IMG/VR virus record: IMGVR_UViG_3300042384_000682
Span: 1 to 41,095 of that record
Origin: a virus
Strand: one strand, 5' to 3'
Length of the DNA stretch: 41,095 nucleotides
Below the pieces are notes generated by a model, which saw nothing but the letters and a program-made list of their open reading frames with translations, ran no database searches and had not been told where the DNA came from. Below, in pieces: positions 1 through 41,095 of this stretch. Within the stretch, counting starts at the first letter, position 1; every line of letters begins with the position of its first letter. Both the position numbers and the translations under genes were made by a program.

Positions 1-366
1 ATTCTTCGTAATTACGGTTGAGACGAATATCAGTCTTTCTGCCGTTTTTGTAACCTGGATATATCTTTCTGCGTTTCTGACTACCACCTTTACCATCAAA
101 TACAATAATAACTCGGGTAGGAGAAAGTAATTTAATTGCATATCCAATGCTCTTCAAGAAACCAGCAATACCCCCAGTGTGTAACCCATCTTCATTGAGT
201 GAAGGAATGGCCATAAAACTACGAATGTAAGTATTCACTACAATCCGTCAACCAAAAGGACATCACTATTAAGTGATTTTTTAAGTCCTCCGGTGACGGA
301 ATCGCTTTCTATATTTTGAAATAAAGAAAATAACTTCTTCATTTCTTTGTTGTCAAAGTTGCTCAT
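1..366 (-). pseudogene. 5'-3' exonuclease / RNase H-like (FEN family), N-terminal part, interrupted in frame
   Basis: This gene runs off the left edge. Reading from ATG at 366, 42 codons end in ...SDVLLVDGL and then meet tandem stops TAG TGA (240-235). After a 5-nt displacement (TAGTG, 240-236) a second frame continues NTYIRSF, then IVFDGKGGSQKRRK and a YPGYKNGRK segment, open to base 1. Joined, VDGL+NTYIR gives the metal-binding Asp strand of the FEN/5'-3' exonuclease fold, and VFDGKGG..RR is its second hallmark. In T4 this family is RNase H, which removes RNA primers. Neither frame alone has the full active site; the 3' frame could start at GTG 238 but would lack the VDG Asp. The ATG overlaps the end of the homing endonuclease gene by 14 nt. 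The break may be a real indel, recoding, or an assembly artefact. The family call is fairly safe; functionality is unknown. Confidence 0.6.
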
Positions 367-1285
367 TTAATAGTTTTTTAATGTATATATTTTTGTCTTT
401 ACATTGTTCCCAATCGTGTTGCCATATAACTTTTATTATATACCCATTCGATTCAGCAATCAACATTTTATTTTTATCTTTTTCCCATATTTTAATAACT
501 TCATCGGACGATGTAAAAAATCTAGGATCTCTGTGCCAATAAGTACCATTAAATTCTATTAATAAATTTTTTTCTTTTACAAACACATCGTATGGCTTCC
601 CCCCAACAACATATTCATCTTGAATTGAATATCCTTGTTCTTTTAACAATCTAATTACTTCCTGCTGTCCTTTAGATTTAAAAATTGGTTTGTGAATTCC
701 ACTTTTCCACTGATTTTTAGTAATTAACGATAATTTGTGTTTTGTTTCAGTAGTATGTCTAAAATTAGATCGTTTGGTTTTCTTTGGTTTTCTTAATTTT
801 AACTTATGTTCTTCTGTTAATGGCTTTCCAAGTTGAGATTGAGACATTTTTTGTTTAGTGTCTTCACTGGGTTTATACCAGTCTCTACTCTTTACTCGTT
901 TTATTTTACTCTCCATTGTTTGGCACTTTGGTAAACAATGTTTAATCATTAAATCCCTACATCTAGATTTAGCGGACTGATTATTTTTATAATATTTTTT
1001 AATACCGACAGACATTTTTTGTCTTCTTTCTGAAGAAATAAAATAACTATCTTTGTTTCTTTTTTGATGAGCAGCTTTAGACGTTCTAACAGCACTTATT
1101 TTTTTCAAATAAGTTTCACCATATTTATTATATAAATATTTTTTTATTTTTTCCCCAGTTTTGCTACCAATTTTATTCAGTTTAAATAAAGAAGTAAATC
1201 CACATATTGATTCATCTTTTATAAAGATTTGATATAATCGTTCAGATCGGTCTTCAAAAAAGAGTTTTTCCGCATTGTTATCCAT
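353..1285 (-). CDS. Free-standing homing endonuclease with NUMOD3-like motifs and a C-terminal Vsr/EDxHD-like nuclease domain
   Basis: The 310-aa protein is Lys-rich. The middle (about residues 80-200) has repeated short helical motifs of the form SEDTKQKMSQSQLGK and TEEHKLKL, typical of NUMOD3 DNA-binding modules. The C-terminus (about 205-300) has KPYDVFV..KNLLIEFNGTYWH followed by DKNKMLIAESNGYIIKVIWQHDW, the layout of Vsr-like/EDxHD homing nucleases (Asp and Glu of the core, conserved Trp-His, late Trp). Such enzymes cut a homologous allele and spread their own gene by recombination. It lies between uvsX and the interrupted exonuclease, overlapping the latter's start by 14 nt, as expected for an intergenic homing gene targeting a neighbour. 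The ATG at 1285 sits in the loop of a 14-bp hairpin with a TATTTA promoter 5 nt upstream. The exact nuclease subfamily is inferred from motifs only. Confidence 0.75.
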   Translation of the reverse strand: MDNNAEKLFFEDRSERLYQIFIKDESICGFTSLFKLNKIGSKTGEKIKKYLYNKYGETYLKKISAVRTSKAAHQKRNKDSYFISSERRQKMSVGIKKYYKNNQSAKSRCRDLMIKHCLPKCQTMESKIKRVKSRDWYKPSEDTKQKMSQSQLGKPLTEEHKLKLRKPKKTKRSNFRHTTETKHKLSLITKNQWKSGIHKPIFKSKGQQEVIRLLKEQGYSIQDEYVVGGKPYDVFVKEKNLLIEFNGTYWHRDPRFFTSSDEVIKIWEKDKNKMLIAESNGYIIKVIWQHDWEQCKDKNIYIKKLLNEQL

Positions 1286-1315
1286 ACTAATAAATAGTAG
1301 GCAATGCGGAAAAAC
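1264..1315 (-). promoter_or_regulatory. Perfect 14-bp hairpin enclosing promoter and start codon of the homing endonuclease
   Basis: Arms CAATGCGGAAAAAC (1302-1315) and GTTTTTCCGCATTG (1264-1277) are exact inverted repeats with a 24-nt loop. On the minus strand the loop contains TATTTA (1296-1291) and the ATG (1285). The 3' arm is coding sequence. Read-through RNA from uvsX would carry both arms; RNA started at the internal promoter would lack the 5' arm. Confidence 0.7.
1291..1296 (-). promoter_or_regulatory. Late-type promoter TATTTA of the homing endonuclease
   Basis: TATTTA lies 5 nt before the ATG at 1285, inside the hairpin loop. It is one of the recurrent start-proximal motifs of this genome. 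Confidence 0.5.
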
Positions 1316-1329
1316 ATCCTATCAACGTA

Positions 1330-2475
1330 TTATTCTTCGTTGCCTGCAGTTTCTTCGTGTGTATCCACAACAGCATCCTCAATAATTTGACTATTGGGAT
1401 CTTTGTATTTCATAATTACAGCGTCACAAATCTTCAGGTAAATTTCTTCACCCAATTGTTTGTCACTCTGCATTACACTTACAAAGTCTTTGGATTGGAA
1501 CTTCCATTCGTTTCCATCGTTCTTTTTATAAGTATAATAAGCACCACCCTGTTTAATTAGATTTTGTTCTTTTAGAACTTTAATCCAACTGCCATAGTCA
1601 GCAATTCCACTATCAAAATAGATATCAAAATTGGCCTGACGTTGAGGTGGTCCCATACGATTCTTGATAACAACTGCCTTACACTCGTTTCCGATGACTT
1701 CTTCACCCTTCTTGAGTTTACCGGCATTATTCAAACGAACACGTACACTACAATGATATGCTAAAGCCTTACCACCACTTACTACGTACTTATCACCAAA
1801 TGCCATAGCATTTAAATTCTGACGTAGTTGATTAGTAAATACAGTCAATACTTTCTGTTTACCAATCATAGTAGTAATCTTACGCATTGCCTTACTGATA
1901 ATAATAGATTTACCCGTTGCAAATCCATCCTTACCGTGATCACTTTCCAATTCAACTTTAGTAGATGCTGCTGCTACAGAATCTACAATGATTGTAAGAA
2001 TACGATCTTTGTTGCTCTTACGAACAATCGCGATCATCTTCTCCATCTGAGCAAAAATATCTTCAACGGTTTCACATTGAACATATAGTAGCTTAGACAA
2101 ATCTACACCAAGACTCTTCCAGAACTCAGGCGCAGCTGCGTTTTCAGTATCAATTACTACAGCGACTCCACCCTTCTTCTGTGTATCTGCGACAACGTGT
2201 GCCGACAATAGACTCTTACCAGTACCTTCAAGTCCGTTGAATTCAACCATCTTACCAACTGGTAGACCGCCGTGTGGACGATTACTAATTGCAAGATCCA
2301 AAATAGAAGAGCCAGTACTAATCCAATCAGTAATTTCTGAAGGATTATCTTGTTCATCTAGGAAATGTGCAATTTTACCACCATCTTTATTTGCTTTGTT
2401 AAGCTCATTCGCCAACATTTCGATTAATTCGTCACGTTGACCCGATGTATCTTTTGTAACACTTTTCTTTGCCAT
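1330..2475 (-). CDS. uvsX: UvsX / RecA-like recombinase
   Basis: This is the phage recombinase that polymerises on ssDNA and carries out strand exchange for recombination-dependent replication and repair. From the chosen start the protein is 381 aa, near the T4 UvsX size. The RecA core shows Walker A GLEGTGKS at residues 81-88, a VVIDTENAA segment around 107-114, and Walker B TIIVDS with Asp165. The start MAKK (ATG 2473-2475) is chosen because the longer in-frame extension (to 2517) is encoded by the terminator hairpin downstream of gene 32 and reads MEFLYPTG, which is not protein-like. No Shine-Dalgarno site is visible before the ATG. It lies immediately downstream of gene 32, its usual partner, separated by a hairpin that may act as an attenuator. 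Both active-site loops look intact. Confidence 0.93.
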   Translation of the reverse strand: MAKKSVTKDTSGQRDELIEMLANELNKANKDGGKIAHFLDEQDNPSEITDWISTGSSILDLAISNRPHGGLPVGKMVEFNGLEGTGKSLLSAHVVADTQKKGGVAVVIDTENAAAPEFWKSLGVDLSKLLYVQCETVEDIFAQMEKMIAIVRKSNKDRILTIIVDSVAAASTKVELESDHGKDGFATGKSIIISKAMRKITTMIGKQKVLTVFTNQLRQNLNAMAFGDKYVVSGGKALAYHCSVRVRLNNAGKLKKGEEVIGNECKAVVIKNRMGPPQRQANFDIYFDSGIADYGSWIKVLKEQNLIKQGGAYYTYKKNDGNEWKFQSKDFVSVMQSDKQLGEEIYLKICDAVIMKYKDPNSQIIEDAVVDTHEETAGNEE

Positions 2476-2491
2476 AACGTATATAACTAGA

Positions 2492-2523
2492 AAGCCGGTG
2501 GGGTATAAAAACTCCACCGGCTT
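2492..2523 (-). terminator. Bidirectional hairpin terminator/attenuator between gene 32 and uvsX
   Basis: There is a perfect 10-bp stem AAGCCGGTGG (2492-2501) / CCACCGGCTT (2514-2523) with a 12-nt loop. The T-tract is strong on the plus strand (ATTTTTATTTTTT) and weaker on the minus strand (CTTTCTAGTT). In the direction of gene 32 it would at least partly separate gene 32 from uvsX transcription. Confidence 0.75.
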
Positions 2524-2534
2524 ATTTTTATTTT

Positions 2535-3371
2535 TTAGGAGTTAAACAAGTCATCAAATGCTTGTTCTACACTGTCTTTACCCTTTGCTTTGGCAGCAGT
2601 TGGTGAAGCTGGTGCCTTAGCTGTAGCAGTTGCGGTTACTGCTGGTGATGTTGAAAACGGAGCTTCATCATCATCTCCACTAGGAGTAGGTTCAGCTGCA
2701 ACTTCGGTTGCGGCTGATTCTGGATTCAACCACTTATCCATAACTTCCTTCAAGTCATCATAGGATAGTTCTTCAAACAAATCCAAGATGTTTACTTGTG
2801 CCTTTAGAGCATCCAAGAGTTGGGTATTCTTTGGATCTACGGCGACACTTACGTTTGGTTTAACACGAATGCTGGTTTCTGGGAAACTAGCTCCGCCTTC
2901 AGCTGTCTTGAATTCTACAACGATATCACGACCATTGGTTAGATCGGTAATATCACCGAAATCAGGATCACTGATGATTGAAAGAAGTTCTTGATAAACT
3001 TGCTTTCCAAATCCCCAGAACTTGACACCTTCTCCTTCTTCACCACGAACAATGACTGGTACGAAAGTACGCATCTTTGGTTCCATCTTACGACCCATCT
3101 GCCAATCTTCCTTTGAACCAGTCTTCTTCAGACGGTTAGCAAATTCAACGATTGGATCTGGCCGACCAAAACTATCAGGAGATAGATAAGTCTTGTTATT
3201 GATATTGTAATGAAACTTTAGTTCGATAAACGGATTCTCAGGTACGTACTTATATGGTACGATACGAACTACTTGTTTACCTGGCTTTGGTTTCCAAATC
3301 AAGTTGGATTTTTGATTTGTGTTTGAAAGGGAGTTCAAACGACTCTTTAGTTTACTTAGATCTAATGCCAT
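2535..3371 (-). CDS. 32: gp32-like single-stranded DNA-binding protein
   Basis: This 278-aa protein coats ssDNA during replication and recombination and works with UvsX. It has a basic N-terminus (LSKLKSRLNSL), an OB-fold core (RTFVPVIVRG.. KFWGFGKQVYQELLSII.. DITDLTNGRDIVVEF) and a long low-complexity Ala/Thr/Pro linker ending in an acidic tail (DSVEQAFDDLFNS). This order of cooperativity domain, core and acidic protein-interaction tail matches T4 gp32. Unlike T4 gp32 it contains no cysteine, so the zinc site is absent. The ATG at 3371 is preceded by about 40 nt of almost pure A/T and then a hairpin, and a sigma70-like promoter is visible at 3450-3478. It is upstream of uvsX in the same direction. 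Confidence 0.9.
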   Translation of the reverse strand: MALDLSKLKSRLNSLSNTNQKSNLIWKPKPGKQVVRIVPYKYVPENPFIELKFHYNINNKTYLSPDSFGRPDPIVEFANRLKKTGSKEDWQMGRKMEPKMRTFVPVIVRGEEGEGVKFWGFGKQVYQELLSIISDPDFGDITDLTNGRDIVVEFKTAEGGASFPETSIRVKPNVSVAVDPKNTQLLDALKAQVNILDLFEELSYDDLKEVMDKWLNPESAATEVAAEPTPSGDDDEAPFSTSPAVTATATAKAPASPTAAKAKGKDSVEQAFDDLFNS

Positions 3372-3411
3372 AATTATTTAATGTTTAATTGTTAATTAGT
3401 TAATTACTTCA

Positions 3412-3429
3412 ACGGATCACTCGACCCGT
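3412..3429 (-). promoter_or_regulatory. Leader hairpin of gene 32, candidate autoregulatory element
   Basis: On the minus strand ACGGGTC pairs with GATCCGT (7 bp including one G-T) around loop GAGT. It is followed by 40 nt of nearly unstructured A/U-rich leader up to the ATG. T4 gene 32 mRNA has a 5' structure about 40 nt upstream from which gp32 nucleates over an unstructured leader to repress translation. The parallel is inferred. Confidence 0.5.
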
Positions 3430-3449
3430 CATATAACCAACCTAAAATC

Positions 3450-3478
3450 AGTCTACACTATGTATAGATTGAAATCAA
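3450..3478 (-). promoter_or_regulatory. Sigma70-like promoter upstream of gene 32
   Basis: On the minus strand TTGATT (3478-3473), a 17-nt spacer and TAGACT (3455-3450) are present. The predicted start near 3443 gives a leader of about 70 nt that includes the hairpin at 3412-3429. Confidence 0.45.
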
Positions 3479-3492
3479 GTCTAAAATATATA

Positions 3493-3888
3493 TCAAATTT
3501 CTTGGATAGAAAACAATTTTAATGGAACTATTTTTACACCAATTTCGTTGGTTAGTATAATACTGTTTTTATATAGTTCCCAATTTAATTGGAAGTTCTT
3601 ATCAAATACACCATTGTTTTCGTCAGCAATCAACTTATTCATTGCGTTGAGTGTATATAGTGTATTTGTTTGTTTCTTACGATGAATACTTATAGTGCCT
3701 TTGTAACGATTATTACGTTCGGTTTTTTCCACATTAAACGTTAAGTACAATTCCCGAAGATTATTCTCATTTGCAAATATAAAAATCTTATTATCGATCA
3801 ATGTATATTGTTGAGTTATCTCTTTAATCGTTTCAGTATAATTTATACTATTTGCAAATGTGCAAAGTAGTTGTTTTTGGGTTATCAT
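3493..3888 (-). CDS. Uncharacterised 131-aa protein
   Basis: I do not recognise this protein. It is small and rich in Asn, Ile and Thr, with a mixed alpha/beta look (YTLIDNKIFIFANE, LYLTFNVEKTERNNRYKGTISIHRKK) and no membrane segment or signal peptide. Its ATG overlaps the stop of the upstream 773-aa gene by 4 nt (ATGA), so the two are probably translationally coupled and functionally linked. It is the last gene of that unit before the gene 32 promoter region. Confidence 0.6.
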   Translation of the reverse strand: MITQKQLLCTFANSINYTETIKEITQQYTLIDNKIFIFANENNLRELYLTFNVEKTERNNRYKGTISIHRKKQTNTLYTLNAMNKLIADENNGVFDKNFQLNWELYKNSIILTNEIGVKIVPLKLFSIQEI

Positions 3889-6206
3889 ATTTTATCAACG
3901 ACTTCTTTTCCTTCTACACTAAACGTAAACGAACTACCACTACTACTATCTAAACTAAAAACAGAATATGTTGGTGTAGCAATATCATCTTTCATAACAA
4001 TTCCAGCGAATAAATAAAGAGTTACCGTTAAATATCCTTCGTCAACCACCATATTGATTCGGATCTTACCCAATTTTACATCTTCGAACTCTTTTGGAAT
4101 TTCTAATTTAAAATTACCTTTATATCTCAACCTTTCAATCTTTTTACCAGTGTATTTGATTAGAGGTAAACTAACGTTTTTGCCAAATACAGCTTCGGTT
4201 GAAAGAAGACTAGATAATTTTATAAATTCTTCACGTATTAAATTAGGATCTGATGTATTTACATCTTTTAATACATTGTTTAAGATTAAATCTATATACT
4301 TAAGTGACAAAACATTAGCTCTGTATTTAAAAATGGGTCTGAGTGTATATCGTTCTAAACAATCTCCAATTTTAAAATCTCCGTCAATTTGATTTATTAC
4401 ATATATTAGATTTTTTTTCAAATTTTCAATTTGTTGCAATTGTACCGTTTTTATTTCAATTGGAAAAAATTCAATTAGAAATTTATTGTTTGATAATTCG
4501 GAAATTTTGTTAATAAGAGTTATGTCCTCTGTACTTGATTTCAAAATGTTTTTAAATAAATTCAAATTTTTATTAATGGTCTCCGTATATTCTGTATGTT
4601 TATTATCACATTTCTTACTAGATTTTTCTGAAATAGTACCTATTTCTCTTTCAAGTTGACGCTCTAAATTTTCTAGATTTTTTAATTCCGAAGATTGTAA
4701 AATTTTTACATCCGTATTTAATTTTTTGAAAAAAAAGTTATTTATTTTTGTAGTAAATGGATTTATTGCTTTTATGAATGATTGAAAATAATTTTTAGCA
4801 ATATCTGGTATACTTTTAATTTTATCTATAGCATATTTTATGCTACTTGATATTTTATCAATTATTCCTTCACTAAGTGGCACTGGTTCATCCGATGGAG
4901 TAGGTGCCAAAGATTGACCAACGTATTGTGCCAATTGAGTTAAAACTCTTCCCAATTTTCCACCACCTGCTTTTAAACTAATTAAAGCAAATTTAATATT
5001 TTTATCTTTTATTTTAGCCATCGAATCGACATCTTGTTCATCAATATTGCCATCTTTTAAAGCGTTTAATACATCTGCCTTTGTGCCACCATAAATCAAA
5101 ACAATGTCTGCGGTATTTGATTTTGTTTCTTGTTCACCTTTTAAAAATTTTCTGTTATAATCATCGGCTGCTTTATAAAAACTATCTATTGATTTATGAA
5201 TAAAATCAGTAGGCGTTCCTAATTCCGCTAAAGAAACTCCGTCAAATCCACCAATTTGTTTTAAATCTTTATCGACTAAATCGTATAATTTAAGATTTTC
5301 TATACGACTGGTTTCGTTTGGTATATTCTCTAATTTTTCTCTTAAATTGCCCCAAGCAGATAAAAATCCAATCGCAAAATCGTTGTAATCTTGTCCGGTT
5401 TTAGCATTTTTAAAATCAGTAATTCCGTAAGCAAACAAAATAGGTATAGTTTCAAATAATTTAGTCCGTGTATTATTATCTGCATTTTTTAAGAACTCCA
5501 ACTTAACCAAAAGTTCTTTGTTTATAATGTCTTTTATTTTTTTTGATTTATCAATATATTTAGCAGGCGCAATTGCATCAGCTACAATTACGTTTTTAGA
5601 AATAGTTTCATCGTATATCTGTTCACCTATTAAATCTCCATTAGTATCAAACCATTTGAATCCTTTGTTGTAAAATCCATAACTTTTAGCTTCATCTACA
5701 CTATAATTAACAAGTGGCGTTTGACCTGTTAATATAGCTTCCACTCCCCAAGCATCTTGCTTTTTCTCAGCTGGTGTTCTTTTGTCTACACCACTATCAC
5801 CTTCGATATCTTTATCTAATGTTTGATCTAACGTGGCAGGTTGTTTCTTAGATGGTTCTGAATCTGTTTGTGTATCGACTCCTTGTTCACCATCAGCTTT
5901 AAAAATATTAGCTTGAGCCTTTTTGGGATTTTCAGCGAAGTGAGTGCCTTTATTAACAGCTCTATCTCTGTATTGTTTATTAGGAAATGTTACAAGTATA
6001 CCATCTTTATTATATGCTTGTCGATCTGGAAATCTACCCGCTTCAAATAACCTAGCGGTCTTTTCTACTATCTCATCGATATTATATCCAGCTTTCTCTA
6101 GATATTCCTGCAATATAAAAACGTGATCTTCGTTCTTAAGATCCAATACACCGTTCTTAATACGATTGTCACAACAAATTTCGTTTACTAATGATTTAAA
6201 GTTCAT
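3885..6206 (-). CDS. Large uncharacterised phage protein (773 aa), possibly virion-associated
   Basis: No function can be assigned with confidence. The N-terminus (about residues 50-105, LFEAGRFPDRQAYNKDG, TFPNKQYRDRAV, GTHFAENPKKAQ) resembles a segment I associate with conserved structural or unknown proteins of marine T4-like phages. It is followed by an acidic, Gln/Asp/Ser-rich linker. The middle contains TADIVLIYGGTK and, about 40 residues later, IKFALISLKAGGGK, an Asp...hydrophobic-x-Lys pattern that loosely recalls PD-(D/E)XK nuclease folds; this is only a suggestion. About residues 440-680 are Lys/Asn-rich and helical. The ATG at 6206 has TATTTA exactly 6 nt upstream, with a second copy further up. 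It overlaps the next gene by 4 nt. Confidence 0.65.
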   Translation of the reverse strand: MNFKSLVNEICCDNRIKNGVLDLKNEDHVFILQEYLEKAGYNIDEIVEKTARLFEAGRFPDRQAYNKDGILVTFPNKQYRDRAVNKGTHFAENPKKAQANIFKADGEQGVDTQTDSEPSKKQPATLDQTLDKDIEGDSGVDKRTPAEKKQDAWGVEAILTGQTPLVNYSVDEAKSYGFYNKGFKWFDTNGDLIGEQIYDETISKNVIVADAIAPAKYIDKSKKIKDIINKELLVKLEFLKNADNNTRTKLFETIPILFAYGITDFKNAKTGQDYNDFAIGFLSAWGNLREKLENIPNETSRIENLKLYDLVDKDLKQIGGFDGVSLAELGTPTDFIHKSIDSFYKAADDYNRKFLKGEQETKSNTADIVLIYGGTKADVLNALKDGNIDEQDVDSMAKIKDKNIKFALISLKAGGGKLGRVLTQLAQYVGQSLAPTPSDEPVPLSEGIIDKISSSIKYAIDKIKSIPDIAKNYFQSFIKAINPFTTKINNFFFKKLNTDVKILQSSELKNLENLERQLEREIGTISEKSSKKCDNKHTEYTETINKNLNLFKNILKSSTEDITLINKISELSNNKFLIEFFPIEIKTVQLQQIENLKKNLIYVINQIDGDFKIGDCLERYTLRPIFKYRANVLSLKYIDLILNNVLKDVNTSDPNLIREEFIKLSSLLSTEAVFGKNVSLPLIKYTGKKIERLRYKGNFKLEIPKEFEDVKLGKIRINMVVDEGYLTVTLYLFAGIVMKDDIATPTYSVFSLDSSSGSSFTFSVEGKEVVDKI

Positions 6207-6212
6207 CTATTA

Positions 6213-6218
6213 TAAATA
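6213..6218 (-). promoter_or_regulatory. Late-type promoter TATTTA (gene at 6206)
   Basis: TATTTATA with TATTTA ending 6 nt before the ATG at 6206. A second TATTTA lies at 6225-6230. Confidence 0.55.
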
Positions 6219-6233
6219 TAGATATAAATATAT

Positions 6234-7532
6234 TTACAATTGGACTAATTTCAAATCATTATAATTATTTCCCGTGTAAGTCTTTACCTTAAATCGCTTG
6301 TTTTTAAAGATCTCAATCAAATCAGTAATATCTTGTCTATCCACATCATTGTGAATATCAAACACTATCGAATCATATACATACAGAATAGGTACGATCT
6401 TTTTGTTACTAACAAACTTAATACACTTACTTAAGCTGTCAATTCCATATTCAGTTTCAGCAGCTTGAATAATATAAGCAAACAACTTGTTTTTGTTGGC
6501 ATCAACTATATGTTTATTTGTTATCTTTCGTTTATATATCGGAGTTGTTATATACCCATTCTTCTCAAACTTTTTCCAATATTTATCCTTTAACTGTTCA
6601 ACTTTGTGAAAATAAGGAATATCACAATATTGATTGGAAATCTGACCATATAGATTTACCATCGTTAATTTCTTTGATTTGCCAATATCATCAGCTGTTA
6701 CATTGACAATGTTAAAGTAATATTTAGCTAAATGTTCATATATTGTTTCTTCTTCGGGTACTTTGTACTCCACAAGATTTGCTACAATGTAAGGATGGAA
6801 TCCTGTAAAATCAATCATCATCAAATGACCGTCTTGTCCATATCGTGAAACAAAACTAGCTCTCGACCCATCATCTTTTTTAAGAGCTACATAATTGATG
6901 GTATCATATGAATTACTTGGTCTTCCCGTTGGATTGTATATGTTGTAGTTGGTATATACAAATTTATTATAAGTTTTGCTCTTGAAATATTTTGAAAAAA
7001 CATCAACGTCTACTTTGATTCCGTTCTTTTCTACTTCAAACAATGTATCAGATATAACATTGTTAAAAAATTTAAAACAATAACTCTCAGTTTCCTTTGA
7101 ATCCAAGTGTTTGATTTGTTCTACCTCTTTATCAAAGATCTGTTGATGTATAACATATGGTAATATCAAATTAAAGTTATTGATATTGTAGTAACTATGC
7201 TGTAGAAAATTTCTGCTAAGGTTTTCCACTTCATCCAATGTTTCATTGTTGTCTATAAACCCAAATAGATTAACATCAATTAATTTACAGTTTAACCAAT
7301 ACTTATATGTCTTTTTATTGTTAACGTATACCGTAATATCTTTTGATTCGATATCTAGTTTAAATTGATCAAACGAACAATCCACAGGCAAATCACCGTG
7401 GGAAAAATTTAAGTAATGTTTCTTACCATCTTTAAAATCATAAATAAAAGCTGCAATAATATCATTACAAGCATTATGATAATTATTGTGCTTTGTTACT
7501 AATTTTAGATAGATTTTAGACGAATACTCCAC
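6234..7532 (-). CDS. Compact family-A (Pol I-like) DNA polymerase domain protein
   Basis: The 432-aa protein contains the three palm/fingers motifs of family-A polymerases in divergent form. A TGRPS segment is at 202-206 (TGRLSS in Pol I). Motif A is MMIDFTGFHPYIVANL with Asp241. A motif-B-like KKLTMVNLYGQ is at 287-297 with Lys and Tyr-Gly kept. IIQAAETEYG is at 354-363 (compare IQGTAAD). Motif C LYVYDSIVFDI has Asp387 but Tyr in place of the usual His. The first ~170 residues sit where the 3'-5' exonuclease would be but show no clear DxE motif, so proofreading is doubtful. The start is GTG at 7532: no in-frame ATG lies between the upstream stop and the core, and a promoter ends exactly 6 nt upstream. 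T4 itself uses a family-B polymerase; Rhodothermus phage RM378 is reported to have a split family-A polymerase, a possible parallel. Catalytic Asp residues are present, so activity is plausible. Confidence 0.75.
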   Translation of the reverse strand: MEYSSKIYLKLVTKHNNYHNACNDIIAAFIYDFKDGKKHYLNFSHGDLPVDCSFDQFKLDIESKDITVYVNNKKTYKYWLNCKLIDVNLFGFIDNNETLDEVENLSRNFLQHSYYNINNFNLILPYVIHQQIFDKEVEQIKHLDSKETESYCFKFFNNVISDTLFEVEKNGIKVDVDVFSKYFKSKTYNKFVYTNYNIYNPTGRPSNSYDTINYVALKKDDGSRASFVSRYGQDGHLMMIDFTGFHPYIVANLVEYKVPEEETIYEHLAKYYFNIVNVTADDIGKSKKLTMVNLYGQISNQYCDIPYFHKVEQLKDKYWKKFEKNGYITTPIYKRKITNKHIVDANKNKLFAYIIQAAETEYGIDSLSKCIKFVSNKKIVPILYVYDSIVFDIHNDVDRQDITDLIEIFKNKRFKVKTYTGNNYNDLKLVQL

Positions 7533-7538
7533 ATCTTT

Positions 7539-7566
7539 AGTGTATACTGTTTACACCAAATGTCAA
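7539..7566 (-). promoter_or_regulatory. Sigma70-type promoter giving a leaderless mRNA for the family-A polymerase
   Basis: On the minus strand TTGACA (7566-7561), a 16-nt spacer, TACACT (7544-7539), then 6 nt to GTG 7532. An imperfect palindrome GTGTAAAC...GTATACAC (about 7542-7558) overlaps the spacer and -10 and could be an operator. Confidence 0.65.
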
Positions 7567-7571
7567 TTGAT

Positions 7572-7955
7572 TTATTTGTAGAACTGAGTAAGATTGGTTA
7601 GAACTTCGTTGGTTCCGTTAATCACTGTATTTATTTGTTCCACTTGCTTCTTGTTGTACTCAATTACTCCTTGTTCCAGTAGCATCTTACCATCATACTT
7701 ACTGTTTAACGGACCTGTTATTTTCCATTTCAATTTGGCTTTTCTGAAAAAGTTTGAGTCTATTTTGTTGTAAACGTCGCCTGATACTTCTGTTATTTCC
7801 GAGTAGTTGATCTTGGAAACTAGATATCTTTCTATATAACCCACCTTGTAATCTTTTTCTTGTGGTTTTGGCAAAAACGTATTTGGTAAATTAATGTTAA
7901 AATTACCCAGATTTAATTTTGTTTTGGTTGCAACATCAACATCTTTTATAATCAT
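7572..7955 (-). CDS. Uncharacterised 127-aa protein at the end of the baseplate operon
   Basis: I do not recognise the family. The sequence is soluble and beta-rich in appearance, with LGNFNINLPNTFLPK near the N-terminus, VGYIERYLVSKINYSEITEVSG in the middle, and a C-terminal amphipathic helix (KKQVEQINTVINGTNEVLTNL). The ATG overlaps the stop of the baseplate hub gene by 4 nt, so it is probably co-translated and is likely a baseplate component or assembly factor. That role is inferred from context only. Confidence 0.6.
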   Translation of the reverse strand: MIIKDVDVATKTKLNLGNFNINLPNTFLPKPQEKDYKVGYIERYLVSKINYSEITEVSGDVYNKIDSNFFRKAKLKWKITGPLNSKYDGKMLLEQGVIEYNKKQVEQINTVINGTNEVLTNLTQFYK

Positions 7956-10816
7956 ACAGGTATTAGTTCAATGTTTTGATCTGCTACACATCTTGCCAAA
8001 CATCCAACAACAGTTTCCCATTTGCCATTGCCAGCTGTAACATAATGTGTAACATCTGTTATCATAAATATCACGTTCTCAGGAATATAAGGTTTTGGAA
8101 AATTTGAAATGCCAAAGTGTTGAAACATTCTAAATCCAAATATACCATCAAATGTTACTGTCAACGAAAAGTTAGGAGAGATTCCACTATATAAAGATAA
8201 ATTGTTTTCTATATCTTGATCGTCTATTATTTGTCCCAACTTGTCTTTTAAATCGGTAGATAAATTCAACTGCTTGTAATTCTTAGCGGCATCATTTGGG
8301 TTTTCACCATCTACAATATAAGCACTTGTTAATGTTAATACCTTGTCTATTGTTCCGTGCGTTTGTATTGCAGATATTAATGGGTTTTGGTCTACTGTAA
8401 TTTCTTCTTGCGAAGGCACTGTATTACTTTCACCAGTGCCTGTTTCTTCTTCATTGAAAACATCCAATCTATCTATAAAACTGGTAGCAGGCACACTTGA
8501 ATTCTTAGCACTCATCGATGTGTCAGAAGAATCTGGTTTGTTGATGCCCGCTTGAAATAATGTCAACGTAGCTTGTTCGCTCGTCAAAGAAGTATCTAAA
8601 CTAATGTTTTTTATACAGGAATCAGTGCCACCAGCATCAAAGACATATACTTTTTTTAGACTAGGCGATTTGTCACCTAAATCAATATAATTGTTATCCA
8701 ATATAGATAATCCGCCCAAATCATCTTGTGATATTTGGAATTTCCAAAATCCATTAGAAGCTTCATTAATAACATTCAATATTGCGTTTGCAAACTGTTG
8801 CCAAGTTTGGACTTCTTTATTTTCTACAATTTCCAAGACTTTGGTTTTGCTTATGTATATGTTTTTTAAATTACCATATCTAAACTTCTTGTATGTTCTT
8901 TTAATTGACTGCGATCTTGTTTTTTGAGGATCGGATAATACAAGTTCTTCACCTGTCAATACAACTTCTTTGTCATAAATAAACGGAAATGATATATTGT
9001 CACTTGGACTATTTTCACTTATACCACCAATATCATAGTACAATCTATTGATAACAGTATCTAAATTATCTCTATAAGCACCCGCTGTTTTAAATACAGT
9101 TTCGACTTTTTTAGCAGCTCTATAAAGTTCGTCGTTTACATTAGTTACCTCGACATCATATTTTGATTTTAAAAACGCATTTTGATTTGGATCACCATTT
9201 TTCAAATATCCACCAGACTTGATTTCATTTTCAACTCGACTTTGTGCAGTTGGATCCAATTTATTATTTTTTATAGTATTTAAGTAACTTTCATCTGGAA
9301 GTTTTTTGCCAATATTAAATTTAGGAGCAATTCCATTTGGTATTAATACGTGTGGGTCACAACTTATTAAATTTGGATGTGCATTTATTATCTTATCTAC
9401 ATTAATAGTAAATGTTTTATTTGATACGACGGAACAGAATTTGTTAGCAACTTCAAAAAGAAAATCCAATTGCATCCACACTTCATCGTCGCCTTTGGTA
9501 TCAAAATCACAACGATCATCTTTATATGATACAGCTTTGTAATTTACTCCACCAATATTAGTTGATTTATATGATATATTTTCTTCTCCAACTGGTACAG
9601 CTGGTTTTTTATATACATTAGGCGCATCTGTTCTTCCTATAAAAATTCTGTTTTCAATTTTTCCATCATAAAAAGTTTGTTGTTTTAAAAACTCTTGTGT
9701 TTTAGAATTGTCATAATCTTCCGAATTGGATATACCGTTTGTAGCAATATATTCCATAAAATTTTTACGATCAATAACAACTTGCTTTAACTTGGGTAAA
9801 GCGGTTTTCAAAAACGTTTTTAATCCTGTATATTCTTTTGTTTCTGTTGGTATTTTTTTGCCATTGGAATCGGTCTTTGAATTTGTTGTGGTACTTACAT
9901 TGTTTTCCGCAGGCATACCAGCAAATAATGCTTGTCGAGAAGTTAGTTCCACATTGCAATCATATATAGTACCGTCTTGTGTTGAAAAATTATACTTGGT
10001 TACAATTCCAGTAATACCACCATAATTACCATACGATTGGTACCATTTATCCATTATTTTTTGTGGAGATTGTATTATTGACCAACATTCATTTTTGCTG
10101 GATAAATCAATCAGTGAATTGATATTAAACAAATTCCATCCTATTTCAACAAACACATTTATTCTGGGTGTCAAAAAGAATGGTGCTAGATATTCCAACT
10201 GAGCCAATCCATAACATTTGAATTTTATGGTAGCAAACGACAACATATCTTTGCTAGTTTTTATTTCTATGCTATCTAAATTAGGTGGTGGTAACACAGA
10301 AGACACTTCAGATTTCTGTACGCTTTCTATAATCTTGCCGTTTTTGTTAAATGTACTTGGCCACTTGTAAGAAAATTGATTTCTATATCTAGAATCTATA
10401 TAATGTGGATTTCCATTAGCTTCATATCCAATAACAGACTTGTCTTGTTTTAATACATTGCCATCTTGTTTAAAACCATACATTTCATAAAATCCACTGC
10501 CAGGCATAAACAAGAATCCATCATAACTCTTTTCTTCTCCGTTTTTATTTAGTATCGTACTACGAGGTACCAATCCATTTCCAGCTATACCAGTGCCATT
10601 TGAAAAAACTCGTACCCACGGAGTCATTGGTCCTTTGTACTGACCATGTTTATTGTAGAAATCATATACAACACCACTTGGGTCACCTGGGGTTGGATAG
10701 TTAAAACCAACGTTATTTGAGTTTTTTCTGCGTCTTAATTCACGAATTAATGCAACAGGAATGTTTTGTACTTCCCACCATCTAGGTTCTTCTGCAATTT
10801 CATCCTCGTATGCCAT
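7952..10816 (-). CDS. Baseplate hub-like structural protein (gp27-like region, extended)
   Basis: This is a large (954 aa) structural protein encoded between the LysM wedge gene and a small operon-end gene. The hub-like signature is the segment FATIKFKCYGLAQLEYLAPFFL followed by INVFVEIGWNLF (about residues 190-235), and later GGITGIVTKYNFSTQDGTIYDCNVELTS, which fits the tube-interacting beta domains of contractile-tail hub proteins. The C-terminus (LTVTFDGIFGFRMFQHFGI..., VIFMITDVTHYVTAGNGKWET) resembles the end of hub or late-control proteins. The N-terminal ~130 residues (Gly/Tyr/Asn-rich, FMPGSGFYEMYGF) are unlike T4 gp27. No lysozyme domain is seen. It belongs to an overlapping operon with 10822-11115 and 11112-13724. 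The gp27 parallel is by pattern and position. Confidence 0.7.
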   Translation of the reverse strand: MAYEDEIAEEPRWWEVQNIPVALIRELRRRKNSNNVGFNYPTPGDPSGVVYDFYNKHGQYKGPMTPWVRVFSNGTGIAGNGLVPRSTILNKNGEEKSYDGFLFMPGSGFYEMYGFKQDGNVLKQDKSVIGYEANGNPHYIDSRYRNQFSYKWPSTFNKNGKIIESVQKSEVSSVLPPPNLDSIEIKTSKDMLSFATIKFKCYGLAQLEYLAPFFLTPRINVFVEIGWNLFNINSLIDLSSKNECWSIIQSPQKIMDKWYQSYGNYGGITGIVTKYNFSTQDGTIYDCNVELTSRQALFAGMPAENNVSTTTNSKTDSNGKKIPTETKEYTGLKTFLKTALPKLKQVVIDRKNFMEYIATNGISNSEDYDNSKTQEFLKQQTFYDGKIENRIFIGRTDAPNVYKKPAVPVGEENISYKSTNIGGVNYKAVSYKDDRCDFDTKGDDEVWMQLDFLFEVANKFCSVVSNKTFTINVDKIINAHPNLISCDPHVLIPNGIAPKFNIGKKLPDESYLNTIKNNKLDPTAQSRVENEIKSGGYLKNGDPNQNAFLKSKYDVEVTNVNDELYRAAKKVETVFKTAGAYRDNLDTVINRLYYDIGGISENSPSDNISFPFIYDKEVVLTGEELVLSDPQKTRSQSIKRTYKKFRYGNLKNIYISKTKVLEIVENKEVQTWQQFANAILNVINEASNGFWKFQISQDDLGGLSILDNNYIDLGDKSPSLKKVYVFDAGGTDSCIKNISLDTSLTSEQATLTLFQAGINKPDSSDTSMSAKNSSVPATSFIDRLDVFNEEETGTGESNTVPSQEEITVDQNPLISAIQTHGTIDKVLTLTSAYIVDGENPNDAAKNYKQLNLSTDLKDKLGQIIDDQDIENNLSLYSGISPNFSLTVTFDGIFGFRMFQHFGISNFPKPYIPENVIFMITDVTHYVTAGNGKWETVVGCLARCVADQNIELIPV

Positions 10817-10821
10817 ATAAC

Positions 10822-11115
10822 TTAACTATTAATCTGTTTGAGATTCTGTAATATATTTGGTAAATTGCCTGGAATTCTTAATTGTTTATTTGCATTAACG
10901 GACAATTTGCCATCAGATATGTTGTTAGCCAAAGCAATTATCCACCAGTACATTTCATCACCATAATACTTTTTGGCTAAAGCATCCAAATAATCTTCAT
11001 TGGATGCGGTAATGTATATATCGTCCTCGGTTTCCGGTATATTGGGATAATACGTGGTCTTAAATACCAATTTCCCATCATATCTTTTTTCAGTTGGCGT
11101 AAATTGATATCTCAT
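10822..11115 (-). CDS. gp53-like baseplate wedge protein with LysM-like domain
   Basis: The protein is 97 aa. Residues about 34-82 (IYITASNEDYLDALAKKYYGDEMYWW..., ending LRIP) form a LysM-like unit, as in T4 gp53 and short LysM tail proteins where it joins wedges to the central hub. The N-terminus is a short beta stretch (YQFTPTEKRYDGKLVFKTTYYP). Its ATG overlaps the stop of 11112-13724 by 4 nt, and the hub gene starts 5 nt after its stop, so these genes form one tightly coupled baseplate operon. T4 gp53 is longer (about 196 aa), so only the core is represented. Confidence 0.7.
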   Translation of the reverse strand: MRYQFTPTEKRYDGKLVFKTTYYPNIPETEDDIYITASNEDYLDALAKKYYGDEMYWWIIALANNISDGKLSVNANKQLRIPGNLPNILQNLKQINS

Positions 11116-13724
11116 TTATTTCCTTGTCTGTCAACATCATATCGCATATTCATAGAGAAATCATTATTAGCTACATCATTATAATCTTTATCGCCATAAA
11201 GATCGGTTGTACCAAATGTAGATACAGTAGCAGTTTCTCCAGCATCCGCCTGAGTCATAGTTGCAACAGGAGCATTTCCCCACAAAGCTCTTCCTGTTTT
11301 TGGTCTGTCTTTTTCCATCAATGACATATTGATAGTAATTTCCGCTTCTCTTGGAAATTGCGCAACTTTACCTTTCATACTGGTTTTGTCAAATGTAAAT
11401 ATATTTCCTAAATTATAACTCCAGTCTTGTTGTTGTACAGTACTCTCGTTAATTAATTCCCAAGATGCATCTTCAGGTATGCTAACATTGCACGAATTTA
11501 AAACCACAAAGTGATTTTTGTAAAAATCTCCAAGTGTAAATTGCACCATCGGTGGTATCATAAATCCACCATTTACAGTGGAAGTATAATTAGAAGGTCT
11601 GGTTAAACCCACCAAATAGTTTACACGTTGCCACATAGGTAATAATTCTTTAACAGAATGTGCAACCACTTTAAAATTGAAACTAACGTCTCTGGTAAAT
11701 CCTTTGTAATAGTATAACTTGTCAGGTCTACCCAAGTATTCAATTGGTTCCCAAGTAGATGTATTGTTTTCTTGTAACCCTTTTACAGTAGCATTAAACG
11801 GTATAAATCTGTTGTTAACTATATCATAGAAGTAAAACTTAACCAAGTCAGGACCCAATCCGTTAAATTGATCATTATATTTTTCAGCAAATTCATCAGC
11901 ATTTAATACACCCAAGCTGTTAACATAGTCAACATTGTTGGTGGGTCTTATAAATCTGTCTCTACCTTCTTTTTTACCCAATAGAGTTGGAAACTTTTCT
12001 TTTCTTTCATATCTGATTCGACCAGTATAGGTGTATTGATTTGCACTATCAGATCCGTCAGTATTGGTTCTGTCTGATTTTACTTTCGCTAAATAATTAA
12101 AACCAACATCATCTGTGGCATACTGTTGTGTTTTTCCAAATATAGGATCTACACCATACTTTAAATTGTCGTTTCCAGCAATTTTGGTTTTTAAAATTCT
12201 GCTTAAATCTTGAATATATTCTACAGTTTTATCTGTTTTATCTGAAAGTGTACGTTGATAGTTTACAGATAATTTAGGATCGGTATATTGTTTATAATTT
12301 AACAATTGATCACTATATTCTACATCACCATCTATTTTAACTAAATCACCGTATCTATTTGTATTAGCGCCGTCTACAGAACTAATTTCAACATTACTAA
12401 TTGTATACGAATCTGTTAATTTACCAACGCCAGGTGTAGTTGAATATGTAACAGATAAAAAGCTGTTGTTTCTTAAATTTTTATTGCTTTGAACATATAG
12501 TCTCAATCGTTTAGAAACTATGTTTGTCAGAGGAGTGGCAAAAAATCTCATTCCACTTGTACCACTGCTGTTGCCTCCTGTTATTTGTTGTAATCCAACT
12601 GCTTTTAACAACCCACCAATAAAACCACCTTTTGATTTTGGTTGTGTGCCTGTATATAACAAATTGTTACCCTGATTTAAATTAACATTTAGATTAGCAC
12701 TCTTCTTACCACTTGTTCTGTCGTGTGTAATAGAATTACTCCATCTATTGGTATTCAACATCAGATCATATGTATCTTCGTCAGCTCTGTAATTTAATCC
12801 TGCTATTGGTTGAGTAGGTGGCAACAATCCACCTAGAATCGTATTATTCTTTAAAAATGACCCAGCTGATTTTAGTAGATTACTAAAGAATCCGCCTTTG
12901 CCTGTAGAATTACTCATCAAACTCTTATATCGTTTGTTGTTGTAACCAGCAGTAGCTGTATTACCTCTTAGTAATCCTTTAACACCATCTCGACCTGTAA
13001 TAGGCATTACTTGATCTGCTTTATCGCCACCACCAAGTAATCCTGTAAAATTGAAAAATCCACCCAATCCACTCTTTGGCTCACTAGCTGCACTAGCCAC
13101 ACTACTACGTGGCGGAGATGGATTGCCTTCAGTTGCACCAAACAATCCACCAATAGCTTTTGTAATACCACCTATACCGGCAGCACCCATTAAACCACCG
13201 ACGATATTGCTACTATCTATAAATCTGGTGGGTCTTTCTATAGCACCAAATGTTGATAATCTAACCGCAGCCAAAAGAGGGCTTGCTGGATTATAAATCT
13301 TGGTTTCGTCAAATGGAGCAAATCCTTGTAATAGTATTTGTTTTGTTAAAAAAGTACCACCTTTACCAGATCCTAGAAATCTTCTGATTCTGGTACCGTC
13401 TCTCAATGCGGATTGTATAGGAAACGATCTGCTAACATTTATCTTCTGACGTTGACCTTGATTTGGATTTGCGTAAAATGGAGGTGCTAATTCGCTGCTA
13501 ATTAATCCTCTTGCGTATAAATCAGTTGGTTTATTCTTGCTATATAATACTTCGTTGTTATTATTAGTATTGAATAATGTTTCTAATTTACCAGGCGCTC
13601 TTAGATTTATATATTGTTCGGCATTTGGCGGCAAAGATAAACCCGCACCTTGTATATTAGAAAGTGTGGTAACTTGCGCACCATCATTACCTATTGCGCT
13701 AGAATATGTATTACTATTTGCCAT
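11112..13724 (-). CDS. Baseplate tail-tube initiator/cap protein (gp48/gp54-like C-terminal domain)
   Basis: The 870-aa structural protein has a Gly/Asn-rich N-terminal half with several GGLLG-type segments (about 170-390). Its C-terminal ~270 residues look like a tail-tube-fold protein: DKLYYYKGFTRDVSFNFKVVA, then ELLPMWQRVNYLVGLTRPSNY, GGFMIPPMVQFTLGDFY, a cysteine-containing VVLNSCNVSIPEDASWEL, and PREAEITINMSLMEKD. This order matches gp48/gp54-type proteins, which cap the hub and start tube polymerisation. The gene follows the tape measure gene, where these proteins are expected. TATTTATA ends close before the ATG with TATTTA at a 6-nt spacing, marking it as the first gene of the baseplate operon. 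Confidence 0.7.
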   Translation of the reverse strand: MANSNTYSSAIGNDGAQVTTLSNIQGAGLSLPPNAEQYINLRAPGKLETLFNTNNNNEVLYSKNKPTDLYARGLISSELAPPFYANPNQGQRQKINVSRSFPIQSALRDGTRIRRFLGSGKGGTFLTKQILLQGFAPFDETKIYNPASPLLAAVRLSTFGAIERPTRFIDSSNIVGGLMGAAGIGGITKAIGGLFGATEGNPSPPRSSVASAASEPKSGLGGFFNFTGLLGGGDKADQVMPITGRDGVKGLLRGNTATAGYNNKRYKSLMSNSTGKGGFFSNLLKSAGSFLKNNTILGGLLPPTQPIAGLNYRADEDTYDLMLNTNRWSNSITHDRTSGKKSANLNVNLNQGNNLLYTGTQPKSKGGFIGGLLKAVGLQQITGGNSSGTSGMRFFATPLTNIVSKRLRLYVQSNKNLRNNSFLSVTYSTTPGVGKLTDSYTISNVEISSVDGANTNRYGDLVKIDGDVEYSDQLLNYKQYTDPKLSVNYQRTLSDKTDKTVEYIQDLSRILKTKIAGNDNLKYGVDPIFGKTQQYATDDVGFNYLAKVKSDRTNTDGSDSANQYTYTGRIRYERKEKFPTLLGKKEGRDRFIRPTNNVDYVNSLGVLNADEFAEKYNDQFNGLGPDLVKFYFYDIVNNRFIPFNATVKGLQENNTSTWEPIEYLGRPDKLYYYKGFTRDVSFNFKVVAHSVKELLPMWQRVNYLVGLTRPSNYTSTVNGGFMIPPMVQFTLGDFYKNHFVVLNSCNVSIPEDASWELINESTVQQQDWSYNLGNIFTFDKTSMKGKVAQFPREAEITINMSLMEKDRPKTGRALWGNAPVATMTQADAGETATVSTFGTTDLYGDKDYNDVANNDFSMNMRYDVDRQGNK

Positions 13725-13730
13725 TAATTA

Positions 13731-13736
13731 TAAATA
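13731..13736 (-). promoter_or_regulatory. Late-type promoter TATTTA of the baseplate operon
   Basis: TATTTATAATTAATG: TATTTA lies exactly 6 nt before the ATG at 13724. Confidence 0.6.
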
Positions 13737-13741
13737 TCAGA

Positions 13742-16700
13742 TTAATTGGTTGTTGCTTGACCAAATGAACCAAATTTTGAGTTACTTGTTGCTAATAATT
13801 GATTTGCACGTTGACCATCAATATACACAGCAATTTGACCAGATGCCATCATAGAAGTCAATTTATCAAGTTTTTCTGCTAAAACTCTATTGGAATTTAC
13901 AATTGTATTGATCAATAAATCATCAGTTTTTACACTTGTTTTTGATTCAGTCGCAGTTTTTGATGGAGTTTCTTCTGATGTTCCGACTATTCTACCAACA
14001 AAACTAAAAGTTTTTCCTATTGTATCAGATATAAATGAACCAATACCTTTCATTTTTTCCCATACTTTTTCAAGAGCACCAATAATAAAAGTAAAAGCTC
14101 CACTGAATGTGTCTTTGAGAAAAGTACCAACTTCAGATACAGCAGACTTTATTAGTTCAAATCCTTTTTTAAATGGATATGTAATCAAATCAAACATCAC
14201 ATCCATTACGGATTTGAAAGCATCAACAAATGTTGTTTTTAAAATATTTATAATCTCTGGTATAATTTGAGCGGCTTTTTTAAATGGATATGTAAGTACA
14301 TCAAATAACATATCTACTACAGATTTAATACCATCAACAATCGCTAAACCGATTTCGGATGGAGATTTACCACCCAATTTATCCATTACCCAATTATATA
14401 CCAATTCAAATGGCCATTTAAGTATAGTATATAAAGTGTCTGCTACAGATGCAATACCGTCAGCGATTGCGTTCAGTCCAAAAGCTTTCAAAATTAACAA
14501 TCCTAATTTTCCCACTGTTTTAGCTATAGCTATAGGCAATTTAACAAAGTGAAATACAATAATTTCAATTGCTAATCTTCCAATATTTGCAAAAATTTTA
14601 CCCCATTCAATTCCCCCACCGCCACCACTAAATAACTCTTCTATTTTATCAGGCAAACTCGTTAGTGCGTCTAATAAAAAGTTGGTTACGTCTTTAAATA
14701 TTCCCGCAAAATCTATATCGGCTAAAAACGACGGTATCTTTTTAAGAAAATCCCAAACCATTTTTAATGGTTCTACAACCAAAGCATTAACTACAGCTTT
14801 TAATCCAGCTACTGCTTTTTGACTCACGGTACCTGTCGTTTCATTAAATGCTTTAAAAAACGCTATGCCACCTTGAATCACAGATACAACTAGTCCTATT
14901 GGTCCTAAAAATTTAGCTACTGCTCCAAAAATCGGAGCGAGTTTTGAAAAAAACCCAATGCCAGTACCAAGTTTGCCAAATATTCCACCCACAAAACTTC
15001 CAATTCCTTTTACCGAACTACCTAGTCCACTAAATACGTTTGAGATAATATTTCCAATTTTTGAAATTGCTGGAAATTTTGTAAATACTTTTTCAATATT
15101 CATTCCGATATTAAAAACGCTATTTGAAAGTTTTGTTAATTGTGTAGATCCTTTTCCGATAAAATTAGATATGGATTGAAATCCCGTACCAAATCCTTTT
15201 AATGTATCTGATGCTGATTTTAGTCCACTTGCGATCTTTTCTATTTTTAACGAAATATTTACTATCGTGTTTATGATACCCGATGTACTCGTTGACCACC
15301 CAATAAAAATACTTGATATTTTTAGCGCCGATGATAAAAATTGTGAAGAATAAGTAATTAATTTTCCAAATCCACTTGTCATTTTTCCTATCCCACCCAA
15401 TATATTTGATACTATAGATAAACTTTTAAACATCATATATAGTTTACCCACTTCTTGTGCAAATTTTTTGATTTCTTCTCGGTTATCTTTTATATATTTT
15501 AATAACTGTGTAAATATTGGTCCAATTTCTTCCAATATAGGCCCAATAAATTCCATAAAAATTGCATTAATTTCATTTTGCAACTGTTTCATTCTGGTTT
15601 GATTTTTTTCTTGAATCAACCCTTTTTCATATTCGGCTTGAGCAGCTTTTTTAGCAGCAATAGGATCGTTCTTCATCATTTCCGCCATTTGCTTTTTCTT
15701 CTCTGCTTCGGCTCTTACCAATGGATCTTTTGATTTTAATGCTTCTTTCAGATTTTCTTCAGCATTTAACATTTCTTGCAATTCTTTTACAGTCTTACCA
15801 GCAGCTTTTGCAAACGCGTCTTGTGCAATTGGATTTAACTGATTGAACTTAATTTTCTTAGCTTGATCCAATATTAATTTATTTGCCCCAATAATATCGC
15901 CTTGAAATGCCAATCTGCGAGCTTCATTAAAATTAATATTTTTACCAATCAATGCACTAGCTTTTAATTCTGATTGAATACTACTTTCAAAGTCAAGCAA
16001 ACCCTTTGCAGTTTTTGCCATATTGTCAAGAGTAGTACCCATTTGTCTAGCTTGAGCTGCAGCTCTAACCATTTCATCTGCATTTTTACCAGCAAACATT
16101 CTAGCTTCTTCAGATGCATTTGCGACATCGTTCATTACATCGTCCAACCCAACTCCATAAGCATTTGCAGCAAATTTTGCCAATCCCAACATATTTTGTT
16201 TGGCTATTGCACTTTTTCCAGATACGCCACCTAACGTTTGTAGAAACTTAACACTTGTTTCAGAAGCTACTCCAAATTGAGCAGACATTATTGAAACATC
16301 TTTAACCAATCCTTTTTCCATAGATTGCAAACTTGTAAAAGTTGAACCTATTTGTTTCATTGTTCCGCCAAGTTGTTCAGCGTTTATACCAAACTCAGCT
16401 AACTCAATAGAAGCTTCTCGTATGTTTTTTTCAAAAATTGCACCCTGACTTGGTAATAGTCCAAATTTTTGTCTAACATTTGTAGCAGCGGTGTCAATTT
16501 GATTAAAAACGTCTAATATTCTTTCAAAAGTACCAGCTAATGTGGTGGGTATATTTAGTTTAGTTGCTAAACCCGAAGCCAAATCACCCATCTTGTTTAA
16601 CAACTTTACACCCATCTCCAATGCTTTGTTATATAAATCTATTAACTCGTTTGCTGCTTTTAGTAAAAAATTATGTAGTTTTAACGATTCTAACTTGGAA

Positions 16701-17149
16701 GCACTGTTTTTCAATAAATGTTCTTCCAAATTCAACTCGGTTGATTTTTTATTAATTAAATCTTGTAAAGCTATAACAGTATCGCTGGTAGGATCTTTAC
16801 TTTGCTCTACTAGAAGTTCAGCTGCGTTTGTCAATAATTCATTTTGTAAACTCTCTATTTTTATGTAACTGTTGATACGTGCCTGTGCAAATTCATTTAA
16901 CTTTTTTTCAGAATTTACAAATTTTGATGATAATTTTTCTTGTAAACTTTTTCCTTTTAACTGTTCATCAAGCTTATCTTTTTGTGTTTTATATGCCTGT
17001 CCTAACTGTTTGGCTATATCAACCATTCTTTTCTCGGTATCAACTATCTTGTCTAGATTAGACAGAGTATCTTTGATTTCAGCGTTTAAATTATTAAACG
17101 CCTCTACTAGTTTATCCGCTGTTGCTTTATCAAATGGTTGTGCTGCCAT
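13742..17149 (-). CDS. Tail tape measure protein
   Basis: The 1135-aa protein sets tail length and is packed inside the tube. The N-terminal ~560 residues are helical and coiled-coil-like (LNDEIKDTLSNLDKIVDTEK type repeats, Lys/Glu/Gln-rich). They are followed by Gly/Ile/Phe-rich hydrophobic stretches (about 590-830, for example GPIGLVVSVIQGGIAFFKAF) and repeated elements of the form FDVLTYPFKKAAQII / FDLITYPFKKGFELI. The C-terminus is polar (NRVLAEKLDKLTSMMASGQ). Large size, coiled coils plus hydrophobic segments, and position between the gp26-family chaperone-like gene and the baseplate genes support the call. A TATTTA motif lies 8 nt before the ATG. It is longer than T4 gp29 (590 aa), which predicts a longer tail. 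Confidence 0.85.
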   Translation of the reverse strand: MAAQPFDKATADKLVEAFNNLNAEIKDTLSNLDKIVDTEKRMVDIAKQLGQAYKTQKDKLDEQLKGKSLQEKLSSKFVNSEKKLNEFAQARINSYIKIESLQNELLTNAAELLVEQSKDPTSDTVIALQDLINKKSTELNLEEHLLKNSASKLESLKLHNFLLKAANELIDLYNKALEMGVKLLNKMGDLASGLATKLNIPTTLAGTFERILDVFNQIDTAATNVRQKFGLLPSQGAIFEKNIREASIELAEFGINAEQLGGTMKQIGSTFTSLQSMEKGLVKDVSIMSAQFGVASETSVKFLQTLGGVSGKSAIAKQNMLGLAKFAANAYGVGLDDVMNDVANASEEARMFAGKNADEMVRAAAQARQMGTTLDNMAKTAKGLLDFESSIQSELKASALIGKNINFNEARRLAFQGDIIGANKLILDQAKKIKFNQLNPIAQDAFAKAAGKTVKELQEMLNAEENLKEALKSKDPLVRAEAEKKKQMAEMMKNDPIAAKKAAQAEYEKGLIQEKNQTRMKQLQNEINAIFMEFIGPILEEIGPIFTQLLKYIKDNREEIKKFAQEVGKLYMMFKSLSIVSNILGGIGKMTSGFGKLITYSSQFLSSALKISSIFIGWSTSTSGIINTIVNISLKIEKIASGLKSASDTLKGFGTGFQSISNFIGKGSTQLTKLSNSVFNIGMNIEKVFTKFPAISKIGNIISNVFSGLGSSVKGIGSFVGGIFGKLGTGIGFFSKLAPIFGAVAKFLGPIGLVVSVIQGGIAFFKAFNETTGTVSQKAVAGLKAVVNALVVEPLKMVWDFLKKIPSFLADIDFAGIFKDVTNFLLDALTSLPDKIEELFSGGGGGIEWGKIFANIGRLAIEIIVFHFVKLPIAIAKTVGKLGLLILKAFGLNAIADGIASVADTLYTILKWPFELVYNWVMDKLGGKSPSEIGLAIVDGIKSVVDMLFDVLTYPFKKAAQIIPEIINILKTTFVDAFKSVMDVMFDLITYPFKKGFELIKSAVSEVGTFLKDTFSGAFTFIIGALEKVWEKMKGIGSFISDTIGKTFSFVGRIVGTSEETPSKTATESKTSVKTDDLLINTIVNSNRVLAEKLDKLTSMMASGQIAVYIDGQRANQLLATSNSKFGSFGQATTN

Positions 17150-17157
17150 ATAATATA

Positions 17158-17163
17158 TAAATA
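17158..17163 (-). promoter_or_regulatory. Late-type promoter TATTTA of the tape measure gene
   Basis: TATTTATA on the minus strand; TATTTA lies 8 nt before the ATG at 17149. Confidence 0.5.
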
Positions 17164-17184
17164 TGACAACTATATTATTTTACA

Positions 17185-17412
17185 CTAAAAAGGCTTATCT
17201 ACTTTACCTGACTTTTTAGCAGGTTCTTTGTAACTATCACTTTCTTTATTCTTTATATTTGCTAATTGAGCATAGTAAAAATTACGTAAAAATACAGGTA
17301 AATTATACGCAATTTGTACATTTACCGCTCCTTGCGAGAAATAACTCAATTCAAATATTTGACCGTGAACTTGTAACTTATATTCAGGACTCAGGCCAAA
17401 AAAACTGTACCG
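17185..17412 (-). CDS. Out-of-frame C-terminal extension of the gp26-family protein (probable recoded product)
   Basis: Just before the stop of the upstream gene, the alternative frame opens at 17412 and reads ...FF then GLSPEYKLQVHGQIFELSYF, a stretch containing YNLPVFLRNFYYAQL, and a Lys-rich end, 70 codons from Gly to the TAG at 17187-17185. No ATG, GTG or TTG occurs in this frame before residue 17 of that stretch, so independent initiation would need CTG. Moving by +1 or -2 at a run of seven T (17398-17404) joins it to residue 270 of the gp26-family protein, giving a product of about 340 aa. The pattern (EI/QIF.L.YF..G......YNLPV.LR.FYY) looks like a real, conserved-type protein segment, and the place between tail tube and tape measure is where recoded tail-assembly chaperones occur. 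A genuine frameshift mutation is the alternative. Confidence 0.6.
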   Translation of the reverse strand, partial: RYSFFGLSPEYKLQVHGQIFELSYFSQGAVNVQIAYNLPVFLRNFYYAQLANIKNKESDSYKEPAKKSGKVDKPF

Positions 17413-18208
17413 TCATCGGTACATCCATCCTTTCCACCTCACCACAGTGTTCACATACAAAGTCAAAACCCATATCCAATTCAGGCGCAATTGTTTTAAT
17501 ATAAGCTCTTAGTGCCATACTGTCTTTTGACAACAACTCATTGTCAACAAATTTATTGATAGATGCAATATCTGGTTTTCCATCTATACTTACAATCAGC
17601 TTTTTAAGTCTGGTAGTTACTTCTGTACTGGCTTGTTTTTTGATCTTGGTCATCGCTTTAATATCACGATCAATGCTTTCTTGATCACCAGATGTAACAA
17701 GTTTAAATGTTATTCTACGTTTACAATATGGAAACTCAAATTCAAATTCATTACTACCCTTCTGAAACTTATTGAAGTCCACTTCTTTTTCATTTAATGT
17801 ACTTAAATCAATATATGTTTTGTTTTCGGTATTACATTTTTTGCACTCAATTTTTACAGGCCCGTATTTGTCACCATATGCCAAACGTCTAGCAGCAACA
17901 AACAGTGCATTTTTGTCTACCATCAACAAATCTTGTGTTCTTACGCCGGGCGTAACAATTAAAGATTCAAGCAATTTATCCAATACAGTACCGTTTTTGA
18001 TGAAGTTTTCATTGGTTAAAATGTCTTCTTCTCTAGCAGTCATCATCTTTAATTCCACACTACCTTTGCTTAGTGGACTAGACTCATCATAGAAATATCC
18101 TTTAGATGGCAATTCTATTGTTTCCGCAGGATAACTTGTAGGTGCAGCTGTTGTTGATGCAGTTGAATGTTGTTGCTTTAATTTTTGAATTATAATTTCG
18201 TCACTCAT
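17384..18208 (-). CDS. T4 gp26-family baseplate hub assembly / tail chaperone-like protein
   Basis: The 274-aa protein matches the T4 baseplate protein family: IELPSKGYFYDESSPLSKG near residues 31-49, then VELKMMTAREEDILTNENFIKNGTV, and a C-terminal DVPMTVQFFWPES. It carries two CxxC pairs, C122/C125 and C252/C255, a likely zinc site. In T4, gp26 acts in hub assembly. Here the gene lies between tail tube and tape measure, suggesting a role as tail-assembly chaperone. It stops at TGA 17386-17384, but the other frame continues for 70 codons after a T7 run (17398-17404) near its end, so a longer alternative product is likely. The ATG at 18208 has no clear SD. Confidence 0.8.
   Translation of the reverse strand: MSDEIIIQKLKQQHSTASTTAAPTSYPAETIELPSKGYFYDESSPLSKGSVELKMMTAREEDILTNENFIKNGTVLDKLLESLIVTPGVRTQDLLMVDKNALFVAARRLAYGDKYGPVKIECKKCNTENKTYIDLSTLNEKEVDFNKFQKGSNEFEFEFPYCKRRITFKLVTSGDQESIDRDIKAMTKIKKQASTEVTTRLKKLIVSIDGKPDIASINKFVDNELLSKDSMALRAYIKTIAPELDMGFDFVCEHCGEVERMDVPMTVQFFWPES
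17398..17404 (-). promoter_or_regulatory. T7 slip site, candidate programmed frameshift
   Basis: In the gp26 frame the minus strand reads CAG TTT TTT TGG. Skipping one T (+1), or slipping back two, gives GGC CTG AGT and the 70-codon extension. A -1 shift would hit TGA after two codons. Confidence 0.5.
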
Positions 18209-18257
18209 AACTTTATAACAATATATAGAACTTTATATAACTTTTATGTTATTATAT

Positions 18258-19166
18258 TTAGGTATTTAATTGATGTTGAGCAGCATCACGAGCGGCTGTT
18301 TTACTGTCTACTGCATCTTTTTTGTTTTTTACACGTAGTTCAGCCGCAGCTTTTTCTTCGGGGGTAGTTGCAGCTTTTAAATCGTCATTTGCTTTTGTAA
18401 GTTCTTGTTGTGCCGCATCAAGTTCAACGGTACGAAGAACCAATCCAGCTTGATTATACTTTTTTCTTGCAGAATTTATTTTAGCTTCGTCTTCTTTCAT
18501 TATACCCACAATCAATTTCTTTAATAACTTCTTTTGTTTTTCGGTTAATTTACCAGTAATTTTACCCAATTTATTGTTTAATATATTATGAACATTTGTA
18601 TTGTAATTACCAAACAAATCGATAATAAAAGCCTTTTGTTGTTCTGGGGTTAATGTAGCATATTGAGATCTTAATTGACTTGCACTTCTAGCCGGTAACC
18701 CTAGTACTGTAAAATCTACAGTTGGTACTGTTATCAAGTATCCGTGTTTTATGGCTGGGTCTAATTTGGATTGATTTTTTGGCAATGGCTGTAAATAAGA
18801 AGGAGATCCATCTTTTTTTACAAAGTTTTTGAATCTTGGATCTTCAATCATATCCTTTTCACTAACTGCAAAAATAATAATATCACGTTCTATATTGATT
18901 GGTATTTGATTAGCTACACTTTTCAAGTTGTAGTTGTTTTTGACGTTTAGTATTTTGTTTGCCGGTATACCTGTGGTAATCATCATTTGCATTTTTTCAT
19001 TGAAAGTAAATGGTGATTTTGGCAATTTTGTAACACCTGTGGTTGTTATGTATACATCATTACCACCAAATTTAGTGGTTAGGTAGTTGTATACACTTTT
19101 GTGACCTTTGTGAAAGGGATGAAATCTACCAGGATAAATTACGAATATTTTCTTGCCCATTTGCAT
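18258..19166 (-). CDS. Nucleotidylyltransferase of the cytidylyltransferase/NMNAT-like superfamily
   Basis: The N-terminal ~180 residues have the HIGH-superfamily phosphate-binding motif GRFHPFHKGH directly after a first strand (IFVIYP). Later, VDFTVLGLPARSASQLRSQY replaces the usual ISST/SGTxxR motif, keeping the Ser..Arg arrangement. Enzymes of this fold join nucleotides to phosphorylated groups (NMN, phosphocholine, phosphopantetheine); the substrate here is not deducible. The C-terminal ~80 residues form an Ala/Lys/Asp-rich coiled coil. The start is placed at ATG 19166 (MQMGKK), with ATG 19160 possible: the longer ORF to 19190 runs into the tail-tube terminator, and TATTTA lies 7 nt before 19166. 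Its place between tail genes resembles similar genes in marine T4-like phages. Confidence 0.75.
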   Translation of the reverse strand: MQMGKKIFVIYPGRFHPFHKGHKSVYNYLTTKFGGNDVYITTTGVTKLPKSPFTFNEKMQMMITTGIPANKILNVKNNYNLKSVANQIPINIERDIIIFAVSEKDMIEDPRFKNFVKKDGSPSYLQPLPKNQSKLDPAIKHGYLITVPTVDFTVLGLPARSASQLRSQYATLTPEQQKAFIIDLFGNYNTNVHNILNNKLGKITGKLTEKQKKLLKKLIVGIMKEDEAKINSARKKYNQAGLVLRTVELDAAQQELTKANDDLKAATTPEEKAAAELRVKNKKDAVDSKTAARDAAQHQLNT

Positions 19167-19173
19167 ATAGTAA

Positions 19174-19179
19174 TAAATA
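19174..19179 (-). promoter_or_regulatory. Late-type promoter TATTTA (gene at 19166)
   Basis: TATTTA lies 7 nt before ATG 19166 and immediately after the tail-tube terminator, so the terminator and the next promoter are back to back. Confidence 0.5.
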
Positions 19180-19182
19180 GAA

Positions 19183-19206
19183 AACCCCACAAATAAATGT
19201 GGGGTT
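19183..19206 (-). terminator. Terminator downstream of the tail tube gene
   Basis: A 9-bp perfect stem AACCCCACA (19183-19191) / TGTGGGGTT (19198-19206) with a 6-nt loop. On the minus strand it is followed by TTTTCTATTTATT, and T-rich sequence lies on the plus side as well. Confidence 0.75.
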
Positions 19207-19225
19207 CTTTTTGATACAATAAATA

Positions 19226-19717
19226 TTAATATTGGAGAATTGCGTAATCGTATGCTACAGATAAACTGATCATCTGAGCAGCACCGTCATCGCTCCAATC
19301 CATTTCTTGGAAATCAGCGCTTACGATAAATGAACCTACCAACTTCCATTCTTCTACTTTGTCACCTACTGGACCCAAGACGTTAATTGTTAGATCCTTC
19401 TTATAGAAGTCTTGGTAACCATCACGACCAGTAACTGATTCGTGGTGCAAACGTACCCATTCCATTACTGCTTGAGCACCGGATGGTACAATTGGATCAT
19501 AAAGTTCCATACTGATTTCATCCCATACACTTTTACCCTTGTAGTAGGTTTTTACGTTAATATGGTCAAGTTCCTTCTTGGCTTGTGTTAGTTTAGGACG
19601 ATTGACCTTTTTGATGATGAATGATGGAATACCATCAACATAAAGAATAAAACGATTCTTTACTTTTGGTTCGAATGCCGTAGCGAATATTTCACTTGGA
19701 TTTAGTAGTTCTGCCAT
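19226..19717 (-). CDS. 19: Tail tube protein (gp19-like)
   Basis: The 163-aa length equals the T4 gp19 size. The sequence has the tube-protein pattern: N-terminal NPSEIFATAFEPKVKNRFILYVDGIPSFIIKKV, PKLTQAKKELDHINVKTYYKGKSVWDEISMELYDP, and a C-terminal GSFIVSADFQEMDWSDDGAAQMISLSVAYDYAIL. It forms the inner conduit of the contractile tail. It is a single-gene unit closed by a strong terminator. It differs from other genes here in having a 25-nt leader between TATTTA (19743-19748) and the ATG, including AAGG at a loosely SD-like distance, which may reflect high expression. Confidence 0.88.
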   Translation of the reverse strand: MAELLNPSEIFATAFEPKVKNRFILYVDGIPSFIIKKVNRPKLTQAKKELDHINVKTYYKGKSVWDEISMELYDPIVPSGAQAVMEWVRLHHESVTGRDGYQDFYKKDLTINVLGPVGDKVEEWKLVGSFIVSADFQEMDWSDDGAAQMISLSVAYDYAILQY

Positions 19718-19742
19718 ATTTTTACCTTATTGTTCTTGAATA

Positions 19743-19748
19743 TAAATA
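19743..19748 (-). promoter_or_regulatory. Late-type promoter TATTTA of the tail tube gene, with leader
   Basis: TATTTATA on the minus strand, 25 nt before the ATG at 19717, unlike the 5-8 nt spacing elsewhere. AAGG lies within the leader. Confidence 0.45.
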
Positions 19749-19780
19749 TTAAACGATTTAGTTTTATATAAAGTTTTTTA

Positions 19781-20944
19781 TCATTTACTCAAATTTTTAT
19801 CTGTAATATTTGTGATAGCATTTTTTAGTTGATTGACGTAACCTGTGGATCTTAAAAGTTTAAACACCAAATTTTCTGTACTATACTCGCCGCTCTTACT
19901 TAATCCAGCTTCTCTCATTTCATACAAACGTTTAACTAAACGCTTTAATTTATCTAAATTTTGTTCTTTTATAGCTGTGGAAATAAACGAAACATATTGT
20001 TTGTATTTCTTTGTAATAGCATCTTTATCAATCTGAATGTCTTCTATTTTTGGCTTTTTTACCCATTCATTTTTCATCAAACTATATACAGCTTGACTTC
20101 TATTGACCTCTTTAATATCTTGAATGTAAACTTCCACTGGATGATTGCCAATTCTAATGTTGTGGTTTTCATTCCATTTGCTTTTTAAGCCATCCACATA
20201 ATTCTTAACCAGTTCTTCATTTGGATCAATTTTGGAAAAATCTACAACCAAATGTAAGTCAATATCACTTGTTGGTGTCCAATTATATCCGGCAGTACTA
20301 CCAAGAAAGTATATATTTTCAAGAGGTACATTCAAATCAGTATCTTTGTAAAAAGTATTTGCAATAGTTAATAACTTGTTTAATACATCAGGTTTAATAG
20401 CATTTTCAGTAGCCCATATCTCAGGATTTAAAATGCTATTATAAATTCTATGAGATTCTTTGATACCCAACATTTCTTTTAGTTTATTAATTGTATCTAT
20501 TGCGCTTTTATGCAATATTGCTTTACCACCAGCTTTGATAAAATCATTTACATTATCTTCACGGTCATCTATCAAAATACTATCAGGAGTTGCAAACTTT
20601 GCTTTTAAATTTCTATGCGGTACCAAATTAGCTTTAATATCAATATTGTTATTGGCTAACCACTGCTTTTTACCAACATATGCCAAATTGGTAGGCGCAT
20701 GACTCAATATCTCTACAGGCAAATTTGATACAAAATTATAAAGCAATCTGCCATCTTTCATCCAAGGCATACTAGAATAGTATTCAGGACAATTCTTATC
20801 TACAAACTTAAATCTATTCTTTTTACCGTGTTCAGCATCATAAGTTTCAACAGGTACACCACCACTATATCGCTTGAATTGCAATTCCCAATCACTTATC
20901 ACACCATCCATATCCAAATATATTTTATGTTTATTAGTAATCAT
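19781..20944 (-). CDS. Fusion of a HAD-family 5'-nucleotidase-like phosphatase and a pol-beta-type nucleotidyltransferase
   Basis: The protein is 387 aa with two enzyme halves. The N-terminal half (about 5-160) has HAD motif I YLDMDGVISDW (Asp11, Asp13), a motif-II-like LSHAPT (Ser81) and motif IV ILIDDRED (Asp126, Asp127), like 5'(3')-deoxyribonucleotidase relatives. The C-terminal half (about 205-385) has the nucleotidyltransferase signature GSTAGYNWTPTSDIDLHLVV (Gly215-Ser216, Asp227, Asp229) and a possible third acid at Glu271 in VEVYIQ. It ends in a helical domain. All key acids are present. A phosphatase joined to a nucleotide-adding enzyme suggests end repair or nucleotide/RNA modification, but substrates are unknown. 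It has its own tandem promoters: a sigma70-like site near 21057-21085 and TATTTA 6 nt before the ATG. Confidence 0.75.
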   Translation of the reverse strand: MITNKHKIYLDMDGVISDWELQFKRYSGGVPVETYDAEHGKKNRFKFVDKNCPEYYSSMPWMKDGRLLYNFVSNLPVEILSHAPTNLAYVGKKQWLANNNIDIKANLVPHRNLKAKFATPDSILIDDREDNVNDFIKAGGKAILHKSAIDTINKLKEMLGIKESHRIYNSILNPEIWATENAIKPDVLNKLLTIANTFYKDTDLNVPLENIYFLGSTAGYNWTPTSDIDLHLVVDFSKIDPNEELVKNYVDGLKSKWNENHNIRIGNHPVEVYIQDIKEVNRSQAVYSLMKNEWVKKPKIEDIQIDKDAITKKYKQYVSFISTAIKEQNLDKLKRLVKRLYEMREAGLSKSGEYSTENLVFKLLRSTGYVNQLKNAITNITDKNLSK

Positions 20945-20950
20945 TTATAA

Positions 20951-20956
20951 TAAATA
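20951..20956 (-). promoter_or_regulatory. Late-type promoter TATTTA (HAD-nucleotidyltransferase)
   Basis: TATTTA lies exactly 6 nt before the ATG at 20944. Confidence 0.55.
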
Positions 20957-21031
20957 GTAGCATATTATGCGCTTACAGTTAATTTAACTATCAATATTTT
21001 AGTATTATTATTTAATAATTAACTTAACCAT

Positions 21032-21043
21032 TTAGTTAACTAA
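21032..21043. promoter_or_regulatory. 12-bp palindrome TTAGTTAACTAA in the leader of the HAD-nucleotidyltransferase gene
   Basis: A perfect dyad about 10 nt downstream of the predicted start of the sigma70-like promoter. It could be an operator; no direct evidence. The rest of 20945-21099 is AT-rich and non-coding. Confidence 0.3.
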
Positions 21044-21056
21044 GCGCTAGCTTTAG

Positions 21057-21085
21057 CTTATACTTTATATAAAAGCAAAAGTCAA
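21057..21085 (-). promoter_or_regulatory. Sigma70-like promoter upstream of the HAD-nucleotidyltransferase
   Basis: On the minus strand TTGACT (21085-21080), a 17-nt spacer, TATAAG (21062-21057). It predicts a leader of about 100 nt before the ATG at 20944. Confidence 0.45.
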
Positions 21086-21099
21086 GTGTTATATTAAAT

Positions 21100-24000
21100 T
21101 TAATTTGAAAATAATACTCTAACATAATCGCAATCGTATAATACGTTATCAGAACCAGGCGTAGAAATTCTACAACTACCAGCTAATTGTGCTGTAGGTC
21201 TTCTTGGTACTGCAATAAACATATTATTTATAGATTGACCGGGATTTTCATATTGATAAGTTGCTGTACCAGCTACCACATAATTTGCATTAGAAAATGC
21301 AGTGGTAAAGTTAATTGTATAATCGCCGGTACCATTATCAGTTATGGATGATACGTTATTAGACGCGTTAGATGATGGTGTGCCTGTTCCATTAAAGTGA
21401 ATCCATGCTTTTATATTTGTGACACCGCTAGTACCACTGGTACCAGTAATACCACTAGACCCAGCATTACCATTTGCGCCACTAGTGCCACTGGTACCTG
21501 GATTACCATTTGCGCCACTGGTGCCACTCGTTCCATTGGTACCACTGCTACCCGCACCACCTGGACTGCCATTTGCGCCACTGGTGCCACTTGTTCCATT
21601 AGCACCACCGGTAGATTTGTATACAACGCCGGTTGTATTATCAACTGTTAGAAAATATCCAGTTGCGTTACTTGTCAATCCTTCCAATTTAAGTGGTAAA
21701 TTTGTAGAAGATCCACTTATATGCAATTTATTAACAGGACTCGTTGTGCCTATACCAACATTACCACCATTTTTTAGAGTTAATATTTCTACAGAACCAC
21801 CATCAACAAAACCGAGTCTATCGATACTTGAGTTTTTATAGTAAAATATATTAAATTGATTCCAAGTACCAGAAGAATTTCCACTCTTCATTAGTATAGA
21901 ACCCGTACCAAAACTACCTGCCAACCTACCATCTATTATGAATGAATCTTCAACTGTCAAAGATCCATTCATATATGTTGTGCTGTTTACGTAAAAAGTT
22001 CCGTTAACTTGAAGTGTATAATTAGGACTTGTTGTACCTATGCCAACACTGCCATTAGAAGCAATACGCATTCTTTCACTACCACCTGTTTTAAATGTTA
22101 GTGTATCAGCGGCTGCCCAATCCATACCAGTATTGGTATCTTGATTAAAAGCATAATATGGGTCATGATTACCATAAGCAACTGCTCCTGTAGTATCACC
22201 CGCATAAACTACACCCGCACTATTTATCAATAATATAGTGTTGGTACTACCAGCTCTAATTCTAAATGGATAGAAATTAGCTCCAACTGCAGCTGCATAA
22301 TCATATCCAACACCAATTGCCCCACCACCAAAACTTGAATTTGTAGATCTTACAAACAAGAATGAACCAGACGTAGTATTTGTTCCTTCTGTTTGTATTT
22401 GTAAACCTGAATTTGTAATTATCGTACCAATACCAACACATCCACCTGGAATTATGGTTGGTATATATCCAACACTATTTTCGTATCCATATAGTTCTAC
22501 TCTCTTATATGTACCACCATTAATTAGGAACTTACCAGAAATATAATTTACATCTCCTGTATTAATTGACATTCCATAATAATAGTTATCAGCTTTTAGA
22601 AAGTTATTGGCGGTTAATTGTAATGGAAATGCGTTGCCATATGGATATGAAACAAACATGAAGTTGCTTGTATTTATAGAACCAACCACATCCAATTTAT
22701 AAGCAGGAGTACTTGTGCCTATACCCACATTACCATCTGTAGCTATACGCATTTTTTCATCAACTGCCGTTCTGAATACAACAGGATAACTACCAATTGA
22801 ACCTACATACAAAGCTGATGCACTTGAATCAAATCCACCAATTCTTGAACCACCAACCATCGTTTCAATAACCGCCGAATTGGTGCCGTTAACTTGTAAA
22901 AATCTATAGTTTGATTGTGCAGTTGGTGATGTTGTACCAATACCCACATCGCCATCTCCTGTTATTACCATTCTAGTAACAACACTACCAAGTACATTTG
23001 TATCTGTAGTTTGTACACCAAATTCAAGTCTTGGATTTAAATATTGAGGATTGGCTTGAGTAGTATATAGTCTTATATAAGCACCGTAATCATCATTTGC
23101 ATCTCTTTGTATAAACAATAAACCAGTAGAGTCACCAACACTAGTCATTGTTCCTCCAGATAATCTAATTGGATATACTGCACCGGCTCCTGTTGAAGAA
23201 CCATTATTTATAGTTAATTTTTGTGATGGACTTGTTGTACCTATACCAACATTACCATCGGCTGCAATTCTGAATCGTTCGGATGAATTTGTGTAGATAG
23301 TAAAGAAATTACTAGCACCAACACCATATAAATAATGTTGATTTCCAGCACTTCCAATTTCAAAATTACCATTTGAATTTCTAATGCGTAAATATCTATC
23401 AGATGTATTATTTGCACCAATTGTTACGGATACTCCAGTTCCAGATGTATTTAATCCAACACCACCTGTCACATCCAATGAAAATACAGGACTTGTTGTA
23501 CCTATACCAACATTACCTGCTCCTGTTACAACCAATGAAGTTGCGGATGTACCACCTACTTCAAAATAATCTGAAGTATCTACAACTTTTAGATCCCAAT
23601 TTCTTACACCATTATCAGTTAATCTTAATGTAGAATTACCTGATGTGGCCAATACTCTAATTATTGGGCTAGACCCAGCTACTTCTAATAATTGACTTGG
23701 ACTTGTTGTACCTATACCTACGTTACCGACTGATGTAATTCTAAATTTTTCTGTCAGTGTTGAATTATCTGATCCGCCTGTAAATGTTCCCACTATAAAA
23801 GCACCTGCAGCGGTACCTCCATTTTCATTTAATGCTCTTAAAACCACGCTTGGTCTAGAAGTTCCTGATCCGCCAAATGTATTTGCTCCTGAACCGGCGC
23901 CACTCCATAATTGAAATGCAATTTCTGCGTAGTCATTTGTTGTAGATGTTTTATTTAATTTTAAATTTAAAGTTTGTGGACTTGTTGTTGATTGTATATC

Positions 24001-24588
24001 CGTTAAATAATTAGGACTTGTTGTACCTATACCAACATTACCACCATTTTCTATAGTAAAGATATCAGCCGCATCAGTATTATTAGTAATTCTTAAACTA
24101 TTAGAATTTGAACCCAGTTTAATATAAGAATTGGATGCACCACTTGAATATCTACCAATTTCTAATTTTGCATTATTATCATCTAATATACGAATACCGC
24201 CTGCTACACTTAACTTTCCATAAGTTCCCGTAGGACTTGTTGTACCTATACCAACATTACCATTGTTGTCAATACGAACTCTTTCACTACCAACTGTAAC
24301 AAACTTTATAGTATTTGTTAATCCACCTGAACCAGTTGATCCAAACACTTGCATTGCCGCACTATTATCACTTGGACCATATGTTGCTGCGGTTAATACT
24401 GAAAAATAATTAGAACTATACACAGAACCAACTACATCCAATTTATAAACAGGACTTGTTGTGCCTATACCAACCGATCCTTGTACATACAATCTAGAAG
24501 CAGTTAAACTGCCACTGAAACCACTAGCTTTAATAAAAGTTGTAGCTATAATTGATCCTGTAATTCGAGCACCTTGTAATATTGCCAT
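21100..24588 (-). CDS. Tail fibre / receptor-binding protein with VGIGTTSP repeats
   Basis: The 1162-aa protein is built from repeats of about 60-130 residues, each ending in a motif like GNVGIGTTSP followed by a short strand (xKLDVxG). I count nine exact GIGTTSP, one GIGTSTP and one degenerate GIGTII. Such repeats are typical of trimeric beta-helical fibre shafts. Near the C-terminus a short Gly-X-Y stretch (GTSGTSGANG type) leads to a terminal domain of about 110 residues (IKAWIHFNGTGTPSSNA, SSITDNGTGDYTINFT, YDCDYVRVLFS), which resembles C-terminal domains of phage fibres and is the likely receptor contact. No S74 chaperone is present in this protein. It starts 9 nt after the stop of the giant fibre gene and is probably co-transcribed with it. 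Confidence 0.8.
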   Translation of the reverse strand: MAILQGARITGSIIATTFIKASGFSGSLTASRLYVQGSVGIGTTSPVYKLDVVGSVYSSNYFSVLTAATYGPSDNSAAMQVFGSTGSGGLTNTIKFVTVGSERVRIDNNGNVGIGTTSPTGTYGKLSVAGGIRILDDNNAKLEIGRYSSGASNSYIKLGSNSNSLRITNNTDAADIFTIENGGNVGIGTTSPNYLTDIQSTTSPQTLNLKLNKTSTTNDYAEIAFQLWSGAGSGANTFGGSGTSRPSVVLRALNENGGTAAGAFIVGTFTGGSDNSTLTEKFRITSVGNVGIGTTSPSQLLEVAGSSPIIRVLATSGNSTLRLTDNGVRNWDLKVVDTSDYFEVGGTSATSLVVTGAGNVGIGTTSPVFSLDVTGGVGLNTSGTGVSVTIGANNTSDRYLRIRNSNGNFEIGSAGNQHYLYGVGASNFFTIYTNSSERFRIAADGNVGIGTTSPSQKLTINNGSSTGAGAVYPIRLSGGTMTSVGDSTGLLFIQRDANDDYGAYIRLYTTQANPQYLNPRLEFGVQTTDTNVLGSVVTRMVITGDGDVGIGTTSPTAQSNYRFLQVNGTNSAVIETMVGGSRIGGFDSSASALYVGSIGSYPVVFRTAVDEKMRIATDGNVGIGTSTPAYKLDVVGSINTSNFMFVSYPYGNAFPLQLTANNFLKADNYYYGMSINTGDVNYISGKFLINGGTYKRVELYGYENSVGYIPTIIPGGCVGIGTIITNSGLQIQTEGTNTTSGSFLFVRSTNSSFGGGAIGVGYDYAAAVGANFYPFRIRAGSTNTILLINSAGVVYAGDTTGAVAYGNHDPYYAFNQDTNTGMDWAAADTLTFKTGGSERMRIASNGSVGIGTTSPNYTLQVNGTFYVNSTTYMNGSLTVEDSFIIDGRLAGSFGTGSILMKSGNSSGTWNQFNIFYYKNSSIDRLGFVDGGSVEILTLKNGGNVGIGTTSPVNKLHISGSSTNLPLKLEGLTSNATGYFLTVDNTTGVVYKSTGGANGTSGTSGANGSPGGAGSSGTNGTSGTSGANGNPGTSGTSGANGNAGSSGITGTSGTSGVTNIKAWIHFNGTGTPSSNASNNVSSITDNGTGDYTINFTTAFSNANYVVAGTATYQYENPGQSINNMFIAVPRRPTAQLAGSCRISTPGSDNVLYDCDYVRVLFSN

Positions 24589-24597
24589 ATAATATAA

Positions 24598-27500
24598 TTA
24601 TTTATTTATCAATCGATTTATTGTTATTTGTTGTTCATCAACTATCTGCTTCAATTCTTTAACACCCTGTATCAATACAGCTGTCAATTTACTATAATTT
24701 ATACCAGATATATTACCCAACTCATCATAACTAACAAATTCAGGATATATCTTCACAACCTCTTCAGCTATCAAACCAATACTAAATTCATTGTTGTTCT
24801 TATACCTAAATGTCACCGGATTCAATAACACAATCTTGTCCAATTGCGGCGGCAATAAAGGCATAATATCCGTTTTAGTATTTTCACTAGACGTTTCTAT
24901 CAATGTAGTAGCACTAACAGTTCCAACAACTGTTAATGTAGTACCATCCACACTTAAAAAATTAACACTCTGTAACGTAGTAAGACCAGTAGTTTTTACC
25001 AAATAATTAGGCTGATCAGTAAAACTACCACCACTAATTCCACTGGTACCACTAGGAGCACTAATACCACTAGTGCCACTCGTACCACTGCTACCACTAG
25101 TTCCACTTATACCACTACTTCCACTACTAGCACTAGCACCTCCACCAGCACTTACACCACTTGTTCCACTTGTACCAACAGTACCACTACTACCACTCGT
25201 TCCGCTTGTGCCACTCGTACCACTGCTACCACTTGTTCCACTGGTTCCATTTCGACCACTTGTGCCACTGCTACCACTTGTTCCGCTCGTTCCACTTGTG
25301 CCACTTGTTCCGTTTGTTCCACTTGTTCCGTTTTGACCGCTACTACCACTTGTGCCGCTCGTTCCACTACTACCACTTGTACCACTACTACCACTTGTGG
25401 CACTATTACCGCTGCTACCACTATCACGACTAAATCCGCTTGTACCACTACTTCCACTTGTACCACTGGTTCCGCTTGTACCACTTGTACCACTGGTTCC
25501 ATTTCGACCACTCGTACCACTTGTACCACTTGTACCACTGCTACCACTACTACCACTACTACCACTGGTTCCGCTTGTGCCACTAGTACCGCTTGTTCCG
25601 TTTTGACCGCTGCTACCACTTGTTCCACTTGTACCGCTACTACCACTTGTACCACTACTACCACTTGTGGCACAAGTGGTAGTGCTACCACTATCACGAC
25701 TAAATCCGCTTGTACCACTGCTACCACTAGTACCACTTGTTCCGCTTGTTCCGCTTGTGCCACTTGTACCACTGGTTCCATTTCTACCACTGCTACCACT
25801 AATACCACTGCTACCACTGCTACCACTAGTTCCACTTGTTCCGCTAGTGCCACTCGTTCCATTTGTTCCGCTTGTTCCGTTTTGACCACTGCTACCACTT
25901 GTTCCACTTGTACCGCTACTACCACTTGTACCACTACTACCACTTGTGGCACTATTACCACTGCTACCACTATCACGACTAAATCCGCTTGTACCACTGC
26001 TACCACTAGTACCACTGGTACCACTTGTTCCGCTTGTTCCACTGGTGCCATTTGATCCGCTTATACCACTTGTACCACTAGTACCATTAGTACCACTGCT
26101 ACCACTTGATCCACTTGTTCCACTTGTGCCACTAGTACCATTTGTACCATTTGACCCACTTATACCACTTGTTCCACTCGTTCCACTGGTACCATTTGAT
26201 CCACTCGTACCACTAGTGCCACTGGTACCACTGCTCCCACTTGATCCACTTGTTCCGCTTGTGCCACTAGTACCATTTGACCCACTTGATCCACTTGTAC
26301 CACTTGATCCACTTGACCCACTTGATCCACTTGACCCACTTGACCCACTTGATCCACTTGATCCACTTACACCAGACGATCCGCTACTACCACTAGTACC
26401 GCTTGTGCCACTAGTACCATTTGACCCACTTATACCACTTGTGCCACTTGATCCATTACTGCCGCTTGTTCCACTTGTTCCGCTTGTGCCACTAGTACCA
26501 CTTGATCCGCTTGTACCACTTGTGCCACTGCTACCACTGGTACCATTAGATCCACTTGTACCGCTTGTGCCACTAGTACCATTTGTACCACTTGTACCGT
26601 TAGATCCACTTGATCCGCTAGTACCAGACGATCCGCTACTACCACTTGTACCGTTTGATCCGCTTATACCACTTGTGCCACTTGTACCACTGGTGCCGTT
26701 TGTTCCACTGCTACCACTTATACCAGACGATCCGCTACTACCACTTGTACCGTTGGATCCACTTGTGCCACTTGTACCGTTAGATCCGCTTGTACCGTTA
26801 GATCCGCTTGTACCACTTGATCCACTTGATCCGCTTGTGCCACTTGATCCACTTGATCCACTTGACCCACTGGTGCCGTTCGATCCGCTTGTACCACTTG
26901 TGCCACTTGATCCACTTGACCCACTTATACCAGACGATCCGCTACTACCACTAGTACCGCTTGTACCACTAGTACCACTAGTACCACTAGTACCACTTGT
27001 ACCGTTAGATCCACTTGTGCCACTAGTACCACTGCTTCCACTTGTGCCACTGCTTCCATTTGATCCACTTGTACCACTACTACCACTTGTACCACTTGTA
27101 CCACTACTGCCACTTGTACCGTTGGATCCACTTGTGCCACTAGTACCACTGCTTCCACTTGATCCACTTGATTCACTTACGCCACTGGTGCCGCTTGTTC
27201 CATTTGTACCACTGCTGCCACTTATACCAGAAGATCCACTACTACCACTTGTGCCACTTGTGCCATTAGATCCACTTGTACCGCTTGATCCATTTGACCC
27301 ACTTGTACCGCTTGATCCACTTGACCCACTTGTACCATTTGATCCACTTGACCCACTTGTACCACTTGTGCCGCTTGTACCACTTGTGCCATTAGATCCA
27401 CTTGTTCCACTAGTACCGCTTGTGCCATTAGATCCGCTCGTACCACTAGTACCACTAGTGCCGCTTGTGCCGCTTGTGCCATTTGATCCACTAGTACCAC

Positions 27501-30500
27501 TTGATCCACTACTACCACTTGTACCGCTTGTGCCACTAGTACCGCTTGTACCACTTGTGCCACTAGTACCGCTTGTACCACTTGTGCCGTTTGATCCGCT
27601 TGTACCACTTGTGCCGTTTGATCCGCTTGTACCACTTGTGCCGTTTGATCCGCTTGTTCCACTTATACCAGATGATCCACTAGTACCACTTGTGCCACTA
27701 GTACCACTTGTGCCACTAGTACCACTAGTACCGCTTGTTCCACTACTACCGCTTGTACCGTTTGACCCACTTGTTCCACTTGTACCATTAGATCCGCTTG
27801 TTCCAGATGATCCACTTGTTCCACTAGTACCACTTGTTCCACTACTACCAGATGTACCACTTGTACCGTTAGTACCGTTAGTACCATTAGTACCATTTGA
27901 TCCGCTTGTGCCATTTGATCCACTACTACCACTTGTTCCACTACTACCGCTTGTGCCACTCGTTCCACTACTACCACTTATACCAGAAGATCCACTGCTA
28001 CCACTTGTACCGCTTGTGCCATTAGATCCACTTGTTCCAGATGATCCACTACTACCGCTTGTGCCACTACTACCGCTTGTACCATTAGATCCACTTGTAC
28101 CACTTGTGCCACTTGTGCCACTGGTACCATTTGATCCACTACTACCGCTTGTACCATTAGATCCGCTTGTACCAGATGATCCACTACTACCGCTTGATCC
28201 GCTTGTACCAGATGATCCACTTGATCCACTTAATCCACTTGAACCACTTGAACCACTAGTACCGTTTGTACCGCTTGTACCACTAGTACCGTTTGATCCA
28301 CTAGTACCACTACTGCCACTTGATCCGCTTGAACCACTTGAACCACTTGATCCACTTGATCCACTTGTACCGCTAGTACCACTTGATCCGCTTGTACCAC
28401 TTGTGCCACTGCTACCACTGGTACCGTTAGATCCGCTAGTACCACTTGTTCCATTAGATCCACTTGTACCGGATGATCCACTTGATCCGCTAGTACCAGA
28501 CGATCCACTTGATCCGCTAGTACCGGACGATCCACTTGTTCCATTCGTTCCATTGGATCCGCTGGTACCAGATGATCCACTTGATCCGCTAGTACCAGAT
28601 GATCCACTTGAACCGCTTAATCCACTTGATCCACTTGATCCACTCGATCCACTAGTACCGCTTGTACCACTAGTACCGCTTGTACCACTAGTACCACTTG
28701 TGCCATTAGATCCACTTGTGCCGTTTGATCCGCTAGTACCACTTGTGCCATTTGATCCACTTGTTCCACTACTACCACTTGTACCACTTGTTCCACTACT
28801 ACCACTTGTACCGCTTGTACCACTCGTTCCACTTGTACCATTTGATCCACTTGTGCCATTTGTGCCGTTAGATCCGCTTGTACCATTTGATCCACTAGTA
28901 CCACTTGATCCACTTGATCCACTTGTGCCGCTAGTACCACTTGTGCCGCTAGTACCACTTGTGCCGCTAGTACCACTTGTGCCGTTTGTGCCATTAGATC
29001 CACTTGTTCCGCTACTGCCAGACGATCCGCTAGTACCAGATGAACCACTTGAACCACTTAACCCACTTGAACCACTTGAACCACTTGATCCGCTAGTACC
29101 GCTTGTACCACTTGTTCCGCTAGTACCACTGGTACCATTTGTACCACTGGTACCATTTGTTCCATTAGATCCACTTGATCCACTTGACCCACTTGACCCA
29201 CTTGACCCACTTGATCCACTTGTACCACTGGTACCACTTGTACCGCTAGTGCCGCTTGTACCACTAGTGCCATTTGTACCATTAGTGCCGTTTGTACCAT
29301 TTGATCCACTTGACCCACTTGATCCACTTGATCCACTAGTACCGCTTGTACCGCTTGTACCACTTGTACCACTTGTTCCGCTTGTACCACTAGTACCGCT
29401 TGTACCACTTGTGCCGCTTGTACCACTGGTGCCATTTGTCCCATTACTACCGGATGATCCACTATTACCAGATGATCCACTTGTACCGCTTGTACCACTT
29501 GTACCACTTGTTCCACTAGTACCACTTGTGCCACTGGTGCCATTTGTGCCGCTTGTGCCGTTTGAACCACTGCTTCCACTTATACCAGATGTGCCACTTG
29601 TGCCACTAGATCCGCTCGATCCACTTGACCCACTGGTACCACTCGTACCACTAGTACCACTGGTGCCACTAGATCCGCTTGTACCACTTGTACCACTTGA
29701 TCCACTTGTACCACTTGATCCGCTGCTACCACTTGTACCACTTGATCCATTTGTACCACTTGTGCCACTAGATCCGCTTGTACCACTGGTGCCACTGCTA
29801 CCACTAGTACCGTTTGTGCCACTTGTACCACTGGTACCACTTGTACCACTAGTACCACTTGTTCCGCTACTACCACTTGTTCCGCTGCTTCCACTGGTGC
29901 CTGATCTACCGCTTGATCCTCTTGTGCCACTTGTGCCGGTTGTACCGCTTGTAGTACTTGTACCACTTGATCCGCTTGATCCATCTAATAAACCACTACT
30001 ACCGCTTGTACCACTGCTTCCATTTTCTCCACTAGTTCCACTGGTTCCTATATCGCCACTTTGACCGCTACTACCACCCTCACCATTTGTACCGCTTGTG
30101 CCTTGACTACCACTGGTACCTGAAGATGTGCTTGTACCGCTTGTGCCGCTTGTATTGCTTGTTCCGCTTGATCCAGCTGATCCTTTTTCTCCGCTACTAC
30201 CACTACTACCACTGGTGCCTGTGCCTGAAGTACCACTGGTGCTGATATTACCGCTTACACCTATGATGTATCCGCATGCATCAAACGAAAAAGTTATGGT
30301 TGCGGTATTATCATTATTGAGTACTATTGTTTCTGGTATTAATTGATTGAAATTCTCGTCGTATGTTTGAATTAATACTAGATCTGAGTTTAAATTATGA
30401 TCAAATACCCAAGTTTTTGATTTTTGATCGCATGGTATTTGTTTAGTAGCAACATTGTTGAAAAACTGAGAACTGGTTCGACAATAAATAATTTTACGTA

Positions 30501-30633
30501 ATTCGTCGATTATTTTAAGAAACAGCTCTGTGGTAGGATCTTTAAAAGTCGCTGTTAATTTTTTATAATCATACAGAGCATTATCCAATTTTATTGGAGA
30601 AACCTCGCATGGATCTTTCTTTAATGTTGACAT
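24598..30633 (-). CDS. Giant collagen-like tail fibre with C-terminal S74 intramolecular chaperone
   Basis: The 2011-aa open frame has three parts. Residues 1-130 form an N-terminal domain (WVFDHNLNSDLVLIQTYDEN, AtITFSFDACGYIIGVSG) of the type that attaches fibres to the virion. Residues about 131-1868 are an almost uninterrupted Gly-X-Y array (about 570 triplets), mainly GTS, GSS, GTN and GSN with no proline. Residues 1869-2011 hold a short stem and a peptidase S74-type chaperone: ETSSENTKTDI with the Ser/Lys cleavage site, LNPVTFRYK, FSIGLIAEEV, YPEFV, INYSKLTAVLIQGVKEL. In this family the chaperone trimerises the fibre and then cuts itself off. The ATG has TATTTATA with a 6-nt spacing. The array is intact despite heavy internal repetition, which argues for selection. 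Confidence 0.85.
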   Translation of the reverse strand: MSTLKKDPCEVSPIKLDNALYDYKKLTATFKDPTTELFLKIIDELRKIIYCRTSSQFFNNVATKQIPCDQKSKTWVFDHNLNSDLVLIQTYDENFNQLIPETIVLNNDNTATITFSFDACGYIIGVSGNISTSGTSGTGTSGSSGSSGEKGSAGSSGTSNTSGTSGTSTSSGTSGSQGTSGTNGEGGSSGQSGDIGTSGTSGENGSSGTSGSSGLLDGSSGSSGTSTTSGTTGTSGTRGSSGRSGTSGSSGTSGSSGTSGTSGTSGTSGTSGTNGTSGSSGTSGTSGSSGTSGTNGSSGTSGSSGSSGTSGSSGTSGTSGSSGTSGTSGTSGTSGSSGSSGSSGTSGTSGISGSSGSNGTSGTNGTSGTSGTSGTSGTSGTSGTSGSSGNSGSSGSNGTNGTSGTSGTSGTSGTSGTSGTSGTSGTSGTSGTSGSSGSSGSSGSNGTNGTNGTNGTSGTSGTSGTSGTSGTSGSSGSSGSSGSSGSSGSNGTNGTSGTNGTSGTSGTSGTSGTSGSSGSSGSSGLSGSSGSSGTSGSSGSSGTSGSNGTNGTSGTSGTSGTSGTSGTSGTSGSSGSSGTSGSNGTSGSNGTNGTSGSNGTSGTSGTSGTSGSSGTSGTSGSSGTSGSNGTSGTSGSNGTSGSNGTSGTSGTSGTSGTSGTSGSSGSSGSSGLSGSSGSSGTSGSSGSSGTSGSNGTNGTSGSSGTSGSSGSSGTSGSSGSSGTSGSNGTSGTSGSNGTSGSSGTSGTSGSSGTSGTSGSSGSSGSSGSSGSSGSSGTSGSNGTSGTSGTNGTSGSSGSSGLSGSSGSSGTSGSSGSSGSSGTSGSNGTSGSSGSNGTSGTSGTSGTSGSNGTSGSSGTSGSSGSSGTSGSNGTSGTSGSSGSSGISGSSGTSGTSGSSGTSGSSGSNGTSGSNGTNGTNGTNGTSGTSGSSGTSGTSGTSGSSGTSGSNGTSGTSGSNGTSGSSGTSGTSGTSGTSGTSGTSGTSGSSGISGTSGSNGTSGTSGSNGTSGTSGSNGTSGTSGTSGTSGTSGTSGTSGTSGSSGSSGTSGSNGTSGTSGTSGTSGTSGSNGTSGTSGTSGSNGTSGTSGTSGTSGSSGSNGTSGSSGSSGTSGSNGSSGTSGSNGTSGTSGSSGSSGISGSSGTNGTSGTSGVSESSGSSGSSGTSGTSGSNGTSGSSGTSGTSGSSGTSGSNGSSGTSGSSGTSGTSGSNGTSGTSGTSGTSGTSGTSGSSGSSGISGSSGSSGTSGTSGSNGTSGSSGSSGSSGTSGSSGSSGTSGSNGTSGSNGTSGTSGSNGTSGSSGSSGISGSSGTNGTSGTSGTSGISGSNGTSGSSGSSGTSGSSGSNGTSGTNGTSGTSGTSGSNGTSGSSGTSGTSGSSGTSGTSGTSGTSGSNGSSGTSGISGSNGTSGTSGTSGSSGSSGVSGSSGSSGSSGSSGSSGSSGSSGTSGSSGSNGTSGTSGTSGSSGSSGTSGTSGTSGSNGTSGTSGTSGISGSNGTNGTSGTSGTSGSSGSSGTNGTSGTSGISGSNGTSGTSGTSGTSGTSGSSGTSGFSRDSGSSGNSATSGSSGTSGSSGTSGTSGSSGQNGTSGTNGTSGTSGTSGTSGSSGSSGISGSSGRNGTSGTSGTSGTSGTSGTSGSSGTSGFSRDSGSTTTCATSGSSGTSGSSGTSGTSGSSGQNGTSGTSGTSGTSGSSGSSGSSGTSGTSGTSGRNGTSGTSGTSGTSGTSGSSGTSGFSRDSGSSGNSATSGSSGTSGSSGTSGTSGSSGQNGTSGTNGTSGTSGTSGTSGSSGTSGRNGTSGTSGSSGTSGTSGTSGSSGTVGTSGTSGVSAGGGASASSGSSGISGTSGSSGTSGTSGISAPSGTSGISGGSFTDQPNYLVKTTGLTTLQSVNFLSVDGTTLTVVGTVSATTLIETSSENTKTDIMPLLPPQLDKIVLLNPVTFRYKNNNEFSIGLIAEEVVKIYPEFVSYDELGNISGINYSKLTAVLIQGVKELKQIVDEQQITINRLINK
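25170..26050 (-). repeat. Higher-order tandem repeat of 270-279 bp inside the fibre array
   Basis: A block containing GFSRDSG, ATSGSSGTSG and GQNGTSG occurs three times. The same anchor (ctatcacgac on the plus strand) is at 25421, 25691 and 25970. Confidence 0.75.
25660..25680. repeat. Perfect 21-bp palindrome within the middle higher-order repeat copy
   Basis: ACCACTTGTG-G-CACAAGTGGT. The two sister copies read GTGGCACTATTACC here, so the palindrome replaced ordinary repeat sequence and changed SSGNSATSG to STTTCATSG. Confidence 0.8.
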
Positions 30634-30639
30634 TTCTTA

Positions 30640-30645
30640 TAAATA
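30640..30645 (-). promoter_or_regulatory. Late-type promoter TATTTA of the giant fibre gene
   Basis: TATTTATAAGAAATG: TATTTA lies exactly 6 nt before the ATG at 30633. Confidence 0.55.
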
Positions 30646-30702
30646 TAACGATACGGTTAAGTAACACCGTGTAAGTGTTAAAAACATAAATATTAATTAT
30701 AT

Positions 30703-32091
30703 TTAATTAAATAGAGAAATTGGTATTCTTCTCCACTGTCCTGCGCTGTATATATAAAAATAATTACCGTCGTAGCTTACCCAACCATCTTCACCATAAT
30801 CTGATGATTGATATGGTACTTGATGATAGAATTTGTCAGGAAATCTTTGAAATACTCTAAAAGCGGTATTTATTGGTCTTTTATTTGCAGTTGTGTAAAT
30901 AGGATTGCCATTGCAATCGTATCCACTGATATAGGTTTGACTATTATAGTCATAATCAAATGTAGCAATTTCTCTTTTTAACCACCCCGCTGGATATTGA
31001 TAAACATAGATATATTTAGAATCATATGCTAACCAACCATTTTCTCCATAATCGGTGATAGATTTTGGAGCTGGATGAAATGGTGTTTTGGTAACACCTT
31101 CAAAACTGGGTTGTATTTTATTATATCCGTCTAAATTTGTTACTTTATTTACGTTTAGTGCCATTGTACCTTGACCTGTTACATCTGTGTAATCCAATGG
31201 ACTATCTTTTAAATTGTTGCTATTCTTAATAATATTGTTTGAAATGTTTTCCATTTCACCTGCACTAGCAATTGCATTTTCTTGCAACATTACTTTTCTT
31301 ACTGTAAATAGCTTTTGAGTGGTATTTTTTACCCCGTCTAAATTTGTTATGTAATTTTCATTTAACAAATATGCATTGACATTTATATCAAATGATGTTT
31401 TGATATTACGATCTTCACCTTCATTGATTTCTTGTTCGATGCTATAACTGTCTATTCTGGCTCTGAACTTAAATCTTTCTGCGTCTCCCCAGTAATCTTT
31501 AGCTGCATAATTGATTTGTTCCAACAGCTTATTGTTTTGATCTACATAATCAGTCCAAATGATACATTCGTATGTAATATTTACTTGAACTGGTAAACTT
31601 ACACTGTAAATTTGTTTGGTTGGCTTGCTTGCAAACGCACCTTTGTTCATCAAATCAAATCTGTCATATTTGTTTTTCTCGCTATAATTCATTATGGTTT
31701 CATAACTCAAATAACGATTAAATGTTGCAAGATCTTTGTTATTTTCTACACTTTTTCTACGAATCATAACAGCTGGCAACAATATTTTGCCTTGATTGTC
31801 TCTGATATGACCAAACTTTTTCATAGCAAACCATCTTTCTGGATTGCCATATATAATTGGCACCTTGACAACTTCACCATTATCGTTTACTTGTAGTCTT
31901 AAAGTACTATCTAATGTGTTGATAATAGCTGTATCAACGTCCAATAACGTTACAGTAAAATTCTTTTGTTTATCTGTATCACGACGAGTTGCGTTGGCTC
32001 TATTATAGAACTTTTTAACATCTGATTGCGCAGATGCGTTTTCAATAGGATTTGGTGGCGGATTTGTATTAGTATTTGGACCCCAAGACAT
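30703..32091 (-). CDS. Tail sheath stabiliser / tail-completion protein (gp15-like) with duplicated C-terminal module
   Basis: This 462-aa protein is longer than T4 gp15 (about 270 aa). The gp15-like part (about 40-260) has KVPIIYGNPERWFAMKKFG, LLPAVMIRRKS, YSVSLPVQVNITYECIIWTDYVDQNNKLLEQI, and a core RFKFRARIDSYSIEQEINEGEDRNIKTSFDINVNAYL. T4 gp15 caps the tail and links it to the neck. The extra C-terminus contains two copies of a module with the pattern DYGExGWxxYDxxYxYxYxxGxWxRxxIxxF (around residues 348-382 and 428-462). The gene follows the gp13/gp14-like genes in the same order as in T4, and overlaps no coding sequence. The start MSWGPN is 4 bases from the upstream stop. Confidence 0.72.
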   Translation of the reverse strand: MSWGPNTNTNPPPNPIENASAQSDVKKFYNRANATRRDTDKQKNFTVTLLDVDTAIINTLDSTLRLQVNDNGEVVKVPIIYGNPERWFAMKKFGHIRDNQGKILLPAVMIRRKSVENNKDLATFNRYLSYETIMNYSEKNKYDRFDLMNKGAFASKPTKQIYSVSLPVQVNITYECIIWTDYVDQNNKLLEQINYAAKDYWGDAERFKFRARIDSYSIEQEINEGEDRNIKTSFDINVNAYLLNENYITNLDGVKNTTQKLFTVRKVMLQENAIASAGEMENISNNIIKNSNNLKDSPLDYTDVTGQGTMALNVNKVTNLDGYNKIQPSFEGVTKTPFHPAPKSITDYGENGWLAYDSKYIYVYQYPAGWLKREIATFDYDYNSQTYISGYDCNGNPIYTTANKRPINTAFRVFQRFPDKFYHQVPYQSSDYGEDGWVSYDGNYFYIYSAGQWRRIPISLFN

Positions 32092-32094
32092 AAA

Positions 32095-32664
32095 TTATGT
32101 TTGTCTTTCTACTAGGTTAATTTTGCTTAGTCTTGTGTAATGAGTATTAACAATCAAACTCCAAGACTTATCAGGATGACCACCCAAGAATTGTTCTTGA
32201 ACTACGTTATCAATTTCATAATAACGTTCATTGTAAAGCACCAAATCGCCAATTTCTGGGAAATAGTTCGTGGTAATACAATCACGTTCTCTAAATCTGT
32301 AAACAATATCTTGTTTTCTATCAGGTCCATATCCTTGATTTTCTGTGTTAATGTCTTCACGTTGCACCAAACAACTCAAGTCTATACCAGAGTAAAAAAC
32401 CTTACCCTTGTCACTACTGCTTTCACCGTAGATATTGGTATTGGTTTCATAAGCTGCAATTTTAAATACTTGTACAACGCATTCGATTATATCACCGATT
32501 AATTCAGAATTAACACTTCCCAAAAAATTTATATCTCTTGGAGAAAAGTATCTACCGGGAGAATAATTATTGTTATAAATACCCACATCTTTACGTGTAG
32601 ATGTCCAGTATTGCTTAAAAGCTGGATTTTGTTTAGGGTATTGTGGTGATACAGGTGCTGCCAT
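32095..32664 (-). CDS. Neck / head-completion protein (gp14-like)
   Basis: The 189-aa protein has a conserved run IGDIIECVVQVFKIAAYETNTN in the middle and SGIDLSCLVQREDINTENQG. It then has IVYRFRERDCITTNYFPEIGDLVLYNERYYEIDNVVQEQFLGG, the pattern of T4 gp14-type neck proteins that close the filled head and receive the tail. T4 gp14 is about 256 aa, so this version is shorter. It lies between gp13-like and gp15-like genes, matching T4 order 13-14-15. The start follows the upstream stop by 3 nt, with AGGA overlapping that stop as a weak SD-like signal. Confidence 0.65.
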   Translation of the reverse strand: MAAPVSPQYPKQNPAFKQYWTSTRKDVGIYNNNYSPGRYFSPRDINFLGSVNSELIGDIIECVVQVFKIAAYETNTNIYGESSSDKGKVFYSGIDLSCLVQREDINTENQGYGPDRKQDIVYRFRERDCITTNYFPEIGDLVLYNERYYEIDNVVQEQFLGGHPDKSWSLIVNTHYTRLSKINLVERQT

Positions 32665-32667
32665 AAA

Positions 32668-33897
32668 TTATCCTATATAAATGTGTAGTGGTACTCTGGA
32701 AAGCATCTTATTCATTTCTTCGCTTTCCTTACCTTTATTTTCCAATTGATTGACTCGCAAGGTTTTTTCCAACATATCTCTCAATTTATCAAGCAATGTG
32801 TCTTTTTCCTCCTTGGCTTCAGAACGTAACTCCGCACCGTCAAGAGTTACTTCGCCACCTGGAATTGGTACTGTACTATATTTTTGTAATATACGTCCCA
32901 ATGTTTCTTTGCACAAAGCCAAGAAATATTTCTTGATCCACTGTTTGCCTGGTTGATTTATCTTACAATATGTACAGTATTCGTATGGTATATCACTTGG
33001 ATCGCTAATGTATTCATAACGAGATCCACTATAAAAGTTGGTAATATCACGTTCACTTTCAACTATATAATCTATATAAACTTTGAAATTGTCGGTTGGA
33101 ATTGGAAATATTCTCAACTTATTATTACCTAGAATTTCAAAACTATATGCGCTTTTACGAACCATATCATTAAACTCAATAGCTTGTACACGTTCCAAGT
33201 CTTCAAAGATCGGAGTCATTAAGAATTGTGTAGCAGGACTGTATGCGCTAAATCCCATTTCTGTTAGTACGTTACTATAACTCATACCAGTCATACTAAA
33301 CGGATCATAAATACGAGCAATTGCTGGCGGTCTTTGGTGAAATACACGTTTAACTTCGATACGAGAGCCTGTCAAGTGTTCAATATCTTTACCAATCAAT
33401 TGATTTAAGTCATAAACTTGTTGTGTGCTGCTTGGATTAACACTGCCACTGACAGTAATATAATTGCGTTTAACTTCATATTCGCCACCAACAAGTGCTT
33501 CTGCACCATATTGTTTGCTCAATTGAATTATAAAAGGCAATCCTGTACTTTTTACTCCTAGACCTGTTAAATTTTTGTATTGGTTTTGTGGTAATCCTTG
33601 TAAATTTACCATATTATTAACGATGTTGAATTCGTTAACTACACGGTTATATTCCAATACAGATTCTTCAAAACAGGCATAAAAATTAACATCGATCATT
33701 TCAATATCGACAATAGGATAACCCAAACGTTTTGCTGCCCACATAGCACTACTACTACAATCATTTTCAAAAGTAGTTTCGCCAGATCCTGTGTTACAAC
33801 TTTCGCTTAAGTAATAACCAAATGGCACAGTGTTTTGAGTAACACTACTACCACTCCCAGGCCATCTTACCCTATCTTGATCTAAATTAGCACTCAT
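32668..33897 (-). CDS. Neck / head-tail connector protein (gp13-like by position)
   Basis: The 409-aa structural protein has a conserved-looking N-terminal third: CSSSAMWAAKRLGYPIVDIEMIDVNFYACFEESVLEYNRVVNEF. A central beta-rich region follows (VYDLNQLIGKDIEHLTGSRIEVKRVFH, KLRIFPIPTDNFKVYIDYIV). The C-terminus is helical and charged (EEKDTLLDKLRDMLEKTLRV) and contains two cysteines close together (YCTYCK). The family appears in distant T4-like phages as a virion structural protein. The position before the gp14-like and gp15-like genes suggests the gp13 role of completing the head and forming the tail interface. TATTTATAATTAATG precedes the start with the exact 6-nt spacing, making this the first gene of the neck operon. 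Confidence 0.6.
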   Translation of the reverse strand: MSANLDQDRVRWPGSGSSVTQNTVPFGYYLSESCNTGSGETTFENDCSSSAMWAAKRLGYPIVDIEMIDVNFYACFEESVLEYNRVVNEFNIVNNMVNLQGLPQNQYKNLTGLGVKSTGLPFIIQLSKQYGAEALVGGEYEVKRNYITVSGSVNPSSTQQVYDLNQLIGKDIEHLTGSRIEVKRVFHQRPPAIARIYDPFSMTGMSYSNVLTEMGFSAYSPATQFLMTPIFEDLERVQAIEFNDMVRKSAYSFEILGNNKLRIFPIPTDNFKVYIDYIVESERDITNFYSGSRYEYISDPSDIPYEYCTYCKINQPGKQWIKKYFLALCKETLGRILQKYSTVPIPGGEVTLDGAELRSEAKEEKDTLLDKLRDMLEKTLRVNQLENKGKESEEMNKMLSRVPLHIYIG

Positions 33898-33903
33898 TAA
33901 TTA

Positions 33904-33909
33904 TAAATA
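33904..33909 (-). promoter_or_regulatory. Late-type promoter TATTTA of the neck operon
   Basis: Same string as at 13731 (TATTTATAATTAATG); TATTTA lies 6 nt before the ATG at 33897. Confidence 0.6.
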
Positions 33910-33954
33910 TCTAAACAACAAAAATATACAGTTTATAATTTGTTAATTCACATA

Positions 33955-35274
33955 TCATATTTTTTCATCCGTTTTATCAGCTGTACCTTTCAATTTACTT
34001 GATATTTTATTTAAATAATTCTTGATTTTATCTTTATAGATCTGTTTAGCAGTAATATTGTTTGGCTCTGTTGGTGCGCGATCACCCCAATGAATTTTTT
34101 GTGTAAAATACTTATCTCCAAATCTTTTCCTCAATTCCTTGGTTCTTATTACGAATGTATCTTCTGGTCCCTTATTTTGTATTATACCCAAGGCAAATGC
34201 GTCTTTTAATCTAAATCCCTTCATCTTTAATCCGGCGATTACACCCACGGGTTTACCTGTATCAGGATCAATTGGTCGATCACTATCGTCTAAAAATCTC
34301 AAATCGGTTCTATCTGCATCAATTACTTTATAACCACGATAATATTCTGGTAATTCATCAAATATTGCGGAAATATTACCACCAGCCTTCAAATATTTTT
34401 CACATTCTATATTGTTTTGTAAAGTTTCTTTTCTTGAAAAAGTCATATGTGGTTTTGAAGGATCTTCAAGACTTTGCATTGCCCATTTAAACACGGCTGT
34501 ATAGTCATAAAATTTAACATCTGGATTTGCAGATTTCCAACTTTCCAATTTTTTATGAAAATCAAGATCGCTCGTACCGTTTAATCTAACCGATAACTTT
34601 AAATTGTATTTAGCAGCCACTTTTTTCAAAAACTCCATTTCAATTTGCAATCTTTCAATGAAGTCTTCAGGACGCATTGGATTCAATATTCTACCACGTT
34701 TACCTTCGGGTCCGGGTCTACCTTTGCCATAAAATCTATCTATAATTTTTGGATCTGTAGGAATATTTTTCATCTCATCAGATGTCAATTTGTCACCAAA
34801 CAACCAACGAGTTTTTCTAGCTCTTGCTGCTAATTTTGCTTTTAGATATGCAGGGTTACCAGCAAAATTCAAACAACCAGCGTTACATTCCGGACTTTTC
34901 TTTGGACACACTTCGTGACCTGATGAATCAGAGGGAGCCAAATATAAAATTGCAGTCAAATATCCTTTGTCATCTAAGAAAGACTTCAGTGTTTTTGGAT
35001 CGTTTAATACACTCAACAGTTTTAATCTTCCTTGAGTGTCTCGGGCAATATTCTTCATTAATTCGGCCAACTCAAAACTAATAGGCTCCTTTTTGTTCGC
35101 TTCAGTCAAACATATCTTTAAATTGTTATCGGTATCATTTATAGCTTCATATAGAGATTGATTTACGCAATTTTTACATTCACATACAAACGTATCTAGT
35201 GGGATAATACTGTCATCAGGTAACCCAAGTGTTTCGTACATTTTAACTTCTGTTAATAAATCAATAAATTTCAT
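33955..35274 (-). CDS. GP88-family protein (cysteine-containing, unknown function)
   Basis: The 439-aa protein shows the signature of the phage GP88 family: LYLAPSDSSGHEVCPKKSPECNAGCLNFAGNPAYLKAKLARARKTRWLF around residues 128-175, with three clustered cysteines, and later LKLSVRLNGTSDLDFHK and FYDYTAVFKWA. An extra N-terminal region (about 1-75) adds a CECKNC motif that is not part of the core. The C-terminal ~70 residues are basic. The biochemical role is unknown; the clustered cysteines suggest metal or Fe-S binding. Its ATG overlaps the cupin-like gene's stop by 4 nt, so the two are co-translated, together with the 202-aa gene upstream. Confidence 0.65.
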   Translation of the reverse strand: MKFIDLLTEVKMYETLGLPDDSIIPLDTFVCECKNCVNQSLYEAINDTDNNLKICLTEANKKEPISFELAELMKNIARDTQGRLKLLSVLNDPKTLKSFLDDKGYLTAILYLAPSDSSGHEVCPKKSPECNAGCLNFAGNPAYLKAKLAARARKTRWLFGDKLTSDEMKNIPTDPKIIDRFYGKGRPGPEGKRGRILNPMRPEDFIERLQIEMEFLKKVAAKYNLKLSVRLNGTSDLDFHKKLESWKSANPDVKFYDYTAVFKWAMQSLEDPSKPHMTFSRKETLQNNIECEKYLKAGGNISAIFDELPEYYRGYKVIDADRTDLRFLDDSDRPIDPDTGKPVGVIAGLKMKGFRLKDAFALGIIQNKGPEDTFVIRTKELRKRFGDKYFTQKIHWGDRAPTEPNNITAKQIYKDKIKNYLNKISSKLKGTADKTDEKI

Positions 35275-35537
35275 ATGTGTTTTGTTATTCTTACTTTTAG
35301 ATTACCTGTGCCTTTTATTACACGGTGGTATGTTTCTTTAGGTATAAATATTGTTTCTTTAAGTAATTGTGGTAAATTATTATCTAATTGAAAGTGCCAA
35401 TTGTTATTTTCTATAACTTCAACGGTTCTGTCTTCACGATCTATATGCCATTCCAGTTCGTGAGTAGCTACATCGGAACTAAATTCTCTTATATACTGAC
35501 TGTTACCCAGTGGGTTTTCTATAAACGGTAGACTCAT
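35271..35537 (-). CDS. Small cupin-like phage protein
   Basis: The 88-aa protein has HELEWHIDREDRTVEVI, WHFQLDNNLPQLLKETIFIPKETYHRVIKGTGNLKVRI. The His/Glu pattern and the terminal PKETYHRVIKG turn fit a minimal cupin barrel (His-x-His/Glu in the first half, His near the end), possibly metal binding. Similar short proteins occur in T4-like marine phages. It begins on the last base of the upstream stop (TAATG) and overlaps the next gene by 4 nt, so it belongs to a coupled three-gene unit. No enzymatic role can be assigned. Confidence 0.6.
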   Translation of the reverse strand: MSLPFIENPLGNSQYIREFSSDVATHELEWHIDREDRTVEVIENNNWHFQLDNNLPQLLKETIFIPKETYHRVIKGTGNLKVRITKHI

Positions 35538-36145
35538 TACCAGTATTTACCTTTACCTTTATTACCCAACGATTTCATTCTATGACTTCTGCAACTCCAA
35601 TATCCAGCCGTTGTTCTATCTTTCTTTTGACTACATCTGTGTCTAGCTGCAAAACTCTTACGACGAGCCTTGCTACTAGCTCTGCTTCTCATATTTGGAT
35701 CTCCAAATGTTACTTTTTTAACTTTGCCATTCTTAGATTTAACATATACAGCATATTTTTTAGGACCGCCGGGTGTTCTAAATGGTCTACTTAAATTAAC
35801 AGTGCGTCCTCTATGCTTAAGTTCCATCAATAAATCTTCTTCGTCTTCGATAGGCGCATCCAAATACACTTCTCTACCTTCAAATATAGCCTTTTTACCC
35901 AAATCACTTTCAACCAATTCAGCGTCAGCGTCACACAATTCTATTAAATTTTGAAAATACAAAGTACGAACTTCTTCGATTAAATCAAAATAAGACTCAC
36001 TATAGGTTCTAAAAATGTTTTCGCTAAGTGGAATTTTATTGTCAATATGATAACGTAAATAAGAACTCATCACTGGTTCTATGTTCTTAGGATGTGCCAT
36101 CGGACACAACGAATCGTTCTCTATTAAGTCATTAAGTTTGATCAT
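35537..36145 (-). CDS. Conserved basic phage protein with Cys/Arg-rich C-terminus
   Basis: The 202-aa protein has an acidic N-terminal half (ENDSLCPMAHPKNIEPVMSSYL, EELMELKHRG type) and a very basic C-terminal half: KKYAVYVKSKNGKVKKVTFGDPNMRSR, ARRKSFAARHRCSQKKDRTTAGYWSCRSHRM. The second part (FGDPNM..., ARRKSF.ARH.C......YWSC) is a widespread phage motif found in capsid-gene neighbourhoods; its function is not established. The two cysteines and histidines could bind a metal. TATTTATC lies 5 nt before the ATG, and the first 4 codons are 45 bp from the divergent lipoprotein gene. Confidence 0.65.
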   Translation of the reverse strand: MIKLNDLIENDSLCPMAHPKNIEPVMSSYLRYHIDNKIPLSENIFRTYSESYFDLIEEVRTLYFQNLIELCDADAELVESDLGKKAIFEGREVYLDAPIEDEEDLLMELKHRGRTVNLSRPFRTPGGPKKYAVYVKSKNGKVKKVTFGDPNMRSRASSKARRKSFAARHRCSQKKDRTTAGYWSCRSHRMKSLGNKGKGKYW

Positions 36146-36150
36146 ATTGA

Positions 36151-36156
36151 TAAATA
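36151..36156 (-). promoter_or_regulatory. Late-type promoter TATTTA (gene at 36145)
   Basis: TATTTA lies 5 nt before the ATG at 36145. It is divergent from the plus-strand site at 36179. Confidence 0.5.
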
Positions 36157-36178
36157 TTAGTTTTATTATAAAAAATAA

Positions 36179-36184
36179 TATTTA
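36179..36184 (+). promoter_or_regulatory. Late-type promoter TATTTA of the plus-strand accessory operon
   Basis: TATTTATATTATATG: TATTTA lies exactly 6 nt before the ATG at 36191. This plus-strand example shows the motif follows gene orientation. Confidence 0.6.
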
Positions 36185-36190
36185 TATTAT

Positions 36191-37156
36191 ATGAACTTTA
36201 AAAAACAACTGTTTTACACCATCGTAATTTTAATACTAACCGGTTGTATTTCGTCTGAAGTTAGACCGGCGAAGCAAGTTACAACTGCACAAGACGCTGT
36301 TGCTAAACAAGAAGCCAAAGTAGATAATACGATGGTAGAGTTGGAAAAAGTAGAAAAAGGCAAACGTGTACAAGCATCGTCTTTGTCTATAGGTATTCAA
36401 CACTCTTTAAGTCAAGTAACAAACCCGTCAGTACAAGTAGATACTGCTAAATCACTCAATGAACGTGTAATTTCTATAGTTGGATCACCACACATAGATG
36501 AAATTAAACGTATAAAAGCTACCGTTGATTTATTAAACAGTCAAGTTGCTGAGGAAAGAAAAAAGGGTGATCAATTACTATCACAACGTGACGAAATCAT
36601 AAACAAATTGCAAAAAGAAAAGTCTGCTTTGAAAGAAAAGTATGACGATGAATTATGGCAAATGACTGATAAAGCAAAAGAAATTGCAAAAGAAGCTGAT
36701 CAAAGCAAGGCTACTTTGGATGCTATGAGTGGTATGTTTGGTCTTAATGCTGTATTTTGGGGTTTAAAAAAGTTCTTTGTTAGTGCAATGACCGCAATTA
36801 TCATATTTGTTGTGGTATTTGTTATATTAAGAATATTAGCAACAGTACATCCAGCAGCTGGTGCAGCATTTAGTATATTTAATATGATTGGTTCTGGATT
36901 ACTAAGTTTGGTAAAAGCATTAACTCCACATGCATTTGAATTGGCTAACTTCGCTTCAAAAGACAAAGTTGATGAATTCAAGTCTCCACTTGTTAAAATA
37001 GTTGATGTAATTCAAGAACTAAAAGAAAAACAAAAAGAATCTCCTGATAGAGTATATCCATTGACTGAAGTATTGAAAAGATTTGATAAAGAAATGGATA
37101 GTTCCGAAAAAGAATTGATTGATGATATTCTAAAAGAACAAAAGTGGATTAAATAA
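36191..37156 (+). CDS. Coiled-coil lipoprotein with transmembrane segments
   Basis: The 321-aa protein has a type II signal peptide (Lys-rich start, hydrophobic core, lipobox LTGC with Cys19). Residues about 30-185 form a charged helical coiled coil. About 195-217 (VSAMTAIIIFVVVFVILRIL) and 222-244 (AAGAAFSIFNMIGSGLLSLV) are two membrane-spanning stretches, followed by a charged tail to 321. A lipid anchor plus a membrane hairpin is unusual and suggests a protein spanning envelope layers. It is the first gene of the plus-strand operon, 45 nt before the MscS-like gene. It could be an envelope-modifying, superinfection-exclusion or lysis-related protein; none is shown by sequence. Topology is uncertain because a lipobox and later transmembrane helices rarely occur together. 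Confidence 0.75.
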   Translation: MNFKKQLFYTIVILILTGCISSEVRPAKQVTTAQDAVAKQEAKVDNTMVELEKVEKGKRVQASSLSIGIQHSLSQVTNPSVQVDTAKSLNERVISIVGSPHIDEIKRIKATVDLLNSQVAEERKKGDQLLSQRDEIINKLQKEKSALKEKYDDELWQMTDKAKEIAKEADQSKATLDAMSGMFGLNAVFWGLKKFFVSAMTAIIIFVVVFVILRILATVHPAAGAAFSIFNMIGSGLLSLVKALTPHAFELANFASKDKVDEFKSPLVKIVDVIQELKEKQKESPDRVYPLTEVLKRFDKEMDSSEKELIDDILKEQKWIK

Positions 37157-37161
37157 ATTAA

Positions 37162-37173
37162 TATTTATATTTA
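37162..37173 (+). promoter_or_regulatory. Two adjacent TATTTA motifs upstream of the MscS-like gene
   Basis: TATTTA at 37162-37167 and 37168-37173, 28 nt or more before ATG 37202. They may provide internal transcription; spacing is longer than at other sites. Confidence 0.35.
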
Positions 37174-37201
37174 TTATATAATTGTTTTGGATTGTTAACA
37201 A

Positions 37202-37609
37202 ATGTTATGTGTTAATAAACTAAAGACGATTATGGATACAAATACAGCACACGTAATATCTCAACAGGTACTAGAATCAACCGCACAAGATATGACAGGC
37301 AAATATGTCTGGATGTTCGTAGCGGGATTAGTAATTCTAATGTTTAAATCAAGCATTGAAAAACTTGCCGCGGCACTGTTTATGTTTATTGGGTCCGATT
37401 ACAAAGAAGATGATGTTGTATATATTGATGGCAAACCCGGCAGAATTGTTCGTGTGGGACTTACAAAAACTGTATTTTTCATATATGACGTAGTAGATGG
37501 TAAGGTTGTAGGCGGAAGTAAATTAGTTATCCAAAATGAAAGACTAGCTGGTCTAAACATAGAAAAACCACTACCTCAATTGGATTTAAGCCGTTTCAAA
37601 AAAGACTAA
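37202..37609 (+). CDS. Small MscS-like membrane protein (TM plus beta domain)
   Basis: The 135-aa protein (125 aa if started at ATG 37232) has a hydrophobic span at about 36-49 and a second at 54-64. A short soluble domain follows that matches the MscS beta domain: DYKEDDVVYIDGKPGRIVRVGLTKT (about 66-90), then DGKVVGGSKLVIQNERLAGLNI (about 99-120). Compare MscS, where the beta domain follows pore helix TM3 and ends GKIIVIPNGKIIAGNI. The large cytoplasmic alpha/beta cage and TM1-TM2 of full MscS are missing, so this is a reduced form that might oligomerise into a pore or only scaffold. It sits 15 nt before the cyclase gene, which suggests a linked function. No cNMP-binding motif is visible. 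Confidence 0.7.
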   Translation: MLCVNKLKTIMDTNTAHVISQQVLESTAQDMTGKYVWMFVAGLVILMFKSSIEKLAAALFMFIGSDYKEDDVVYIDGKPGRIVRVGLTKTVFFIYDVVDGKVVGGSKLVIQNERLAGLNIEKPLPQLDLSRFKKD

Positions 37610-37624
37610 TTTACTAATTAAACT

Positions 37625-39400
37625 ATGGCTATTAACATTTTTACCCACATCAAACGTGGGTTATACGATAACGTCTACAACTGTATCGAAAAAGAAAAAG
37701 TAGATGTCAATCAAAGAGACGATGATACAGGCAATCCACCATTGGTTGTTGCTGTAGAAGAAAATCAAGTGGAAATCGTAAAACTACTGTTAAATCACGG
37801 TGCAGATCCCAACTGTAAAGATTGGACCAGTAAAAATACAGCACTGGATGTAGCTGAACAAAAAGGTTTTAAAAATATCGCAGAAATACTACAACAAAGA
37901 GGTGCAAAATACAGTAGCGGTAGTAGTTTCCATTTAGCCGCAAAAAATGGTGATATCGTTTCTATTGAAGAAATGTTAGACAAGGGATTTGATATCAATG
38001 AAGTTGACGCTGGCAAAGGTTGGACCGCACTACATTATGCAGTAAATTACGGACAAAAACACTTGGTTGAATATCTAATTGTAAGAGGAGCTGATGTTAA
38101 CAAGAAAGATTTCTTGGGTAAAAATAATCCTATTGACGTACTATCCAATACCAATAGAGGTGACATTGTTAAGTTATTGAATAAGTACGGTGCTAAATCC
38201 GCAGGAGGTGTTAGTATTCATTTCTGCGCAGAAACAGGAGATTTTGAAGGTGTACAATCGTTCTTTGATAAAGATGGTAAAATCAATGGCAGAGATGAAA
38301 AGAATGGATGGATGCCACTACATTATGCCGTTAACGCTAACGATGTTGATATGGTGGAATTTTTGGTACATTTGGGTGCGAATGTTAACGGTGCAGATTT
38401 CAAAGGTGAAATTGCTCCGTTGGATTTGGCATTTAAGACGGGTAATGTAGAAATGCAAACATATCTGCAATCCAAAGGTGCTCAAAGAAAAAAGAAACAC
38501 GATATTGGTGGTGGTGGAAAAGATGTAAACATATACATCACAGATGAAGTTAAAAAGCAAATTGCATTGTTTGTTGAAAAACGTAATCGTGAAGAAGCTG
38601 CAATAAAGAAACACGAAGAAGAACAAGCATCAAAAGAACCAAAGAAAAAAGATGCACCAGCTAAGAAAATTAACTGGAAAGATTTCTTGAAACTTAAAGA
38701 TATTCCAGTGGTAGAAAAGAAAGAAGAAAAGAAGGTAGAAGTTGTTAAACCCGTCAAACAAGTTGTCAAGAAAGTTGAACAAGTTGATGTAGAAGTCAAA
38801 TCTGGTAGATTGCAATTGGACGTAGAACAAGAAGGTTATATATTCTTTATGGATATTGTTGCTTATAGTAAGAAAACAACAGATGAACAAAAGAAGGCTT
38901 GTAAAGATTTGGGTGCATTGGTTAAGTCTACAATGCAATACAAAACAGCTAATGCGCTTGAAAAGTTAATTATATTACCTACTGGTGACGGTATGGTATT
39001 GGGATTCTTTACTTATTTGGAAGATGCAATGAATTGTGCAGTTACTATAGCTAAAGCAGTAAAGGATAGACCGGATTTACAAATGAGAATGGGTGTACAT
39101 TGTGGACCTGTAATACCAATGGAAGATATTAATGGCAATCTCAATATCAGTGGTGATGGTATCAACTATGCTCAAAGAGTAATGGATGCAGGTGAAAGCA
39201 ATCATTTGTTGGTTAGTTCAGCAGTAATGTTAAAATATGATAGACCACCATATGTATTAGTAAATGACTTGGGGGATGTGGTTGTAAAACACGGTGTAGT
39301 TATGCATTTGTATAGTTTACACGGTAGTGATTTTGGTAACAAATCATTTCCATCTAGTAGAGTAAAGAAAGCAGAACCAACAACAAATAAACCAGTATGA
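37625..39400 (+). CDS. Ankyrin-repeat class III nucleotidyl cyclase
   Basis: The protein is 591 aa. Residues 1-288 contain about eight ankyrin repeats in three similar ~95-residue blocks (for example GWTALHYAVNYGQKHLVEYL and GWMPLHYAVNANDVDMVEFL). Residues 289-398 are a Lys/Glu-rich linker, probably helical. Residues 400-565 are a class III cyclase domain: GYIFFMDIVAYS with metal-binding Asp410, ILPTGDGMVLGFF with metal-binding Asp455, MRMGVHCGPV, and SGDGINYAQRVMDAG with catalytic Asn514 and Arg518. All catalytic residues are present. The adenine-selecting Lys of adenylate cyclases appears to be Leu, so the base used cannot be predicted. The domain makes cyclic nucleotides by homodimerising. 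It overlaps the next ORF by 4 nt (ATGA) and follows the MscS-like gene. Cyclases in phage genomes are rare. Confidence 0.85.
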   Translation: MAINIFTHIKRGLYDNVYNCIEKEKVDVNQRDDDTGNPPLVVAVEENQVEIVKLLLNHGADPNCKDWTSKNTALDVAEQKGFKNIAEILQQRGAKYSSGSSFHLAAKNGDIVSIEEMLDKGFDINEVDAGKGWTALHYAVNYGQKHLVEYLIVRGADVNKKDFLGKNNPIDVLSNTNRGDIVKLLNKYGAKSAGGVSIHFCAETGDFEGVQSFFDKDGKINGRDEKNGWMPLHYAVNANDVDMVEFLVHLGANVNGADFKGEIAPLDLAFKTGNVEMQTYLQSKGAQRKKKHDIGGGGKDVNIYITDEVKKQIALFVEKRNREEAAIKKHEEEQASKEPKKKDAPAKKINWKDFLKLKDIPVVEKKEEKKVEVVKPVKQVVKKVEQVDVEVKSGRLQLDVEQEGYIFFMDIVAYSKKTTDEQKKACKDLGALVKSTMQYKTANALEKLIILPTGDGMVLGFFTYLEDAMNCAVTIAKAVKDRPDLQMRMGVHCGPVIPMEDINGNLNISGDGINYAQRVMDAGESNHLLVSSAVMLKYDRPPYVLVNDLGDVVVKHGVVMHLYSLHGSDFGNKSFPSSRVKKAEPTTNKPV

Positions 39401-39609
39401 GAACAATGCCTTTAGTAAGACAATATCATCCAAGTATTGTTAATACAGACTTGGATGTATACAAAATAAAGGATAGAGTTATGGCAGCTCCTATAAATAA
39501 TCACCCTGATCCATTTCAAGTAATAGATAGACTTGGTATCAATAAGATTAATGCTACCAAAATTAGAACTGTAGTATATAATTCCAAAGGTCTTTTTTAT
39601 ATAATATAA
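39397..39609 (+). CDS. Small uncharacterised 70-aa protein
   Basis: It starts at the ATGA overlap with the cyclase stop, so it is probably translationally coupled to it. The sequence (VRQYHPSIVNTDLDVYKIKD, APINNHPDPFQVIDRLGIN) is polar with no membrane segment or known motif. It ends 37 nt before the Mom-like gene. It may be a small partner of the cyclase or unrelated; I do not recognise it. Confidence 0.5.
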   Translation: MRTMPLVRQYHPSIVNTDLDVYKIKDRVMAAPINNHPDPFQVIDRLGINKINATKIRTVVYNSKGLFYII

Positions 39610-39612
39610 ATC

Positions 39613-39640
39613 TTGACAGTTAGAGTTATATGGTTATACT
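39613..39640 (+). promoter_or_regulatory. Near-consensus sigma70 promoter giving a leaderless Mom-like mRNA
   Basis: TTGACA (39613-39618), a 16-nt spacer, TATACT (39635-39640), then GAAATA and the ATG at 39647. Transcription would start at or next to the A of ATG. Confidence 0.75.
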
Positions 39641-39646
39641 GAAATA

Positions 39647-40420
39647 ATGTCGGAGTATTTTGACCCCACATTAATTTACATCAAAAGCATCAATAAGAAT
39701 GTTGCAAAAACTCTTATTGAAAAGAATCATTATACACACAAGTGGTCTCTTTGTACTGTAGCTTATGGAGTATACTATAAAGAATATGTAGAGAGTACAT
39801 TCTTTGGTGGTTTTAACGAACGATTAATAGGTGTATTAGTATATGGAAACGCCGTGGGTAGAAATGCTAGTACCAGTATCTCTTCACTACTTACTAATAA
39901 CAATGTGTTAGAATTAACACGACTGTGGATTGCAGATGGTTATGGTAAAAATATAGAAAGTTATTGTATAGCTGAAAGCTTTAGATTATTAAATACTGAA
40001 TATCCCCACATCAAATGTATTCTCAGTTATGCGGATAGTGAAGCTGGACACGCAGGCACAATCTATCAAGCAACTGGCTTTCTATATCAAGGCGATAACT
40101 ATGTAGATATCGCTATAATGCCTAACTATAGTGTTAGTTTAGTTGGTCCTCCTAACTATGATTGGATACACAGCAGAAGTGTATATTCAAGATGGAAAAC
40201 ACACAGCGTAGATAAACTAAAAGAACGTATTGGTAGAACATTCTGGCGCAAACGAGAAAGTGGTAAACATCGTTATATCAAGTTTATCAGTAACAAAATA
40301 GAAAATAAAAAGTTGACTAAATCTCTTAAACATAAAGTTCTACCTTACCCCAAAGATACTTCGTTCAAAGAAGAAGTACAAGAAATAATTGTAGATTCTA
40401 CTAACGAATTTTTTGAATAA
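39647..40420 (+). CDS. Mom-like DNA modification protein (GNAT-related)
   Basis: The 257-aa protein carries the hallmark segment of Mu Mom relatives: LELTRLWIADGYGKNIESYCIAESFRLL, then KCILSYADSEAGHAGTIYQATGFLYQG (about residues 82-150), and an N-terminal IKSINKNVAKTLIEKNHY..., YGVYY, RLIGVLVYGNAVG. Mu Mom is a GNAT-fold enzyme that modifies adenine to protect phage DNA from restriction. The C-terminal basic tail (SGKHRYIKFISNKIENKKLTKSLKHKVLPYPK) would bind nucleic acid. Here the gene is monocistronic, with its own sigma70-like promoter and a terminator 10 nt after the stop, so it is likely expressed independently of the cyclase operon. The actual modification is not known. Confidence 0.72.
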   Translation: MSEYFDPTLIYIKSINKNVAKTLIEKNHYTHKWSLCTVAYGVYYKEYVESTFFGGFNERLIGVLVYGNAVGRNASTSISSLLTNNNVLELTRLWIADGYGKNIESYCIAESFRLLNTEYPHIKCILSYADSEAGHAGTIYQATGFLYQGDNYVDIAIMPNYSVSLVGPPNYDWIHSRSVYSRWKTHSVDKLKERIGRTFWRKRESGKHRYIKFISNKIENKKLTKSLKHKVLPYPKDTSFKEEVQEIIVDSTNEFFE

Positions 40421-40429
40421 TGCAAGAAA

Positions 40430-40453
40430 AAACCCCAACTTTCGTTGGGGTTT
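40430..40453. terminator. Bidirectional terminator between convergent genes
   Basis: A 10-bp perfect stem AAACCCCAAC (40430-40439) / GTTGGGGTTT (40444-40453) with a TTTC loop. It is flanked by TGTTTTA on one side and, on the other strand, TTTTCTTGC. It lies between the Mom-like gene (stop 40420) and the minus-strand gene (stop 40470). Confidence 0.85.
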
Positions 40454-40469
40454 GTTTTACTCAAATTTA

Positions 40470-40823
40470 TTATGGTTTAATAATTTTACCATATGTTTTT
40501 TCGAAACGAGAAATAGCATCCAAATATTTATATTTGTTGAATGGTGTAGCACTTTGTAATTGACTTATTTCAGCAAGATCGGTTTCAATATCTGTAATAT
40601 ATTCTCTAAAACTACTTAACATATTTTTTGGAAGCACATACTGACCCAATTTTAAAAATTTCTTAAGCATATTAACAGAACTTTGCATTTCTTGAACAGT
40701 AACAACTTGGCCCGGTTTTGCATCACTATAATCTAGATCATTAGGAGAGTTAATTTGCATATCATCAAATTTAGCTTCGTTAATTACTTCCTTGATTAGT
40801 TTTTTTAATTCTTTTTTAGTCAT
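40470..40823 (-). CDS. Small phage protein with helical N-terminus, 117 aa
   Basis: The N-terminus MTKKELKKLIKEVINEA is a charged amphipathic helix of the form (K/R)xLxxLIKEVxxE, which recurs at the start of many proteins of marine T4-like phages. It may be a prohead-protease propeptide or a targeting tail; that is inference. The rest is helical (LKKFLKLGQYVLPKNMLSSFREYITDIETDLAEI). No enzymatic motif is seen. TATTTATA precedes the ATG with an 8-nt spacing. Confidence 0.6.
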   Translation of the reverse strand: MTKKELKKLIKEVINEAKFDDMQINSPNDLDYSDAKPGQVVTVQEMQSSVNMLKKFLKLGQYVLPKNMLSSFREYITDIETDLAEISQLQSATPFNKYKYLDAISRFEKTYGKIIKP

Positions 40824-40831
40824 ATATTATA

Positions 40832-40837
40832 TAAATA
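40832..40837 (-). promoter_or_regulatory. Late-type promoter TATTTA (gene at 40823)
   Basis: TATTTATA; TATTTA lies 8 nt before the ATG at 40823. It overlaps the end region of the upstream small membrane gene. Confidence 0.45.
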
Positions 40838-41065
40838 TTAACGTTTTTTATTTAACCAACTTTTTTTTATATGAACCACTTGTTTTTCACGATTGGAATC
40901 TTTATAATCTTTATAAAGATCAATAGCAAGTAGTATTATATAAGCCATAGAAAGCACAGCGAAGATTGGGAATAAATATGGTCTTATTATCTCCACATTT
41001 GATAACTCGGCATTTTTTATCGTTGTTAGATTATCAAAGTATTGGCTGTTAAATTTATCCGACAT
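40838..41065 (-). CDS. Small single-pass membrane protein, 75 aa
   Basis: A polar N-terminus of about 28 residues is followed by one membrane helix (YLFPIFAVLSMAYIILLAIDLY, about 30-52) and a Lys-rich C-terminal tail (HIKKSWLNKKR). By the positive-inside rule the C-terminus faces the cytoplasm. The length and layout would fit a holin-like, exclusion or accessory envelope protein; there is no evidence to choose. A TTTTTATA variant of the late motif lies about 7 nt upstream of the ATG. The last 30 bases of the window hold nothing else recognisable. Confidence 0.6.
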   Translation of the reverse strand: MSDKFNSQYFDNLTTIKNAELSNVEIIRPYLFPIFAVLSMAYIILLAIDLYKDYKDSNREKQVVHIKKSWLNKKR

Positions 41066-41095
41066 AAATTTATAAAAATCTCTATCTGTTGTTTT

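Follow-up and report, generated by a model that had tools for sequence, protein, structure and literature searches.

The Pycsar systems (PycC with PycTM or PycTIR) combine a class III cyclase with a membrane protein, and the phage unit described here likewise contains both. Clustering of a phage adenylate cyclase with membrane-pore genes is already in print (PMC9599517), and curli (T8SS) clusters with FecR and adenylate cyclase are described for pelagiphages and methylophages (HTVC008M, Melnitz; PMC9599517, PMC9004378). These curli clusters are akin to the phage unit in that a class III cyclase lies beside membrane-pore genes (CsgF/CsgG); however, in the two phages scanned the cyclase was a CHASE2-PF00211 protein and not an ankyrin protein, and the pore was CsgG. 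A CsgG-type pore or T8SS curli cluster was rejected for the present locus, CsgG having been found in none of 29 records, which may be fragments. The sequence-only reading had known of no described phage system with this gene set; the exact set was indeed absent from the literature searched, but a cyclase/pore-gene cluster has been published (PMC9599517).

Gene order at the locus

The window, that is the whole stretch of 41,095 nucleotides which was analysed, carries the following features.

36191..37156, + strand, lipoprotein gene (321 aa), a separable neighbour
37232..37609, + strand, minimal MscS-like gene (125 aa; ORF open from 37202)
37625..39400, + strand, ankyrin-repeat class III nucleotidyl cyclase (Ank-cyclase) gene (591 aa; PF12796 and PF00211 over cut-off)
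37625..38500, + strand, ankyrin array, residues 1-292 (PF12796, 2.6e-38; AF2)
38828..39325, + strand, cyclase domain, approximately residues 402-567 (AF2 strands and helices; PF00211)
38852..38854, + strand, Asp410, first metal ligand (invariant in 24 distinct proteins)
38987..38989, + strand, Asp455, second metal ligand, in LPTGDGM (invariant in 24 distinct proteins)
39164..39166, + strand, Asn514, transition-state residue (invariant in 24 distinct proteins)
39176..39178, + strand, Arg518, transition-state residue (invariant in 24 distinct proteins)
39397..39609, + strand, 70-aa ORF overlapping the cyclase stop, with no family match
39647..40420, + strand, neighbouring gene for a Mom-type DNA modification protein (PF25680, 1.2e-44)

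The four plus-strand genes first read from the letters alone were borne out (36191-37156, 37202-37609, 37625-39400 and 39397-39609), as was the coupling of the small ORF to the cyclase, the last two genes overlapping by 4 bases. The genes of this run are real and not chance open frames. For the MscS, ankyrin and cyclase parts this follows from dN/dS values of 0.035-0.146, which denote purifying selection (11 of 18 comparisons were computable and the other seven were saturated).

A genome scan for relatives gave at least 120 stretches, with 80 loci among the matches listed. The relatives listed were 80 of 116, 80 of 93 and 80 of 173, so that the numbers of distant MscS loci and of relatives in bacteria are minimum values. 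Gene patterns were surveyed in 103 contigs, 83 with the lipoprotein gene and 68 with the Ank-cyclase; the 70-aa ORF was present in 56 of these 68 and in none of the other 35, some contigs stopping before the ORF. Searches of named phages revealed no relative of the window's 773-aa protein and, at E ≤ 0.01, none of the lipoprotein, the MscS-like protein or the catalytic part of the Ank-cyclase. NCBIfam gave only matches far below its cut-offs, which for the cyclase were ankyrin-driven (e.g. MzaA, 85.7 versus 800 bits).

The ankyrin-repeat cyclase and its lineage

The cyclase domain scored 23.2 bits against PF00211 (Pfam cut-off 21.9), and the AF2 model of the Ank-cyclase had a pLDDT of 78.9. 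Invariance was judged on 24 distinct complete Ank-cyclases from 57 contigs, the window's protein among them. The residue numbers originally given for Asp410, Asp455, Asn514 and Arg518 were correct, and all four residues are also kept in four aligned bacterial relatives and in L360, a phage contig of 8.8 kb whose gene content is different and which has an Ank-cyclase and no match to the MscS-like protein or the lipoprotein. The statement that all catalytic residues are present held for the metal and transition-state positions but not for the base-selecting ones, where non-canonical L451 and N507 occupy the expected sites in 24 of 24 distinct proteins. The canonical base-selecting pair is Lys with Asp or Thr for ATP, and Glu with Cys for GTP. 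Absence of the canonical adenylate or guanylate pair marks substrate choice and not class III membership, and because these positions are non-canonical the product of the cyclase cannot be predicted. Judged by domain homology together with the metal and transition-state residues, the Ank-cyclase is a class III nucleotidyl cyclase, and it seems capable of producing a cyclic nucleotide as a signal.

The enzyme is a member of a bacterial cyclase subfamily (LPTGDGM/GINxAQRVMD). A profile of the phage cyclases found such bacterial proteins, mainly from Verrucomicrobiota, Acidobacteriota and Armatimonadota, with E-values down to 1.9e-46. They belong to the same catalytic subfamily, but seven of the nine scanned were fused to NB-ARC/STAND, TPR, kinase, TIR, PASTA or PEGA, and none to ankyrin repeats. 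In a tree that left out cyclase domains shortened by contig ends, the phage Ank-cyclases and the L360 protein formed one clade; L337, tried as a cyclase relative, was an integrase-like false positive and was not included. A pattern scan of viral sequences for Ank-cyclases outside the group gave none but L360, and a small profile of the phage ankyrin repeats matched, among the ORFs of 100 loci, only that of L360. Named phages matched the L360 protein over its ankyrin part only, and ankyrin proteins dominated the matches when the Ank-cyclase was used in a structure search against viral proteins.

The MscS-like protein, the lipoprotein and their surroundings

With its start placed at the Met at 37232, as in relatives, the MscS-like protein has 125 aa and appears to consist of an MscS TM3-like segment and a beta domain only. 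This predicted helix and domain would be common to the MscS mechanosensitive channels, but the phage protein (mini-MscS) is without TM1-2 and the C-terminal domain, 125 aa being too short for TM1-2 or a C-terminal vestibule; it does not have the three helices of MscS and is a putative channel. Support for its description as a reduced MscS-like protein comes from relatives, 11 of 11 of which matched PF00924 at E ≤ 1 (best 2.5e-4), and from fold comparison, in which Foldseek ranks 1-28 were taken by channels of MscS type or by entries with no other title than "membrane protein"; the best E-value was 2.1e-3 and no match reached E ≤ 0.001. The window's own protein scored 16.3 bits against PF00924, below the 20.2-bit cut-off. 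The AF2 model is of low confidence (pLDDT 62.7) and has one long helix predicted ahead of the strands, and a Kyte-Doolittle scan gave no 19-residue window of at least 1.6, only a short hydrophobic stretch. The mini-MscS is a candidate minimal pore of the MscS fold.

In distant phages, where the mini-MscS occurs without the cyclase, it adjoined a holin-type gene in 15 of the 15 contigs tested and had a lysozyme/LysM protein nearby in 14; one such locus, L142, carries PF23987 (holin-type) together with PF00959 and PF01476. Holin, lysozyme-like and spanin-like genes form a cluster around the Ank-cyclase in some relatives. Holin phrog_2359 (1.4e-11) was present in four of 30 records, each time within the lipoprotein locus; the window and its long relatives G004-G006 gave neither a phrog_2359-family holin nor a lysozyme of PF00959. 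A protein resembling HD proteins, with the motifs YH[ND]..H and HD, was matched in 11 of 103 contigs, and each of these contigs also has a cyclase. This HD-like protein is a putative cyclic-nucleotide phosphodiesterase: it reached PF01966 only below cut-off (0.0075), two relatives had no match at E ≤ 0.01, and its profile found no PDB phosphodiesterase.

The lipoprotein had been credited with two membrane spans, whereas the Kyte-Doolittle scan revealed a signal stretch and one strong span (195-213 of 321). In 26 of 30 distinct lipoproteins the first Cys closes a lipobox-like tetrapeptide, and by eye the protein is helical or coiled-coil in look with a spanin-like layout. Unimolecular spanins such as T1 gp11, which are marked by a lipobox and a C-terminal membrane span, carry a lipoprotein signal and a membrane span in one protein, as the lipoprotein probably does; however, the span of the lipoprotein lies inside the chain and is followed by about 108 residues, and the part before it looks helical by eye whereas gp11 is reported as predicted mainly beta (PMC6139136).

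Co-occurrence and possible roles

Co-occurrence was scored in the 64 of 83 lipoprotein contigs with at least 4 kb after the lipoprotein gene. Within 7 kb after it, MscS and cyclase genes were both present in 54 of the 64 and both absent in ten, one alone being found in none; among 90% lipoprotein clusters (n = 16) eight had both, seven neither and one was mixed. The pattern rests on few independent events, because near-identical phages make up a large share of these contigs. The partner was the Ank-cyclase in 47 of the 54 contigs, an Ank-cyclase plus a membrane cyclase in five and a membrane cyclase alone in two. Six contigs with lipoprotein and MscS genes and no cyclase end in or just after the MscS gene or within the ankyrin part.

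In two contigs the MscS-cyclase pair lies at a second locus, away from any lipoprotein gene; one of the two, 32224_001922, is among the ten contigs with neither gene after the lipoprotein. Of the three-gene co-occurrence first proposed, the link of MscS with cyclase thus persisted, but the lipoprotein, absent from the second locus and without the pair after it in ten of 64 contigs, was rejected as an obligate member and is a separable neighbour. A cyclase without the membrane genes, which the sequence-only reading had named as contrary evidence, does exist in L360, and the MscS-like protein occurs without a cyclase in distant phages, so that the contrary evidence named beforehand is found in part. 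Both the 64-contig pattern and the second locus argue for a phage-borne signalling enzyme that is genetically coupled to a membrane-type protein, and the conserved core, as read from gene content, is the 125-residue MscS-type protein plus the 591-residue Ank-cyclase.

The best reading, held with less than even confidence, is that a phage cyclic nucleotide would act with the membrane/lysis cluster. The invariant active site, the purifying selection, the both-or-neither pattern and the HD-like protein found only with cyclase are consistent with a second-messenger module, as are the pair at the second locus, the holin-type and lysozyme/LysM neighbours of the mini-MscS in distant phages, and the holin in the lipoprotein locus. 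Against it count the occurrence of each gene by itself in other phages, the short hydrophobic stretch and low-confidence model of the MscS-like protein, the non-canonical base-selecting positions, and the lack of a match to that holin family or to PF00959 in the window and G004-G006. It is quite possible, if short of probable, that two independent cargo genes instead sit at a hotspot, the cyclase reprogramming the host by feeding host receptors and the mini-MscS acting alone against osmotic rupture or in lysis tuning. Independent cargo would suit the high variability of the stretch beyond the lipoprotein, the separate occurrence of MscS and of Ank-cyclase in other places, and the finding of CHASE2-cyclases as cargo in pelagiphages and methylophages; the absence of any exception in 64 contigs and the joint presence of the pair at a second locus speak against it. 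A cyclase fold that is catalytically dead or does not act on nucleotides, and that acts as a sponge for signals of the host or as a binding protein, would agree with L451 and N507 and with the weak match to solved PDB cyclases (best 5.6e-4 with a single sequence, 1.5e-5 with a profile), but the conservation of the four metal and transition-state residues from the 24 proteins to L360 and the bacterial relatives makes it unlikely.

A phage-carried Pycsar-like defence or superinfection exclusion, in which the ankyrin array would sense a rival phage, the cyclase would signal and the membrane protein would kill or block, is quite unlikely. It draws on the presence of cyclase and membrane-type protein in one unit, and on fusion of some bacterial relatives to NB-ARC/STAND, TIR plus AAA, or kinase, which are conflict-type architectures. 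Nevertheless, a cNMP-binding domain (PF00027) over cut-off was found in 0 of 27 plus 0 of 5 records (31 different, which may be fragments), so that the Pycsar-like cyclase/effector pair originally suggested is not supported. Two PF00027 matches were sub-threshold, L238 in G003 and L237 in G011, the former sitting on an ORF that is cupin-like by eye and is seen in L196. PADLOC matched the cyclase by ankyrin models only, although it may lack a pyrimidine-cyclase model, and no toxic effector domain was matched in the unit. The base-selecting sets reported for PycC in PMC11224242 (BcPycC Y50/D94/R97, EaPycC F100/R142/Q144, AnPycC F60/K104/F109) also differ from the Ank-cyclase counterparts F408, L451, T453 and V458, the last replaced by I in some proteins; the only residue common to the Ank-cyclase, EaPycC and AnPycC is the Phe that stands two positions ahead of the first metal Asp. 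On the effector, residue and PADLOC results Pycsar membership was rejected.

Under the preferred reading of a cyclic nucleotide acting with the membrane/lysis cluster, the Ank-cyclase would make the nucleotide as a phage-borne second-messenger module, its ankyrin array docking on a phage or host protein partner and so setting the timing of activity. The nucleotide would act on host receptors, because no receptor was found in the phage records, and direct gating of the MscS-like protein is unlikely, because no known binding domain was found in it. The MscS-like protein may form or modulate a small inner-membrane pore during infection, and together the two proteins could adjust how permeable the membrane is, and the state of the host, ahead of lysis, giving signal-responsive lysis timing. 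More doubtful is the fuller proposal that lysis timing is under second-messenger control, with ankyrin sensor-cyclase and minimal MscS-derived pore as one lysis-locus unit, swappable with a cassette of membrane-sensor cyclase and HD hydrolase, by which permeabilisation would be tuned to an internal or external cue.

Destruction or sequestration of the host's cyclic-nucleotide signals by phages is known (PMC9117128, PMC12043709). Phages that make a cyclic nucleotide with their own lineage of ankyrin enzyme, linked to a membrane-type protein, would do the reverse. A phage cyclase beside pore genes was known already from the pelagiphage CHASE2/curli clusters, and the set of ankyrin cyclase and mini-MscS was absent from the literature searched. 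If the link to lysis is true, it would offer a testable case of second-messenger lysis timing, and the presence of the unit in uncultured bacterial viruses hints that control of the host membrane may be tied to a signal.

Gene order at the right end of the window

The window, 41,095 bases long, is a single record of an uncultured phage. It is probably a fragment of a larger genome, since the relatives listed extend up to 131-230 kb. Ten proteins were scanned, and the minus strand was found to carry the T4-type genes for a UvsX-like recombinase, a baseplate hub and a head-tail adaptor. Close to the right end lies a run of plus-strand genes:

36191-37156, plus strand, lipoprotein, 321 aa
start 37232, plus strand, MscS-like protein, 125 aa (start chosen as in relatives)
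37625-39400, plus strand, ankyrin class III nucleotidyl cyclase (Ank-cyclase), 591 aa
39397-39609, plus strand, 70-aa ORF overlapping the Ank-cyclase stop
39647-40420, plus strand, Mom-type gene

The lipoprotein gene is separated from the MscS methionine by 75 bases, and the MscS-like gene from that of the Ank-cyclase by 15.

The sequence TATTTATA occurs on the coding strand 4 or 6 bases ahead of the ATG in 7 of the 25 ATG-initiated ORFs of at least 100 aa, with starts at 36191 (plus strand) and at 40823, 33897, 30633, 17149, 13724 and 6206 (minus strand); at one of the seven starts the sequence is repeated 16 bases ahead of the ATG. On both strands of the window, TATAAATA was observed 20 times against 7.7 expected. 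This element, in reverse sense to the T4 late box, is a possible start-site or promoter signal. The ORF at 24598-30633 encodes 2011 aa and suggests a repetitive protein, because a 1372-aa frame is open on the opposite strand.

Linkage of the MscS-like and cyclase genes

Among 103 contigs gathered, the lipoprotein was present in 83, of which 64 extend at least 4 kb beyond it. Within 7 kb after the lipoprotein, 54 of these 64 carried both MscS and a cyclase, ten carried neither and none carried one alone. The cyclase was the Ank-cyclase in 47 of the 54, Ank-cyclase plus a membrane-bound class III cyclase (PF00211, 2.8e-27) in five, and the membrane-bound enzyme only in two. Clustering at 90% lipoprotein identity gave 16 lineages (eight with both, seven with neither, one of mixed state). 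MscS and cyclase were absent throughout the available record in nine of the ten "neither" contigs; at the opposite end of the tenth, 32224_001922, stand MscS, Ank-cyclase, the 70-aa ORF and an HD-like protein. Contig 32324_000717 carries the MscS/Ank-cyclase pair with no lipoprotein in the preceding 6 kb. In 32313_001124 (L191), too short for the 64-contig count, mom directly follows the lipoprotein.

From this both-or-neither pattern, and the pair elsewhere without the lipoprotein, MscS and cyclase behave as a genetic unit and the lipoprotein is outside it, with the caution that many of the contigs are near-copies of the same phages. Of the single operon proposed in the sequence-only reading, the MscS/cyclase coupling stands and the lipoprotein proves separable.

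The cyclase also occurs without the membrane genes. L360, an 8.8-kb phage contig whose gene content differs (by eye it includes genes resembling terminase and primase/helicase), encodes a 483-aa protein of the same ankyrin-cyclase layout; searches at E<=1 gave no MscS or lipoprotein match on the contig. In 27 whole records PF00211 was found in 14 and MscS in 18, the four with MscS and no PF00211 being the distant group. That cyclase and MscS are independent cargo sharing a hotspot is a possible reading, rated as likely as the combined role proposed at the end.

Further genes accompany the unit in some relatives, after MscS or Ank-cyclase in the case of the first:

L166:9258-12128 (also L092, L120, L121), cassette of 215-aa protein, membrane-sensor class III cyclase and HD-like protein
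L199:9195-9794, PAS-domain protein (PF13426, 1.3e-7), hydrophobic N-terminus, directly 3' of Ank-cyclase
L196:7355-7975 (relatives in L194, L195, L203), 206-aa protein of chemoreceptor-sensor look (by eye), adjoining the holin

The 215-aa protein has no family match and an outer-membrane look (by eye); the 206-aa protein gave no Pfam match. A match to the HD-like protein was obtained in 11 of the 103 contigs, each of them with a cyclase as well, and in 4 of the 25 whole records searched. It matched Pfam HD below the cut-off, its profile found no phosphodiesterase in the PDB, and its assignment as a cyclic-nucleotide hydrolase is a guess.

Predicted properties of the two proteins

The Ank-cyclase matched PF00211 above the cut-off and has an unmistakable ankyrin array; in its AlphaFold2 model (mean pLDDT 78.9) the array is accompanied by a long helix and by strands and helices that alternate as in a cyclase. 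The catalytic set named from sequence, metal-binding Asp410 and Asp455 with transition-state Asn514 and Arg518, was borne out, being invariant in 24 distinct complete Ank-cyclases from 57 contigs, window included; the class III active site of this predicted enzyme is intact. The base-choosing Leu451 and Asn507 are likewise invariant, whereas the membrane-bound cyclase that some of these phages also carry has Lys and Thr, and the sets published for pyrimidine cyclases (PMC11224242) also differ. The cyclic-nucleotide product cannot be read from sequence.

At least 120 stretches with the motif GINxAQRVMD were found in a bacterial genome collection, among the matches listed mainly in Verrucomicrobiota, Acidobacteriota and Armatimonadota. 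Among the matches listed, eight contigs of Verrucomicrobiota-type genomes have two or three copies within a few kb (L394, L397, L400, L403, L414, L425, L438, L444). The phage cyclase profile recovered bacterial members with E down to 1.9e-46, but when 288 genomes sampled from one phylum were searched, only 4 gave a hit at E<=1e-20. Seven of nine bacterial members scanned are fused to NB-ARC/STAND with TPR, TPR, protein kinase, TIR plus AAA_35, PASTA or PEGA. A small profile built from the ankyrin repeats of the phage proteins, run against 100 loci (99 bacterial plus L360; 113 cyclase ORFs in 99 loci), matched no ORF except that of L360. A tree of 86 rows places all phage Ank-cyclases, that of L360 included, in a single long-stemmed clade (100/100), with bootstrap not fully settled and a long L360 branch.

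The MscS-like protein of the window matched PF00924 below the cut-off, and all 11 aligned relatives match that family at E<=1 (best 2.5e-4). AlphaFold2 modelled the window's protein with low confidence (62.7). Foldseek against the PDB gave nothing at E<=0.001; ranks 1-28 (best E 2.1e-3, probability 1.00, TM-scores 0.39-0.50 on the query) were MscS-type channels or entries titled merely "membrane protein". The protein would be an MscS of which just the pore helix and the beta domain are left. Membrane insertion is graded as likely and not higher, because a 19-residue hydropathy scan gave no window of at least 1.6.

Lysis genes, published systems and a possible role

The mini-MscS of distant phages is 61-68% identical (tblastn, among the matches listed). 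In 15 of 15 distant contigs tested, a holin-type gene (PF23987, 9.4e-13 in L142) is divergent from it, starting some 37-41 bases away, and in 14 a lysozyme/LysM protein lies behind. In the main group, holin phrog_2359 (1.4e-11) was found in 4 of 30 records, each time after the lipoprotein; record G003 has such a holin between MscS and Ank-cyclase, and in contig L195 a lysozyme-like protein (PF00959 below cut-off) follows the holin by about 3 kb. The lipoprotein combines a signal resembling a lipobox with one strong span inside the chain, a layout like that of unimolecular spanins (PMC6139136), but has a long tail. Counting against a link to lysis, neither a phrog_2359-family holin nor a PF00959 lysozyme was found in the window or its long relatives G004-G006.

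A class III cyclase alongside membrane-pore genes has already been published for phages: a pelagiphage paper (PMC9599517) describes an adenylate cyclase together with FecR, a histidine kinase and curli genes. A gene of this kind is present in phages HTVC008M and Melnitz and is CHASE2-PF00211 in both by domain scan, in contrast to the ankyrin repeats of the Ank-cyclase. In isolated pelagi- and methylophages (L566, L567), CHASE2-cyclases end curli-pore clusters and adjoin tail genes. The Melnitz paper (PMC9004378) suggests that the curli pore takes part in lysis timing; its main text contains the word "cyclase" 0 times. A survey of viral transport genes (PMC6163359) lists genes like those of mechanosensitive channels in three large DNA viruses, one of them resembling MscS. 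The set of Ank-cyclase and mini-MscS was not met in the literature searched.

The cyclic-nucleotide-binding domain PF00027 was found over the cut-off in none of 27 records and none of five further ones (four new, the window among them), 31 records in all, each possibly a fragment; of two weak matches one falls on a cupin-like ORF. The cyclic-nucleotide receptor would be either the host's or of unknown kind.

As judged from gene content, the Ank-cyclase is genetically coupled to a minimal MscS. Tentatively, and short of an even chance, the ankyrin array would control cyclic-nucleotide synthesis by the cyclase, the nucleotide would act on host receptors, and the MscS-like protein may be a membrane pore or modulator active near lysis.
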